The notes under the pieces were generated by a model. The model was not told the origin of the DNA, did not search any database, and saw only the letters and a program-made list of their open reading frames with translations. A stretch of DNA of 45,156 nt from Eubacteriales bacterium (GTDB lineage Bacteria > Bacillota > Clostridia > Lachnospirales > Lachnospiraceae): assembly GCA_030525875.1 (NCBI GenBank), contig JAUNDV010000019.1, positions 1-45,156 on the forward strand. The letters are read 5' to 3'. Positions 1 to 45,156 of the stretch are shown here, piece by piece. The translations under genes were made by a program, and so were the position numbers. How positions within the stretch are numbered: position 1 is the stretch's first letter; every line of letters starts with the position of its first letter.

Positions 1-15
1 AACTGTAAGAATATA
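1..15. repeat. Left copy of a 15-bp window-terminal repeat
   Basis: AACTGTAAGAATATA at 1-15, inside rnfD, is identical to the last 15 bases, 45142-45156, inside the antitoxin start. A precise match at both termini is unlikely by chance and may reflect how the window was cut. Confidence 0.9.
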
Positions 16-642
16 AGCTGCTGGTATTCTTATGCTGATAACCTTCTTATAAAGAAGATATGCTGCACCTATAAGGAGTGCAAGTGTGCTTATCTCACCA
101 ATTGTTCCAGGGATGAATCCGAAGAAAAGATCACTTAAAGATACTGTTTCTCCAGCCTTGATTGCTGCAAGTGGAGTAGCTCCTGATACACCATTTACGC
201 TGAAATCTGTCATAGACTTTGCAAATGATATAAGAAGGAAGCATCTTGCTGCAAGAGCAGGGTTCATGAAGTTCTGTCCCAGTCCGCCATAAAGCTGCTT
301 AACAACTATAATTGCAAACACACCGCCAAGCATAGGCATCCAGAGAGGAATCTCAGGAGGCATATTAAGTGCAAGAATCATACCTGTTACAACTGCTGAT
401 CCATCACTGATAGTGATTGGCTTACCCATAAAATACTCAAATGCATACTCACTTGCTACGCATGCAAGTACTGTAGCAATAGTTACTACAAGTGAATAAA
501 AACCAAATCTGTAAACGCCCCATGCAAGTGCTGGGAGCATTGCAATGATTACATCATACATTAAATGCTTTGTTGTAGTCTCAGCTCTAAAATGAGGAGA
601 AGAGGATACATGAGCAAGCATCTTTGTTTCATTATTGTTCAT
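1..642 (-). CDS. rnfD: Rnf complex membrane subunit RnfD (3' end cut by window)
   Basis: This is the N-terminal 214 codons of RnfD, read from the ATG at 642 and still open at base 1. RnfD is an integral membrane subunit of the Rnf complex, which couples electron flow from reduced ferredoxin to NAD+ with ion translocation. The start MNNNETKMLAHVSSSPH is followed by hydrophobic segments and the family-typical stretches SDGSAVVTGMILALNMPP and GGLGQNFMNPALAARCFL; the latter is near the usual flavinylation region. A GGGGGCG ribosome binding site precedes the ATG, and the gene starts 17 bp after the rnfC stop, so the two are co-transcribed. The identity is clear; only the C-terminal part is missing because of the window edge. 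Confidence 0.93.
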   Translation of the reverse strand, partial: MNNNETKMLAHVSSSPHFRAETTTKHLMYDVIIAMLPALAWGVYRFGFYSLVVTIATVLACVASEYAFEYFMGKPITISDGSAVVTGMILALNMPPEIPLWMPMLGGVFAIIVVKQLYGGLGQNFMNPALAARCFLLISFAKSMTDFSVNGVSGATPLAAIKAGETVSLSDLFFGFIPGTIGEISTLALLIGAAYLLYKKVISIRIPAAYILTV

Positions 643-659
643 TATATGTTACGCCCCCT

Positions 660-2072
660 TTAGCCCTCTATTTTCTTGTCTTCTGCTTCTTTAATTGCAG
701 CTTCTTTTTTTGCCTCAGCTTCATGAGCTTCTCTCTGCTTCTGTTCAGCAGCCTTTATCTTTCTGTCTGCCATAACCATCTTTCTAGCCTGCTTGAATAT
801 CTGTGTAAGAGGTCTTCTGGCTGGACATATATAAGAACAGCTTCCACACTCCATACACTCCATTCCATTAAGCTTCTCAAAGCCCTCAAGATCACCATGA
901 GTTGCAGCTCTTACCATAAGAGGAGGTACGAGGAATTCAGCACAAACCTCAACACATCTTCCGCATCTTATACATGGAGTTGTAGGATTCTCTGCAACCT
1001 CATCATGTACAAAGGCACATATAGCCGATGAAGGCTTTGTAACAGGACAATCCAGCTCAAAAAGTGCCTGTCCCATCATAGGGCCTCCGCAGATTATCTT
1101 GTGAGCTTCTGTCTTTAATCCGCCTACAGCTTCAAGTATACGTGCATATGAAGAACCAAGTCTTACTCTTACGTTTGCAGTATTTGCAACTGCATCTCCT
1201 GTAACTGTGATAACCTTCTCCATAAGTGGAGTACTTTCAGCTACAGCATCATATACAGCTAACAATGTAGCAACGTTCTGAACAACACAGCCTGCATCTG
1301 CAGGAAGCATTGTTGAATTGATATATCTTCCTGTTACAGCATTGATAAGCTGACGCTCACCGCCTTCAGGATATTTTGTCTTAAGTTCACATACTTCGAT
1401 ACGCTCTTTGTCCTTTGTAAGCTCTCTCATATGCTTGATAGCCTCAGGCTTGTTATTTTCAATAGCAATAACGCCCTTTGCATTAGGGAATAATGTAAGA
1501 CAAATTTCTAATCCCCCTATGATCTTTTCTGCTTCCTCAAGCATAAGTCTGTAATCGCTTGTAAGCATAGGTTCACACTCTGAACCATTGGCAATAAGAA
1601 AATCTATTGCATCATCATTTTTAGGCATAAGTTTTACGTTTGTAGGGAAACCTGCACCTCCTATACCAACAATACCGGCTTCCTTAACAATAGTCCTTAT
1701 CTCTTCCTTTGATAATGACTTGTAATCACGCTTAACTCCTACTCCTTCGGCAAGTTCATACTTGCCATCACTCTCAACCACTACAGACAGCACTGGAAAA
1801 CCGCTGACCTGCATACGAGGCTCCACTGCCTTAACAGTTCCGGATACGGAAGAAATCACATTTGCAGAAATAAATCCGCCTGCTTCACAAAGAAGCTGAC
1901 CTGCAAATACGTGATCGCCTACCGCTACTACCGGCTTAGCCGGTGCTCCGATATGCTGAGACACTGGAAATACAAAATCCCCATCAAAATCAAGCTTCTT
2001 GATAGCACAGTTTTCGCTTAAGATCTTGCCCTCATAAGGATGAGCTCCGCCTTTAAATGTAGCAATGCCCAT
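660..2072 (-). CDS. rnfC: Rnf complex ferredoxin-type subunit RnfC
   Basis: RnfC is the peripheral electron-input subunit of the Rnf ferredoxin:NAD+ oxidoreductase. The protein is about 470 aa. It has an N-terminal barrel-sandwich region, a central NuoF-like Rossmann/SLBB part (VGIGGAGFPTNVKL, NGSECEPMLTSDYRLM), and two C-terminal 4Fe-4S motifs, CIRCGRCVEVC and CMECGSCSYICPARRP. I chose the ATG at 2072 because an AAAGGGG ribosome binding site lies 9 nt upstream. An in-frame GTG at 2078 is too close to that site. The C-terminal tail is charged and rich in Ala, Lys and Glu. The gene is followed directly by rnfD, the usual order rnfC-rnfD. Confidence 0.95.
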   Translation of the reverse strand: MGIATFKGGAHPYEGKILSENCAIKKLDFDGDFVFPVSQHIGAPAKPVVAVGDHVFAGQLLCEAGGFISANVISSVSGTVKAVEPRMQVSGFPVLSVVVESDGKYELAEGVGVKRDYKSLSKEEIRTIVKEAGIVGIGGAGFPTNVKLMPKNDDAIDFLIANGSECEPMLTSDYRLMLEEAEKIIGGLEICLTLFPNAKGVIAIENNKPEAIKHMRELTKDKERIEVCELKTKYPEGGERQLINAVTGRYINSTMLPADAGCVVQNVATLLAVYDAVAESTPLMEKVITVTGDAVANTANVRVRLGSSYARILEAVGGLKTEAHKIICGGPMMGQALFELDCPVTKPSSAICAFVHDEVAENPTTPCIRCGRCVEVCAEFLVPPLMVRAATHGDLEGFEKLNGMECMECGSCSYICPARRPLTQIFKQARKMVMADRKIKAAEQKQREAHEAEAKKEAAIKEAEDKKIEG

Positions 2073-2147
2073 ATTCACAATCCCCTTTCAATAATCGTTT
2101 GCTTAGTTACTTTTTTGTCAATACTGACCTTTTTGCATACAGATTAG

Positions 2148-2176
2148 ATTATATCACACAAAGCATTTATTTTAAA
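2148..2176 (-). promoter_or_regulatory. Candidate sigma-A promoter of rnfCD
   Basis: On the minus strand there is a perfect -10 box TATAAT (2148-2153). A weak -35 TTTAAA (2171-2176) lies 17 bp upstream, and the site is 76 bp ahead of the rnfC start. The gene-free interval 2079-2421 holds this promoter and, divergently, a second TATAAT (2338-2343) that could serve the plus-strand gene at 2422. I see nothing else in the interval apart from AT-rich sequence. Confidence 0.5.
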
Positions 2177-2421
2177 TAAAGTCAAAAGTACATTTATACG
2201 TACAATGCACATAGCCGATATAAAGTGTTTATTTATATAATTATTTTCATATAAAAATGTGCAAAAAACTGAAAATGTCTATTTCGCATTACATATTTTT
2301 GAGCATTTTCAGTATTTTATTTTTTCTATTTTGCCTATATAATATGCACCTATAATTCCTAGTTTTCTATTAGGATATTATATTATTCATTGTACAAAAT
2401 ACTTTTAAGGAGGAAGCTATA

Positions 2422-2664
2422 ATGAGAATTAAAATGTATCAGATCAAAGAAACAGATAAGTTCATGGATATCGTAAATAAGAGCAATTCAACAATATATC
2501 TCATTTCAGATCAGGGGGACAGACTTAATCTTAAGTCTACACTTACACAGTATCTCGCCCTCTCAAGCCTTTTTTCAGCAGGTGAGATAAAGTCAATGGA
2601 GCTCGAAGTAGACGATCAGGAAACAGCCAAGGAGCTTATTGATTTCATGATGACCCAGAATTGA
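2422..2664 (+). CDS. 80-aa cytosolic protein of unknown function
   Basis: I do not recognise a characterised family. The protein is small, soluble and acidic, with no Cys motif, signal peptide or membrane segment. It has an alternating strand/helix pattern (IKMYQIKETDKFMDIVNKS, then STIYLISDQGDRLNLKS, then a helix ending KELIDFMMTQN). That is compatible with a small alpha/beta fold such as an HPr-like or regulatory domain, but this is speculation. A strong AAGGAGGAAGC ribosome binding site precedes the ATG. The gene is monocistronic, divergent from rnfC, and is closed by the terminator at 2693-2750. It belongs to the host part of the window. Confidence 0.75.
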   Translation: MRIKMYQIKETDKFMDIVNKSNSTIYLISDQGDRLNLKSTLTQYLALSSLFSAGEIKSMELEVDDQETAKELIDFMMTQN

Positions 2665-2692
2665 TTTCATACTAACAATTTATAAGAAAATT

Positions 2693-2750
2693 AAAGGAGC
2701 TGTAATCTTTTGGATAATATAGATTTTATCCTTAAGAACAGCTCCTTTTT
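2693..2750 (+). terminator. Rho-independent terminator after the 80-aa gene
   Basis: The stem AAAGGAGCTGT (2693-2703) pairs with ACAGCTCCTTT (2738-2748) and runs into a T tract. A second nested hairpin, GGATAA/TTATCC, sits inside the loop. It faces the hydrogenase operon from the other side and may also stop that transcript, though its T tract is weaker in that direction. Confidence 0.8.
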
Positions 2751-2843
2751 AATTTATTTTTTAATTTACACTTAATTCACTTTTTATTTTTACTCTCTTA
2801 CTTTTCTCTCTTATTTTAACTTCTTAATTTTATTTTTTCTTTT

Positions 2844-4637
2844 TTACCCCTGCAGCTTCCAGTTAGGATTTATTACGTAGCCATTTCTGTTTCTCTGAGG
2901 GCTCTTTGGCATATCCCAGGCATTGTGGTCTGTATGAAGAAGCATATGAGCCTTATGGCTGTTCGGCTCTCCAAAATAATTATTATAGAGATTCCATACA
3001 TCCGGATTCATATGTGAATATCTTATGTCTGCATTTTTATCAAGGAAGTAAAGATTCTTTCCTCTTTCAAATGCCATCTCAAAGCCGTCTCTCTGCGGCT
3101 GTCCACCGCCACCAACGCAGCCTCCAGGGCAGGCCATAACCTCTACAAAATCAAGTTTTTTCTCGCCACGCTCTATTTCCTTAAGCAGTCTTCTTGTATT
3201 TGCAAGTCCACTGACAGCAGCAACTCTGAAAGTAACACCTTTAATATTAAACTCAGCTTCTGTAATACCTGTCTCCTGTGATGCAGCACGTATTACTTTA
3301 AATGCATCAGCATTACAGTTTTCTCCTACTATCTTAAAATATGCCGTACGGAGTGCTGCCTCCATAACGCCTCCTGTAGCACCAAAAATAACTCCTGCAC
3401 CTGATCCATCCCTAAATAATCTGTCCGGCTCAATATCTTCAAGAAGTGATGGCAGAATATTTGATGATCTTATCATACGGTCAAGCTCTCTTGTTGTAAT
3501 AACGCAGTCTGTATCGTGTCCTGCATATTCTTCATAGAAAAGCTCCATATTTGCTTCACCTTTTTTCGCAAGACAAGGCATAACCGCTACAGAATATATA
3601 TCCTCAGGCTTTCTTCCAAGCTGCTCGGCAAAGTAAGTCTTCATCACAGAACCAAACATCTGCATAGGTGATTTAGCTGTAGAAAGGTTAGGAACAAGCT
3701 CTGGGAACTGACTCTTGACAAATCTTATCCAGCCCGGACAACAGGAGGTAAACATAGGTTTTTCTCCAAGTTCTCCACTTGTAAATCTATGAATAAATTC
3801 ATTTGCCTCTTCCATGATCGTAAGATCAGCTGAAAATGTTGTATCAAATACAAAATCTGCACCCATTTTCTTAAGAGCGTCAAATATCTTTCCTACGGTT
3901 GCATTTTCACGTGATAAGCCAAGCCCCTCTCCCCATGCTGCACGCACAGCAGGTGCAACCTGTACAACTACAACCTTGTTAGGATCAGCAATAGCTCTCC
4001 AAAGCTTTTCTGTATCATCACGCTCTCTCAAAGCACCTACAGGACAATGTGTAATACACTGTCCGCAAAGTGAACAGTCTGCTTCTGAAATACTTCTGTT
4101 ACATGTAACATTTATAGTGGAACGAGAACCTGTTCCTTCAAGATCCCATATATTCAGGCTCTGGATCTTATCACATACCTGAACACAGCGCATGCATTTT
4201 ATGCACTTCTTGGAATCTCTGATAAGTGGAAACTTTTTATCCCAAGGCTGTTCTTCAAGATGCTCAGGATATCTGATATCCTGAATATTTAGGTCATTTG
4301 CAATCCTCTGCAATGAACAATTTCCACTTCTTACACAGGTTGCGCACTTGCAATCATGCTGTGACAAAATAAGCTGGACTGTCCTTCTTCTGTCAAGTCT
4401 TACCTTTGGACTGTTGGTATAAATAACCATTCCTTCCTCAGCTGTATTGTTACAGGCTGTAATAAGTCTCTCCTTGCCTTCTACTTCTACAACACATACA
4501 CGGCAGGCAGCAATTTCATTAAGCCCCTTCCAATAGCAAAGATGAGGAATATCAATTCCTATGGAAGCGGCCGCTTCCATTATGGTTGCGCCTTCATTAA
4601 CGGAAACATTTTTGTTATCTATCTTTAAATTTACCAT
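2844..4637 (-). CDS. hydA: [FeFe] hydrogenase, multi-cluster group A catalytic subunit
   Basis: This enzyme reversibly reduces protons to H2 and disposes of fermentation electrons. From the N-terminus the 597-aa protein has a 2Fe-2S domain (Cys34, 45, 48 and 62), a His-ligated 4Fe-4S site (HDCKCATCVRSGNCSLQ), and two 4Fe-4S clusters (CIKCMRCVQVCD and CSLCGQCITHCPVGAL). The H-cluster domain carries all three signatures: TSCCPGW, MPCLAKKGEA and MACPGGCVGGGGQP. The C-terminal small-subunit-like tail is present. The gene overlaps the upstream flavoprotein gene by 7 bp, so the two are translationally coupled. That neighbour suggests an NAD(P)H-linked complex; no separate HydB/HydC pair is visible. 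The catalytic residues look intact, so it is probably active. Confidence 0.95.
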   Translation of the reverse strand: MVNLKIDNKNVSVNEGATIMEAAASIGIDIPHLCYWKGLNEIAACRVCVVEVEGKERLITACNNTAEEGMVIYTNSPKVRLDRRRTVQLILSQHDCKCATCVRSGNCSLQRIANDLNIQDIRYPEHLEEQPWDKKFPLIRDSKKCIKCMRCVQVCDKIQSLNIWDLEGTGSRSTINVTCNRSISEADCSLCGQCITHCPVGALRERDDTEKLWRAIADPNKVVVVQVAPAVRAAWGEGLGLSRENATVGKIFDALKKMGADFVFDTTFSADLTIMEEANEFIHRFTSGELGEKPMFTSCCPGWIRFVKSQFPELVPNLSTAKSPMQMFGSVMKTYFAEQLGRKPEDIYSVAVMPCLAKKGEANMELFYEEYAGHDTDCVITTRELDRMIRSSNILPSLLEDIEPDRLFRDGSGAGVIFGATGGVMEAALRTAYFKIVGENCNADAFKVIRAASQETGITEAEFNIKGVTFRVAAVSGLANTRRLLKEIERGEKKLDFVEVMACPGGCVGGGGQPQRDGFEMAFERGKNLYFLDKNADIRYSHMNPDVWNLYNNYFGEPNSHKAHMLLHTDHNAWDMPKSPQRNRNGYVINPNWKLQG

Positions 4638-6460
4638 AACTTCTCACGACCTCCCTTGAAAATGCCAAATCCAAAATGATCACATCTTAAACATCTATTG
4701 CACTCCTGACTGGTAGCACTTTCGCTTAAGACATTTTCCACACCTTCAAAATCATGTTTACGCTCACATGCCTCCCGCTCTGACATCTCTGCACGTCCAC
4801 ATGGTGTATGATCGCTGATATTAGGTACTGGAATATCTATATCGCAGCTTATCTCATGGTGATATCCGAGATATTCATCAATATTTGCAGCCATAACCTT
4901 AGCTGCCGCAACAGCCTTTATTACAGTTGCTGGTCCTGATGCACAGTCACCTCCGGCAAAGACACCCGGAATGTTCTTAAAGCCTCCATTTGGAAGTGTA
5001 AGGATTTTTCCATGTGATACAGGTATTCCTGAATCCTCATAATGCTTTGTTTCTATATTTTGTCCTATAGCAACGATAAGTGTCTGACACGGAATAAGTA
5101 TATCCTCTGTACCATTTGGAACAACCGAAGCCCTGCCATCCTTAATAAGACTAATCATCTGTGGAGTTACCCATATTCCCTCAATCTTACCATCCTTTAT
5201 TTCTAATCTGGATGGTGCCTTAAGTGTGATAAGTTCAACTCCTTCTGCTACAGCACCCTCTATTTCTGCTGGAAGAGCTGTCATATCAGCAACCCTTCTC
5301 CTGTATACAATACTAACTTTTTTAGCTCCAAGACGTACGGCTGTTCTTACTGCATCCATGGATACGTTTCCGCCACCGATTACTACGACCTCCTGTCCTG
5401 TAAGATCAATATTTTCTCCCATGCCTACTGCTCTTAAGAAACCAACAGCAGACATTACACCTTCTGAATCTTCACCTTCAAGTCCAAGCTTCTTGTCTGT
5501 AGATGCTCCAACAGTAATAAGTACTGCATCATACTTTGCTCTTAACTCATCAAGCTTAATATCCTTGCCTACCTTAACTCCGTACTTTACTTCTATTCCT
5601 GTAGCTAAAATAGCATCCGTGTCATCCTCGAGTCTGTCCTTAGGAAGCCTGTAATTAGGTATACCATATCTAAGCATGCCTCCAAGCTTAGGAAGCATTT
5701 CATAAACTGTTACCTGATGTCCCATAAGCTGTAAATAATATGCTGATGAAAGTCCCGAAGGTCCACCGCCAACAACAGCTATCTTCTTTCCTGTAGACTT
5801 TCCACATAGAGGCGGTGCTACCTTTCCTGCATAATCTGCTGCCGACCTCTTGATACCTCTTATATTTATAGAACTATCTACCATATTTCTTCGGCATCTG
5901 GCCTCACATGGATGCTCACAGATAAATCCACAGGTTGATGGGAAAGGATTGTCTTTCCTGATAAGCTGTATTGCATCTGCATAGCGTTTGTCACGCACAA
6001 GAGCTATATATCCCGGAATGTCTACATGCGCAGGGCAAAGTGCCACACATGGAACAGGCTGTGATATAAGACAGGAACATCTTCCATTTTTTACATGCTC
6101 TTCATAATCATCACGGCAGCTTGTTACACTCTTCCATACCATATGAGCTGCCTCGTATCCTATAGCGCAATCTGCTGTCTGCATTATTGAAAGAGCTGTC
6201 TCTTCAATAAGCTCCAAGGTTCTCTCATCAGCCTTTCCATCCAGAACGTCAGTAAGAATATTTCGAAGCTGCAAAAGTCCTACACGACAAGGGACACATT
6301 TTCCGCAAGTCTGTGCATGACACATCTCAATAAAGGCTCTTGTAATATCCACCGGACAAAGTCCCGGAGGGCTTGCAACAATACGTTGTTCAAGATTTCT
6401 ATAAAGCTCCTCAACAACTAGCTGGGATTTACTTGGTGTAAGTATTTCCAATCTGCTCAT
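4631..6460 (-). CDS. NuoF-C-terminal/GltD-like NAD(P)H flavoprotein partner of the hydrogenase
   Basis: This 609-aa modular redox protein likely passes electrons between NAD(P)H and the adjacent hydrogenase. Residues about 40-115 resemble the 4Fe-4S end of NuoF/HydB (QTCGKCVPCRVG). Next is the Cys-rich N-terminal domain of glutamate synthase small subunits (CVALCPAHVDIPGYI, CGFICEHPCEARCRR). An FAD Rossmann motif (VVGGGPSGLSSAYYLQ) and a second nucleotide motif (VVIGGGNVSMDAVRTA followed by VYRRR, an arginine pattern common in NADPH binding) follow. The C-terminus has another Cys cluster, CNRCLRCDHFG. An AGGAGGATAAT ribosome binding site precedes the ATG. In families of this type the gene beside hydA is often annotated as a glutamate synthase beta subunit; no GltB large subunit is present, so amino acid synthesis is unlikely. 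Confidence 0.88.
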   Translation of the reverse strand: MSRLEILTPSKSQLVVEELYRNLEQRIVASPPGLCPVDITRAFIEMCHAQTCGKCVPCRVGLLQLRNILTDVLDGKADERTLELIEETALSIMQTADCAIGYEAAHMVWKSVTSCRDDYEEHVKNGRCSCLISQPVPCVALCPAHVDIPGYIALVRDKRYADAIQLIRKDNPFPSTCGFICEHPCEARCRRNMVDSSINIRGIKRSAADYAGKVAPPLCGKSTGKKIAVVGGGPSGLSSAYYLQLMGHQVTVYEMLPKLGGMLRYGIPNYRLPKDRLEDDTDAILATGIEVKYGVKVGKDIKLDELRAKYDAVLITVGASTDKKLGLEGEDSEGVMSAVGFLRAVGMGENIDLTGQEVVVIGGGNVSMDAVRTAVRLGAKKVSIVYRRRVADMTALPAEIEGAVAEGVELITLKAPSRLEIKDGKIEGIWVTPQMISLIKDGRASVVPNGTEDILIPCQTLIVAIGQNIETKHYEDSGIPVSHGKILTLPNGGFKNIPGVFAGGDCASGPATVIKAVAAAKVMAANIDEYLGYHHEISCDIDIPVPNISDHTPCGRAEMSEREACERKHDFEGVENVLSESATSQECNRCLRCDHFGFGIFKGGREKLW

Positions 6461-6840
6461 AGCTATTATCCTCCTAAAATAAATCTAATAAGGTAGTTCG
6501 GGGCGGTTTGCAATCCGCGTTTCCGGCTCTGATTAGTTATATTTCCGTGCTTCGGAGCATTTTCCCACTATCTTTTTATGCATTATTTTATACATTTATA
6601 TTTTTATTGGAGTTAGTATAGCATATAATTGGTTGTTTTCCATATATTTTTTTGCAAATTTAAAATATTTTTATGATATTTGTTTAACAATATGAATCTA
6701 TACCGGCTTAATTAATGATGTATGGCTGAAAATATTTTATGATATTAAATTGGTCGTTGAAAAAAATATATTCTGTGCTATTATGATTTTGTGAGGGTTC
6801 CTCTGCTAATGGGCGGGGGGCTCTCTATTTTAACGCATAA

Positions 6841-6875
6841 AAATAGCCTTACATTTTAACAGATGTAAGGTTATT
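6841..6875. terminator. Bidirectional terminator-like hairpin at host/prophage boundary
   Basis: A 13-bp stem, AAATAGCCTTACA (6841-6853) with TGTAAGGTTATTT (6863-6875), contains one G-T wobble and a 9-nt loop. T-rich tails lie on both sides. It could insulate the host operon from prophage transcription arriving on the minus strand. Confidence 0.7.
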
Positions 6876-6897
6876 TATTTTGAATTTTGACTGCCAT

Positions 6898-6922
6898 TTT
6901 GACTGTCGCCCTGACAGTCAAA
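6898..6922. repeat. Perfect 10-bp inverted repeat
   Basis: TTTGACTGTC (6898-6907) and GACAGTCAAA (6913-6922) form a perfect stem with a 5-nt loop. A partial direct copy, TTTGACTGCC, lies just upstream. Paired copies around a small loop resemble binding arms of a recombinase or regulator, but no protein partner is identified. There is no T run, so it is probably not a terminator. Confidence 0.6.
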
Positions 6923-6977
6923 TGCTATTTTTAGGAGAAATTATGACGAAACGTGACAATTTTTTGCAAAAAAATAA

Positions 6978-6999
6978 TGCGGATGACAGGACTCAAAAC
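6978..6999 (-). other. tRNA 3'-end-like segment, candidate attachment site
   Basis: On the minus strand the sequence GAGTCCTGTCATCCGCA resembles the T-loop, the 3' strand of the T stem and the acceptor 3' strand of a tRNA. The 5' strand of the T stem and the rest of a tRNA are absent, so this is not a functional tRNA gene. Tyrosine recombinases often use tRNA 3' ends, leaving exactly such a partial copy at one prophage end. The location at the host/prophage transition fits. No matching intact tRNA is inside the window. Confidence 0.4.
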
Positions 7000-7150
7000 A
7001 TAAAGACCTTAACTAAAGGTTTTTATCAACTTTTTAATGTCGCCTTGAATGTCTAGTTTTAAACACGATATAAATAAGTAAAAGGAGCTATTAGTCCCCT
7101 TTTACTCATGTGCATTATTATTCATTTTTTAGTATAAAATATTGTATGTA

Positions 7151-7351
7151 TTATCTTTTTAGTTCCAAAATCTCATCTGAGGAGGCATTTAATGCCTTAC
7201 ATATCTCTGCAAATATAAGGACATTGGGTACTATTTTATTTATCTCCCACCTGCTTATTTCCCTCTGGGATACTCCGATCTTTTCACCAAGCTCAGTCTG
7301 TGTAAGCCCTGCTGCCTTTCTGGCCAGCTTTATGTTTTCACCTAAATTCAT
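7151..7351 (-). CDS. Small XRE-family helix-turn-helix regulator
   Basis: This 66-aa protein is essentially a single Cro/CI-type HTH domain: IKLARKAAGLTQTELGEK, then VSQREISRWE and a C-terminal dimer helix. It should bind operator DNA as a dimer. I start it at the ATG at 7351, which has an AAGGAG site 8 nt upstream. A TTG two codons earlier is too close to that site. The gene stands alone next to a candidate type I toxin locus and HicAB. It may be a prophage regulator or a solitary host regulator. No partner such as Cro or an antirepressor is next to it. Confidence 0.82.
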   Translation of the reverse strand: MNLGENIKLARKAAGLTQTELGEKIGVSQREISRWEINKIVPNVLIFAEICKALNASSDEILELKR

Positions 7352-7453
7352 ATCCAATTCTCCTTGCGTTCTTTATGCATCATAATCATAGAAATAATAA
7401 ATTTTACAATTCCTATTGCAATAAAAAACATTCCTAATTTTACTAACATATTA

Positions 7454-7482
7454 TTTACTCAATCATGGGTATGTGTTATATT
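7454..7482 (+). promoter_or_regulatory. Candidate antisense RNA promoter facing the 38-aa peptide gene
   Basis: On the plus strand TTTACT (7454-7459) and TATATT (7477-7482) are separated by exactly 17 bp. A transcript starting near 7489 would run convergently into the 3' end of the minus-strand peptide gene at 7522-7638. That is the arrangement of many type I antitoxin RNAs. The boxes are moderate matches to consensus. Confidence 0.4.
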
Positions 7483-7490
7483 GAGGATGT

Positions 7491-7614
7491 AGGTGAGTGC
7501 CTTTACACTCACCTATGATACTTAATTTAATAGGTTGTCTATTATGATAAGTATCAATCCTATTATTAAGTCTATCACTGCATTAATTGTGAGGTTTTTC
7601 CAGTTGATAGACTT
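7491..7614. repeat. Three consecutive inverted repeats over the peptide gene and its 3' end
   Basis: There are three perfect inverted repeats. TAGGTGAGTG/CACTCACCTA (7490-7515) lies beyond the stop codon. TGATACTTA/TAAGTATCA (7516-7556) spans the stop codon. AAGTCTATCA/TGATAGACTT (7568-7614) lies inside the coding region. Together they predict a heavily folded mRNA, which is typical of type I toxin messages that need processing before translation. Confidence 0.65.
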
Positions 7615-7638
7615 TTTATTTTTCTTCTTTTTACCCAT
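7522..7638 (-). CDS. 38-aa single-span membrane peptide, candidate type I toxin
   Basis: The peptide begins with a strongly basic stretch (MGKKKKNKKS) followed by WKNLTINAVIDLIIG and a hydrophobic segment ending IIIDNLLN. It is therefore a very small, positively charged, one-helix membrane peptide. The start at 7638 has an AAAGGGG ribosome binding site 10 nt upstream. A perfect consensus promoter (TTGACA, 17 bp, TATAAT) sits just ahead. Strong promoter, structured mRNA, tiny membrane peptide and a possible convergent antisense promoter together resemble type I toxins such as those in clostridial prophages. I do not recognise a named family, and it could instead be an uncharacterised small membrane protein. 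Confidence 0.6.
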   Translation of the reverse strand: MGKKKKNKKSINWKNLTINAVIDLIIGLILIIIDNLLN

Positions 7639-7700
7639 CAGATTGTTTCCCCTTTCCAATGCTTTGCATTTATTTGTTTTGTTCTCCTTTCTATGATTAT

Positions 7701-7729
7701 ATTATACTACATTTATGTTGTTTTGTCAA
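7701..7729 (-). promoter_or_regulatory. Perfect consensus sigma-A promoter of the 38-aa peptide gene
   Basis: On the minus strand TTGACA (7724-7729) and TATAAT (7701-7706) are separated by 17 bp, matching consensus at all 12 positions. Transcription would start about 55 nt before the peptide start codon. A promoter this strong for a lone peptide is unusual. Confidence 0.85.
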
Positions 7730-7825
7730 GTGTAAATAATAACTTTTTACAATTTTTTTGTTGTTTTTTTATATTTAAAAAATGGAATGGGCATAACCCA
7801 TTCCAACACAAAAAGTCTTTTTATT

Positions 7826-8236
7826 TTAATATCTCATATCGTTTAATTGTAAATATTCTAGTATAGCTGTTTCTAAAAGTCTTGAGAAATTTATATGATT
7901 TTCCTCTGCTACTCTTTTTACCCATAAAGGAAGTGTTATATTTGTTTTTACTCGTTCATTGTCTCTTTTTATCTTATATAGCTCTGGATATATTGTAACA
8001 GGCATTACAACCATTCCTTCAGTTAATTCTTTAGGCAATGAAGCTGATGGTTCAGGGATTATATCATTATCCCTCTGCATACCGTAAATATGAAGATTTA
8101 ATGCTTCTGTAGCCATTTTCTGTGCTTCAGTAAGATTTTCGCAATAGCTAAAACATCCTGGCAGATCTGGAAACGAAATGCCATAGCTTCCATCTTCTCC
8201 TGGTTCAAGTATTGCCAAATATGTAAGGTTTAACAT
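7826..8236 (-). CDS. hicB: HicB-type antitoxin
   Basis: HicB neutralises HicA and represses the operon. The 136-aa protein has the N-terminal HicB fold (YLAILEPGEDGSYGISFPDLPGCF), the family hallmark GSYGISFPDLPGC. A C-terminal DNA-binding segment (RVKTNITLPLWVKRVAEEN, then INFSRLLETAILEYL) looks like a ribbon-helix-helix. It lies 38 bp downstream of hicA on the same strand, the common hicA-hicB order. A GGAGGATTAAT ribosome binding site precedes the ATG. It appears intact. Confidence 0.93.
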   Translation of the reverse strand: MLNLTYLAILEPGEDGSYGISFPDLPGCFSYCENLTEAQKMATEALNLHIYGMQRDNDIIPEPSASLPKELTEGMVVMPVTIYPELYKIKRDNERVKTNITLPLWVKRVAEENHINFSRLLETAILEYLQLNDMRY

Positions 8237-8274
8237 ATTAATCCTCCTTGTTTCATATATTGCAGGATCAGGGC

Positions 8275-8460
8275 TTATTTAAGCCCTGCCTGCCTCAATA
8301 TATTATTGAGAGTACCCTGCGGAAAATCTTTGCTCCCATGTATAGGAACTGTAACTTTCCCGGGTTTTGTAGGATGTTTAAGTTGCAAATGAGAGCCTTC
8401 CTGATCTAAATCATACCAGCCGTCCTTGTGCAATATCTTAAGGATTTCTCTAGCTGTCAT
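8275..8460 (-). CDS. hicA: HicA-type mRNA interferase toxin
   Basis: HicA is a small double-stranded-RNA-binding-fold toxin that cleaves mRNA. The 61-aa protein carries the family motifs LHKDGWYDLDQEGSHLQLKH, with the catalytic His in GSH, and VTVPIHGSKDFPQGTLNNIL. The length is normal for HicA. The AAGGAGGATTAAGAA site precedes the ATG. The promoter upstream overlaps short palindromic repeats that are probable HicB operators. The module probably stabilises the prophage or serves in phage defence. Confidence 0.93.
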   Translation of the reverse strand: MTAREILKILHKDGWYDLDQEGSHLQLKHPTKPGKVTVPIHGSKDFPQGTLNNILRQAGLK

Positions 8461-8484
8461 TTCTTAATCCTCCTTACATCTAGC

Positions 8485-8539
8485 ATTATACTCCTATTTT
8501 ATACGCATGTCAATATAAATGCGTATGTTTTATACGTAT
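8485..8539 (-). promoter_or_regulatory. hicAB promoter with palindromic operators
   Basis: The minus strand has TTGACA (8508-8513) and TATAAT (8485-8490) with a 17-bp spacer, a perfect consensus. ATACGCAT (8501-8508) and ATGCGTAT (8519-8526) form an inverted pair across the -35 region, and a third related palindrome, ATACGTAT, is at 8532-8539. These are likely binding sites of the HicB C-terminal domain for autoregulation. Confidence 0.75.
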
Positions 8540-9499
8540 TTATAACCTTAAAACTCCATATTCATCCGGTCTAACCTCTACAGGCTCTGTTATCATATAT
8601 CCTGCTCCATCAAACGCATAACATTTCCCATCAATTGATACTATACAGTCTGTGTACCACTTATCACCCTCAGTAAGATACCACCAGCGTCCGTTACCTC
8701 TCTCATATATCCAGCCTGTAAGATACTTGCCGGATACCCATCCATCTGGGATGTGATACCAGCGCACTCCTCTATCATCAAATGCCTTCTGATCAGGATA
8801 TATTAAGTCTCCATCTTGTAGTCCGCCTGTAATGGCTGAATCAGTATCAGGTAGCGCTCTTACTCTCAAGTTGGCCATAACTCTTAGCCCTTGCTGCCCT
8901 GTGCTTATAGCATAGGTCTGTAGCTGTGCTGACAGATCAGAGGTATCAATACCGTATGTAGCATAAGGTGGTCTGTAGAATACTACCTTATGCTTATCAA
9001 GCTTATATAATTTTCTTACCGTTGCACCTCCGTTAGGTACTACTGTATTATTTCCAGATGAGGTATTAGCCTCTATAGTAACATAGCCATCCTGTAAAAC
9101 TCGCTCTACAAGCCCTGTATGGTGATGTCTGCTGCCGTTGTAGAATAATGCAATATCTCCCTCAGCTGGTACGTGTACAAGTCTCTCTGGGTGCTTCCGC
9201 ATGGCTCTCTGGTAGAATGACTCACAATTATAGTACAATTCCCCACAGAGCAGTTGCTTGGCCACTTCCAGCCCGTATGTCTGAGCTAATACTACAGACA
9301 CGGCCATAGCACAATAAGGCTGGGCTTGATAGTTCTCTCTGGTGTATTCTCTATACCACTGAGCATACAGAGTATAGTTATTCTTACCAGCGTTTCTAAT
9401 TTTTCCGTCTGGTGTCATATCTCCCAGATCTTTGCTATTCTTCTTCTCAAGATAATCAATGTAAGTTGCAAATTTATTTATACAGTCTTTTACTCTCAT
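8540..9499 (-). CDS. Phage endolysin: Cys/His hydrolase with SH3-type binding domain
   Basis: This enzyme cleaves peptidoglycan at the end of the lytic cycle. The N-terminal part looks like a CHAP/NlpC-type amidase or peptidase, with a Cys in AQPYCAMAVSVVLAQTYG and a His cluster in GDIALFYNGSRHHHTGLVE. The middle (ANLRVRALPDTDSAITGGLQ, then VRWYHIPDGWVSGKYLTGW) is a bacterial SH3 domain for wall binding. The C-terminus has repeat-like aromatic segments (WWYLTEGDKWY). The protein is 319 aa from the ATG at 9499, preceded by a GGGAG site. Frames further upstream lack a ribosome binding site. It has no signal peptide, so it depends on a holin. It ends the late operon. Confidence 0.88.
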   Translation of the reverse strand: MRVKDCINKFATYIDYLEKKNSKDLGDMTPDGKIRNAGKNNYTLYAQWYREYTRENYQAQPYCAMAVSVVLAQTYGLEVAKQLLCGELYYNCESFYQRAMRKHPERLVHVPAEGDIALFYNGSRHHHTGLVERVLQDGYVTIEANTSSGNNTVVPNGGATVRKLYKLDKHKVVFYRPPYATYGIDTSDLSAQLQTYAISTGQQGLRVMANLRVRALPDTDSAITGGLQDGDLIYPDQKAFDDRGVRWYHIPDGWVSGKYLTGWIYERGNGRWWYLTEGDKWYTDCIVSIDGKCYAFDGAGYMITEPVEVRPDEYGVLRL

Positions 9500-9518
9500 A
9501 TTTTTCTCCCGGTAAATT

Positions 9519-9547
9519 AAAAAAAGGGCAGCCATTTAGACCGCCCT
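9519..9547 (-). terminator. Terminator just before the endolysin gene
   Basis: On the minus strand AGGGCGG pairs with CTGCCCT around a 9-nt loop and is followed by seven T residues. It lies between the 88-aa gene and the endolysin, 20 bp ahead of the lysin start. Lysin expression would need read-through, antitermination or a separate promoter. Confidence 0.7.
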
Positions 9548-9556
9548 AAAAATAAA

Positions 9557-9823
9557 TCACTCCTCTACTACATCCTTAACGATATAGCCCTTATTATCAA
9601 CATGCCATCCAGATACGATCTCAAGCTTCTTGGTCTTGTCATTGTACTGGAGTCCTGTAGCTGGCCCGGTATAAGAGTCAAGCATTACTGGGAAGCCCGG
9701 CTCATTCTTGCACCTCTTAAGCTCCGCCTGAATAAGTGGGATATCCTTCTTATTGATTGGAAGCTTTACCTTTACTGCTGGCTCAAACATGTTGATATCA
9801 TTTTTCTTTACTACTTTTGCCAT
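9557..9823 (-). CDS. 88-aa phage protein of unknown function
   Basis: I do not recognise the family. The protein is soluble and lysine-rich (MAKVVKKNDINMFEPAVKVKLP). A middle helix, KKDIPLIQAELKRCKNEPG, and a beta-rich C-terminus with TGLQYNDKTKKLEIVSGWHV follow. There are no membrane segments. It sits between the holin and the endolysin, with a strong AAAGGAGATAAAG site, so it is probably expressed with the lysis genes. It could be a small virion or host-modulating protein. Confidence 0.65.
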   Translation of the reverse strand: MAKVVKKNDINMFEPAVKVKLPINKKDIPLIQAELKRCKNEPGFPVMLDSYTGPATGLQYNDKTKKLEIVSGWHVDNKGYIVKDVVEE

Positions 9824-9847
9824 AATTTCTTTATCTCCTTTTCTATT

Positions 9848-10105
9848 TTACTTTGTTAACTGCTTTTTTATCTGGTTGACTCCTGTTGCGGCCAGACCTG
9901 ATACAATACCTACTGCTGTGGCATTGATTACATCCTTAGCTGGGAAATCAGGCATGACATACATTCCGGCCACACCTAAGCCAGCACCTACTACTCCACA
10001 GATAACAGGCAGCCATTTGTTATCTATGGTTGTTGCCTTAGCTGTTTCTGCACAGAGATAAGAGATAACTGTTATCCCTGCAACTCCTACTATTCCTACA
10101 TCCAT
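9848..10105 (-). CDS. Phage holin (Hol44-like)
   Basis: Holins form membrane lesions that release the endolysin. The 85-aa protein has two to three hydrophobic segments: VGIVGVAGITVISYL near the N-terminus, WLPVICGVVGAGLGVAGMYV in the middle, and a glycine/alanine-rich one near residues 62-77. It ends with a basic tail, NQIKKQLTK. Size, Gly-rich helices and position before the lysin fit the Hol44/holin superfamily V type. A GGAAGGAGCG ribosome binding site is present. Confidence 0.82.
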   Translation of the reverse strand: MDVGIVGVAGITVISYLCAETAKATTIDNKWLPVICGVVGAGLGVAGMYVMPDFPAKDVINATAVGIVSGLAATGVNQIKKQLTK

Positions 10106-10126
10106 TTTTGCACGCTCCTTCCTTGT

Positions 10127-10636
10127 TTAGAGAAAACTTCCTTCTCTTGTACACTCTTGATATATTTCTTTGATATTAGCTATCGCAAATATTGCTTTAT
10201 TGTTAGGGAACTCGGGATGGTCTTTACAGAATTTTTCATACTTTGTGATATCTTCTAATATCTGGTCAAAATGCTCTTTAGTATGCTTTTTATTATGTCT
10301 CAGTTCATCATCAAACCTAAGTATGCGATATCTCCATGTATAGGCCATCCCTTCACTGTTGCTTACAGCAAGGGCATCTATCTTTGAATCCATCTTCTCC
10401 ATCTGCTTCATTATCTCTTTCTGAACACTTATGCTCTGTTGCCTCCACTCAGGGTATTTTTCTGAGAGGTTTATTATGTTAGTTATCTTTTCCCTTTGTT
10501 TAAGCTCTTCCTCCGTCTTGTCTTTAAGGTATTTTTTTACAGCTGAGGAGATTTTAAGCAAAAAAATGATAGCTACTGTAACAATAGCTATCTGAGAAAC
10601 TGTTATTCCTCCAAATACCTGTAGGAACTGTTCCAA
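10127..10636 (-). CDS. Membrane-anchored coiled-coil phage protein
   Basis: This 169-aa protein has one N-terminal membrane segment (SQIAIVTVAIIFLLKISSAV). A long charged helical region follows (KKYLKDKTEEELKQREKI, QSISVQKEIMKQMEKMDSK). The probable start is a TTG at 10636 with an AGAAGGTG site 7 nt upstream. Position just before the holin suggests a lysis accessory or an antiholin-like role, but no specific family is recognised. The C-terminal half has a conserved-looking helical domain (WRYRILRFDDELRHNKKHT). Confidence 0.7.
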   Translation of the reverse strand: MEQFLQVFGGITVSQIAIVTVAIIFLLKISSAVKKYLKDKTEEELKQREKITNIINLSEKYPEWRQQSISVQKEIMKQMEKMDSKIDALAVSNSEGMAYTWRYRILRFDDELRHNKKHTKEHFDQILEDITKYEKFCKDHPEFPNNKAIFAIANIKEIYQECTREGSFL

Positions 10637-10655
10637 CGGCTTACACCTTCTTTCT

Positions 10656-10787
10656 TTATGGATTTTCGTTAAGCCACGCTTCCACTTTTTTTACCCACAG
10701 CTTAGGAACATCATTTATGTTCCATACTATTCCTGTAGATGGATTAATTACTTCATTTTTAATCTTTGTCCCGTAAAATGCTCCCAT
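10656..10787 (-). CDS. 43-aa small phage protein (CD1375/XkdX-position)
   Basis: This short gene has a good AGGAGAAACT ribosome binding site and starts MGAFYGTKIKN, with the C-terminus VKKVEAWLNENP. The phrase INDVPKLWVKKVEAWL resembles the DVP...V..L pattern of small CD1375-type proteins found between tail and lysis genes of clostridial phages. That resemblance is weak evidence on so short a sequence. It is located between the 124-aa gene and the membrane coiled-coil gene on the same strand. Confidence 0.6.
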   Translation of the reverse strand: MGAFYGTKIKNEVINPSTGIVWNINDVPKLWVKKVEAWLNENP

Positions 10788-10799
10788 AGTTTCTCCTCC

Positions 10800-11174
10800 T
10801 TATAATGTTGCACTCATATCAGAAACAGCTGTACCAAGATCTGCTATAGCTCCATCCTGGATAGCCTGTGTAATTCTGATCTCATCACGCAGCTTCTCAA
10901 GCTCTGTCTTCTCACGTAAGCCAAATGCAAGCTCAAATCCAGACTCCATCCATTTAAGTGTCCATATATCATTTGGAATAAGATCAGTATAACTGCCAAC
11001 TACCAAATCTGAAGTATTCTTTACCTTAACTGTCTTGAGATTATCCATAGTCAACCTATTTTTTAACGCTTGAATTTCTGCTACATTAGAGCAGTTTATA
11101 GTCATATTTCCAATAGACTGCATTGCATCAATCTCTATAGTTGAATTATCATTAAGAATAATTGTATCTTTCAT
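10800..11174 (-). CDS. Phage protein following the tail fibre, possible fibre accessory
   Basis: This 124-aa protein has a beta-rich N-terminal half (DTIILNDNSTIEIDAMQSIG, TVKVKNTSDLVVGSY) and a helical C-terminal segment (LEKLRDEIRITQAIQDG). No family is recognised with confidence. It directly follows the fibre gene, where tail accessory or fibre-assembly proteins usually lie. A GGAGAAGAAAAAA site precedes the ATG. Confidence 0.65.
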   Translation of the reverse strand: MKDTIILNDNSTIEIDAMQSIGNMTINCSNVAEIQALKNRLTMDNLKTVKVKNTSDLVVGSYTDLIPNDIWTLKWMESGFELAFGLREKTELEKLRDEIRITQAIQDGAIADLGTAVSDMSATL

Positions 11175-11240
11175 TTTTTTCTTCTCCTTTGTTGTTTTAT
11201 TATATTTGTGATGTTCACTAGTGTGCTAAATCATTATTTT

Positions 11241-12776
11241 TTAGCATATGCAGAATGCAGGACGGACACTAATAGAGTTAGACGCACGGTCATATGCTGA
11301 AAAGCCATGTCCATTGACAGCAGCGAAGTAAGAATTCATGGCTATATCTCTTAACCACCATGTTGTTCTATTAATAATTCTGCTAGGTTCATGCGCAAAC
11401 AATGGCAACTGAGACTTCTCTACTCTATAGTTTGCTGGAATATTTGCTCCATCTGAAACTGGGTGGAAAATACCGCTTCCATATACCATCTCTTCGCACA
11501 TCAAATCTACTTCACTGTCATACCATCCACCATCCGTTGGCTTTCCATTTGCGGCTGCTTTTGTGAGATATACTCTGTGCTTTAGGATATGTCCGTTAAA
11601 TGCTGCCTTGATAGTGTTCTTAGCCTGTGTAAGTCCTTCCTTGTACATCTTAGACCCAACATATGCTCCTTCTGTTGTATTAGTATCATTCATAACATAA
11701 TCATATAAGCTGGTATCTGGAACTATCACAGCATGGTGCCTTGTAGTATTGGTATCTCCGCAATTAAGGTAATAATCAAATGCTCCTATACGATAATTGA
11801 CTCCGCCAATAGTCCAGTAATCCCCAATATACAAATCTGTGAACTTACCACTCGAGATAGCTTCATATTGAGCAGATGTAACTGTGTTTCCTAAGAACTT
11901 ACCTCTGTAGATTGAGTTATGCGCTCCTGCGGTCTCTTCATTTAGTTGACTAATTTGCTGTGCCAGGCTGCCCGTTATGTTAGGATTAGCTTGCCTTGCA
12001 TCAAGTGCATATCCTTCTAATGTAGCTGTGCCATTGTTAACTAACCTTTTTCTTAATTCATCAGCAAAATTAGTATGTGTGATTACCTTTTCAGCAAGCC
12101 ACACTCCAACAGCATCCATCATACTGTGTAACACTGTCTTTTTAGGTTTTGTTCCATCTATAATTCCGTGTATATCCGTATAATCATTAAGTTTGTCATA
12201 TATATGTTTCAACCCTTCCAATGACACTAAGCTGTTCTTATCTATTGATGTAGTCGAATCTGAAAAAAGATAGTTCTTTACATCTTCTAATGAAGATATT
12301 TCGTCTGTGCTTAATATTCCAGCGCCCCCAGGTGCAATGGTTATGTTTGAAGCATTACCAACAGATATAAAATCGTAATATCTCAAACTTCCTGGAGCCG
12401 CTTCATTATATGGGCTCATCCACTCTGGTGTATCTGGTTTAGCAATAATAATTGCATAAAGGATTTCATCTCCATCAACTGGTTTAGCATATATGGCTAT
12501 TTCCGTAACATAAAATCCGGTCAATATACCTTCATTTGTGGCAACTAGAGCTAATCTGCACGTATTTTCATTAACTATACTTATTCCTGTAATGCCATAA
12601 CTTTTCTTGACAGATTTTAATGATGTCATTGATACTATTTCATCATCTTTCTCTGTTCCTGTATATATGCCATCTCCTATCTCAAATCTTGTAAACTGCA
12701 TTTTTCCACCATTTAAGGTTGTAGCATGTAGTTTTGTTCCTTCTGTCGTTAATAGATTTTTATATACTTCAAGCAT
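11241..12776 (-). CDS. Tail fibre / receptor-binding protein
   Basis: This is the distal host-recognition protein of the virion. The N-terminal 150 residues match the P2-type tail-fibre attachment domain (TRFEIGDGIYTG, GFYVTEIAIYAKPVDGDEILY). A helical middle part follows. The C-terminal domain ends in a lectin-like module (TWWLRDIAMNSYFAAVNGHG, then NSISVRPAFCIC), a pattern seen in C-terminal receptor-binding folds of gut phages. The 511-aa length is moderate. It follows the baseplate gene I, as in P2-like phages. No reverse transcriptase or template repeat is present nearby, so variation by a retroelement is not supported. Confidence 0.85.
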   Translation of the reverse strand: MLEVYKNLLTTEGTKLHATTLNGGKMQFTRFEIGDGIYTGTEKDDEIVSMTSLKSVKKSYGITGISIVNENTCRLALVATNEGILTGFYVTEIAIYAKPVDGDEILYAIIIAKPDTPEWMSPYNEAAPGSLRYYDFISVGNASNITIAPGGAGILSTDEISSLEDVKNYLFSDSTTSIDKNSLVSLEGLKHIYDKLNDYTDIHGIIDGTKPKKTVLHSMMDAVGVWLAEKVITHTNFADELRKRLVNNGTATLEGYALDARQANPNITGSLAQQISQLNEETAGAHNSIYRGKFLGNTVTSAQYEAISSGKFTDLYIGDYWTIGGVNYRIGAFDYYLNCGDTNTTRHHAVIVPDTSLYDYVMNDTNTTEGAYVGSKMYKEGLTQAKNTIKAAFNGHILKHRVYLTKAAANGKPTDGGWYDSEVDLMCEEMVYGSGIFHPVSDGANIPANYRVEKSQLPLFAHEPSRIINRTTWWLRDIAMNSYFAAVNGHGFSAYDRASNSISVRPAFCIC

Positions 12777-12788
12777 TTTTTCCCTTTC

Positions 12789-13346
12789 TTACAAAGACTG
12801 TATACTATCCTGTACTAACACGCTCCCAAGAGCAATTTTTCCATTTATTCTATGTATGGCCTCAATCTTTCTGAGATGCTGAGATCCTCGCTTTATATTT
12901 TTTAATAGTATATTGAATTTTTCTATAATATCAGGAGTCATAACGGCACTTGTATTTACATCAAAAGTCCCCGGTGTCTTTTCACCCTCTGTATAATTAA
13001 AAAACTCTATAACTTCACCTTCTCCAAATATGGCCTGTATCAATTCTTCAATAGCCATATTAGATCCAGCTTTCATTTTCCAATAAAGCGATTTTTTTAT
13101 TATGGTTCTTTTCTTTTCTATATCATATTTTTCTGAATAATAATCTGCATTCATTTCTATGGCCATATAATCTAATATGTATTCAGGCATCTTATCAATA
13201 TTTGCATACATCATGGTTCTTTCAGCATATTTGTTTGTAATCTGTAATCCCGCTTTTAAAGCAGCTGAAAATGCTACAACATCCGGTTTAGATGTAAAAA
13301 AAGAAGGCAGTATGTCTATGATCTCTGCATTCTCTATATTAATCAT
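12789..13346 (-). CDS. Baseplate / tail protein I (P2 gpI-like)
   Basis: This protein helps build the baseplate edge that holds the fibres. The 185-aa protein has the gpI pattern: ILPSFFTSKPDVVAFSAALK at the N-terminus, LDYMAIEMNADYYSE, then KKSLYWKMKAGSNMAIEELI. I start it at 13346, where a GGAGG site lies 8 nt upstream. This start overlaps the end of the gpJ gene by 8 bp, indicating translational coupling. It precedes the fibre gene. Confidence 0.85.
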   Translation of the reverse strand: MINIENAEIIDILPSFFTSKPDVVAFSAALKAGLQITNKYAERTMMYANIDKMPEYILDYMAIEMNADYYSEKYDIEKKRTIIKKSLYWKMKAGSNMAIEELIQAIFGEGEVIEFFNYTEGEKTPGTFDVNTSAVMTPDIIEKFNILLKNIKRGSQHLRKIEAIHRINGKIALGSVLVQDSIQSL

Positions 13347-14493
13347 CTTCCAGCCCTCCATAAATAACACTAACCTCGCTTTCCTTAGCTATAGCTGTTT
13401 TATCCAGTACCTTACGTGCCGGAGATGTTATTTCACATCTTATAGCCCCAGCGTTAATAATCATCTTAATAAGCATATCAGGGTTAATGTCTCTGCCGAT
13501 TTTATTCTTTTGCCACAATATATATTCATTAACAGCTTTTTTTACTGAATTCTGTATTTCCTCTGCTCTGTTAGTTGCCGATCTGGCCACAAAATACTTC
13601 ACATTCACATTATATTCTGCTGTTGTTGGTGCTGATACAGTAATATTATCATTTAGTATTTTTCTTTCAGGATCCTTCAGATATTCTTCAAGTCTTTTAT
13701 TAAATTCTGATCCTGGAAGCTCTCCTCCTTCAAGGGTATACCATATTTTAATATTATTAGGAGATGGTGACTCTACCAGTACATCTTCTATTGCAGATGA
13801 GAATTTCCTGCACATCCATACATATGATGGTTCACTTCCGCCTGTTGTATAACCATCTGGAGCAGCGTATATACTTTCTCTGTACTTTTCATCAGACTCT
13901 CTTTCAGTTCCCCCTTCAGAAACTGTTGTGTTGCTTACGGTGGCAATAAACGGTACAGCATCTACAAATTTATTTATTTCACCGATTTTATAATTATTAC
14001 CTTCTATGCCAGTGGTCTGACATGTAGATACAATATCTGCGTATGTCTTTCCTATAGGTATCTCAGCATACTCGTTTGTAGCAAAATACACATTATCTCC
14101 CGCTGTAACTCTAGTACCTTTAGGAATAGAAGTTGCTGCAAGTCTAGCTTCTGAAAGAGAAAACCTAAGCGTTGTAGTAGCTGCTGCCCCTTCTCTTCTC
14201 TTTACCCTCTTAAATGCTCCCAGTTCATCCAGATGTTCACCAGTCGCATATTTAAGAGTATTCATCTTTCCACGGTAATCATTTCTCAATACAGACTGAT
14301 ATATCATATAAGCTGCCGTATCAAGTAAAATAGCTTCAGTGCTTGCATTTATTAATTGCTTTTCTACACCTGTTATTTCTGCATATTTTTTTATGTATAC
14401 ATCTCTCATAATATCTTTTACTTCTGATAAACTGATATTATCTGTAAAAGAAAAATCAGGATATGTCTGCAATGCATTAGCTCCGCTCATCAT
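13339..14493 (-). CDS. Baseplate J-like protein
   Basis: This is the baseplate wedge component of contractile tails (Baseplate_J family, P2 gpJ / Mu gp47). The 384-aa protein shows the family feature LDELGAFKRVKRREGAAATT. It also has the downstream pattern SEGGTERESDEKYRESIYAA, and a beta-rich C-terminal part. It starts at 14493 with AGGAGG upstream and overlaps the gp25-like gene by 4 bp. Neighbours on both sides are P2-like baseplate genes. Confidence 0.92.
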   Translation of the reverse strand: MMSGANALQTYPDFSFTDNISLSEVKDIMRDVYIKKYAEITGVEKQLINASTEAILLDTAAYMIYQSVLRNDYRGKMNTLKYATGEHLDELGAFKRVKRREGAAATTTLRFSLSEARLAATSIPKGTRVTAGDNVYFATNEYAEIPIGKTYADIVSTCQTTGIEGNNYKIGEINKFVDAVPFIATVSNTTVSEGGTERESDEKYRESIYAAPDGYTTGGSEPSYVWMCRKFSSAIEDVLVESPSPNNIKIWYTLEGGELPGSEFNKRLEEYLKDPERKILNDNITVSAPTTAEYNVNVKYFVARSATNRAEEIQNSVKKAVNEYILWQKNKIGRDINPDMLIKMIINAGAIRCEITSPARKVLDKTAIAKESEVSVIYGGLEDD

Positions 14494-14786
14494 ATCCTCC
14501 TCTCTAAAACTATACTTGTATTTATTATTCCTTTATGATCACAACTAAGCTTTACTTCCTTAACAATTAATCTGCAATCCATTAATTCTATTTTATCCAT
14601 TAGTTCAGCAATTATTAAGTTACCTCCATCAGCCATACCATTATCAAGTATCTCTGGATCAAGTCCTAAATCTCTTGACATCGGTACGCTTCCCTGAATA
14701 AGGCTGAGCATTAAATCAAGTTCCTGACTTATCTCTTCCTTTTCCTCTTCTGTAAATCCATTACTATAACTATAGTCTGCTGTCAT
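14490..14786 (-). CDS. GPW/gp25-like baseplate protein (P2 gpW position)
   Basis: This 98-aa protein is a small baseplate component in the position of P2 W / T4 gp25. Its helical part, LMLSLIQGSVPMSRDLGLDP, matches the conserved R-G-x-x-P-x-x-x-x-x-G-x-D logic of the family. The C-terminal half is beta-rich (CRLIVKEVKLSCDHKG). ATGA-type overlaps connect it to both neighbours. Assignment rests on the motif and the strict gene order. Confidence 0.8.
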   Translation of the reverse strand: MTADYSYSNGFTEEEKEEISQELDLMLSLIQGSVPMSRDLGLDPEILDNGMADGGNLIIAELMDKIELMDCRLIVKEVKLSCDHKGIINTSIVLERRI

Positions 14787-15163
14787 GCATATTCCTCCAA
14801 TGTAAGATCAATATTGCCAAGCACCAGCTTACCATCTCTAGTTGTTACCTCATAGCTAGAATCTACAGCCTTAAGCATGAAAAATCCAACTTTTCTACCG
14901 CCTATAACTAAATTACCGATATCGCCTATCTTATTTATAATCTTTTCCTCTGTATATCTTGGTCTTATGCCATTTAAAGCATTTAGCTGAATTGAAAATG
15001 TTACTTTTTTCAGTTCTCTCCCTAGATACTCTGTTCTTGGTTTTCCAAATATAGGAGTATGGACAGCCGTTCTTGCAGATTCACTTCTTCTATAATTAGA
15101 AAGTGTAAGTATTCTCGAATCATTTGTAGTAAAGCTTATGCCTAAAAAAGAACCAACCATCAC
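14783..15163 (-). CDS. Tail protein U-like (P2 gpU)
   Basis: This 126-aa protein begins VGSFLGISFTTNDSRILTL and contains FGKPRTEYLGRELKKVTF, both typical of the P2 gpU family. That family takes part in tail completion and baseplate assembly. It is followed by beta strands ending VLGNIDLTLEEYA. It lies between the spike gene and the gp25-like gene. Confidence 0.8.
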   Translation of the reverse strand: MMVGSFLGISFTTNDSRILTLSNYRRSESARTAVHTPIFGKPRTEYLGRELKKVTFSIQLNALNGIRPRYTEEKIINKIGDIGNLVIGGRKVGFFMLKAVDSSYEVTTRDGKLVLGNIDLTLEEYA

Positions 15164-15460
15164 TTACACCTTCCCTTCTACCTTTTTCAGCCTTGCATCT
15201 ATATCTGGAATTTTCTTTATCCAATTAATATCGGAATCATCTATAGTTACTTTTCCTTCAAAAGCTCCGATGACAATGCTTTCAATGTTGGACTCAGATA
15301 ATACAGCTACCTGCTGCCCAACCTCATATGAAGGAATGCATCCAAATGGACAGAATACAGGTAGTTCGGCCGACATTACATTTGTATCATGATATACCAC
15401 TCTCATCATCGCTGAATTCTTATCATATGAAGATACAGTTGCAATTCTAATTATATTCAT
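15164..15460 (-). CDS. Baseplate assembly / spike protein (P2 gpV-like)
   Basis: This is a 98-aa OB-fold-like protein. It has VVYHDTNVMSAELPVFCPFG, then GQQVAVLSESNIESIVIGAF, the GDQV/VL...G pattern of gpV N-terminal domains. It is shorter than P2 gpV (about 210 aa) and lacks a long beta-helical spike, so the membrane-piercing tip may be reduced. It starts one base after the gpU stop codon region and is in the D-V-U-W-J order. Confidence 0.72.
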   Translation of the reverse strand: MNIIRIATVSSYDKNSAMMRVVYHDTNVMSAELPVFCPFGCIPSYEVGQQVAVLSESNIESIVIGAFEGKVTIDDSDINWIKKIPDIDARLKKVEGKV

Positions 15461-15469
15461 CCTACCTCC

Positions 15470-16477
15470 TCAAAGTCTTTTAAACATCCTATAACATTCA
15501 AGAGAGGAACTATGTCCTCCACTTCCAGAAATATTATGTGTGACTTTTTTTACCATATAGTCGCCATTAAGGCAGCCTGAATTAACTATCCTTATCTTAT
15601 TTGATGCAAATATGAATACGTTAGGATTTATATCAAGGCTTAATGTTACAGCATCCATATTAGCTGCATTTACCTTTTGCCTTGCGATTTCTATTGCTTC
15701 CTGTTCAGTTTCAACACTATCATTCAGTTCCAGCATTCTCGGACCAGTTCCAAGCGTAACATCAAAAGTCTGTGACTCCTGCTTCTGTGTTTTTTTGGTC
15801 GTATGTCTTAGATGCGCACCTGTATATGTTCCATATGTTGTACTGTTCCAATTATATGATTTCACCTGTGGATCATTAACAGATAATACCGCCGATGGCT
15901 GTAAATTCTCTTCATACACTTCCCATGCAAAAATCACCAATCCCATCTTATATATCTTTAAGCAGAGATTATATTTTTCACATAAACTCTTTAAAAAGCC
16001 ACTGTCTGTTTCTCCGTTCTGCTCTATCTTCTGTATTTCAATGCGTGGAGCATTATAAAAAAGCTTTGTCATTCCATATAAGTTCATTTTTTCTTTTGCT
16101 ATATCTTCCAGTGTAGTATTTTCCCATGACTGATATTTTGGTACAGATGAAAATGCTTCTGATGCTGGTGTAGCGACTCCTTTAATACTCATCATATTTG
16201 GTGGTCCCGAATAAGTAATATCATCCACTACAAAGGCTCCACAATGATAAGTTTCTGTATTTCCCTCTCTTTCCCAATTATCAAAATACAGCATCACATC
16301 TATTATTGATTCTTTTGCTGGAATAAACTGACCATTAAAATTGTAATCAAGCTCTAAGGTTATATCATCCGAACTTCCCTCAGCATTGTCTGTATATGAA
16401 AGATTTTCAACCTTATTGTTTAATATAAATGGATTATCATTATAAAGTACTGATATTCTTGCTCTCCTAGGTTGCAT
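15470..16477 (-). CDS. Baseplate hub protein (P2 gpD / late control D family)
   Basis: This 335-aa protein belongs to the gpD/gp27-like hub family that joins tail tube to spike. The N-terminus MQPRRARISVLYNDN and the segments ITYSGPPNMMSIKGVATPAS and MTKLFYNAPRIEIQKIEQ are typical. The beta-rich end is NSGCLNGDYMVKKVTHNISG. I use the ATG at 16477, which overlaps the stop of gene X (TAATG) and has GGAGG upstream. Confidence 0.88.
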   Translation of the reverse strand: MQPRRARISVLYNDNPFILNNKVENLSYTDNAEGSSDDITLELDYNFNGQFIPAKESIIDVMLYFDNWEREGNTETYHCGAFVVDDITYSGPPNMMSIKGVATPASEAFSSVPKYQSWENTTLEDIAKEKMNLYGMTKLFYNAPRIEIQKIEQNGETDSGFLKSLCEKYNLCLKIYKMGLVIFAWEVYEENLQPSAVLSVNDPQVKSYNWNSTTYGTYTGAHLRHTTKKTQKQESQTFDVTLGTGPRMLELNDSVETEQEAIEIARQKVNAANMDAVTLSLDINPNVFIFASNKIRIVNSGCLNGDYMVKKVTHNISGSGGHSSSLECYRMFKRL

Positions 16478-16692
16478 TATTTCCTCCATTCAGGTACGCT
16501 AGACAAACTTATCTCACCAGCTATTTCATCTTTATCCGGGATAACTAATTTTATCCCGGATGGAAAGACAAAATAATCAATTTTATCCATATTGGCTTTC
16601 ATTATTCTGTCGGCCAGCGCTTCATTTCCATATAAGATATAAGCTATAGAATCAAAGGTATCTCCACTTACTGTATTATATTCTGTTGCCAC
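16477..16692 (-). CDS. Tail protein X-like (LysM-like)
   Basis: This 71-aa protein has the LysM-like fold of P2 gpX: YNTVSGDTFDSIAYILYGNE, then VFPSGIKLVIPD. In contractile tails it connects tube and hub. It lies between the tape measure gene and gene D, exactly as in P2. It shares its stop codon with the start of gene D. Confidence 0.9.
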   Translation of the reverse strand: MATEYNTVSGDTFDSIAYILYGNEALADRIMKANMDKIDYFVFPSGIKLVIPDKDEIAGEISLSSVPEWRK

Positions 16693-16706
16693 TTTGATAC
16701 CTCCTC

Positions 16707-19700
16707 TTAATATGCTATTCGTCTATTTCTCTTTTCAATTTCTGCAAGCCATACTTCAAATAGAGATCTAAGTTCCTTTACAATACTGTCACTAATTCCG
16801 CTGTCGGCATTGCCAGTAATGTTTATATTCGGACTAAATACATACTGTCCGGATGATGGAGCGTTTCCAAGTGGTCTGAGAGCATTTTTTATTCCAAGCA
16901 TTTTTCCAGCCTGCATCCATGTATTAATATTATTGCTTCTATATGCTTTATCAAAGCTTATAACAGCCTCTGTTCCAGCTTCTCCTGCTATAGAAGGTCC
17001 AGCAGTGAAACCACCTTTTGCAAGTAAAGGAATTTCCGGAAGATTAACTGTATATTTATTTCCACCAATTACAGGTACCCAGTCCGGTATATCTAATCCC
17101 ATACCATTTATTCTTTGAATAACTCCATTAATAAGCGATATTATTGCATTTATAGGTGCTTTTAATAATGTTTCAAGTGCTGAAAAGGCATTACTGAATA
17201 TAGTCTTTATGCCTTCAAGTGCAAGAGTCCAGTTCCCTGTGAATACTCCTGTGATAAAATCAATAAGTCCACTAAAAATCCCCTTAACATTTTCAAAAAC
17301 AGCTCCAACCTGTGTGGAAAAATATAAAACTGCATTAAGTATAGCTGGTATAACAACACTACCTATATTCATAAGCCCTGTTATTATATTGCCTATATAA
17401 GGCAGGACAAACTGTATTGCCTGAGCTATTGTAGTCATTATATTCATTATTACTGATCCAATAGTTGATATGATACTGCTTATTATTGGTGCTGAATTGG
17501 TAACAATATTTAATATTCCTGGAACAACGGTTCCTGTAATAAAGCTAAATACATTAGATATTATCGGTTTTACATATGTAATTCCAAAATCTGCTATCTG
17601 CTTTATTACATTCATAAGCGTCTGTAAGATACCTGCAACTCCATCAAAGGCTCCAAGTGCTATATCATTACCACTAAAGAATTCCCTCAATGGTTCAAGT
17701 GCTTTTATTAAGCCATTATCTTCAAATAGATTTTTTATATATTTTGTATATAGGACCGATATCCTGCCTACAAACATGTTAAAAACTGAAACACCAGTTT
17801 CTCCAAACACATCTCTTATAAGGTTTCTTATATTATCAAGATTATCCCCTAATATACTTATAACGGCTACAACACCTGATATACCTGCAATTAACGGAGT
17901 AGTTGTGGCAAGCAAGGCTGTCAGACCTTTTCCTGCTAATCCCCATGCAGGGCCTACAGCAGCTTTTCCAACTCCTACTACACTCTTGCCAAAAGCTCCG
18001 GCTGCGCCTGCTGCCCCCATTATCTTACCTCCGGCTGCTCCCATTACCTTGCTTCCAGCTCCGCCTATAGCTCCTTTCATTCCGGCAAGTTTCGCACCGA
18101 GCATTCCACTGCCTAACATTCCTATCGCTGGCATTTTAGAAACCATACTTCCAACAAAATATGAAAGTGTGGATTTTGCATTAGATGTTGCCAATTTACC
18201 ACCAGCAAATAACTTTGTGCCTATAGCGGTATTTCCTACGCCTTTAACAGCCTCTCCTACTCCTTGTCCCCATTTTCCAGCCTTGGATTTTTGAAGCATT
18301 CCTAATGCTCCCAATGATTTATAATCTGCTCCGAAAGTTTTAGTTTTCTTTTGTATGCCACTAATTTTATCAGAACCATATTTTTTTATATTCTGTCCAG
18401 CACTTTTTATTCCAGGTACAGCATGTGGAACAGCACTCATGGCAGAAAATATACCAACTGTTCCTATTCCTTTTGCTATAACAGCTGGTGCATTATCTGA
18501 AAAATAATTAATGGCATTCTGTACTGTTGGAATTGCATCTTCAAAAGCATGAGCCAATTTAAGTATTCCCCTACTTGCAAGTTCAGCTGCCGATGAGGCA
18601 ATCTCTGCAAGTTCAGGGAGATTATCATTTACTATATCCAGTGCATCAATAATGGACTTAGATATGATTTTATTAGCTGGAAGAAACTCTTTACCAACAT
18701 TGATCATTACTCTCTTCCATGCATTATTCCGCATCATTTCAAGTGAGCTTGCTGTACTTGCCTTTACAATAAACTCCTTTTCCATAGATCCAGAATATTT
18801 ACTTGCATCACTGACCATTTCAAGAGCATCTATATATGGTTGCATATTGGAAGCATTTTTAGCTGCTCCTTCAACAGCCCAGCTTCCAAACAATACATCA
18901 AGTGTTGAGAGTCTTTTTTCATCCGGTAATTGGTTTATAGCTTCAAAAACACTAATAATGGTCTTTATTCCATCTTTTTGCATAGAGCTTGCTACGCCCT
19001 CTGCTGACATTCCTAATTCATTCCATGTGTCTTTTTGCTTTTTGGATGCTGCCGAACCTTTATTAAGGTTAAGATACATTCTTTTTATTGTAGTGCTTGC
19101 TCTTTCTGCATTAATTCCCATAGCAAGCATGGCATCTGCAAGTGCTGCTGTTGCACCCACATCTTTAATTCCACCAACCTGTCCCAAGCTTCCAGTGGCA
19201 TTTACAACTTCAGCTATCTCTGCCGCTGTAGTGGCTGTATTATTTCCAAGATAGTTAATCTGATCTGACAGCTCCATGACCTGCTCATGGTTCATATTAA
19301 ATGTATGTTCCCACTTCGCAGCATAATCTCCTGCTAAATCTGCACTGATATCCATTGCAGTGCCCATCATGGCCACATCCTTCAAAAAACCACCAACGCT
19401 TCCATCTTTGTTATACTTTATGATATCTTCAAAAGCTTTTCCGGACTGTCCTGCTGCCGCCGCAAGTCTCGTAAGGTCTTCAGCTGTCATAGGTATTCTT
19501 GTAGATAGTTCAAGTATGGCATCCGACATCGCTTCATAATTTTCTTTATATGTCGTGAGCATTTTTGTGCCATCTTTATTTAGTGCAAGCTGGTTGCTTA
19601 TCTTACCATTTGCATCGGTGAGTCCATTTACATACTTGGCAACATCACTCATCTGCTCTTCAAAAGCTTTCGCTTCCTTAGTACAGCTTACAATTGTTTT

Positions 19701-19874
19701 AGCTGTGGCCGCAAAGCCGGCAGCCATTCCAACCATGCCAACCTTACCTATTTTGGATATTGTCTTTCCGAACTTACCTATCTGTGAATTTGCGCCAGTT
19801 AATGATGCATTTAAGCTTTTATCAAGTTTACCGGCTATTCGTATAACAAGTGCTAAGTCTTTACTTTTTCCCAT
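16707..19874 (-). CDS. Tail tape measure protein
   Basis: This 1055-aa protein sets tail length. The N-terminal third matches the TP901/P2 gpT tape-measure core (SAAELAS, AAAAGQSGKAFEDIIKYN, TATTAAEIAEVVNATGSLGQ, and MGINAERASTTIKRMYLNLN). Several hydrophobic stretches follow around residues 640-720 and 800-900 (LIAGISGVVAVISILGDN, ISSIISTIGSVIMNIMTTI). The C-terminus is LAKGGFTAGPSIAGEAGTEA, typical of tape measures. It is the largest gene in the window. It starts within the end of the -1 frame of gene E'. Confidence 0.95.
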   Translation of the reverse strand: MGKSKDLALVIRIAGKLDKSLNASLTGANSQIGKFGKTISKIGKVGMVGMAAGFAATAKTIVSCTKEAKAFEEQMSDVAKYVNGLTDANGKISNQLALNKDGTKMLTTYKENYEAMSDAILELSTRIPMTAEDLTRLAAAAGQSGKAFEDIIKYNKDGSVGGFLKDVAMMGTAMDISADLAGDYAAKWEHTFNMNHEQVMELSDQINYLGNNTATTAAEIAEVVNATGSLGQVGGIKDVGATAALADAMLAMGINAERASTTIKRMYLNLNKGSAASKKQKDTWNELGMSAEGVASSMQKDGIKTIISVFEAINQLPDEKRLSTLDVLFGSWAVEGAAKNASNMQPYIDALEMVSDASKYSGSMEKEFIVKASTASSLEMMRNNAWKRVMINVGKEFLPANKIISKSIIDALDIVNDNLPELAEIASSAAELASRGILKLAHAFEDAIPTVQNAINYFSDNAPAVIAKGIGTVGIFSAMSAVPHAVPGIKSAGQNIKKYGSDKISGIQKKTKTFGADYKSLGALGMLQKSKAGKWGQGVGEAVKGVGNTAIGTKLFAGGKLATSNAKSTLSYFVGSMVSKMPAIGMLGSGMLGAKLAGMKGAIGGAGSKVMGAAGGKIMGAAGAAGAFGKSVVGVGKAAVGPAWGLAGKGLTALLATTTPLIAGISGVVAVISILGDNLDNIRNLIRDVFGETGVSVFNMFVGRISVLYTKYIKNLFEDNGLIKALEPLREFFSGNDIALGAFDGVAGILQTLMNVIKQIADFGITYVKPIISNVFSFITGTVVPGILNIVTNSAPIISSIISTIGSVIMNIMTTIAQAIQFVLPYIGNIITGLMNIGSVVIPAILNAVLYFSTQVGAVFENVKGIFSGLIDFITGVFTGNWTLALEGIKTIFSNAFSALETLLKAPINAIISLINGVIQRINGMGLDIPDWVPVIGGNKYTVNLPEIPLLAKGGFTAGPSIAGEAGTEAVISFDKAYRSNNINTWMQAGKMLGIKNALRPLGNAPSSGQYVFSPNINITGNADSGISDSIVKELRSLFEVWLAEIEKRNRRIAY

Positions 19875-20014
19875 TCTTCTGCTACCTCATTATTAATCTC
19901 GATAAACTCTCTTATTGGCAATTCAAGATAAAACTGCATACTTGTCTGAGTTGCCATTGAAAGGCGTACTGCTGCCTTCTTTATTGCTTTAGCCCCGCCT
20001 TTTATTCGAAAAAA
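19853..20014 (-). CDS. -1 frameshift extension E' of the tail assembly chaperone
   Basis: The zero frame of gene E ends with GAT TTT TTC GAA TAA. T TTT TTC (20014-20008) is a canonical X XXY YYZ slippery heptamer. Shifting to the -1 frame opens 51 further codons starting RIKGGAKAIKKAAVRLSM, with QFYLELPIREFIEINNEV, up to a TAG at 19853-19855 inside the tape measure gene. There is no independent start codon with a good ribosome binding site. P2 gene E+E' uses the same T-rich slippage, so a fused E-E' product of about 249 aa is predicted. Confidence 0.85.
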   Translation of the reverse strand, partial: FFRIKGGAKAIKKAAVRLSMATQTSMQFYLELPIREFIEINNEVAEEWEKVKT

Positions 20015-20595
20015 TCAGAATTATTTGCTACACCCTTAAGCCCTAATAATTCAGATATAGGTAAGCCTTTGAAAAATTCTTCATCTAGTCCTGTTGCCTG
20101 AGAAAGCATGACCATAGCAAAAAGGTAATTAAACTGTGTAGCTGTTATTAAAAACCCTTCTGCTGCTATTCTATTTTCCGCAGCTGAAAGGTTCATGGAA
20201 TTTAACTCAGATAATCCAGAGACATCTATCTTTTCATACGTCTTATCTTTATAGAGATATGTTTTTTGAAGCTTATATATGTTTCCCTTTACCTCTTCTC
20301 TGCCGGCTGCCCCCAAATATTCCTGAATCTTAGCAGTAACCTGTCTTGTTATTGGTATAGGCATAAGCTTAAAGAATTCTATCGGCATTCCGGTTGCTCT
20401 ACATGCCAGTTTTCTTGCAAAACTTGTAGTTGTTTCACTTAAAAGGGCACTTGCCGTTTCCTGTTCGTCAAATAATTCTGACTGAATTTCAATGGCATCC
20501 TTAATTTTAAGATTATCTAATCCGCTTAAATCTAACTCCGTATACTCCTTGCCTTCCCATGTATAAGCTTTTTTAAATTTAATAATGTAATCCAT
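20002..20595 (-). CDS. Tail assembly chaperone E (zero-frame product)
   Basis: This 197-aa protein is the short product of the tail assembly chaperone gene that precedes the tape measure (P2 gpE / Mu gp41 type). I start it at the ATG at 20595 (MDYIIKFKKAYTWEGKEY), which has a GAGGGAAAAT site. The sequence is an internal tandem repeat. The half YIIKFKKAYTWEGKEY through GMPIEFFKLMPI aligns with the half NIYKLQKTYLYKDKTY through GLDEEFFKGLPI. It ends NNSDFFE at a slippery sequence, so part of it is extended by frameshift. It follows a strong terminator after the tube gene. Confidence 0.88.
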   Translation of the reverse strand: MDYIIKFKKAYTWEGKEYTELDLSGLDNLKIKDAIEIQSELFDEQETASALLSETTTSFARKLACRATGMPIEFFKLMPIPITRQVTAKIQEYLGAAGREEVKGNIYKLQKTYLYKDKTYEKIDVSGLSELNSMNLSAAENRIAAEGFLITATQFNYLFAMVMLSQATGLDEEFFKGLPISELLGLKGVANNSDFFE

Positions 20596-20608
20596 ATTTT
20601 CCCTCGTC

Positions 20609-20640
20609 AAAAAAGAGATGAGCAGTTCCCCACTCATCTC
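20609..20640 (-). terminator. Terminator between tail tube and gene E
   Basis: On the minus strand GAGATGAG (20640-20633) pairs perfectly with CTCATCTC (20622-20615) and is followed by six T residues. It lies directly after the tube gene and would reduce transcription of tail assembly genes relative to sheath and tube, which are needed in many copies. Confidence 0.85.
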
Positions 20641-20650
20641 ATAAATATCA

Positions 20651-21175
20651 TCATGTAAGATCCGCTATACCAGCCATCACATCTTCACCATTTACTCTAT
20701 AAACGTTATTAAGTTTATCAATGGCAAGAACTTCACTTCCATCAACTTCAACAAGAATGCTTGTAAGCTCAATTGTTACAGTTGCTTCCATGCCCTCACC
20801 CTTCTCAATCTTGCCAGGCTTAAACTTCTTAACACGTCCCTCCATCACTACTCTTAATCCCTTAAAAGCATATCCTCCGGTCTTATCGTAAACCTGCTGA
20901 GCAGCACGGAACGTAAGATTAACAGTTTTAAGTGGATTAAGCATATCTACAGCTGAACTATATAGCGTATTAAACTGTATCTCCTGCTCCATGCTCTCAA
21001 ACTGTCCAATAACAGGGCTATCTATTTCTCCTGAGATGCCAAGACCACTTATAGTACTTGTTTTCATATTAATCTCAGGGAGATCAAAAGAAGCTCCAAC
21101 GCCTATCATCTTTACTCCATCAAGATAAGCATTGGCATCATTTACCTTTTCAGGTACATAATTATTACTAATCAT
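20651..21175 (-). CDS. Major tail tube protein (P2 FII-like)
   Basis: This is the inner tube subunit of the contractile tail, 174 aa. Family features are the N-terminus YVPEKVNDANAYLDGVKMIG, the segment ASFDLPEINMKTSTISGLG, and the C-terminal TVTIELTSILVEVDGSEVL. It lies just after the sheath gene with an 11-bp gap and a GGAGGGAG ribosome binding site. It is probably among the most abundant virion proteins. Confidence 0.93.
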   Translation of the reverse strand: MISNNYVPEKVNDANAYLDGVKMIGVGASFDLPEINMKTSTISGLGISGEIDSPVIGQFESMEQEIQFNTLYSSAVDMLNPLKTVNLTFRAAQQVYDKTGGYAFKGLRVVMEGRVKKFKPGKIEKGEGMEATVTIELTSILVEVDGSEVLAIDKLNNVYRVNGEDVMAGIADLT

Positions 21176-21186
21176 TTACTCCCTCC

Positions 21187-22635
21187 TTATGCATATAGTG
21201 AATTAAGTGAGTTTGGATCAAACTCCAAAACATTTGTAATGCTCTCTGCTGGTCCATATGGTGTAAGGTACTGATGGAATACTAAAGCCCCGTTTAAAAG
21301 CTCAGTTAATGGATTTTCAGATGCATCAAATATAATCTCATATCTTGCACATATTCCTCTGGCCACATAGCCATTTCCCTTGATATTCTCACTATCAACT
21401 ATCTTCTCTATAAGACGTGGATTGGATGGATTATCAACTTCTTTAAAATATGTTCTTATAAAGTTATTTCCTGTCCAATTAAAGAATCTTCTCACACTTA
21501 ACCATCTATCTTTAGGATCTGTATTAGTAGGATAAACTACTGTATTATTTCCCCAGAGTCTGAAGCCCTCCATATTGAGTAATGTGGCCACTCCAAATGC
21601 ATTTACTGCATTTGCCTGCTCCTGATCAAGAAGCACCTCTGTACCATCCTCCAGACATGAAGCAGTTATTGGAAGTTTTTTATTTGATGGAGAAACATTA
21701 GGTGTATCATCATTAATTGCATCGATATAGGCAGTTTCAATAGCTGCAAGTGTAGATCCAGAATAAACATTTTCTCCAACTTTTCCGTAAAGCCATACAG
21801 CATAAGCATTTGGACTGGTAAGCCCCTGTTTCTCCTTCTGAACCTTTACACCATCATACTTTTTAGCTCCTGTTTCAGAACAATCAATATCAATAAATGT
21901 TGTACACTTAAATACTCCATTTATATTATTGGTCTTAGCCTGTAATGCAGCCGATACCGATGGATCCTTACTGAATCTAGGTGCAGTAATTATTCCTGGA
22001 ACTACTCCAAATTTTGGATATATCTGTCTTATTACTTCAAGACCTGTTTCCTTTCCTGTTGAAAGTTCAATGCCTCCCACAATATCTGTAGCCTTTACCT
22101 TTGTAGGATCTATCTTTTTGCCCTGAAGTTCAAGAGTAGAAGCTTCTGAAGCAGCACCTTCTTTATTTATTATAATGTTGAGTGTTCCATCACTATCCCA
22201 TGTTGTTGTATAATCTGTGTCCTTAGCAATAGGTGATGCATTTGCTTTTATTACAAGCTGATCTAACAGTACTCCCTTTTCTGTTATTTTAGCCATTCCA
22301 TCTACTACATTTACACTCTTTGTTTCAATCTCCACTGAATGCTTTCCTGGATCAAGTACATTAATCATAACAATTGGCGCTACTCCAACTACTGAAAATG
22401 CAGCACTAATTGCCTCACATATTGTATAAGAAGCAAAGTCATCACTATATCCCATCTTTTCTACAGCTTCTTTATATGTATATGCAATTACAGGTGTATT
22501 GACTGCTTCAGATGGTTTCTCCGTAGTATTTATCGGTGCTGTGCCAATTATTACATTTAGGCCAGCTGAACCTGTTACCGGAGCGGCAAGGCTTGTCTCC
22601 TGTTCCCTTACATATACTCCATGCTTATATGCCAT
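21187..22635 (-). CDS. Tail sheath protein (P2 FI-like)
   Basis: This 482-aa protein is the contractile sheath subunit. The N-terminus KHGVYVREQETSLAAPVTGS and the C-terminal region GFRLWGNNTVVYPTNTD, then WLSVRRFFNWTGNNFIRTYF, match the phage tail sheath family. The remainder includes a surface-exposed beta domain (residues about 100-200). It is 482 aa, longer than P2 FI (396 aa). It confirms a myovirus morphology. Confidence 0.95.
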   Translation of the reverse strand: MAYKHGVYVREQETSLAAPVTGSAGLNVIIGTAPINTTEKPSEAVNTPVIAYTYKEAVEKMGYSDDFASYTICEAISAAFSVVGVAPIVMINVLDPGKHSVEIETKSVNVVDGMAKITEKGVLLDQLVIKANASPIAKDTDYTTTWDSDGTLNIIINKEGAASEASTLELQGKKIDPTKVKATDIVGGIELSTGKETGLEVIRQIYPKFGVVPGIITAPRFSKDPSVSAALQAKTNNINGVFKCTTFIDIDCSETGAKKYDGVKVQKEKQGLTSPNAYAVWLYGKVGENVYSGSTLAAIETAYIDAINDDTPNVSPSNKKLPITASCLEDGTEVLLDQEQANAVNAFGVATLLNMEGFRLWGNNTVVYPTNTDPKDRWLSVRRFFNWTGNNFIRTYFKEVDNPSNPRLIEKIVDSENIKGNGYVARGICARYEIIFDASENPLTELLNGALVFHQYLTPYGPAESITNVLEFDPNSLNSLYA

Positions 22636-22951
22636 AGTATCCCTCCTTTAAAAACTTATTAAATATAATATTTTCTGGTGTACCTTTAGTTTCTACTGCT
22701 GCCCTGGTAACAGGGAAATCATCAATTGAAACCATAAGATTTTTCAAATACGGATATTTATCCATAACATTCTTCAATTCTTCCGGGACACCATTAATAA
22801 AAACAGCATACTGTTTTGCAACATTTCTTATTGTTGGTCCACAGTATACTGTCTTAACATTTTCATTATCTTTCTTTTTTATCTTTTTTGAAACCGGCTT
22901 AACCTTTTCATCTATTGTTTCAACCGGTTCATTCATAAAATTTTCTATCAT
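22625..22951 (-). CDS. Small phage protein upstream of the sheath
   Basis: This 108-aa protein has a lysine-rich N-terminal part (EKVKPVSKKIKKKDNENVK) and a short domain with VYCGPTIRNVAKQYAVFING, MDKYPYLKNLMVSIDDFP. The segment resembles small proteins found just ahead of sheath genes in clostridial myophages, but no named family is recognised. It is translationally coupled to the preceding gene (ATGA) and overlaps the sheath start by 11 bp. Confidence 0.65.
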   Translation of the reverse strand: MIENFMNEPVETIDEKVKPVSKKIKKKDNENVKTVYCGPTIRNVAKQYAVFINGVPEELKNVMDKYPYLKNLMVSIDDFPVTRAAVETKGTPENIIFNKFLKEGYYGI

Positions 22952-23475
22952 ATCATTCCCTCTAACTCTGTATCCTGAGTCATTGCAGGGGCTGTACAGT
23001 TAAAATTAACAGCGCCAAAATAATACGGGGCTGAATCTTCATTTTGTAAAGCCCATGTTATAGGTTTTAAAACTGTAAACGCTCCTCCAAAATAAGGCCT
23101 TGTGCAAAGCATCTGAACTATATCCTCTTTTATGTTTGATACATCCTGGAAGCCATCCCTTTTTAGTCCTTCATCGTAAGTACATATAATAAGTGAAAAT
23201 TCAACTGTCTGGGGGCTGTCATCTGATGCTATCTGTCCATTTGTCATATGTACAACTATATATGGAGCAGCTGCGGCATCAGTATCTGCATCAACATCAT
23301 TTTCAAGAGGGATAGGAAGATCTTGCTTATATACCTTTAATGGTTTATAGCCTTCCTGCCCTATATAAACCTTGCCTTCAAACAAGTCCTCTATAACTTC
23401 TATTAGGGCATCCTGACAAAGCTGAGGAGTGCCGCCAATCCCTACTTTTTTTATTTCCTCTCTATAATCTTTCAT
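22948..23475 (-). CDS. Tail completion/terminator-like protein
   Basis: This 175-aa protein lies after the minor tail protein Z gene and before the sheath, the position of lambda gpU-like tail terminators. Features are a helical N-terminus (LCQDALIEVIEDLFEG) and alternating strands (APYIVVHMTNGQIASDDSPQ, VEFSLIICTYDE). It resembles Mu gp37-type or related proteins, but this is based on position and secondary-structure pattern. The ATGA overlaps on both sides indicate tight coupling. Confidence 0.6.
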   Translation of the reverse strand: MKDYREEIKKVGIGGTPQLCQDALIEVIEDLFEGKVYIGQEGYKPLKVYKQDLPIPLENDVDADTDAAAAPYIVVHMTNGQIASDDSPQTVEFSLIICTYDEGLKRDGFQDVSNIKEDIVQMLCTRPYFGGAFTVLKPITWALQNEDSAPYYFGAVNFNCTAPAMTQDTELEGMI

Positions 23476-24164
23476 ACTTTATTTTTTGCTTTTTCTCTAG
23501 CTATTATCTTTTCAACCTGTGCATCCAGTCTCATCTGAAGATATATTTCAAGCTCCGGCTCAACTTCTGGCCATATTTTCCTATGCATAGATGTAGCTGA
23601 TGGACTTCCCATTGTCCTAAGTTTTTCAACCCGTCCATCTTTTGTTTTCCACCTTGTAGACTTAGCTTTATTGGTATTAGATCCTATTACCCTTTGAACC
23701 ATTCCAATGTGGCCACTTTTGAATTTAACTAAGAAACCTTTACTTGTTTTTCCGTTCTCACCAGAAAGATTTTCCATAGATGAAGCATTAAGAACTTTTG
23801 CCTTAAAATAATCAGGTGCATCAGTAAAAACTCTCCGTCCCATAATTGGTACTTTAGGACTGTGTTTAAAATATCCAAGATCAGATTTTGGAGTTTCAAT
23901 ATACAAGGATGCTGATAAATTAGAATTAGTAGCCTTCTGTCTCTGTTTAAGTACTTTTATATGCTTAAGTCCTTTCTCATTAACGGCATACCTTGCTTTA
24001 GCCTTTGCAATCATAAGTTTTCTACCCTGTCTTGCAGTAGCATTAATTGCCACTTTGGCTGCTGCTGGTGTTTTTCTCTTAAGGTCTCCCAGTGCTCTTT
24101 CCACAGAATCCAGTCCATCTAAGCCTATTATCATATTTCCATCATCATATCTGATCCTGCTCAC
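23472..24164 (-). CDS. Minor tail protein Z-like (GPZ family)
   Basis: This 230-aa, strongly basic protein matches lambda gpZ and relatives, which act at the head-tail connection. Typical are LDSVERALGDLKRKTPAAAK, ATARQGRKLMIAKAKARYAV and the arginine-rich region following FLVKFKSGHIGMVQRV. It is followed by an ATGA overlap with the terminator-like protein gene. Confidence 0.85.
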   Translation of the reverse strand: MSRIRYDDGNMIIGLDGLDSVERALGDLKRKTPAAAKVAINATARQGRKLMIAKAKARYAVNEKGLKHIKVLKQRQKATNSNLSASLYIETPKSDLGYFKHSPKVPIMGRRVFTDAPDYFKAKVLNASSMENLSGENGKTSKGFLVKFKSGHIGMVQRVIGSNTNKAKSTRWKTKDGRVEKLRTMGSPSATSMHRKIWPEVEPELEIYLQMRLDAQVEKIIAREKAKNKV

Positions 24165-24544
24165 TGCCTTGTCCTCTCTAATTTCATCCTGTATACTCCT
24201 GCTGCCTCTTCACATGAAATAATTATATAAGTTCTCTTATGATCCGTTCCAGCATCAAGTACTATAAGCTTTCCGGACTTAGGCTTTTGACCATAATCCT
24301 TTACTTTTACATGAATTATGGTTGTAGCTTTATAAAGTCCAGTATCAAAATTTTGTTTAGCTCCTGCTTCCCAATGTGCTGATCTTTCCTTTATTTCCAG
24401 CTCTTCAAATACGACAAGCATATTTTTTCCATCTACTTTGTGCATCTCTGCATGTTCATTTTCAGAAAAAAATATATTATCAATATCTTTATCAGCAAAA
24501 TCTTTGAATATAGGTTTACTAATTTTCTTTTCAAAAAGTGCCAT
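24161..24544 (-). CDS. Head-tail connector/adaptor protein (FII-like position)
   Basis: This 127-aa beta-rich protein (NMLVVFEELEIKERSAHWEA, then KLIVLDAGTDHKRTYIIIS) is in the position of lambda FII between capsid and gpZ. No motif identifies it strongly. It overlaps the next gene by an ATGA, so stoichiometric expression with the Z-like protein is likely. Confidence 0.62.
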   Translation of the reverse strand: MALFEKKISKPIFKDFADKDIDNIFFSENEHAEMHKVDGKNMLVVFEELEIKERSAHWEAGAKQNFDTGLYKATTIIHVKVKDYGQKPKSGKLIVLDAGTDHKRTYIIISCEEAAGVYRMKLERTRQ

Positions 24545-24560
24545 ATATACCTCAAAATCA

Positions 24561-24581
24561 AGAGGGACTTATAGTCCCTCT
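24561..24581 (-). terminator. Hairpin after the major capsid gene
   Basis: A perfect 9-bp stem AGAGGGACT/AGTCCCTCT with a 3-nt loop lies between the capsid stop and the connector gene. On the minus strand it is followed by TGATTTTG, a weak T tract. It probably attenuates transcription or protects the 3' end of the abundant capsid message. Confidence 0.6.
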
Positions 24582-24589
24582 CTACTCAA

Positions 24590-25639
24590 TTAACACACTG
24601 TAGCTACTAACCAGCTATCTGCCTTATCTGGCACTGGCAAAGGATTAGCTAAAACCTCAAGAGTTTTTCTATCCGGATTTCTCTGAATGTATTTTCTTAA
24701 TACTCTGTCGGTTTCTGAAGTAACCCAATTTTCATTTTCATCAAGATATGTAACAGCTCCATAATTCATTGCAAAGTTTGAAGCAGAAGGAATTACAATA
24801 ACCTTATTCTCAGGCACTAAAGCCTTTGTTGTAGGATTTGATGGATCAGTCCAATCATCTGTAAATACTTCTGCGTACTCATAAATATCAATATTTGGAG
24901 TTGTAAGATGTCCAATATATCGTGCACCATTAGGAAGGTCTCTAGGATCTACTCCTCCTATCTCCATTCTTCTGTTATCAAGCAGCTTCTGAACCTTAGC
25001 ATCATTGATGAAAAGATCAAGCGCCTTTTCTCCCATAATGGCCATATCAGCATTAGCAAATCCTTCTTTAAAGATTTTCCTTACCCATGTATTAAGATCA
25101 TTAAGAGGATCTGCCTCAGCTTTTCCCCACTGCTTTGTAGATGTAACATTTACCTTATTTGTTAATCCAAAATCAATAACTTCGTCTACACCATTTCCAA
25201 CAACATGAATCTGTCCTTCAATAATGGCCTGTGCTGCCATCCACTCTTCTCTTCTTGTAACAGAATCATTAAGAGAACTGTACTCCTCTACAAGCTTCTG
25301 TGCCGCTCTGTCAGCAGGAGTTTTTCCACTATATGGGTCTTCTCCCGGAAGTCTTTTTAGCAGACTATCAGCTGTAGTTAAAATAGAATCACTCACAAGT
25401 GGTGGCTTATATGACGCTGTTCTGTATCCATCTCTCTTTGATGGCTTTCCTCCTATCACCGGACTTATGAAAGCTGCCATCTTTCTATTTCCCTTTACAA
25501 TATCAATATCTATTCTTTCTGAAACGAAAGTTCTTCTGTTTGTAAAAAATGTGTCTCTAAAAAAAGTTCTCACAGGTGGTACTGTTCTTACAACCTCTGC
25601 AAGACATCTTGGTGTATAAATGTCAATTGTATTAGCCAT
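24590..25639 (-). CDS. Major capsid protein (lambda E family)
   Basis: This 349-aa protein builds the capsid shell. The region IDIYTPRCLAEVVRTVPPVR, TFFRDTFFTN and the segment ERIDIDIVKGNRKMAAFISP are typical of the lambda gpE-type family. The C-terminal strand YGAVTYLDENENWVTSETDR also fits. It is directly preceded by the decoration protein gene, as in lambda (D-E). A GGAGAGGAAAT site precedes the ATG. Confidence 0.93.
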   Translation of the reverse strand: MANTIDIYTPRCLAEVVRTVPPVRTFFRDTFFTNRRTFVSERIDIDIVKGNRKMAAFISPVIGGKPSKRDGYRTASYKPPLVSDSILTTADSLLKRLPGEDPYSGKTPADRAAQKLVEEYSSLNDSVTRREEWMAAQAIIEGQIHVVGNGVDEVIDFGLTNKVNVTSTKQWGKAEADPLNDLNTWVRKIFKEGFANADMAIMGEKALDLFINDAKVQKLLDNRRMEIGGVDPRDLPNGARYIGHLTTPNIDIYEYAEVFTDDWTDPSNPTTKALVPENKVIVIPSASNFAMNYGAVTYLDENENWVTSETDRVLRKYIQRNPDRKTLEVLANPLPVPDKADSWLVATVC

Positions 25640-25652
25640 ATTTCCTCTCCTC

Positions 25653-25997
25653 TTATACTAAGAAAATACCAAGTTTTCTAAATGGTACTTCAACATCCTT
25701 AACTACTACATGTGTTTCAAATACAAGCTCATCGGCATGGAACTCGCCTGTAAGATAAACAGCTGCCTTTTTTCCAGATACTGCATCCTCTGCAACAATA
25801 CCGTAAAGAGCTGAAACATCAGCCTGCCCTTCGCCTGCTGCTGTAATCTTTTTAATCTTTCCATCTGAACCTATTGTTACCGGTGCACCCCTCTTTAATG
25901 CTTCTGCTGCCTCTTTGGAAGCTGTCATTATCGGCATTTTTCTACTTGCAATAAGATTATCCGGCTTGTATTCGTACTTTTCTACTGCTAAACTCAT
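25653..25997 (-). CDS. Head decoration protein (lambda D family)
   Basis: This 114-aa protein has the gpD pattern, an N-terminal DNLIASRKMPIMTAS, then KRGAPVTIGSDGKIKKI, and a C-terminal sheet (ALYGIVAEDAVSGKKAAVYL, EVPFRKLGIFLV). It stabilises the expanded capsid. It lies between protease and capsid genes, as expected. Confidence 0.9.
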   Translation of the reverse strand: MSLAVEKYEYKPDNLIASRKMPIMTASKEAAEALKRGAPVTIGSDGKIKKITAAGEGQADVSALYGIVAEDAVSGKKAAVYLTGEFHADELVFETHVVVKDVEVPFRKLGIFLV

Positions 25998-26014
25998 TTT
26001 TTCACTTGTCTCCT

Positions 26015-27115
26015 TTACTTTTTCCCTACTACCTTTTTAACTGAATCAATGAAGCTATCTTCCTCATCCACTGGATCTAAGCCCGGATCATTTGAAGCTC
26101 CTATATTATTTACTCCGCTTTTCTCAGCATCATTCTTAGATGCATCTAGGAATGCCATACCCTGATTTCTAAAATTTTTAAGGGTTTGCCTTGCAAATGC
26201 CTCTGCACTCATAGGTTCCTCAAACTTTGCCTTATTAGCAAAATCCTCACATCCTGCAATGCACATCTCTTCAATCTCCTTGATTCTCTGTCTCTCGGTG
26301 TTCATTGCATCGGCTCTTGCTGAATCCTCAATTTCTCTGACAAGCTCTGGATAATATTCCCTGAGTTCATCAACTGTTCTAACTTCCATATTGTTACTTT
26401 CCTCCTTTTTAGGATTTTTAATTATATTTACTAAGCCATTTTTAGATATTCTATTTTTAGGCTTATGCATAAAATTAGGTGCCTTATCATAAGGCATATT
26501 CATACTAATGGAATTAATAAAAAGAAGGCCTGAACGATTTTCAACTACATTAGGATCTATAACCTCTGTAATTTCATCAATAAAGCCTTCCTCTTTTGCT
26601 TCTGGTCCTGTAAACCATGTTGTCTTATTCATCATGTCTTCTATATATTCTTTGTCTTTTCCAGTCTTTTTAACATAAAGATTAAGAATATTTTCCTTAC
26701 ATGTTACAAGTGCACTTTTAAGTCCATCAATATCTGTTTCATCAACATAAGAGCATATACCAACCCTTACAGGGTGTATCATGTAACTGCTATCTTCTGC
26801 TGCCATAACCTTATTACAATGACAGGCAACGATAGTTGCTGCGCTAGCACATAAACCGTCAATTACTGCTATCACATTACCCTTGTGCTTTGAAAGCAAA
26901 TTACCTATTGTGTGGGCGGCAAATACATCTCCACCCCCTGAGTTAATTCTTACTGTAATATTTGCTGTTTCACTTATTTCTGCGAGATCATCAGCGAACT
27001 GTTTAGGTGTAACTTCATCTCCCCACCATGTACTATCTGCTATATCGCCATATAAAAACAATTCAACTTCATCATCTGATAAATTCTTGAATTTCCAAAA
27101 TTTATTACTCGGCAT
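26015..27115 (-). CDS. Head maturation protease, ClpP-like (S14), with scaffold tail
   Basis: The N-terminal 200 residues form a ClpP-like serine protease. The oxyanion segment is INSGGGDVFAAHTIGNLL, the catalytic Ser is in GLCASAATIVA (Ser91), and the catalytic His follows in SSYMIHPVRVG (His114). The C-terminal 170 residues are helical and charged (RELVREIEDSARADAMNTE in outline), compatible with a scaffold function cut off during maturation. Its 5' end overlaps the portal gene by 11 bp. The fold family is ClpP, whereas lambda C is an S49 protease, so the head module is not a simple lambda copy. Confidence 0.9.
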   Translation of the reverse strand: MPSNKFWKFKNLSDDEVELFLYGDIADSTWWGDEVTPKQFADDLAEISETANITVRINSGGGDVFAAHTIGNLLSKHKGNVIAVIDGLCASAATIVACHCNKVMAAEDSSYMIHPVRVGICSYVDETDIDGLKSALVTCKENILNLYVKKTGKDKEYIEDMMNKTTWFTGPEAKEEGFIDEITEVIDPNVVENRSGLLFINSISMNMPYDKAPNFMHKPKNRISKNGLVNIIKNPKKEESNNMEVRTVDELREYYPELVREIEDSARADAMNTERQRIKEIEEMCIAGCEDFANKAKFEEPMSAEAFARQTLKNFRNQGMAFLDASKNDAEKSGVNNIGASNDPGLDPVDEEDSFIDSVKKVVGKK

Positions 27116-28688
27116 TTATCTCTCCTTCCGTTATCATATCTACTTCCCTTTTTCTTAACGCTTCCATACGTCTAAGCTTAATGTTCCTGTTGTAGTCTCC
27201 ACCAGTCATCTGCGCTGTTTCATCTTGAGCTGTTGAAAATCCTGCATTTACCCTCTGTATGGCTGCATTAACTTCCTGCACTGGATTAAGGTTTGTCCTT
27301 GCCGGGCCATTCCACATACAACCTGTATATGCCTTTTTAACCACAGGATCAGAAAAATATCCCGGTGCATTTATTCTTCCTCTTGCTACAGCTTCAGAAA
27401 ACCACTCTTCATATATAGGCTGACAAAACATATCTACAAAGGAATCCCTATGCATTGTACATGTGCGCCAAAATTCATTAAGAGCTCCTCTTGCTGCTGA
27501 AAATGAAGTAGTAAACTGTTTAAACATAACCTCTGGTGGTATCTCAAGTGCTGCTCCAATCTGTTTAATAAGTGCGTTCGTAAATACGTCATAGCCTGTA
27601 TTAGGATGCTTAGGATCTGCAAACTGTACTTCTTCTCCAGGATTTAAGCTCAAAATAGCACCCGGTGCCAACTCTATTGTATTTTGATCTAAGGCATCAA
27701 TCTGTTCTTCAGGAGAAAGCATTTCTCCAAAAGGAGCTATATTGTTAGGAGATGCTGACTTCACGAATACAGTAAACATTGATGATAGTACTGCTGCCGT
27801 TATCTCTGCATCTGTATATCTTCCAAGCTGTTTAATTGCTTCCAGCACAGGAGCTAGTATAGGCACACCTCTTAACTGTCCTGCCCTCTCTCTATCCATA
27901 ATTAGAAGAGCATTCCTTCTTCCTGTTTTTTCTCCTATTGTTTCTACTCTTTCCCATTTAAGTTCTTTACTATATACATCATTTGAAAGTGGATGCTGAT
28001 TACATACCCAATAAGCTATAGCAACACCGTCTGCATCAGTTTCTATGCCTTGTACTATTCTATGTACTTTATGCCCATTAACTATACTTGGAACTAATAT
28101 ATCCATTCCATTAGGGCTACAAACTCTATCTGCTTCTACAACTCGCAAATTAAGTTGATATGGCTGATTTATCTGTTTTTTTGTCTGCAATAAAATAAGC
28201 ACATCCCCGTTCATTAGCTGACTAAGATATGCAAGTTTCTGTAATTTATAAAAATTATCTATTCCATCGGCATCACACGTTGATGTATCTGCCCATAAAT
28301 AAAATTCCCTAAGAATATCTGCTTGTAATTTTTCCGTTTCCTCCGCAGATAATTTAAGGAATTCTGAATCTATTTGAGGTGCCGGAAGTAGTCCTCCTGC
28401 TATCACATTAGTACGAAGCGTTTTTAAAGCTGCTGAGGCTGTAGGTATTCCCATATATGCATCTCTACTTCTTTGCCTTAATATGTTTACATTATCTTCT
28501 ATATCCTCTTTACTGCTGCCACCATAATACATCCATCCCCTTAGTGACTTTTTCGTTGTATTGGCTCCGTAATTTCCATATCCACTGTTAATTATATCTA
28601 TGGACTTCCTTGCAATTGTTCTTTTTAAGGCATATCTTGGTGCTACAAGTTTTAGAACTTTATCAAATTTATTTATATTTTTATTCAT
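27105..28688 (-). CDS. Portal protein (lambda B family)
   Basis: The portal is the dodecameric entry vertex for DNA. The 527-aa protein matches the lambda family: SLRGWMYYGGSSKEDI near the N-terminus, QRSRDAYMGIPTASAALKTL, and the C-terminal part LEIPPEVMFKQFTTSFSAAR, ALNEFWRTCTMHRDSFVD. It follows the joining protein and the large terminase, the standard order. Confidence 0.93.
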   Translation of the reverse strand: MNKNINKFDKVLKLVAPRYALKRTIARKSIDIINSGYGNYGANTTKKSLRGWMYYGGSSKEDIEDNVNILRQRSRDAYMGIPTASAALKTLRTNVIAGGLLPAPQIDSEFLKLSAEETEKLQADILREFYLWADTSTCDADGIDNFYKLQKLAYLSQLMNGDVLILLQTKKQINQPYQLNLRVVEADRVCSPNGMDILVPSIVNGHKVHRIVQGIETDADGVAIAYWVCNQHPLSNDVYSKELKWERVETIGEKTGRRNALLIMDRERAGQLRGVPILAPVLEAIKQLGRYTDAEITAAVLSSMFTVFVKSASPNNIAPFGEMLSPEEQIDALDQNTIELAPGAILSLNPGEEVQFADPKHPNTGYDVFTNALIKQIGAALEIPPEVMFKQFTTSFSAARGALNEFWRTCTMHRDSFVDMFCQPIYEEWFSEAVARGRINAPGYFSDPVVKKAYTGCMWNGPARTNLNPVQEVNAAIQRVNAGFSTAQDETAQMTGGDYNRNIKLRRMEALRKREVDMITEGEINAE

Positions 28689-28925
28689 TTATAAATCCCT
28701 CGCCATAAACCTGTATATCTTATTTCTACCACCTTTGTTTTCTTCATCTGTAGCTTCCTGCAATTTTCCTGCCCAATACTCAATCTGTTTTTTAACTAAA
28801 TCAAGATTAGCCCTTGTTAGATTTCTAGATCCTATTTGATAGCTCTGTCCTGTAGCAATCGCGTCCTCAGCTTCAAGCCATGTTTCTAATTTCTGTTCGC
28901 ATAATTTCTTGGAAAAGATTGCCAA
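28689..28925 (-). CDS. Small head-tail joining protein (DUF6148/gpW-like)
   Basis: This 78-aa helical protein (LCEQKLETWLEAEDAIATGQ, then LVKKQIEYWAGKLQEA) is in the gpW position between terminase and portal. I prefer the TTG at 28925. It has a GGAGG site 8 nt upstream, directly after the terminase stop. An upstream ATG at 28940 lies ahead of this ribosome binding site and inside the terminase gene. The sequence pattern SYQIGSRNLTRANLDLVKKQ resembles the DUF6148 family. Confidence 0.8.
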   Translation of the reverse strand: MAIFSKKLCEQKLETWLEAEDAIATGQSYQIGSRNLTRANLDLVKKQIEYWAGKLQEATDEENKGGRNKIYRFMARDL

Positions 28926-28926
28926 T

Positions 28927-30759
28927 TTATATACCTCCATTTAACTTTCTTCTACCAGCTCTTATTTTCTGTACTGTTGCCGTTTCTTTCTGTAAAACAG
29001 GGTTTGCGATTTCTAAAGCTGCTGTAGCATAATTTCTTAAATCCAATGGTTCATTTCTCTTGTATCTGCTATCCTTAATTTCCCATACTGTTACACTACG
29101 GCCTTTTTTAAAACGAACGACCATTTTTTCGCTTGTAAGCCCTCTAAAGTATGCCTCATCATATCCTGCTTCTTCATTTTCTGGAAAATGACAGTAATTA
29201 GGCCCTTTTGCTAAATGTTTCAATCTCTGATAAAGAATAGTCTTCCCGGCATCAACTCCTATAATAAACAATGGAGTTTTTACACGATTATTCGTAGATG
29301 GATTTCTTATATAAGGAACTTCTTGGCCACCTTTACCTTTTATCGCCCATACTCTTCTTTCCCATCTAGGCTTACAAAATCTATATACCTGATCAGTATG
29401 ATGTCCTCCTGAATCTATACATGTTGATAGTATTTTCATCTGAGTACCATCTTTCTTTGAAAATGAAGATAATAAAAACAGGTCTAAGTCCTCCCAAACC
29501 TGTTCTTTTAACATATCACCATATATTTTCTGATAACGTATTCCCCAGCTTTCTTTTCCTGGTCCCCATCCTACTACTTCAACTTCAAATCTATCATCCT
29601 GGACATCTACGCCTGCTGTAAGTACTACTACTTCATCTGGAACTTCAGCATCGTAAATTTCCCTACGGTTATAAAGTTCATTATCTTCAATCTGCTCTCC
29701 TCTTTCTTCCCAGGTTTCGCCTAACTCTGTATTTATCCATACCTTCATTCCTTCAGGATTTCCCTGATCAAGCTGTTCCTTGGCAACTATAAACTTATCT
29801 ACTATTTCTCTCCAACTACAGAATGTTGAAGCCATTGTATTTAAATGGAATCCCCTTGCATCAGCATTTGGATTTTCTGCTATATAATGACCTTTCTTAT
29901 TTTGTTTTTTCCAAACATATTCATTACATTCTGCTCCACACTTTTCACACCTGTACAATATTTCTTTTTTAGGATCATCTTTATCAAAAATCAAATTTGA
30001 CCATACAAAAGGCTGGTACTCTCCACACTTAGGACAAGGAACATTCCATTCTTCCATTGTGCTTTGATTATATTCGGTTTCAATACGGCTTTGCCCTTTT
30101 ATAACAGGTGTAGAAACTATAACTGTTTTTTTATCCCAAAATGTCGTTTGTCTCTTTTCAGCAAGGCTTAATGGATCTCCCTCAGTTCCTGCGGATGTAG
30201 GATATCTATCAACCTCATCAGCAAGTAATACCTTTATAGGACGGCTTGCAAGTCCAGTAGCAGAATTTGCGCCAACTATAGTTATATGTCCACCGGGAAA
30301 GTTTTTCTTCATAATAGTATTGCCCGCATATCTGCTTTTAACATCAACCTTACCTGTCAACCTTGGAGTATCCCTTATCATTGGTGCAAGTCTATCCTTT
30401 GAAAACGTCTGTCCCATTTCCAGTGTTGGTTGCATTACCAGGATAGGTGCAGGAGCATAATCCATGTAATATCCTAAAGTATTAAGAATAAATGCATCTG
30501 TTTTTCCTATCTGTGCAGCCGACATTATTACTACTTTTCTAACATGAGGATCTCCTATAGCATCCATTATTTCTTTTTGATAAGGTGCTTTATCTGTATG
30601 CCATCTCCCGGGTTCAGCACTTGCCTCTGCTGATAACATTCTATATTCATCCGCCCATTCACTAAGGGTAAGTGGAGGCGGAGGTTTTAAATCTTCTATG
30701 CAGCGTTTCATTAAATCTGCTGTTGATTTTTCTATATCAATCGTTTTCTTCATCGTCAT
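28927..30759 (-). CDS. Terminase large subunit (lambda GpA family)
   Basis: This is the packaging motor and nuclease, 610 aa. The ATPase part has the Walker-A-like VVIMSAAQIGKTDAFIL and the Walker B IKVLLADEVDRYP. A zinc site follows (CPKCGEYQPF and CEKCGAECNEY). The nuclease domain begins VVLTAGVDVQDDRFEVEVVG with the further Asp in CIDSGGHHTDQVY. All signatures of a functional GpA-type terminase are seen. It overlaps the upstream small subunit-like gene by 23 bp. Confidence 0.95.
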   Translation of the reverse strand: MTMKKTIDIEKSTADLMKRCIEDLKPPPPLTLSEWADEYRMLSAEASAEPGRWHTDKAPYQKEIMDAIGDPHVRKVVIMSAAQIGKTDAFILNTLGYYMDYAPAPILVMQPTLEMGQTFSKDRLAPMIRDTPRLTGKVDVKSRYAGNTIMKKNFPGGHITIVGANSATGLASRPIKVLLADEVDRYPTSAGTEGDPLSLAEKRQTTFWDKKTVIVSTPVIKGQSRIETEYNQSTMEEWNVPCPKCGEYQPFVWSNLIFDKDDPKKEILYRCEKCGAECNEYVWKKQNKKGHYIAENPNADARGFHLNTMASTFCSWREIVDKFIVAKEQLDQGNPEGMKVWINTELGETWEERGEQIEDNELYNRREIYDAEVPDEVVVLTAGVDVQDDRFEVEVVGWGPGKESWGIRYQKIYGDMLKEQVWEDLDLFLLSSFSKKDGTQMKILSTCIDSGGHHTDQVYRFCKPRWERRVWAIKGKGGQEVPYIRNPSTNNRVKTPLFIIGVDAGKTILYQRLKHLAKGPNYCHFPENEEAGYDEAYFRGLTSEKMVVRFKKGRSVTVWEIKDSRYKRNEPLDLRNYATAALEIANPVLQKETATVQKIRAGRRKLNGGI

Positions 30760-31210
30760 TTACTTCAAATGCCGTATCATAATTACTGAATTCTTCTAGT
30801 ATCTCATTTATGGCTTCTCTTAATAAATCAGCTATTTCTGATTGATCACCATCCATTGTAGATATTGTTGAGGAAAGTTTTGTAGGAAGCGCAAGAAACC
30901 TTGACCTCATATTTAAAAACAAAGTCTTTAAAGCAAGCTCTATATCCTCTGTCTTATGTAGATTTCCATATCTAATTGCATTATCAAGCTCTGCTGCCTT
31001 CCTTTTTTCTGCTGTTAACTTCATTCTCTCAGTTTGCAAGCTTTCTTTGCCAGTTCCTCCAAGAAACTTTATATACTTAAGTATAGATGCTTTCAGATCA
31101 TATAATCCCGGCTTAACTTCATCAATTATACCTTCATCCCTAAGTTGCCTTACTCGCCTCTCTGTAAGTCCTATCCACTGTGCTATTACCTTACTCGTAT
31201 ATAGTTTCAT
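30737..31210 (-). CDS. Terminase small subunit, Nu1-like
   Basis: The 157-aa protein begins with a MerR/Nu1-like winged helix-turn-helix: VIAQWIGLTERRVRQLRDEG, followed by YDLKASILKYI. The rest is helical and charged (ERMKLTAEKRKAAELDNAIR, then the acidic end NDDEEND). This is the pattern of lambda Nu1 DNA-recognition subunits, which partner GpA large subunits. It lies immediately upstream of the large subunit, overlapping it. A second candidate small subunit lies upstream. Confidence 0.85.
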   Translation of the reverse strand: MKLYTSKVIAQWIGLTERRVRQLRDEGIIDEVKPGLYDLKASILKYIKFLGGTGKESLQTERMKLTAEKRKAAELDNAIRYGNLHKTEDIELALKTLFLNMRSRFLALPTKLSSTISTMDGDQSEIADLLREAINEILEEFSNYDTAFEVNDDEEND

Positions 31211-31961
31211 CTCCAGTCTCCATCATATCATCAAACATTCCATCCACAGGATCTTCAATTTCAATTGTACCTGAAGCTCTCATATACATTATGTCAAGAC
31301 GTCTTTTATCTATTTCTAACCTCTTTTCCGTCTCTTCTATAGCCTTAAGACTATTTGCGATTGTTGCTATGCGCCCCTGTACTTTATATAATGCTTCATC
31401 CAATTTAAGCACTCTTTGAAATGCACTATCTTTTGTATACATTCCCATTTGTTGAACAGCACCATCTTTCCCTTTCTTGGGTAATCGCATATCAAGTACT
31501 GAAGATGTTATAAGCTCATCATCCTTCATAGCTTCGTATTCAGCAATCTTAGATAGTATCTTATGCTCCCTTAGTTTAAGTATCTGCAATTCATGTTTTA
31601 AAGCCTCAAGGCTACCACATGGTGTTTTTTCGCAAAGTTCTTTTTCCTCTTCTGTTAACATATCAAAAAAGATGGCGCTATATGCTCCATCCTTTTCTGC
31701 ATTCTTATTTCCCTTGGGTGCTCCATCATGGCTGCCTTTAGCATTTCTGTGACCTTTACTATTTGTATTACCCGGCTGACCACCTCTCTTGCGTTTTGGA
31801 ATATCATCATCCCACTTATCTGCTGCCTTCCAATTTCTTATTGTCTGATAAGAAACTCCAACCTTATCAGCCAGCTCTCTGAGGTTTACTTTTTCGCCTT
31901 TACTTAATTGAGTAAGGTAATCAGCTTTAGCGGCATCTCTTTTTTCGCTCCGCTTTGGCAT
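31191..31961 (-). CDS. XtmA/PBSX-type terminase small subunit-like protein
   Basis: The 256-aa protein begins with the basic and HTH-like pattern of PBSX XtmA: KRDAAKADYLTQLSKG, then LRELADKVGVSYQTIRNWKA. It continues with PKRKRGGQPGNTNSKGHRNA and APKGNKNAEKDGAYSAIFFD, both hallmarks of this small terminase type. The helical C-terminus would oligomerise. It overlaps the Nu1-like gene by 20 bp. Having both types in one phage is unusual. One of them may recognise the packaging site and the other may regulate. An AGGAGGTATAC site precedes the ATG. Confidence 0.88.
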   Translation of the reverse strand: MPKRSEKRDAAKADYLTQLSKGEKVNLRELADKVGVSYQTIRNWKAADKWDDDIPKRKRGGQPGNTNSKGHRNAKGSHDGAPKGNKNAEKDGAYSAIFFDMLTEEEKELCEKTPCGSLEALKHELQILKLREHKILSKIAEYEAMKDDELITSSVLDMRLPKKGKDGAVQQMGMYTKDSAFQRVLKLDEALYKVQGRIATIANSLKAIEETEKRLEIDKRRLDIMYMRASGTIEIEDPVDGMFDDMMETGDETIYE

Positions 31962-31976
31962 TGTATACCTCCTATA

Positions 31977-32005
31977 CTAATAAAAGCCCGGTTTATCCCG
32001 AGCTT
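31977..32005 (-). terminator. Terminator upstream of the late operon
   Basis: On the minus strand AAGCTCGG pairs with CCGGGCTT (one G-T pair) around a 6-nt loop, followed by TTATT. It lies 16-44 bp before the first late gene and would block transcripts arriving from the accessory island, so late expression needs activation or antitermination. Confidence 0.65.
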
Positions 32006-32040
32006 CTATTTTATCTATGATATCATTTTAATACGGAAAA

Positions 32041-32080
32041 CTGCTAGAAACTGCTAAGACCTGCTAGAAACTGCTAAATT
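32041..32080. repeat. Four phased 10-bp direct repeats near the terminase genes
   Basis: Four consecutive 10-mers, each beginning CTGCTA, run without a gap: CTGCTAGAAA, CTGCTAAGAC, CTGCTAGAAA, CTGCTAAATT. The 10-bp period places each on the same DNA face. They lie 80 bp upstream of the small terminase gene. Candidates are terminase-binding R sites of a cos/pac region or operators of the late promoter. Confidence 0.85.
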
Positions 32081-32388
32081 TTTTTATATTTTATTTTAAA
32101 TCCCCGCCTCTTTTTTGCTCCCCATGAGCCGGAAGGCGCAAAAAAATGCACATAGCTAGAAAAATTTTGGGCTTCCCGAACCCGTAACAAAAAATTTCTT
32201 TCTGGAAGTACCTTTTATAAATTTTTTCGTTGTCTCTCCTATGTGCTATTGTTTTATGATTTGTTTTTGAGTTTGTTTTAAGTTTATTTTTGAATTTTTT
32301 TCTTGAAATTTAGTCTGTAAGATGGCATAGCGTAGCTTATACTTAGCTTTCTTATAGTCTTCAATCTAGTAGAATTTAAAAAATAAAA
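32081..32388. other. Gene-free region, candidate packaging (cos/pac) site
   Basis: I find no coding sequence here. The interval combines AT-rich tracts with short GC-rich islands (around 32101-32140 and 32170-32190). It also has inverted repeats TTTTTTGC/GCAAAAAA and GCACATAG (32148-32155) with CTATGTGC (32239-32246). With the phased repeats next to it and the small terminase genes following, a packaging initiation site is the most likely function. No cos cut site can be named from sequence alone. Confidence 0.4.
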
Positions 32389-32413
32389 GGCTTAGGTTAT
32401 AATGCCCTAAGCC
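32375..32413 (-). terminator. Terminator of the RHH gene
   Basis: On the minus strand GGCTTAGG (32413-32406) pairs with CCTAAGCC (32396-32389), and TTTTATTTTTTAAA follows. It closes the small gene at 32442-32633. Confidence 0.8.
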
Positions 32414-32441
32414 GTAATAAAAATGTTTTATATTTTGCGAT

Positions 32442-32633
32442 TTATATTTTATTATCTTCAAGCCACTTATACACAGCACGAGTTACAAACTGACTAATCG
32501 TTAATCCTTCAGCTCCTGCGGCTTTCTCTAGTTTTTCCCTTGTGCCTTTCGGAAATGTTATTGCTATTCTGTCGCGGTGTGCTTTTATCCACCTTGATTG
32601 ACGTTGATTTCTCTTTTTTGTGTCAAGTCCCAT
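32442..32633 (-). CDS. Ribbon-helix-helix (Arc/CopG-type) DNA-binding protein
   Basis: This 63-aa protein has a basic N-terminus (MGLDTKKRNQRQSRWIKAHR) and a ribbon-helix-helix core: DRIAITFPKGTREKLEKAAG and LTISQFVTRAVYKWLEDN. The strand RIAITFP would contact DNA. The gene starts with an AAAGGAGC site and lies 28 bp from a perfect palindrome that is a likely operator. It is divergent from the plus-strand gene set, which it may control. It is not the antitoxin of an adjacent toxin. Confidence 0.85.
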   Translation of the reverse strand: MGLDTKKRNQRQSRWIKAHRDRIAITFPKGTREKLEKAAGAEGLTISQFVTRAVYKWLEDNKI

Positions 32634-32660
32634 CTTTTTTTGCTCCTTTCAAGCGGTTTT

Positions 32661-32687
32661 ATAAATATTATTATAAATAATATTTAT
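32661..32687. promoter_or_regulatory. Perfect 12-bp inverted repeat, likely operator
   Basis: ATAAATATTATT and AATAATATTTAT are perfect inverted copies around a 3-bp centre. The centre region also reads TATAAT on the minus strand, so the palindrome overlaps a possible -10 box of the RHH gene. A dimeric ribbon-helix-helix protein would repress itself here. Confidence 0.7.
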
Positions 32688-32812
32688 GTAGTGTTCTCTA
32701 TACATTTTGCACAAAAAAACAGCCGACTTTTTGGTAAAATCGACTATTGCGTTTTTTCAAGTCTGCGTTTATTTTGAAATTGCGAGGCGGTCAAAACCGC
32801 TGGACACGACAA

Positions 32813-32846
32813 AAAGGCTAACACATCTTTCATAAAGCTAGCCTTT
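32813..32846. terminator. Hairpin between RHH gene and plus-strand gene set
   Basis: AAAGGCTA (32813-32820) pairs with TAGCCTTT (32839-32846). Additional outer pairing, ACGA/TCGT, extends the stem. It lies just before the AGGAGG of the 34-aa gene, so on the plus strand it could also be a leader structure controlling that gene. The T tract is short. Confidence 0.5.
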
Positions 32847-32873
32847 AAATCGTCAAGTTAGGAGGTGGTACAA

Positions 32874-32978
32874 ATGCAATTCATAATCGCTTTGATGAAT
32901 CTACTCATCAAAACAGCTCTTGTTGTTTCTGTGATTATAACCGTTATTAACGGCTTAGATAATGAATCTAGGAAATAA
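32874..32978 (+). CDS. 34-aa hydrophobic membrane peptide
   Basis: The peptide MQFIIALMNLLIKTALVVSV continues IITVINGLDNESRK, a single membrane helix with a short polar tail. A very strong TTAGGAGGTGGT ribosome binding site lies 6 nt before the ATG. It leads the plus-strand gene set. Small peptides like this can be holin-like toxins, leader peptides or membrane modulators. No family is recognised. It is flanked by hairpins on both sides and followed by a perfect palindrome. Confidence 0.55.
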   Translation: MQFIIALMNLLIKTALVVSVIITVINGLDNESRK

Positions 32979-32984
32979 CACCGC

Positions 32985-33004
32985 CTAATGTATATATACA
33001 TTAG
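32985..33004. repeat. Perfect 20-bp palindrome
   Basis: CTAATGTATATATACATTAG is identical to its reverse complement. It lies 7 bp after the 34-aa gene. As DNA it could bind a dimeric regulator; as RNA it would give a weak stem without a T tract in the plus direction, apart from the nearby ACTTTTTTTG at 33008-33017. Confidence 0.75.
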
Positions 33005-33039
33005 CATACTTTTTTTGAAAAGTAAAGAGCAATTACTCA

Positions 33040-33073
33040 TTTAGTGGGTAGGTTTTCAAGCTTACCCACTAAA
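33040..33073 (+). promoter_or_regulatory. Hairpin in the leader of the J-domain gene
   Basis: TTTAGTGGGTA (33040-33050) and TACCCACTAAA (33063-33073) form a perfect 11-bp stem with a 12-nt loop. It ends 18 nt before the GGAGG of the J-domain gene. An A tract follows it, so it is not a plus-strand terminator. It may stabilise or regulate the mRNA. Confidence 0.5.
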
Positions 33074-33105
33074 TCAAAAAAATAATCTTTTGGAGGCATA
33101 AAAAA

Positions 33106-33612
33106 ATGACTAAGTATTTTAATAATTGCAAAACTATAGAAGATGTTAAACAGACATATAAAAGTCTTGTTAAGGAACTTCACCCAGATAATAATATCGC
33201 CCATGATACTACTAAACTATTTCAGGAAATGCAGGCAGAGTATAAAGCAGCTTTCAACCGTTTAAAAAATATACATGTAAATGCAGCCGGCGAAACATAC
33301 GAAAAAGAAACCACTGAAACCGCTGAGGAGTTCGCCGATCTCATCAACAATCTTTACAAACTAGATAACATAATCATTGAGCTTTGCGGATCATGGCTTT
33401 GGATAACAGGCAACACAAAGGAACACAAAAGCGAGCTTAAAGCATTGGGTTTTAAATATGCTTCACAAAAGCATGCTTGGTATTATCACCGTGAGCCTTG
33501 GTACAAAAAAAGCAAGGGCACTTCCTCACTTGATGATATACGCATTAAATACGGTTCTACAGTATTTAACAAAACCTACAGCAACGATATTACAGATAGC
33601 CTTACAGCTTAA
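33106..33612 (+). CDS. J-domain (DnaJ-like) protein of mobile-element type
   Basis: This 168-aa protein has an N-terminal J domain, DVKQTYKSLVKELHPDNNIA, with the HPD motif at residues 26-28 that stimulates Hsp70 ATPase. The C-terminal half (IIIELCGSWLWITGNTKEHK, then LKALGFKYASQKHAWYYH) is a small domain common in plasmid and conjugative-element J proteins of Firmicutes. It may recruit the host DnaK for replication or control. It lacks Gly/Phe and zinc regions of full DnaJ. A GGAGGCAT site precedes the ATG. Orientation is opposite to phage late genes, pointing to acquired cargo. Confidence 0.88.
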   Translation: MTKYFNNCKTIEDVKQTYKSLVKELHPDNNIAHDTTKLFQEMQAEYKAAFNRLKNIHVNAAGETYEKETTETAEEFADLINNLYKLDNIIIELCGSWLWITGNTKEHKSELKALGFKYASQKHAWYYHREPWYKKSKGTSSLDDIRIKYGSTVFNKTYSNDITDSLTA

Positions 33613-33667
33613 TGTTAATAATAAATAACGAAACAAATAAAAAAACAACGAAAAGAGGATACAAACT

Positions 33668-33781
33668 ATGACCAGATTAGAAGAACTTGAGGAGCTTTTA
33701 AACGTCGAATGCCCAAAATATGAAAGCGACTGCACCACATGCCCATATGCGAAGGAATGTAAAGAATATTCAAAACAATAA
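33668..33781 (+). CDS. 37-aa Cys-rich small protein
   Basis: The peptide starts MTRLEELEELLNVE and contains four cysteines in CPKYESDCTTCPYAKEC, compatible with a tiny zinc-binding knuckle. The sequence has an AGAGGATAC ribosome binding site and a clear stop, 34 bp before the next gene. Function is unknown. Its short spacing to both neighbours on the plus strand argues for an operon. Confidence 0.6.
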   Translation: MTRLEELEELLNVECPKYESDCTTCPYAKECKEYSKQ

Positions 33782-33814
33782 CAAAGAGATAAACATAGAA
33801 GGAGGCCAAAATAT

Positions 33815-34294
33815 ATGTGTACAATAATTCAATTTCCAAAAAGAGCAGAAAGCAACGGATACAAAAACCTTGTAGCATTTTTTGAAATTTGTGACAGCGT
33901 AAAAAGCTGTAATTTTTATCTTGAATCTGCTGAATACCTCTACGAATCCGGCAAGATTACGGAAAACGAACTTTATACGCTCCGCAGAATAGGCAGACAA
34001 AAGCGTTTATCCCTTGCAAATCCAGAGTCAAAACCAATCAAGGCAGATAAGCCAGGAACTTATACATATACCCCAGAAATGGGACAGAAAAAGCCGGTAG
34101 GATGTCAAATAGAAGCAGGGCTTTGTTATTACGGCAAGCATTATTGGGTTAAAACATCTCTTGAATTAAAAGGCAGAGGAATAACAAAAAATGAGCCTGC
34201 AAGAGATGGGCGAAACAATTATACTGTAACAGTTAAAGCGTTCGAAAAGCTAGAAGCACAATACGCTATCAGTATTGAGGGCCGTTTAGATTAA
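33815..34294 (+). CDS. 159-aa protein of unknown function
   Basis: I do not recognise this protein. It starts MCTIIQFPKRAE. A helical first half (NLVAFFEICDSVKSCNFYLE, LYTLRRIGRQKRLSLA) is followed by a proline-rich linker and a beta-rich end with QIEAGLCYYGKHYWVKTSLE and TVTVKAFEKLEAQYAIS. An AGGAGGCC site precedes the ATG. Part of this gene, the region encoding QIEAGLCYYGKHYWVKTSLE, is duplicated at 36378-36456. The gene therefore took part in a local rearrangement. Confidence 0.7.
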   Translation: MCTIIQFPKRAESNGYKNLVAFFEICDSVKSCNFYLESAEYLYESGKITENELYTLRRIGRQKRLSLANPESKPIKADKPGTYTYTPEMGQKKPVGCQIEAGLCYYGKHYWVKTSLELKGRGITKNEPARDGRNNYTVTVKAFEKLEAQYAISIEGRLD

Positions 34295-34330
34295 GGCGGA
34301 CACGTTCCGCCGCCCGGCGGTCTGTAGGAA
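34295..34330. repeat. GC-rich double hairpin
   Basis: GGCGGA/TCCGCC forms a stem with a 5-nt loop, and CCGCC/GGCGG can pair alternatively just after it. This GC-rich patch contrasts with the AT-rich surroundings and lies between two plus-strand genes. It may be a transcript-processing element or a scar of a mobile element. Confidence 0.5.
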
Positions 34331-34377
34331 TTGCCCCACCTGCACCGATGAGACAGGGCACAACGAAAGGAAACACA

Positions 34378-34650
34378 ATGACAAAAGCTGAATTAATGAA
34401 AAAATTTGACGAATTACAAAAAGAAAAGAATTGCAAAATTGAGGGTATCTATTGGAACAGCCGAAAATCAGAGATTGAAAACGCTATAAACTGTCTAGAG
34501 TGCCCTGATGATATTCTTGATAAATATTTAATTGTCGTATTGCTTAAATACAAAAATATAGGCGAAGCAATCGCAAATAATGGAGATTTTAAACATCATC
34601 AACATAACAGACTATATATTTTTAATACTGCTAGAAAGATTTTAGCATAG
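34378..34650 (+). CDS. 90-aa protein of unknown function
   Basis: The protein starts MTKAELMKKFDELQKEKN and is mostly helical, with the two Cys of NAINCLECPDDIL and a C-terminal HHQHNRLYIFNTARKIL. The ATG at 34378 has an AAAGGAAACAC site upstream. An earlier in-frame ATG (34348) has no site. No family is recognised. It ends the plus-strand gene set, before the shared terminator at 34723. Confidence 0.65.
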   Translation: MTKAELMKKFDELQKEKNCKIEGIYWNSRKSEIENAINCLECPDDILDKYLIVVLLKYKNIGEAIANNGDFKHHQHNRLYIFNTARKILA

Positions 34651-34722
34651 GCAAGAAAGTCTTTACACCCGTGGCAACTTCCCGGATTTCCTTTACTTAC
34701 AATACATACAGCAGAGCATAAC

Positions 34723-34748
34723 AAAAAAGCCGGGTTTCCGGCTTTTTT
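34723..34748. terminator. Strong bidirectional terminator
   Basis: AAAAAAGCCGG (34723-34733) pairs with CCGGCTTTTTT (34738-34748) around a GTTT loop, with T tracts in both directions. It ends the plus-strand gene set and the first RHH-RelB-RelE cassette, which converge here. Confidence 0.92.
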
Positions 34749-34755
34749 TATTGTT

Positions 34756-35010
34756 CTAATATCTTTTATATATATCTCCTCTATTGTCTATATTTTCAAT
34801 ATTTATTATTTTTACAACGTCATCAATACTATACAAAATCCTAACATCGCCCACACGCAGCCTATACAAATTATAGCCTTGCATTTTCTTTATGTCTGAA
34901 CCTTCCGGCAACTTATAAATGGCCTTATATAATCTCAAGCGCTGTGTTTTGTCTTGCTTATCAAGAAATTTCTGGGCTGCTTTTTCAAATTTGACCTTGT
35001 AAGTCTGCAT
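34756..35010 (-). CDS. RelE/ParE-type toxin, cassette 1
   Basis: This 84-aa protein has the RelE fold pattern: YKVKFEKAAQKFLDKQDKTQ, KAIYKLPEGSDIKKMQGYN, LYRLRVGDVRILYSIDDV, and the C-terminal NRGDIYKRY. The conserved R-x-R-VGD-x-R and final Tyr are typical of RelE mRNA interferases. The ATG lies inside the antitoxin gene (26-bp overlap), preceded by AAGAGGGG. It closes a three-gene cassette. Confidence 0.93.
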   Translation of the reverse strand: MQTYKVKFEKAAQKFLDKQDKTQRLRLYKAIYKLPEGSDIKKMQGYNLYRLRVGDVRILYSIDDVVKIINIENIDNRGDIYKRY

Positions 35011-35224
35011 AAGTCAACCCCTCTTTTTTCAATAGTTCTTCAAATGATATTGTGTCGCCGTCATTTTCTTTTTTGGCTTCTTCAATCATTTTTAGATCCC
35101 ATTCATCCGGCTTTATTTCTTCAATTTCTGGAATTGCTGCACCCTCAAGAAAAGGGATAATATAAAAAAATTTGTTTTCCGGTATCCTGTTAATAAGTTC
35201 AATAGCTCTTTCTTTATTGCTCAT
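34985..35224 (-). CDS. RelB-like antitoxin, cassette 1
   Basis: This 79-aa protein has an N-terminal helical part, KERAIELINRIPENKFFYII, and an acidic C-terminal half (EEIKPDEWDLKMIEEAKKEN). It ends with GDTISFEELLKKEGLTYADL, the GxTxSxEELLKxxGL pattern of toxin-binding antitoxin tails. It overlaps the RHH gene by 4 bp (ATGA) and the toxin gene by 26 bp. It probably wraps around the RelE toxin. It lacks its own clear DNA-binding domain, so DNA binding may be done by the RHH protein. Confidence 0.85.
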   Translation of the reverse strand: MSNKERAIELINRIPENKFFYIIPFLEGAAIPEIEEIKPDEWDLKMIEEAKKENDGDTISFEELLKKEGLTYADLQGQI

Positions 35225-35418
35225 TTTTTCAATACCTCTCTTTCTATCTTTTCATTGACTGCCTGAATAATAAAAGCGTTTAGACTCATGCCACAAGTTT
35301 TAGCATAATTCATATATTTTTCTTTGTCTTCTTTGCTTACTCTTAATTTATACTCTCCTATATTTTTTAAATACTTTTTTGTAGCGGCAGCCTGAGCTTC
35401 TGTGTATTTATTTCCCAT
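35221..35418 (-). CDS. RHH regulator, cassette 1
   Basis: This 65-aa protein has a basic N-terminus (MGNKYTEAQAAATKKYLKNI), a strand (EYKLRVSKEDK) and two helices with GMSLNAFIIQAVNEKIERE, the ribbon-helix-helix pattern. An AGGAGGTATGGACAA site precedes the ATG at 35418. It is almost identical to the cassette 2 copy (two internal differences and the C-terminal end). It leads a three-gene cassette and probably represses it. Confidence 0.85.
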   Translation of the reverse strand: MGNKYTEAQAAATKKYLKNIGEYKLRVSKEDKEKYMNYAKTCGMSLNAFIIQAVNEKIEREVLKK

Positions 35419-35518
35419 TTGTCCATACCTCCTAAAATATAATAACATATTTTTTATATATGGGCATATATACATGTTTAACAAATATACGGGTGGGTAT
35501 ATATCACAATAAGAGTAT

Positions 35519-35549
35519 AACAAAAAGCCGTGAAACCCGGCTTTTTGTT
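35519..35549. terminator. Terminator of cassette 2
   Basis: AACAAAAAGCCG (35519-35530) pairs perfectly over 12 bp with CGGCTTTTTGTT (35538-35549). The sequence is similar to the terminator of cassette 1, in keeping with a duplication of the whole unit. Confidence 0.9.
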
Positions 35550-35555
35550 ATTATT

Positions 35556-35816
35556 CTAATATCTATTATATATTTCTCCACGGTTTCCGGCATCAATTAC
35601 ATAAACAATCAATTTTCCATTGTCTACACTGTAAATGATTCTATAGTCTCCAACACGGAGACGTAAAAGCCCCTTGTTTTTCTTCCCTTTTAATTGCCTT
35701 ATATCTTCACCTTCTGGTAACTGATAAATTGCTTTTAAAACTCTTTCTTTTTCTGGCTTCGGAAGTTTTATGATGAATTTTTCGGCGCGTTTTTTAATAT
35801 CTATTGTGTATTTCAT
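35556..35816 (-). CDS. RelE/ParE-type toxin, cassette 2
   Basis: This 86-aa protein resembles the cassette 1 toxin but has clearly diverged: KKRAEKFIIKLPKPEKERVL, KAIYQLPEGEDIRQLKG, GLLRLRVGDYRIIYSVDNGK and the end NRGEIYNRY. The LRVGDYRIIY core and terminal Tyr are intact, so it is probably functional. The ATG overlaps the antitoxin stop by 4 bp (ATGA). Confidence 0.93.
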   Translation of the reverse strand: MKYTIDIKKRAEKFIIKLPKPEKERVLKAIYQLPEGEDIRQLKGKKNKGLLRLRVGDYRIIYSVDNGKLIVYVIDAGNRGEIYNRY

Positions 35817-36034
35817 AACTCAATCCCTTCACGCTTTAATAATTCATCAAGTGTTATTGATTCATCTTTTTCAGGGTCTGGATCATTCAAATAATCCTGA
35901 TATAATTTTTCACAATATAAATCATCTTCAATTTCATCATCAAATGCAATGCCCTGCAAAAATAATAATATATTACCTATTTTGTAATCTGGCAACTTAT
36001 CAATTATTTGTTTTGCTTGTTCTCTTTCACTCAT
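35813..36034 (-). CDS. RelB-like antitoxin, cassette 2
   Basis: This 73-aa acidic protein has SEREQAKQIIDKLPDYKIGN, then DEIEDDLYCEKLYQDYLNDP, and the C-terminal ESITLDELLKREGIEL. Structure and position match the cassette 1 antitoxin, but the sequence is divergent, implying that the toxin-antitoxin pair co-evolved separately. It overlaps the RHH gene by 8 bp. Confidence 0.85.
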   Translation of the reverse strand: MSEREQAKQIIDKLPDYKIGNILLFLQGIAFDDEIEDDLYCEKLYQDYLNDPDPEKDESITLDELLKREGIEL

Positions 36035-36227
36035 TTTTTAACACCTCTCTTTCTATCTTTTCATTGACTGCCTGAATAATAAAAGTGTTTAGACTCATGC
36101 CACAAGTTTTAGCATAATTCATATATTTTTCTTTGTCTTCTTTCCTTACTCTTAATTTATACTCACCTATATTTTTTAAATACTTTTTTGTAGCGGCAGC
36201 CTGAGCCTCTGTGTATTTATTCCCCAT
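36027..36227 (-). CDS. RHH regulator, cassette 2
   Basis: This 66-aa protein differs from the cassette 1 copy by a Ser-to-Arg, an Ala-to-Thr and the last residues. The ATG at 36227 is preceded by the same ATGGACAA leader, although the ribosome binding site here is AAGAGGTATGG rather than GGAGG. Nearly identical regulators would cross-regulate both cassettes. Confidence 0.85.
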   Translation of the reverse strand: MGNKYTEAQAAATKKYLKNIGEYKLRVRKEDKEKYMNYAKTCGMSLNTFIIQAVNEKIEREVLKNE

Positions 36228-36377
36228 TTGTCCATACCTCTTAAAATATAATAACATATTTTCATATATGGGTATATATACATGTTTAACAAATATATGG
36301 GGGTTATATTTGTGTATTATGTTCCTTGTGATATATGGGACTATATATTACAATAAGGCCATAACAAAGAGAGAAAC

Positions 36378-36456
36378 TCAAATAGAAGTAGGGCTTTATT
36401 ATTACGGCAAGCATTATTGTGTTAAAACATCTCTTGAATTAAAAGGCAGAGCATAA
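36378..36456 (+). pseudogene. Fragment of the 159-aa gene (duplicated remnant)
   Basis: This stretch is over 90 percent identical to 34105-34183 of the plus-strand 159-aa gene and encodes TQIEVGLYYYGKHYCVKTSL. It then changes to GCAGAGCATAACAAAAA, identical to a sequence at 34711-34727 ahead of the terminator. It has no start or ribosome binding site. It is a recombination scar and is a direct repeat of the intact gene, flanking both toxin-antitoxin cassettes. Confidence 0.8.
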
Positions 36457-36468
36457 CAAAAAGTAAAA

Positions 36469-36996
36469 TCACAAAAACAAGCTTTTGATATAAAGCCAAA
36501 TATAGCAACAACATATAAATAATATTCCAATCAACGTTATTTTTATACTTATTACAAAGTATTTTTGCTTTCTCATTGCTATTCTTGAATTTTCAACTAT
36601 TTCTTCACAATAATCTTTTTCAATTTTAGGAACAGAATTATTATTGCTATTCCAATATTGTTTATATATTTCATTTAAATACTCATCTGCTTCTAAAGTT
36701 GAAATATATGCATAATGTAATAAATTTTTAAATATTTTATCATTCACAACCTTATCCATTTTTTTATTGATTGGCAAAAAAGAAATTACAGAACATACAA
36801 TAGCAATAAAAAATAAAGATATTGTTAAAATTAATAATTTAACTGACTCGCATAAACTTATCCCACTTATCAATGCTGTTATTATTGCAATATTCAACGC
36901 AATTAAAGCTGCGTTTTTAGCTTCAATAAAATGCAACCACATATTAGTATTTTCTAATATTTTTTGTAACAATTCTATATGCTTTTCATTTTCCAT
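36469..36996 (-). CDS. pycTM: Pycsar-type membrane effector (PycTM-like)
   Basis: This 175-aa protein has the PycTM/DUF5706-like layout. An N-terminal helix with NMWLHFIEAKNAALIALNIA leads into a first membrane segment (about 29-48). A second segment follows at 52-75 (LLILTISLFFIAIVCSVISF). A long cytosolic helical region (76-145) with EADEYLNEIYKQYWNSN precedes a third segment at 150-170. In Pycsar, a cyclic pyrimidine nucleotide activates such proteins to breach the membrane and halt infection. The gene overlaps the cyclase gene by 11 bp and is the last in the operon. Family assignment rests on architecture and on the cyclase neighbour. Confidence 0.8.
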   Translation of the reverse strand: MENEKHIELLQKILENTNMWLHFIEAKNAALIALNIAIITALISGISLCESVKLLILTISLFFIAIVCSVISFLPINKKMDKVVNDKIFKNLLHYAYISTLEADEYLNEIYKQYWNSNNNSVPKIEKDYCEEIVENSRIAMRKQKYFVISIKITLIGILFICCCYIWLYIKSLFL

Positions 36997-38503
36997 TTAG
37001 TTCTACTCTTTCAAATACACTTATTATAGTTTCTTTAAAATCAGGGACATGATTACTGTATTTTATATCTATCTCATCAATATCTTCCTTTTTTATCCAC
37101 GCCAGCTTGTCATGTTTTTCTGTAGGTTTAAAAGTATCAACATTAAAGTCTCCTATGATTTCAGCCATTGTAATAACACCCTTATCACTTTTGCATGAGG
37201 CTACATCTCCCATTCTATTAACATTATATAAAGCAATTGGCACTGGTTCTTTTTGTTCTCTATTTTCATCTATAACAGGTTCTATCTCTATATTAAAATC
37301 ATTTTTATATTCTTCTTTTATTTTTTCGACAAGACTCTTATTCATCACAGCCTTAGCACAACCAAATTCCCATTGTTCCTTAAATTTCTCCCTAGAATCT
37401 GTTCTTTTTGCAACTAATATTTTTATTCCATCTTTTCCTCGTTTAAAACAAACCGCAACACAATGTAATTCTAACTTTTCTACTCCAATATATCTCTCTT
37501 GATCCTTAACAGCTTCTTGAATGCACTTATTAAGATTGTTTAATTTTTCTCCAAGACCTCTATCTTGAGCTATTTTATTAAGTGCATAATAACAATCTGT
37601 AAACATTTTGATGTCTCTAACAACTCTATTTTTTCCCTGTTCAGCTCTATTTTCATAATATTCCTTAATTAATTCGCTTTCTTCTTCTGCATCAAAGCAA
37701 AAACTCTCTTCCAACTCTATCTTTTTTTGATAAGTCTTTAAATAGGTATTAGGATTGTGATACCATATTATTGGGTATAGTTTATCTTTCCATACCCCCT
37801 TCAATCTTTTATAAGTGATTATCTTTAAATACGATAATGATTCTGTTCTTTGGGATATAAGGTATGCTAACTCAAAACTCAATACAAGACGGCCATCCTC
37901 TGTTTGCTTTGAAATTCTAAACCCAGCATCTATATCATTCCCTAAAAATTCAAAAATTTCATTTCCTTCTTGTGACTCATATTTTTCAAAAATATTTTCA
38001 ATTTCATTTTGTAATATCTCTTTATTTTCGATATTTCCAACATCTCTTACATCTGCAATCCATGCTGTTGCTTTTAAAGATAGATTATTTTGCAATTTCA
38101 TTAATTCCTTATCATATTGAATAAAAAAATCGCCTTTTTTTAACTTGAATATAGTTTCAATTAAAATTGAATATATTTTGTCTATATACTCATATAAAGA
38201 ATTATTATCGGTTATTTTCTTAATAAAAATAGCCTCATCACCTAAAACTCTCCACATTTCTGAATCCGGGATTTTAATTTGTACTTCGTTTCTTATCTCT
38301 CTAAATAAAACATTTAACGCTTGAGCCCATCCAAAATAATTTATCGTTTTATACGATGTAGAATTAACAATATCAAAAGAAAAGAACAGTACAACATCAT
38401 TTTTTATTGCAACCTGTTCTTTACGATTATTATCATTTTTAGTTAATTTATCAATTCCACTCTGAATATTTATTAATTTCGCATTTATATTATTATCTAC
38501 CAT
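36986..38503 (-). CDS. pycC: Pycsar-type class III nucleotide cyclase fused to Nudix-like domain
   Basis: This 505-aa protein has a class III cyclase domain at about 35-225. The first metal Asp lies in VVLFFSFDIVNSTSYK (Asp44), the second in MWRVLGDEAIF (Asp89). A FLGNDIDAGFRISKQ segment provides the Asp/Arg transition-state pair (Asp192/Arg196). A helical linker follows. Residues about 344-500 form a Nudix-like fold (LHCVAVCFKRGKDGIKILVA, then EQWEFGCAKAVM). The Nudix box is degenerate: only the EE of EKIKEEYKND remains of REUXEEXGU, so it may sense rather than hydrolyse. Cyclase plus membrane effector resembles Pycsar defence. It overlaps the upstream peptidase gene by 7 bp. The nucleotide product cannot be told from sequence. 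Confidence 0.85.
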   Translation of the reverse strand: MVDNNINAKLINIQSGIDKLTKNDNNRKEQVAIKNDVVLFFSFDIVNSTSYKTINYFGWAQALNVLFREIRNEVQIKIPDSEMWRVLGDEAIFIKKITDNNSLYEYIDKIYSILIETIFKLKKGDFFIQYDKELMKLQNNLSLKATAWIADVRDVGNIENKEILQNEIENIFEKYESQEGNEIFEFLGNDIDAGFRISKQTEDGRLVLSFELAYLISQRTESLSYLKIITYKRLKGVWKDKLYPIIWYHNPNTYLKTYQKKIELEESFCFDAEEESELIKEYYENRAEQGKNRVVRDIKMFTDCYYALNKIAQDRGLGEKLNNLNKCIQEAVKDQERYIGVEKLELHCVAVCFKRGKDGIKILVAKRTDSREKFKEQWEFGCAKAVMNKSLVEKIKEEYKNDFNIEIEPVIDENREQKEPVPIALYNVNRMGDVASCKSDKGVITMAEIIGDFNVDTFKPTEKHDKLAWIKKEDIDEIDIKYSNHVPDFKETIISVFERVELNGK

Positions 38504-39027
38504 CTTAAATACCCCAATCGCCTACCTCTATTTGAAGCTGCATCAATTGATACATGGAAGTAATTTGCAATTTTTGTAATGTTCACCATATTATCTTCAA
38601 TATTTTCAAACATTATCTTTTCATATTCTTTTTTAGGCATTAAAAGAGCAGCAGCAAACTCATTAGATTGATATTCTGATTCTGAATTACCATTTCTGTA
38701 ATACGTTACATTTATTTGATTGCTCCATTTTACATCATTTGTCATAAATCCCATATGTAGAAAAAGATGTCCTATTTCGTGAGCAATTGTAAAATTACGT
38801 CGCTCTTTTGATTGCTTTGGTGACACCTCAATCACAAAAGAATTTGTACCTTTCTTCATTATTCTTCCATCTGAAAAAGTATCTAATTCCGGGTTTTCTT
38901 TTACTATTCCGTTCATTCTATTAACAACATCATCAATATCATTAATAGGAATTGTAATATCATATAACTTAATAACTTCATCAGCCATTTCATTTATGAG
39001 GTTTCTCATCTCTAGACTTAAAGCCAT
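38497..39027 (-). CDS. ImmA/IrrE-family zinc metallopeptidase
   Basis: This 176-aa protein has the HExxH motif in NFTIAHEIGHLFLHMG (His83, Glu84, His87). The downstream NEFAAALLMPKKEYEKIM supplies the third ligand Glu, the hallmark of ImmA/IrrE peptidases. Members typically cleave an HTH repressor, but no XRE gene lies beside it. The start at 39027 has an AAGGAGGTG site 7 nt upstream; frames before it lack one. It is the first gene of the operon with the cyclase and the membrane effector. It may act as a sensor, a regulator or a processing enzyme of the system. Confidence 0.92.
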   Translation of the reverse strand: MALSLEMRNLINEMADEVIKLYDITIPINDIDDVVNRMNGIVKENPELDTFSDGRIMKKGTNSFVIEVSPKQSKERRNFTIAHEIGHLFLHMGFMTNDVKWSNQINVTYYRNGNSESEYQSNEFAAALLMPKKEYEKIMFENIEDNMVNITKIANYFHVSIDAASNRGRRLGYLRW

Positions 39028-39078
39028 ACTAACACACCTCCTTTTCAACTTCCTATTATAAATTGAGGATTATTATGA

Positions 39079-39087
39079 ATTATATCA
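39079..39087 (-). promoter_or_regulatory. Extended -10 promoter of the peptidase-cyclase-effector operon
   Basis: On the minus strand TGATATAAT is a perfect extended -10 (TGnTATAAT), 52 bp before the peptidase start. No good -35 box is seen at 16-18 bp, which is normal for extended -10 promoters. It suggests constitutive expression independent of phage genes. Confidence 0.65.
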
Positions 39088-39180
39088 TGTTCTGCAATAA
39101 TAATCACTTTAAACCTATGATTTTTATTTATTAAAAATACACAAAAATATAGCAAAAATATAGTTTATATTAACTTATTA

Positions 39181-39219
39181 AAAAAGCTTAAGCAACTGCT
39201 GCCACAATTACTTAAGCTC
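39181..39219 (-). terminator. Terminator insulating the defence operon
   Basis: On the minus strand AGCTTAAG (39219-39212) pairs with CTTAAGCT (39193-39186) and is followed by TTTTTTAA. It stops transcription from the 108-aa gene and the early region before the defence operon promoter. Confidence 0.78.
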
Positions 39220-39247
39220 ATAAACAACTTTATAATTTTCCCTTCAC

Positions 39248-39574
39248 CTATTCACAAACAACAGACTTCAAAAACCTATCAAGTTCATTTATTTGTGACT
39301 CCATTATCTTTTTATCCTTTTCCAATTGCTTTTTATGAATAGTTATAGCCTCTATAACAGCCAGTGGAATAGCTTTCTTAGTTTCATCTTTAACTTCAAC
39401 CACAACATCATTATTTTTAGGCTTATCACTAGCCATTACCCCATTTCTCTGTAGGACACCAATAATTTCTTCAGGATCCGTGGCATTAAGTTCAGCTAAA
39501 ATCTTAACCTGTAACTTTTTATTTTTAGCTTCAGTATAGCTTCTGACAATATCTTTTTCATCGTATACAATCAT
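39248..39574 (-). CDS. 108-aa phage protein of unknown function
   Basis: The protein has a helical N-terminal domain (EKDIVRSYTEAKNKKLQVKI, TDPEEIIGVLQRNGVMAS), which could be an HTH-like unit, and a C-terminal coiled coil (IEAITIHKKQLEKDKKIMES, QINELDRFLKS). No family is recognised. It lies between the ArpU-type regulator and the defence operon, on the same strand, with a GGAGAAGAG ribosome binding site. Confidence 0.6.
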   Translation of the reverse strand: MIVYDEKDIVRSYTEAKNKKLQVKILAELNATDPEEIIGVLQRNGVMASDKPKNNDVVVEVKDETKKAIPLAVIEAITIHKKQLEKDKKIMESQINELDRFLKSVVCE

Positions 39575-39794
39575 ATCTCTTCTCCATTCCTAAACCCAGT
39601 CAAAATGCCTATTCGCAAATTGTTTTTCCAGCGCCCTTTTTCATACTTTGGAAATCAATATAAAAACATGCGAAAGCTATTTTTTTTAACTTGTCCTTTA
39701 TATAATACCTGTTCCCAATAGCTAACATATTTTGTCAGTTTATTAAGCAACTTATGTAAACCATCTTAATAAGATATTTTTTCTGTTTCTTCCA

Positions 39795-40277
39795 TCATCG
39801 CGCGCGCAAGGCTTTTTCCTTAAGTTCTTCAACACTTTTGTGCTCGTCAAACTGCTCCCCCAGACGATCCAGGGCTATGTCAAACCTATATCTACATGTG
39901 GACTCTTTTTCCGAAAAAATGTAACTTATTTTAGCCCAACTGTACTCACGCAATAGCTTATACATAACAAGCTTTTTGTACTTACCGTTTATTTGGTCTA
40001 AACAACGCCTTATGAAGGCATGATCAGCCTCCAAGGCTCTTATATTCTGCTCTATCTCTTTAAGCATTTCAGATGCATTGGATTCTGCTGCCTTAATGCC
40101 CAAAGTCTCAGATGGATTCCCAACAGAGGTGCCGTGTGGCATTCCATCAATGTTTATAGCCCTGGCACTGTTATAATAAGTATTACACAACTCTCTATGC
40201 TGCTTCAAAAAGAGTTCCAACATCTCCGGAATATTTTTATAGTATATAATTATATTTTTTACATCACTGCGCTCCAC
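39795..40277 (-). CDS. ArpU/RinA-type phage late transcription regulator (sigma-70 region 4-like)
   Basis: This 160-aa protein has a helical N-terminal region (ASEMLKEIEQNIRALEADHA). Its C-terminal helix-turn-helix resembles sigma region 4: KKLVMYKLLREYSWAKISYI, then EKESTCRYRFDIALDRLG. Proteins of this kind activate the late genes from a promoter ahead of the terminase. Their typical position is at the end of the early region, as here, although in this phage an accessory island separates it from the terminase genes. Confidence 0.85.
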   Translation of the reverse strand: MERSDVKNIIIYYKNIPEMLELFLKQHRELCNTYYNSARAINIDGMPHGTSVGNPSETLGIKAAESNASEMLKEIEQNIRALEADHAFIRRCLDQINGKYKKLVMYKLLREYSWAKISYIFSEKESTCRYRFDIALDRLGEQFDEHKSVEELKEKALRAR

Positions 40278-40300
40278 CTTATACCTCCATTTTTATTTGC

Positions 40301-40789
40301 TCAAGCTTCTCTGTATAAAGAATTAAATTCATTCAAAAGAAACCTGATTTTATTATTGTTAAAATCAAGCTCTTTTCTAATCGCCACAACGTATGAAGGA
40401 ACTGCAACATTTCCAACATCACGTTTTACGTTTAGCTCATCCCACTGTCTACGAGTTTTAGGGTAAATAACCGCTGGAAGCACATAATCGCTATCCATTG
40501 CCCCTTCAGCCTGCTCTTTTATCCATTTATCCGCAAACTCCTTATTATGGCTCATAATCATAGTCTGATAGCGCATGGCATAGCCATCAACTATTGCATT
40601 TATATTATCCATCTTCTCATCTGTGACTTTATACCTTGTACTTAACAGTATATAAAAACATTTACTTATTTTTTCTATGGTCTCCGCTCTAAGCTCCTTG
40701 TACCTCTCAGTATCTGTTTTCCCTGTTCTTAGGTATCTATTCTGTCTATTTTTCAAAGCATTATTTTTATAATTTACGCACCGTTTCAC
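40301..40789 (-). CDS. Phage early protein of unknown function
   Basis: This protein of about 162 aa starts at a GTG (VKRCVNYKNNALKNRQNR), where GGAAGGAG lies 5 nt upstream. In-frame ATGs further up are inside the Rep gene and lack a good site. The N-terminus is basic. Helical segments (MDNINAIVDGYAMRYQTMIM, then DFNNNKIRFLLNEFNSLY) follow. No motif identifies the function. It is coupled to the Rep gene, so a role in replication is possible. Confidence 0.6.
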   Translation of the reverse strand: MKRCVNYKNNALKNRQNRYLRTGKTDTERYKELRAETIEKISKCFYILLSTRYKVTDEKMDNINAIVDGYAMRYQTMIMSHNKEFADKWIKEQAEGAMDSDYVLPAVIYPKTRRQWDELNVKRDVGNVAVPSYVVAIRKELDFNNNKIRFLLNEFNSLYREA

Positions 40790-41603
40790 GTTTTCTCCTT
40801 CCTTCCCCATGTACGGCATCCAACCGCCTTAAAATAATCAATGTATGCCTATGTCCAGTATCTGTTACTGTAGTCTCAACCCTATTAAGAGTGTATCCAG
40901 GATATTGCCTCTCCCAAAATACAGCATCATCTATATACAGCTTCGATGCATCCTCAAACTTCTTCCTGCTCCATTTTGTGTCATTAGGCTTAGGTGTGAC
41001 CGGCTTTCTAAGGCCTCTTGACTGTCTCCACCTTCTCTTACATCTTTTGTTTTTGCTTATGTACCTAACAAGACTCTCTACGGATCCATGATCAAAGTCC
41101 AGTCTTTCACACCTCGTAAACCCCTTGCCCCATAAATCTTCCAATACTTCTCTTGTTAATCCCTCGGTATGCTCAATTATTCCATGAAAATGATGCCTTC
41201 CAACATGTTCTCCATCCTCTATCGTTGTGTACTCAGCCACAGCTATCCACTTAGGACGCTTTACTTCATGTTTATCACACCATCTATATACCTTCTTGAT
41301 ATAGTTGCTATAATCTCTGTCAACCTGAGCTATATCAGTGCACTCAGGAAGATGCTCCTCATCATATGTCAACGTAAGCGAATAATCATTCTGAGTAAAA
41401 TTAGTATTTACCAACTGCACATGATATCTTTTAGCCCTCTTATCATTATAGTTTTGCTGTGCAAGACTGCTTGCTTCATTTCTCTTAGCTTTATAGGATG
41501 CTCTATGCTGCTTATCAGATATTGGATACAAATCAACTTCCATGTATTTAGCACTATCGTAATTATATCCGCATATATGTTTCTGTTCTCTGATATATTT
41601 CAA
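40767..41603 (-). CDS. HUH endonuclease, rolling-circle replication initiator-like protein
   Basis: This 278-aa protein has the motifs of a Rep-type HUH nuclease. Motif I-like LTLTYDEEHLPE precedes the histidine motif in HVGRHHFHGII (His137-Phe139-His140). The catalytic Tyr is in SLVRYISKNKRCKRRWRQ (Tyr181). It would nick one strand at an origin and stay covalently attached, as P2 protein A does. The start is a TTG at 41603 with AAGGAGG 5 nt upstream. The C-terminus is basic (HGEGRRKRETVRKL). A single-stranded intermediate fits the SSB gene next to it. Confidence 0.87.
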   Translation of the reverse strand: MKYIREQKHICGYNYDSAKYMEVDLYPISDKQHRASYKAKRNEASSLAQQNYNDKRAKRYHVQLVNTNFTQNDYSLTLTYDEEHLPECTDIAQVDRDYSNYIKKVYRWCDKHEVKRPKWIAVAEYTTIEDGEHVGRHHFHGIIEHTEGLTREVLEDLWGKGFTRCERLDFDHGSVESLVRYISKNKRCKRRWRQSRGLRKPVTPKPNDTKWSRKKFEDASKLYIDDAVFWERQYPGYTLNRVETTVTDTGHRHTLIILRRLDAVHGEGRRKRETVRKL

Positions 41604-41746
41604 GGCATCCTCCTTCCTGTATGGCTCTTAAGTTAAGATGGTATACAAGCCCTATATCCGGCTATCTGCCGGTTCTAAAAATTAACGATATTTTTTTTAT
41701 TTTTTAAGAGCGGAATAAAGCTCCGCCCTTTATAATCCCTCTATAT

Positions 41747-42169
41747 TTAATTAAATGGTAAACCTTCATCTTCTATACCATCAGGTATACTCATGAACCC
41801 ATCTCCTACATCTGCTGACGTATAATTGCTAGCATTAGTATTATTGCTGGATTTAGCCTCTGCAAACTCATGTTCCTCTACCACTACATCTGTAGTATAG
41901 ACCTTAGCCCCGGTATCACTATTTGTGTAACTACCTGTTTGTATTCTTCCTACTATCGCAATCTTGGTTCCCTTATTAAGATATGTTTTTGCAAATTCCG
42001 CATTCTTGCCAAATGCCACGCAGCCTATAAAATCTGCTTCTCTCTGTCCCTGCTGGTTTGCTTTCCTACGATCCACAGCTAAAGAATATCTAGCTATACA
42101 TATGCCGTCATTGGTATATCTTATATCCGGATCTCTTGTAAGCCTCCCCATCAACACTACCTTATTCAT
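41747..42169 (-). CDS. ssb: Single-stranded DNA-binding protein
   Basis: The 140-aa protein has the SSB OB-fold signature: VVLMGRLTRDPDIRYTNDGI, SLAVDRRKANQQGQREADFI, and NKGTKIAIVGRIQTGSYTN. A low-complexity linker (SSNNTNASNYTS) leads to the acidic tip DEGLPFN, which recruits repair and replication proteins. A GGAGAGATAAAT site precedes the ATG. The 143-bp gap between it and the Rep gene holds two short hairpins and no gene. Confidence 0.97.
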   Translation of the reverse strand: MNKVVLMGRLTRDPDIRYTNDGICIARYSLAVDRRKANQQGQREADFIGCVAFGKNAEFAKTYLNKGTKIAIVGRIQTGSYTNSDTGAKVYTTDVVVEEHEFAEAKSSNNTNASNYTSADVGDGFMSIPDGIEDEGLPFN

Positions 42170-42194
42170 TTATCTCTCCTATTATTCCCCAATA

Positions 42195-42554
42195 TTAAGA
42201 TTCTAGTACTTCCTTTGTAGTCACTGCTCTCTCCACTTTTATGGTTTCCACTCTATCTGTAATAGCAAACTTAATACCTTTAGATGTTTTAAGTGTCGCA
42301 CTCTTTATTGTTCCCCTAGCTATAGGCTCAATAAATTCCTTAAGAACCCTTCTGACCGTATCTCCATCCTCTTTTGCAAGTTCATTTATATTGTCTTCAG
42401 TAAAGTTAATCTTATCTTTTATTCTCTTTTCTTCTTTTGCACCAACACAGTCACACTCCTCATATGCAAGAGCATTAACTTTATCCTGTTCAAGGTCTTC
42501 CCCTATTACTATTCTGGACTGGCCACAAAATTTACATACTCCTATATACTCCAT
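42195..42554 (-). CDS. Phage protein with N-terminal zinc finger
   Basis: This 119-aa protein has CKFCGQSRIVIG and CDCVGAKEEKR, a Cys4-type finger. A charged helical region (TEDNINELAKEDGDTVRRVL) follows. A C-terminal strand set is TLKTSKGIKFAITDRVETIK. It resembles DNA- or RNA-associated early proteins of clostridial phages; a defined family is not recognised. It overlaps the zinc-ribbon protein gene by 13 bp. Confidence 0.68.
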   Translation of the reverse strand: MEYIGVCKFCGQSRIVIGEDLEQDKVNALAYEECDCVGAKEEKRIKDKINFTEDNINELAKEDGDTVRRVLKEFIEPIARGTIKSATLKTSKGIKFAITDRVETIKVERAVTTKEVLES

Positions 42555-42895
42555 TGCTTACTCCTTCTCTTTATTTTCTTCACTACTGGATCATGGCCTA
42601 AAGTATGATATCTCATCTTCTTAAGGTTAAGTTCCATATCAACCGGGCTTTCACAGTTATTACATCTATAAGTAAACTCACGTGTTCTTATATTTGTTAA
42701 ATAACTGTAGTAATGACCACAGTTATCACACTCAAGATGTACAGGTCTCATTTTTTCAAGTAATGTCACTTCTCCGCACTCATTACATATAGCTGAATAC
42801 GTAACTTGCTTTGCATGGAATCCATACAGCTTTCCACATCCATCACATTTAATAAGTAAGAACCCCTTATAAGGTCCTTCTTTTAGATCTATCAT
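42542..42895 (-). CDS. Double zinc-ribbon phage protein
   Basis: This 117-aa protein has four CxxC motifs: CDGCGKLYGFH and CNECGEVTLL, then CDNCGHYYSYL and CNNCESPVDMEL. That predicts two zinc ribbons. The C-terminus is basic (VVKKIKRRSKQWSI), consistent with nucleic acid binding. It lies in the early operon among unknown genes. Confidence 0.75.
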   Translation of the reverse strand: MIDLKEGPYKGFLLIKCDGCGKLYGFHAKQVTYSAICNECGEVTLLEKMRPVHLECDNCGHYYSYLTNIRTREFTYRCNNCESPVDMELNLKKMRYHTLGHDPVVKKIKRRSKQWSI

Positions 42896-42916
42896 TGTTT
42901 CTCCCCTTTTCTATCT

Positions 42917-43195
42917 TCATCTAACCCACACTTCCAATATCTTCTCATCATCTTCTTCATATTCATTCAGTCTTATAGCAAATCCTGATTTCTTCACTTT
43001 CGTTTCCAAATTTCTTAAGGACTTATCTATCATAACAATGTTAGTCGCTCCTACTCTTACTCCAAACAATCTTGCAACATATAAATCAGGATATTCTATC
43101 GGATGATCGTACACTACCATCGTCAATGTATCATTACATGCACTGCAATATATGTAATCCACTATTATATCTGGTCTATTATTTTTACCTGTCAT
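42917..43195 (-). CDS. 92-aa early phage protein of unknown function
   Basis: I start the protein at the ATG at 43195 (MTGKNNRPDIIVDYIYCSAC), which has GAGGAGATTAA upstream. Longer frames have no site. It contains one CSAC pair, a beta-rich core (TLTMVVYDHPIEYPDLYVAR, LFGVRVGATNIVMIDKSLRN), and an acidic end. No family is recognised. Confidence 0.62.
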   Translation of the reverse strand: MTGKNNRPDIIVDYIYCSACNDTLTMVVYDHPIEYPDLYVARLFGVRVGATNIVMIDKSLRNLETKVKKSGFAIRLNEYEEDDEKILEVWVR

Positions 43196-43221
43196 ATTTA
43201 ATCTCCTCAAATATCCTTTAT

Positions 43222-43419
43222 TTACTTCAACTTTGAAAACCAAATTAACGCAACCATAACGACCCATAATGCAGTGGCCAGTGCTCTGCTATACTCATAC
43301 TTAAGCATTGCAGAAAGCATATATACAATTCCACATGTTATAATCCAGCTACCAAATAATACTGCTGCCACAATTATGGCCAATATCAAGGTTTTAAACA
43401 GTGTCGTTAAAAATTCCAT
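43222..43419 (-). CDS. Small two-helix membrane protein
   Basis: The 65-aa protein starts MEFLTTLFKTLILAIIVAAV and has two membrane segments separated by a short charged loop (MLKYEYSRALATALWVVMV). The start at 43419 has GGAGGAG 10 nt upstream. It may act in membrane exclusion or simply be an unknown early membrane protein. Confidence 0.65.
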   Translation of the reverse strand: MEFLTTLFKTLILAIIVAAVLFGSWIITCGIVYMLSAMLKYEYSRALATALWVVMVALIWFSKLK

Positions 43420-43438
43420 AATCTCTTTACTCCTCCAA

Positions 43439-43651
43439 TCAGTCCATCTCTTCATTCCCATTTAATAACTTACTTAAAATATTCTCTTCTCTTTCCTTAC
43501 TCTCCTCTAACATCATGTCTATTGTTTTATTGCTGTAAGGTAAATGCTTTGTACTCCAATTTGAAAATGTAGCCCCATCTTCAACCATTAACTTGTACTG
43601 ATTAGATCTATGTCTCTTCACTTCCTGTTTACTAATACTCTGAATCTTCAT
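43439..43651 (-). CDS. 70-aa charged protein of unknown function
   Basis: The protein starts MKIQSISKQEVKRHRSNQYK and has a helical acidic tail (MLEESKEREENILSKLLNG). A TGAGGAAAATTAC site precedes the ATG. It overlaps the 63-aa gene upstream by 20 bp. No family is recognised. Confidence 0.6.
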   Translation of the reverse strand: MKIQSISKQEVKRHRSNQYKLMVEDGATFSNWSTKHLPYSNKTIDMMLEESKEREENILSKLLNGNEEMD

Positions 43652-43823
43652 CTGTAATTTTCCTCAAATTCTCAATAGGAACAAACTCTGCCTTATTTCC
43701 AGCTCCGGGCCATAAAACCATTACATATTTTCCTTTTCTGTAAGGCAGCACAATTCCATTTTTGCGACTTTTTCCATTAAGTCTGTCAACTCTATCCCCA
43801 GTTTTTATTAATGTTCTGCTCAA
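43632..43823 (-). CDS. 63-aa SH3/KOW-like small protein
   Basis: This all-beta small protein (KTGDRVDRLNGKSRKNGIVL, then GKYVMVLWPGAGNKAEFVPI) resembles a KOW/SH3-type domain. Its likely TTG start overlaps the stop of the HNH-like gene (TTGA), with GGAAGGAATT upstream. Function is unknown. Confidence 0.6.
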   Translation of the reverse strand: MSRTLIKTGDRVDRLNGKSRKNGIVLPYRKGKYVMVLWPGAGNKAEFVPIENLRKITDEDSEY

Positions 43824-44155
43824 AAGTAATTCCTTCCATATCTTTTAAAAAATTCATTTCTGGCATCTTCCACTGTTCCACCATTATCAGCCAGGTAATT
43901 CCTCTGCCATATTGCTTCACCAAACATCTTAGAAAGCTTTACTGCAATTGAGCTTTCATGAAGGCTATCTTTACCCATCAAATGGCAAGAATCACAAATA
44001 TCAGCAAAAATACCATCTTCATCAGCCTTATCCCTTATAGCTCCATACTCTCCATAAACAAAGTGATGAACCCCATGTGTAGATGGAGTTCCGCAAAATA
44101 TGCAATAGCCTTGATATCCAGGCTGTACTATTTTATTTATTTTCTTACTGCTCAA
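43820..44155 (-). CDS. HNH-like zinc nuclease (NinG/DUF968-like)
   Basis: This 111-aa protein has CIFCGTPSTHGVHHFVYG, then ADICDSCHLMGKDSLHES. The pairs CxxC...HH...CxxCH form a treble-clef HNH-type site. In phages such proteins process recombination intermediates or act in packaging. The tail, NEFFKRYGRNYF, is short. The gene starts with ATGAGC after a GAGGATAAC site. Confidence 0.75.
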   Translation of the reverse strand: MSSKKINKIVQPGYQGYCIFCGTPSTHGVHHFVYGEYGAIRDKADEDGIFADICDSCHLMGKDSLHESSIAVKLSKMFGEAIWQRNYLADNGGTVEDARNEFFKRYGRNYF

Positions 44156-44187
44156 TATTGTTATCCTCTCAATTTTCTGCTAGAATC

Positions 44188-44219
44188 AAAAAGTAATCAT
44201 CGCTAAAAGATTACTTTTT
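44188..44219. terminator. Bidirectional hairpin between early genes
   Basis: AAAAAGTAATC (44188-44198) and GATTACTTTTT (44209-44219) form a perfect 11-bp stem with a 10-nt loop. T tracts lie on each strand. It lies between the 55-aa gene and the HNH-like gene and probably reduces read-through. Confidence 0.75.
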
Positions 44220-44265
44220 AAAGTCCGATAGGTCGTCAATCCTTTAATCGGGCTTTTTTCTTTTT
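44220..44265 (+). terminator. Plus-strand terminator inside the 3' end of the 55-aa gene
   Basis: AAAGTCCGAT (44220-44229) pairs with ATCGGGCTTT (44247-44256, one G-T pair). On the plus strand TTTTTTCTTTTT follows. In the minus direction the stem has a C-A mismatch. No plus-strand gene is seen upstream, so an antisense transcript may end here. Confidence 0.5.
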
Positions 44266-44411
44266 ACAAATTCAAATGTTATCTGGCCATCTTCAATATA
44301 TAGTGAAAAATTTCCATTTTTACATTCCAATATCCTATCAAGCAGATCGTGGTAACATTTTCTTTCCATCATTGCCTTTGATTCGATGTCACTCATTGTC
44401 TCCATCCTCAT
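44244..44411 (-). CDS. 55-aa small phage protein
   Basis: The protein starts MRMETMSDIESKAMMERK and contains CYHDLLDRILECKNGNFSLY, ending FVKRKKPD. The ATG overlaps the stop of the membrane gene upstream (ATGA), with GGAGAGGAG before it. No family is recognised. Confidence 0.65.
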   Translation of the reverse strand: MRMETMSDIESKAMMERKCYHDLLDRILECKNGNFSLYIEDGQITFEFVKRKKPD

Positions 44412-44689
44412 AACTCCTCTCCCAACATCCAGATACCGCCTGCTGCCATAAGTGCCACTGCTGCCGATATCAGAAACATTTTTAACACTGGTACAAAATT
44501 AGCACTGTCAAAGCCACATCCCCAAAACATCATTGATACAAAGCTAAGACCAAGCACCGCTTCAAATACTCTGATCAGTACCGGCTTCACATCCTTACGG
44601 ATCCATACCCTAAACTGTCTAGCAATATAAGCCCTCTTTCTGGCACGTCTGATCATATTCGCTTCTTTTCTTGTTAGATAAGCTCTCAT
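44408..44689 (-). CDS. Small phage membrane protein
   Basis: This 93-aa protein has a very basic N-terminus (MIRRARKRAYIARQFRVWIR) and two membrane segments (VLGLSFVSMMFWGCGFD; MFLISAAVALMAAGGIWML). It is coupled by ATGA overlaps to both neighbours. Function is unknown; possible membrane exclusion or anchoring. Confidence 0.65.
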   Translation of the reverse strand: MRAYLTRKEANMIRRARKRAYIARQFRVWIRKDVKPVLIRVFEAVLGLSFVSMMFWGCGFDSANFVPVLKMFLISAAVALMAAGGIWMLGEEL

Positions 44690-45003
44690 TCCTCTTCCCT
44701 CACTTTTATAAGTTCATGCTCTATCGCCTGTAAGTCCAATATTGCCAGCTCTGTAAATGTTTCCGTATGCCGGCTACTCCCTATATCTTCTCTAAGCTGC
44801 TTAATCCTCTCGACAAGCTCCGCTTCCTCAGCTGTCATAACATCAGCTATTGGCCACTCCGCTTCCTGATATTTGATATAGATGAGCATATTTCTGTAAT
44901 GATTCATAAACCATTTGATCATTGCCTTTGAAAATTTCCTTCTATGGAAAAATACAGAATTCTTTACATCTATAAGGCTTTCCATTATTTCAGAATCTTT
45001 CAT
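44686..45003 (-). CDS. 105-aa early phage protein of unknown function
   Basis: The protein is helical and charged: KNSVFFHRRKFSKAMIKWFM, then VMTAEEAELVERIKQLREDI, and ELAILDLQAIEHELIKVREE. A GGAGAGAGGGG site precedes the ATG. It is the first complete gene of the early operon in the window. No family is recognised. Confidence 0.65.
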   Translation of the reverse strand: MKDSEIMESLIDVKNSVFFHRRKFSKAMIKWFMNHYRNMLIYIKYQEAEWPIADVMTAEEAELVERIKQLREDIGSSRHTETFTELAILDLQAIEHELIKVREEE

Positions 45004-45004
45004 G

Positions 45005-45094
45005 CTATCCCCTCTCTCCTTTGTTATTTAATTCATCCAGGGCCATATTTGCGACTTTTTCAACAAACTCCCAACATGCCTCTGTTCTTTCAAT
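45005..45094 (-). pseudogene. Possible 3' remnant of an upstream early gene
   Basis: The frame reads IERTEACWEFVEKVANMALD and ends NNKGERG just before the 105-aa gene. It is blocked upstream by an in-frame stop at 45095-45097 and lacks a good start codon; an internal ATG lies near 45044. It looks like the tail of a gene cut by a rearrangement that brought in the plus-strand antitoxin gene. It may also be chance. Confidence 0.35.
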
Positions 45095-45130
45095 TCAAAA
45101 GCTTTATAATGGCATAAAGGAGGTGTCTTA

Positions 45131-45156
45131 ATGGCTACAATAACTGTAAGAATATA
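45131..45156 (+). CDS. Start of a DinJ/RelB-type antitoxin gene (cut by window)
   Basis: The first eight codons read MATITVRI, the typical beginning of DinJ/RelB antitoxins. An AAAGGAGGTG site precedes the ATG and a TATAAT lies at 45105-45110. Orientation is opposite to the early operon. Only 26 bp are visible, so the family is suggestive, not proven. Confidence 0.5.
45142..45156. repeat. Right copy of the 15-bp window-terminal repeat
   Basis: This is identical to bases 1-15. It lies in the first codons of the antitoxin gene. Joining the two copies would break both rnfD and the antitoxin (the joined frame gives MATITVRI then a stop), so a functional attachment core is doubtful. Confidence 0.9.

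What the first reader, a model, noticed from the sequence alone, without database searches (positions are those of the whole stretch)
36469..39027. Three-gene Pycsar-like operon with an added ImmA/IrrE peptidase
Three genes overlap by 7 and 11 bp: metallopeptidase with HEIGH, class III nucleotide cyclase with both metal Asp residues, and a three-helix PycTM-like membrane protein. Known Pycsar systems consist of a pyrimidine cyclase and an effector. A translationally coupled peptidase is not part of the standard description. The operon has its own extended -10 promoter and a terminator upstream, so it is expressed independently of the phage late genes. It probably protects the lysogen from other phages. 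The peptidase may sense infection, release inhibition, or process the effector.
Basis: partly seen in the sequence, partly recalled or inferred. Interest (0 to 1): 0.9.

Follow-up and report, generated by a model that had tools for sequence, protein, structure and literature searches.

The report
Peptidase-coupled cyclase alarm in a prophage
A prophage carries three overlapping genes (a zinc peptidase, an enzyme that probably makes a cyclic nucleotide, and a membrane protein of a known phage-defence type); relatives suggest that the peptidase and the enzyme form a widespread pair, so this looks like a variant of cyclic-nucleotide phage defence that I found no description of.

Summary

The peptidase is no addition: it lies directly upstream of 55 of 79 non-redundant relatives in six named phyla (32 of 34 on the window's side of the tree; 1 of 554 other ORFs in the same loci). 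PycTM is the addition: 17 of 26 relatives with the Nudix-like tail have it, 0 of 54 without. 'Pyrimidine cyclase' is not supported: 0 of 78 match PycC models (control 6 of 6), and the aromatic that PycCs use for base selection is Ser in 78 of 78. cAMP is as likely.

Most likely it is an abortive-infection alarm with a peptidase-cyclase core and a PycTM pore as output. The peptidase's role, the product and the defence are inferred.

The parts
38497..39027 (-). M78 (ImmA/IrrE-type) zinc metallopeptidase, 176 aa, HEIGH at residues 83-87, E118
   Evidence: Pfam PF06114 E 6.8e-19; PADLOC capP E 7.2e-29; HExxH in 54 of 55 partner peptidases, E118 column in 55 of 55
36986..38503 (-). class III-fold nucleotide cyclase with Nudix-like C-terminus, 505 aa
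   Evidence: AlphaFold2 pLDDT 84.9; VIA-align and Foldseek against PDB; phrog_6174 (unknown function) E 1.4e-124
37748..38410 (-). cyclase domain (residues 32-252): metal Asp D44 and D89; R85 and E185 at the base-contact positions; D192 and R196
37001..37480 (-). Nudix-fold domain (residues 342-501) without the catalytic Nudix box
36469..36996 (-). PycTM-type membrane effector, 175 aa, three hydrophobic segments
   Evidence: Pfam PF18967 34.9 bits against cut-off 27.2; PADLOC PycTM E 1.1e-21 and 2TM Effector E 1.5e-29; hydropathy
39037..39042 (-). AGGAGG Shine-Dalgarno of the peptidase gene
   Evidence: sequence
39146..39173 (-). promoter-like site TTAATA-16-TATATT with extended -10 TG (pattern only)
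39184..39219 (-). intrinsic-terminator-like stem upstream of the operon
36378..36462 (+). 85-bp copy (91%) of 34105-34189, ending 7 bp from the PycTM stop; possible edge of an imported cassette

Best explanation
A prophage-borne abortive-infection cassette. Shown: a translationally coupled M78 peptidase, a class III-fold cyclase with a Nudix-like tail that lacks the catalytic box, and a PycTM membrane protein, found together in relatives. Inferred mechanism: peptidase and cyclase form the signal-generating core. In uninfected cells the cyclase is held off. Infection by another phage creates a cue (ssDNA from phage replication is the best candidate, since the M78 proteases PprI and CapP are ssDNA-activated), and the peptidase then cuts or releases its partner. 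The cyclase makes a cyclic mononucleotide (product open; cAMP at least as likely as cCMP or cUMP), which makes PycTM breach the membrane, so the infected lysogen dies or stops growing. The Nudix-like tail binds a nucleotide or phage-derived ligand and tunes the cyclase for use with PycTM.
For: Class III fold. D44, D89 and R196 invariant in 78 of 78. Peptidase directly upstream in 55 of 79 non-redundant relatives and 32 of 34 on the window's side of the tree, against 1 of 554 other ORFs. It is kept in 17 of 17 loci with PycTM, so it is not swapped out when an effector is present, which argues for a role upstream of the effector. PycTM beside 17 of 26 tailed cyclases and 0 of 54 untailed ones, in three arrangements (11 downstream, 5 upstream, 1 convergent). 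Four other PycTM loci of the same phylum have no M78 (the cyclase is confirmed as PycC in three of them). Mobile and defence contexts: C. difficile phages phiC2 and phiCD27, Leptospira phage LE1, plasmids, type I RM specificity genes and BrxC/D beside PycTM-less pairs. ssDNA activation of PprI, and of CapH cleavage by CapP, is stated in PMC10904395 (passages).
Against: No biochemical or phage data. PycTM-less peptidase-cyclase pairs are common (38 of 55) and show no recurrent third Pfam family, so the output there is unknown and the peptidase could be the effector. PprI needs its C-terminal GAF-like domain for activation by ssDNA; Pfam shows nothing but the M78 domain in this 176-aa peptidase. 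Nothing identifies the peptidase's substrate. Nine of 26 tailed cyclases have no PycTM, and 24 of 79 relatives have no peptidase. The tail-PycTM association rests on few independent changes: 2 independent pairs on starred branches, not significant.
Confidence: 0.5

Rival explanations
1. The peptidase is itself an effector: the cyclase's product activates it and it cleaves a host or phage protein; PycTM is a second, optional effector.
For: 38 of the 55 non-redundant pairs have no PycTM, and no third Pfam family recurs among 120 of 146 listed neighbour ORFs; HExxH is intact in 54 of 55.
Against: The peptidase is kept in 17 of 17 loci that already have PycTM; Pfam shows no cyclic-nucleotide-binding domain in it; a host CRP-type receptor could serve instead (one cNMP_binding protein in the host genome).
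Confidence: 0.2
2. A prophage-control module: the peptidase is an ImmA-like anti-repressor that cleaves a phage or mobile-element repressor, and the cyclase couples this to cell state; defence is a by-product.
For: M78 proteins are typical of lysogeny modules (recalled); the LE1 peptidase is annotated 'immunity region protein in prophage' with a 'Repressor protein CI' nearby; HTH_3 is the commonest neighbour family (6 of 120 ORFs).
Against: No XRE-type repressor among 17 flanking ORFs of the window scanned with Pfam; some pairs lie beside restriction-type genes; it does not explain PycTM.
Confidence: 0.13
3. A genuine Pycsar system (cCMP or cUMP) whose cyclase has diverged beyond the known clades, with the peptidase as an accessory.
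For: Same effector family (PF18967) and same class III fold; R85 lies at the position (-4 from the second metal Asp) of R142 in EaPycC (spacing from the residue numbers in PMC11224242, passages).
Against: PADLOC PycC models: 0 of 78 relatives against 6 of 6 controls; Ser instead of the base-selecting aromatic in 78 of 78; K/R85 with D/E185 is the adenylyl-cyclase pattern (motif recalled).
Confidence: 0.12
4. Inhibitory logic as in Panoptes: the cyclase acts all the time and its product keeps PycTM off; phage sponges or nucleases that remove the nucleotide, or the peptidase destroying the cyclase, release the toxin.
For: The precedent exists for a cyclase plus 2TM-beta effector (PMC12657230, passages incl. 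part of the abstract); PADLOC 2TM effector models match the PycTM.
Against: Known PycTM effectors are activated by the nucleotide (PMC11224242 passages); nothing in the sequence favours inhibition.
Confidence: 0.05

Closest known systems
Pycsar (PycC + PycTM/PycTIR)
   Same: class III cyclase fold beside a PycTM-family membrane protein
   Different: cyclase outside all PADLOC PycC models, no pyrimidine-selecting aromatic, Nudix-like tail, coupled M78 peptidase
CapH/CapP regulated CBASS
   Same: an M78 peptidase that matches the PADLOC capP model (E 7.2e-29), tied to a nucleotide-signalling operon
   Different: class III cyclase instead of a CD-NTase, no XRE-type repressor found nearby, peptidase gene overlaps the cyclase gene
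PprI/IrrE-DdrO and ImmA-ImmR
   Same: M78 protease family
   Different: no repressor partner found; the coupled partner is a cyclase
phage LE1 ORF1/ORF2 and phiC2 p41/p42
   Same: same peptidase-cyclase pair; the phiC2 record already notes the likeness to LE1 ORFs 1 and 2
   Different: no function named in those records; the LE1 pair lacks the Nudix-like tail and PycTM; in phiC2 the PycTM gene is convergent
Panoptes (mCpol + 2TM-beta)
   Same: two-part cyclase and membrane-effector logic
   Different: mCpol is a Cas10-like cyclase that makes c-di-AMP (PMC12657230); no peptidase named in the passages seen

Membership tests
Pycsar | class III nucleotide cyclase fold | tested here: met
Pycsar | two metal-binding Asp | tested here: met
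   D44 and D89 in 78 of 78 aligned relatives
Pycsar | cyclase recognised as PycC by sequence model | tested here: not met
   PADLOC PycC models: 0 of 78 at E up to 1; positive control 6 of 6
Pycsar | pyrimidine-selecting residues (aromatic two before the first metal Asp: F60 in AnPycC, F100 in EaPycC; Y50 in BcPycC) | tested here: not met
   Ser at that column in 78 of 78; PycC residues from PMC11224242 passages (the -2 spacing follows from the numbers given for AnPycC and EaPycC)
Pycsar | adjacent PycTM or PycTIR effector | tested here: met
   PF18967 above cut-off in the window; PycTM near 17 of 26 tailed relatives
Pycsar | makes cCMP or cUMP and protects from phage | not testable with these tools
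   needs LC-MS and plaque assays
M78 (ImmA/IrrE) peptidases | HExxH zinc motif in an IrrE N-terminal-like domain | tested here: met
   PF06114 E 6.8e-19; HExxH in 54 of 55 partners
CapH/CapP-CBASS | HTH repressor (CapH) beside the peptidase | tested here: not met
   no XRE-type family in 17 flanking ORFs scanned with Pfam; only weak hits to other DNA-binding types (Myb-like E 0.03 at 39795-40277; HicB/NikA-like below cut-off in the toxin-antitoxin sets)
CapH/CapP-CBASS | CD-NTase cyclase | tested here: not met
   the cyclase has the class III fold
Nudix hydrolases | Nudix fold | tested here: met
Nudix hydrolases | catalytic box GX5EX7REUXEEXGU (motif recalled) | tested here: not met
   G381 kept in 25 of 25, but the Glu positions read M387 and IKEEYK 395-400, with Y399 in 25 of 25
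Class III adenylyl cyclases | Lys and Asp that contact adenine, at KxxGD and DxxG | tested here: inconclusive
   K/R85 and D/E185 in 78 of 78; the window has R85 and E185; correspondence by motif spacing (recalled), product unknown

The most novel reading that the evidence does not exclude
Peptidase-cyclase is an old, so far undescribed two-gene signalling-immunity module in which protease and cyclase control each other (an infection-sensing protease that switches on a class III cyclase, or a cyclic-nucleotide-switched protease). It evolved apart from Pycsar, borrowed PycTM when its cyclase acquired a dead Nudix sensor, and here uses cAMP as an alarm in a host whose genome shows no other class III cyclase.
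Probability: 0.35. Interest if true: 0.82.

Novelty: new variant of a known kind. Interest (0 to 1): 0.66.

Why it matters
It points to a broad family of class III-fold cyclases (peptidase pair in six named phyla, phages and plasmids) that PADLOC models do not recognise in any of 78 relatives and Pfam's Guanylate_cyc in only one, at E 0.025, and NCBIfam not in the window's protein. It gives most of the family a protease partner and ties part of it to a known pore-type effector. If the peptidase gates the cyclase, it would be a direct proteolytic switch on cyclic-mononucleotide immunity and would help answer how Pycsar-like cyclases sense infection. Two long-known hypothetical pairs (LE1 ORF1/2, phiC2 p41/p42) would get a testable function.

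Tried and rejected
Single-sequence scans of viral contigs and genome contigs with the 505-aa protein found no relatives; the alignment-derived motif then found 45 and 146 (80 kept). PDB sequence search with the cyclase found only designed helical proteins, and with the family profile nothing convincing (1wc0 E 0.46, 4zve E 0.064). hhalign of the family against six PycC lined up both metal motifs but with probability 0.8 and E 0.067, so homology rests on the fold. No PycC crystal structure is among the 50 rows shown; that absence says nothing. The weak PADLOC PDC-S07 hit (E 3.3e-6) lies in the Nudix-like part. No prophage close enough to show an empty site (2 of 150 genomes match, one of them the own genome). 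A scan of viral contigs with a control PycC gave one locus (L144).

Papers (search listings unless stated): 'Pycsar'+'ImmA' 1, conference abstracts; the one 'imma' passage shown is the word 'immature'; PycC/PycTM terms 270 hold one, 25 listed; 'ImmA'+'nucleotide cyclase' 14, none relevant by title; CapP/CapH 24 held, 10 listed; 'Pycsar'+'C. difficile'+'prophage' 4; 'Pycsar'+'Nudix' 2, unrelated by title; M78/IrrE terms 3,074 held, 15 listed; phiC2+LE1 8; Pycsar+protease terms 6 held, 5 listed. Passages only: PMC11224242, PMC10904395, PMC12657230, PMC9887734. The DOIs that I recalled for the founding Pycsar paper and for the 2015 nucleotide-centric-systems survey are not held, so what they say is unknown here.

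Rows dropped before counts: L133 (no cyclase ORF found under table 11; titled Mycoplasmataceae, so code 4 may apply), L136 (weak hit), L079 (cyclase in two short ORFs; it does have the peptidase and PycTM), L001 and L135 (copies of the window). 80 representatives at 80% identity came from 132 loci. A3 holds 78 of the 80 (I left out L046 and L054). A4 holds 24 of the 25 tailed or long references printed (L102 left out) plus L010. Two representatives without a peptidase (L046, cut short upstream; L099) have cluster mates with one (L047, L107). The genome set is the best 80 of 146 by likeness to the window, so fractions are not prevalences. PycTM was sought with an HMM grown from two sequences and within 3 kb; other effector types would be missed. 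Neighbour scan: 120 of 146 listed ORFs given, Pfam families at E up to 1e-4 only; unclassified neighbours were not clustered. Peptidase-free PycTM controls: 4 loci looked at out of 6 other genomes hit; the two not looked at (G627, G700) are below the family cut-off, as is one looked at (G930); the cyclase of L152 was not tested against PycC models.
Full report
WHAT IS THERE. On the minus strand the order is peptidase (38497-39027), cyclase (36986-38503), membrane protein (36469-36996), with overlaps of 7 and 11 bp. The peptidase has a good Shine-Dalgarno (AGGAGG, 39037-39042); the two downstream starts sit inside the preceding gene, as in translational coupling. The operon lies among phage genes: an SSB, a Rep-type protein and small ORFs upstream, two ParE-type toxin-antitoxin sets downstream, and further on portal and tape-measure genes; host-type Rnf and [FeFe]-hydrogenase genes lie at the other end of the contig. 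A terminator-like stem and an extended -10 site precede the operon, but promoter-like sites are not above chance in this AT-rich region.

ACTIVE SITE. In 78 aligned relatives S42, D44, K52, W59, W84, G88, D89, E90, G188, D192, G194, F195 and R196 never vary. D44 and D89 are the metal ligands by fold and motif. By motif spacing (recalled from mammalian adenylyl cyclase), K/R85 sits at the adenine-contacting Lys, D/E185 at its Asp partner, D192 at the transition-state Asn and R196 at the Arg. The pair K85-D185 is found in 62 of 78, R85-E185 (with N189) in 9 of 78, and K85-E185 in 7 of 78. All nine R-E-N cases carry the Nudix-like tail and PycTM; the window is one of them. Known PycCs select the pyrimidine with an aromatic two residues before the first metal Asp (F60 before D62 in AnPycC, F100 before D102 in EaPycC; Y50 in BcPycC; PMC11224242, passages); here that residue is Ser in 78 of 78. 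The chemistry is thus likely intact, but 'pyrimidine' is not indicated. The host genome (97.75% complete) has no protein that Pfam Guanylate_cyc recognises and one cNMP-binding protein; note that this model does not recognise the present family either.

RELATIVES. C. difficile phages phiC2 and phiCD27 carry a 44%-identical cyclase over 98% of its length, the peptidase just upstream (25-bp overlap) and a convergent 172-aa PycTM (Pfam E 3e-12 for phiC2). Leptospira phage LE1 and plasmids of Leptospira (two types), Mycolicibacterium and Tistrella carry peptidase and cyclase without tail or PycTM; the Sphingomonas plasmid cyclase has no peptidase. The motif scan gave 45 viral loci and 146 genome loci, of which 80 were kept. 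Of 132 usable loci, 80 are distinct at 80% identity. Of 79 with at least 500 bp upstream, 55 have the peptidase directly upstream of the cyclase domain. By the called gene starts 52 pairs could be measured, and 51 of them lie between -40 and +25 bp. Named phyla with the pair: Bacillota, Pseudomonadota, Spirochaetota, Myxococcota, Thermodesulfobacteriota, Actinomycetota; an Aminicenantes MAG (L078) also has it. Control: 1 of 554 other ORFs in the same loci has an M78 gene directly upstream. Other PycTM loci from the same phylum (L151-L154) have no M78, 4 of 4 looked at; six proteins from L144, L151, L153 and L154 are PycC by PADLOC.

TWO LAYERS. Cyclases with the Nudix-like tail: 26, of which 24 have the peptidase and 17 a PycTM within 3 kb. 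Cyclases without: 54, of which 31 of 53 testable have the peptidase and none a PycTM. PycTM sits downstream (11), upstream (5) or convergent (1). One other genome in a draw from the class (2 of 391 positive, the own genome included) again shows peptidase, tailed cyclase and convergent PycTM, in two copies within a 9.9-kb repeat of 99.6% identity. On the tree, rooted at the midpoint only, the window's side of the deepest branch has the peptidase in 32 of 34 rows and the other side in 22 of 44, the gaps being two Pseudomonadota-dominated groups of 15 and 6 rows plus L099. The trees need 5 changes for the peptidase, 6 for the tail and 7 for PycTM. The tail-PycTM link has few independent contrasts (2 on supported branches), so it is a strong pattern with little phylogenetic replication. 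Around PycTM-less pairs no third Pfam family stands out: of 120 neighbour ORFs, HTH_3 in 6, response regulators in 4, type I specificity genes in 3, integrases in 3, further M78 in 3, BrxC/D in 2.

HOW IT PROBABLY WORKS. Because the peptidase is retained where PycTM is present and occurs where it is absent, it belongs to the core with the cyclase. The simplest reading is a proteolytic gate on the cyclase, with PycTM as output. Deinococcus PprI, and CapP cleaving CapH, are activated by ssDNA (PMC10904395, passages), a cue that phage replication provides; whether this 176-aa peptidase binds ssDNA is unknown, and PprI needs a GAF-like domain that Pfam does not show here. Shown: gene order, conservation, folds, catalytic residues. 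Inferred: product, gate, cue, pore, protection.

STATUS. In its parts it resembles Pycsar; in membership it fails two tested PycC features and is not filed as Pycsar. It is best called a Pycsar-like variant with its own cyclase family and a peptidase that is nearly constant on the window's side of the tree. The searches named under Tried and rejected found no paper that describes it; the library holds open-licence papers only, and the founding Pycsar paper was not found in it under the DOI tried.

Noticed in passing
window 34756-36257: Two tandem toxin-antitoxin-like gene sets: ParE_toxin above cut-off at 34756-35010 (E 7.9e-7) and 35556-35816 (E 1.1e-8), each with a small partner and a DUF6290/HicB-like gene; a 229-bp direct repeat at 97% (35225-35453, 36034-36262) shows the duplication.
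   Followed up: partly
window 34105-34189 and 36378-36462: An 85-bp piece of the ORF at 33815-34294 is repeated (91%) right at the 3' end of the PycTM gene, which may mark a recombination edge of the cassette.
   Followed up: partly
window 34724-34748 and 35522-35546: Inverted 25-bp arms (84%) that look like paired terminators bracket one of the toxin-antitoxin sets.
   Followed up: no
21 representatives among L006 and L092-L134, two groups (mostly Phenylobacterium, Sphingomonadales and Lysobacterales by title): A branch of the same cyclase family stands without peptidase or PycTM and may have a different job.
   Followed up: no
L154:2708-5446 and L144:3980-6088: Two different PycC-type cyclases side by side; in L154 they flank a PycTM. 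Doublet Pycsar operons.
   Followed up: no
L155 and L156: One genome has two copies, about 18 kb apart, of a 9.9-kb stretch with peptidase, tailed cyclase and PycTM; in L155 some ORFs are shorter or split compared with L156.
   Followed up: partly
L007:2620-3971: Mycolicibacterium plasmid with two annotated ImmA/IrrE genes in a row before the cyclase.
   Followed up: no
L099 and L107: Verrucomicrobial cyclases that cluster at 80% identity: L107 has the peptidase upstream, L099 has an opposite-strand ORF there that reads like a helix-turn-helix protein by eye.
   Followed up: no
L133: A relative in a contig titled Mycoplasmataceae has no cyclase ORF under table 11; genetic code 4 may apply.
   Followed up: no
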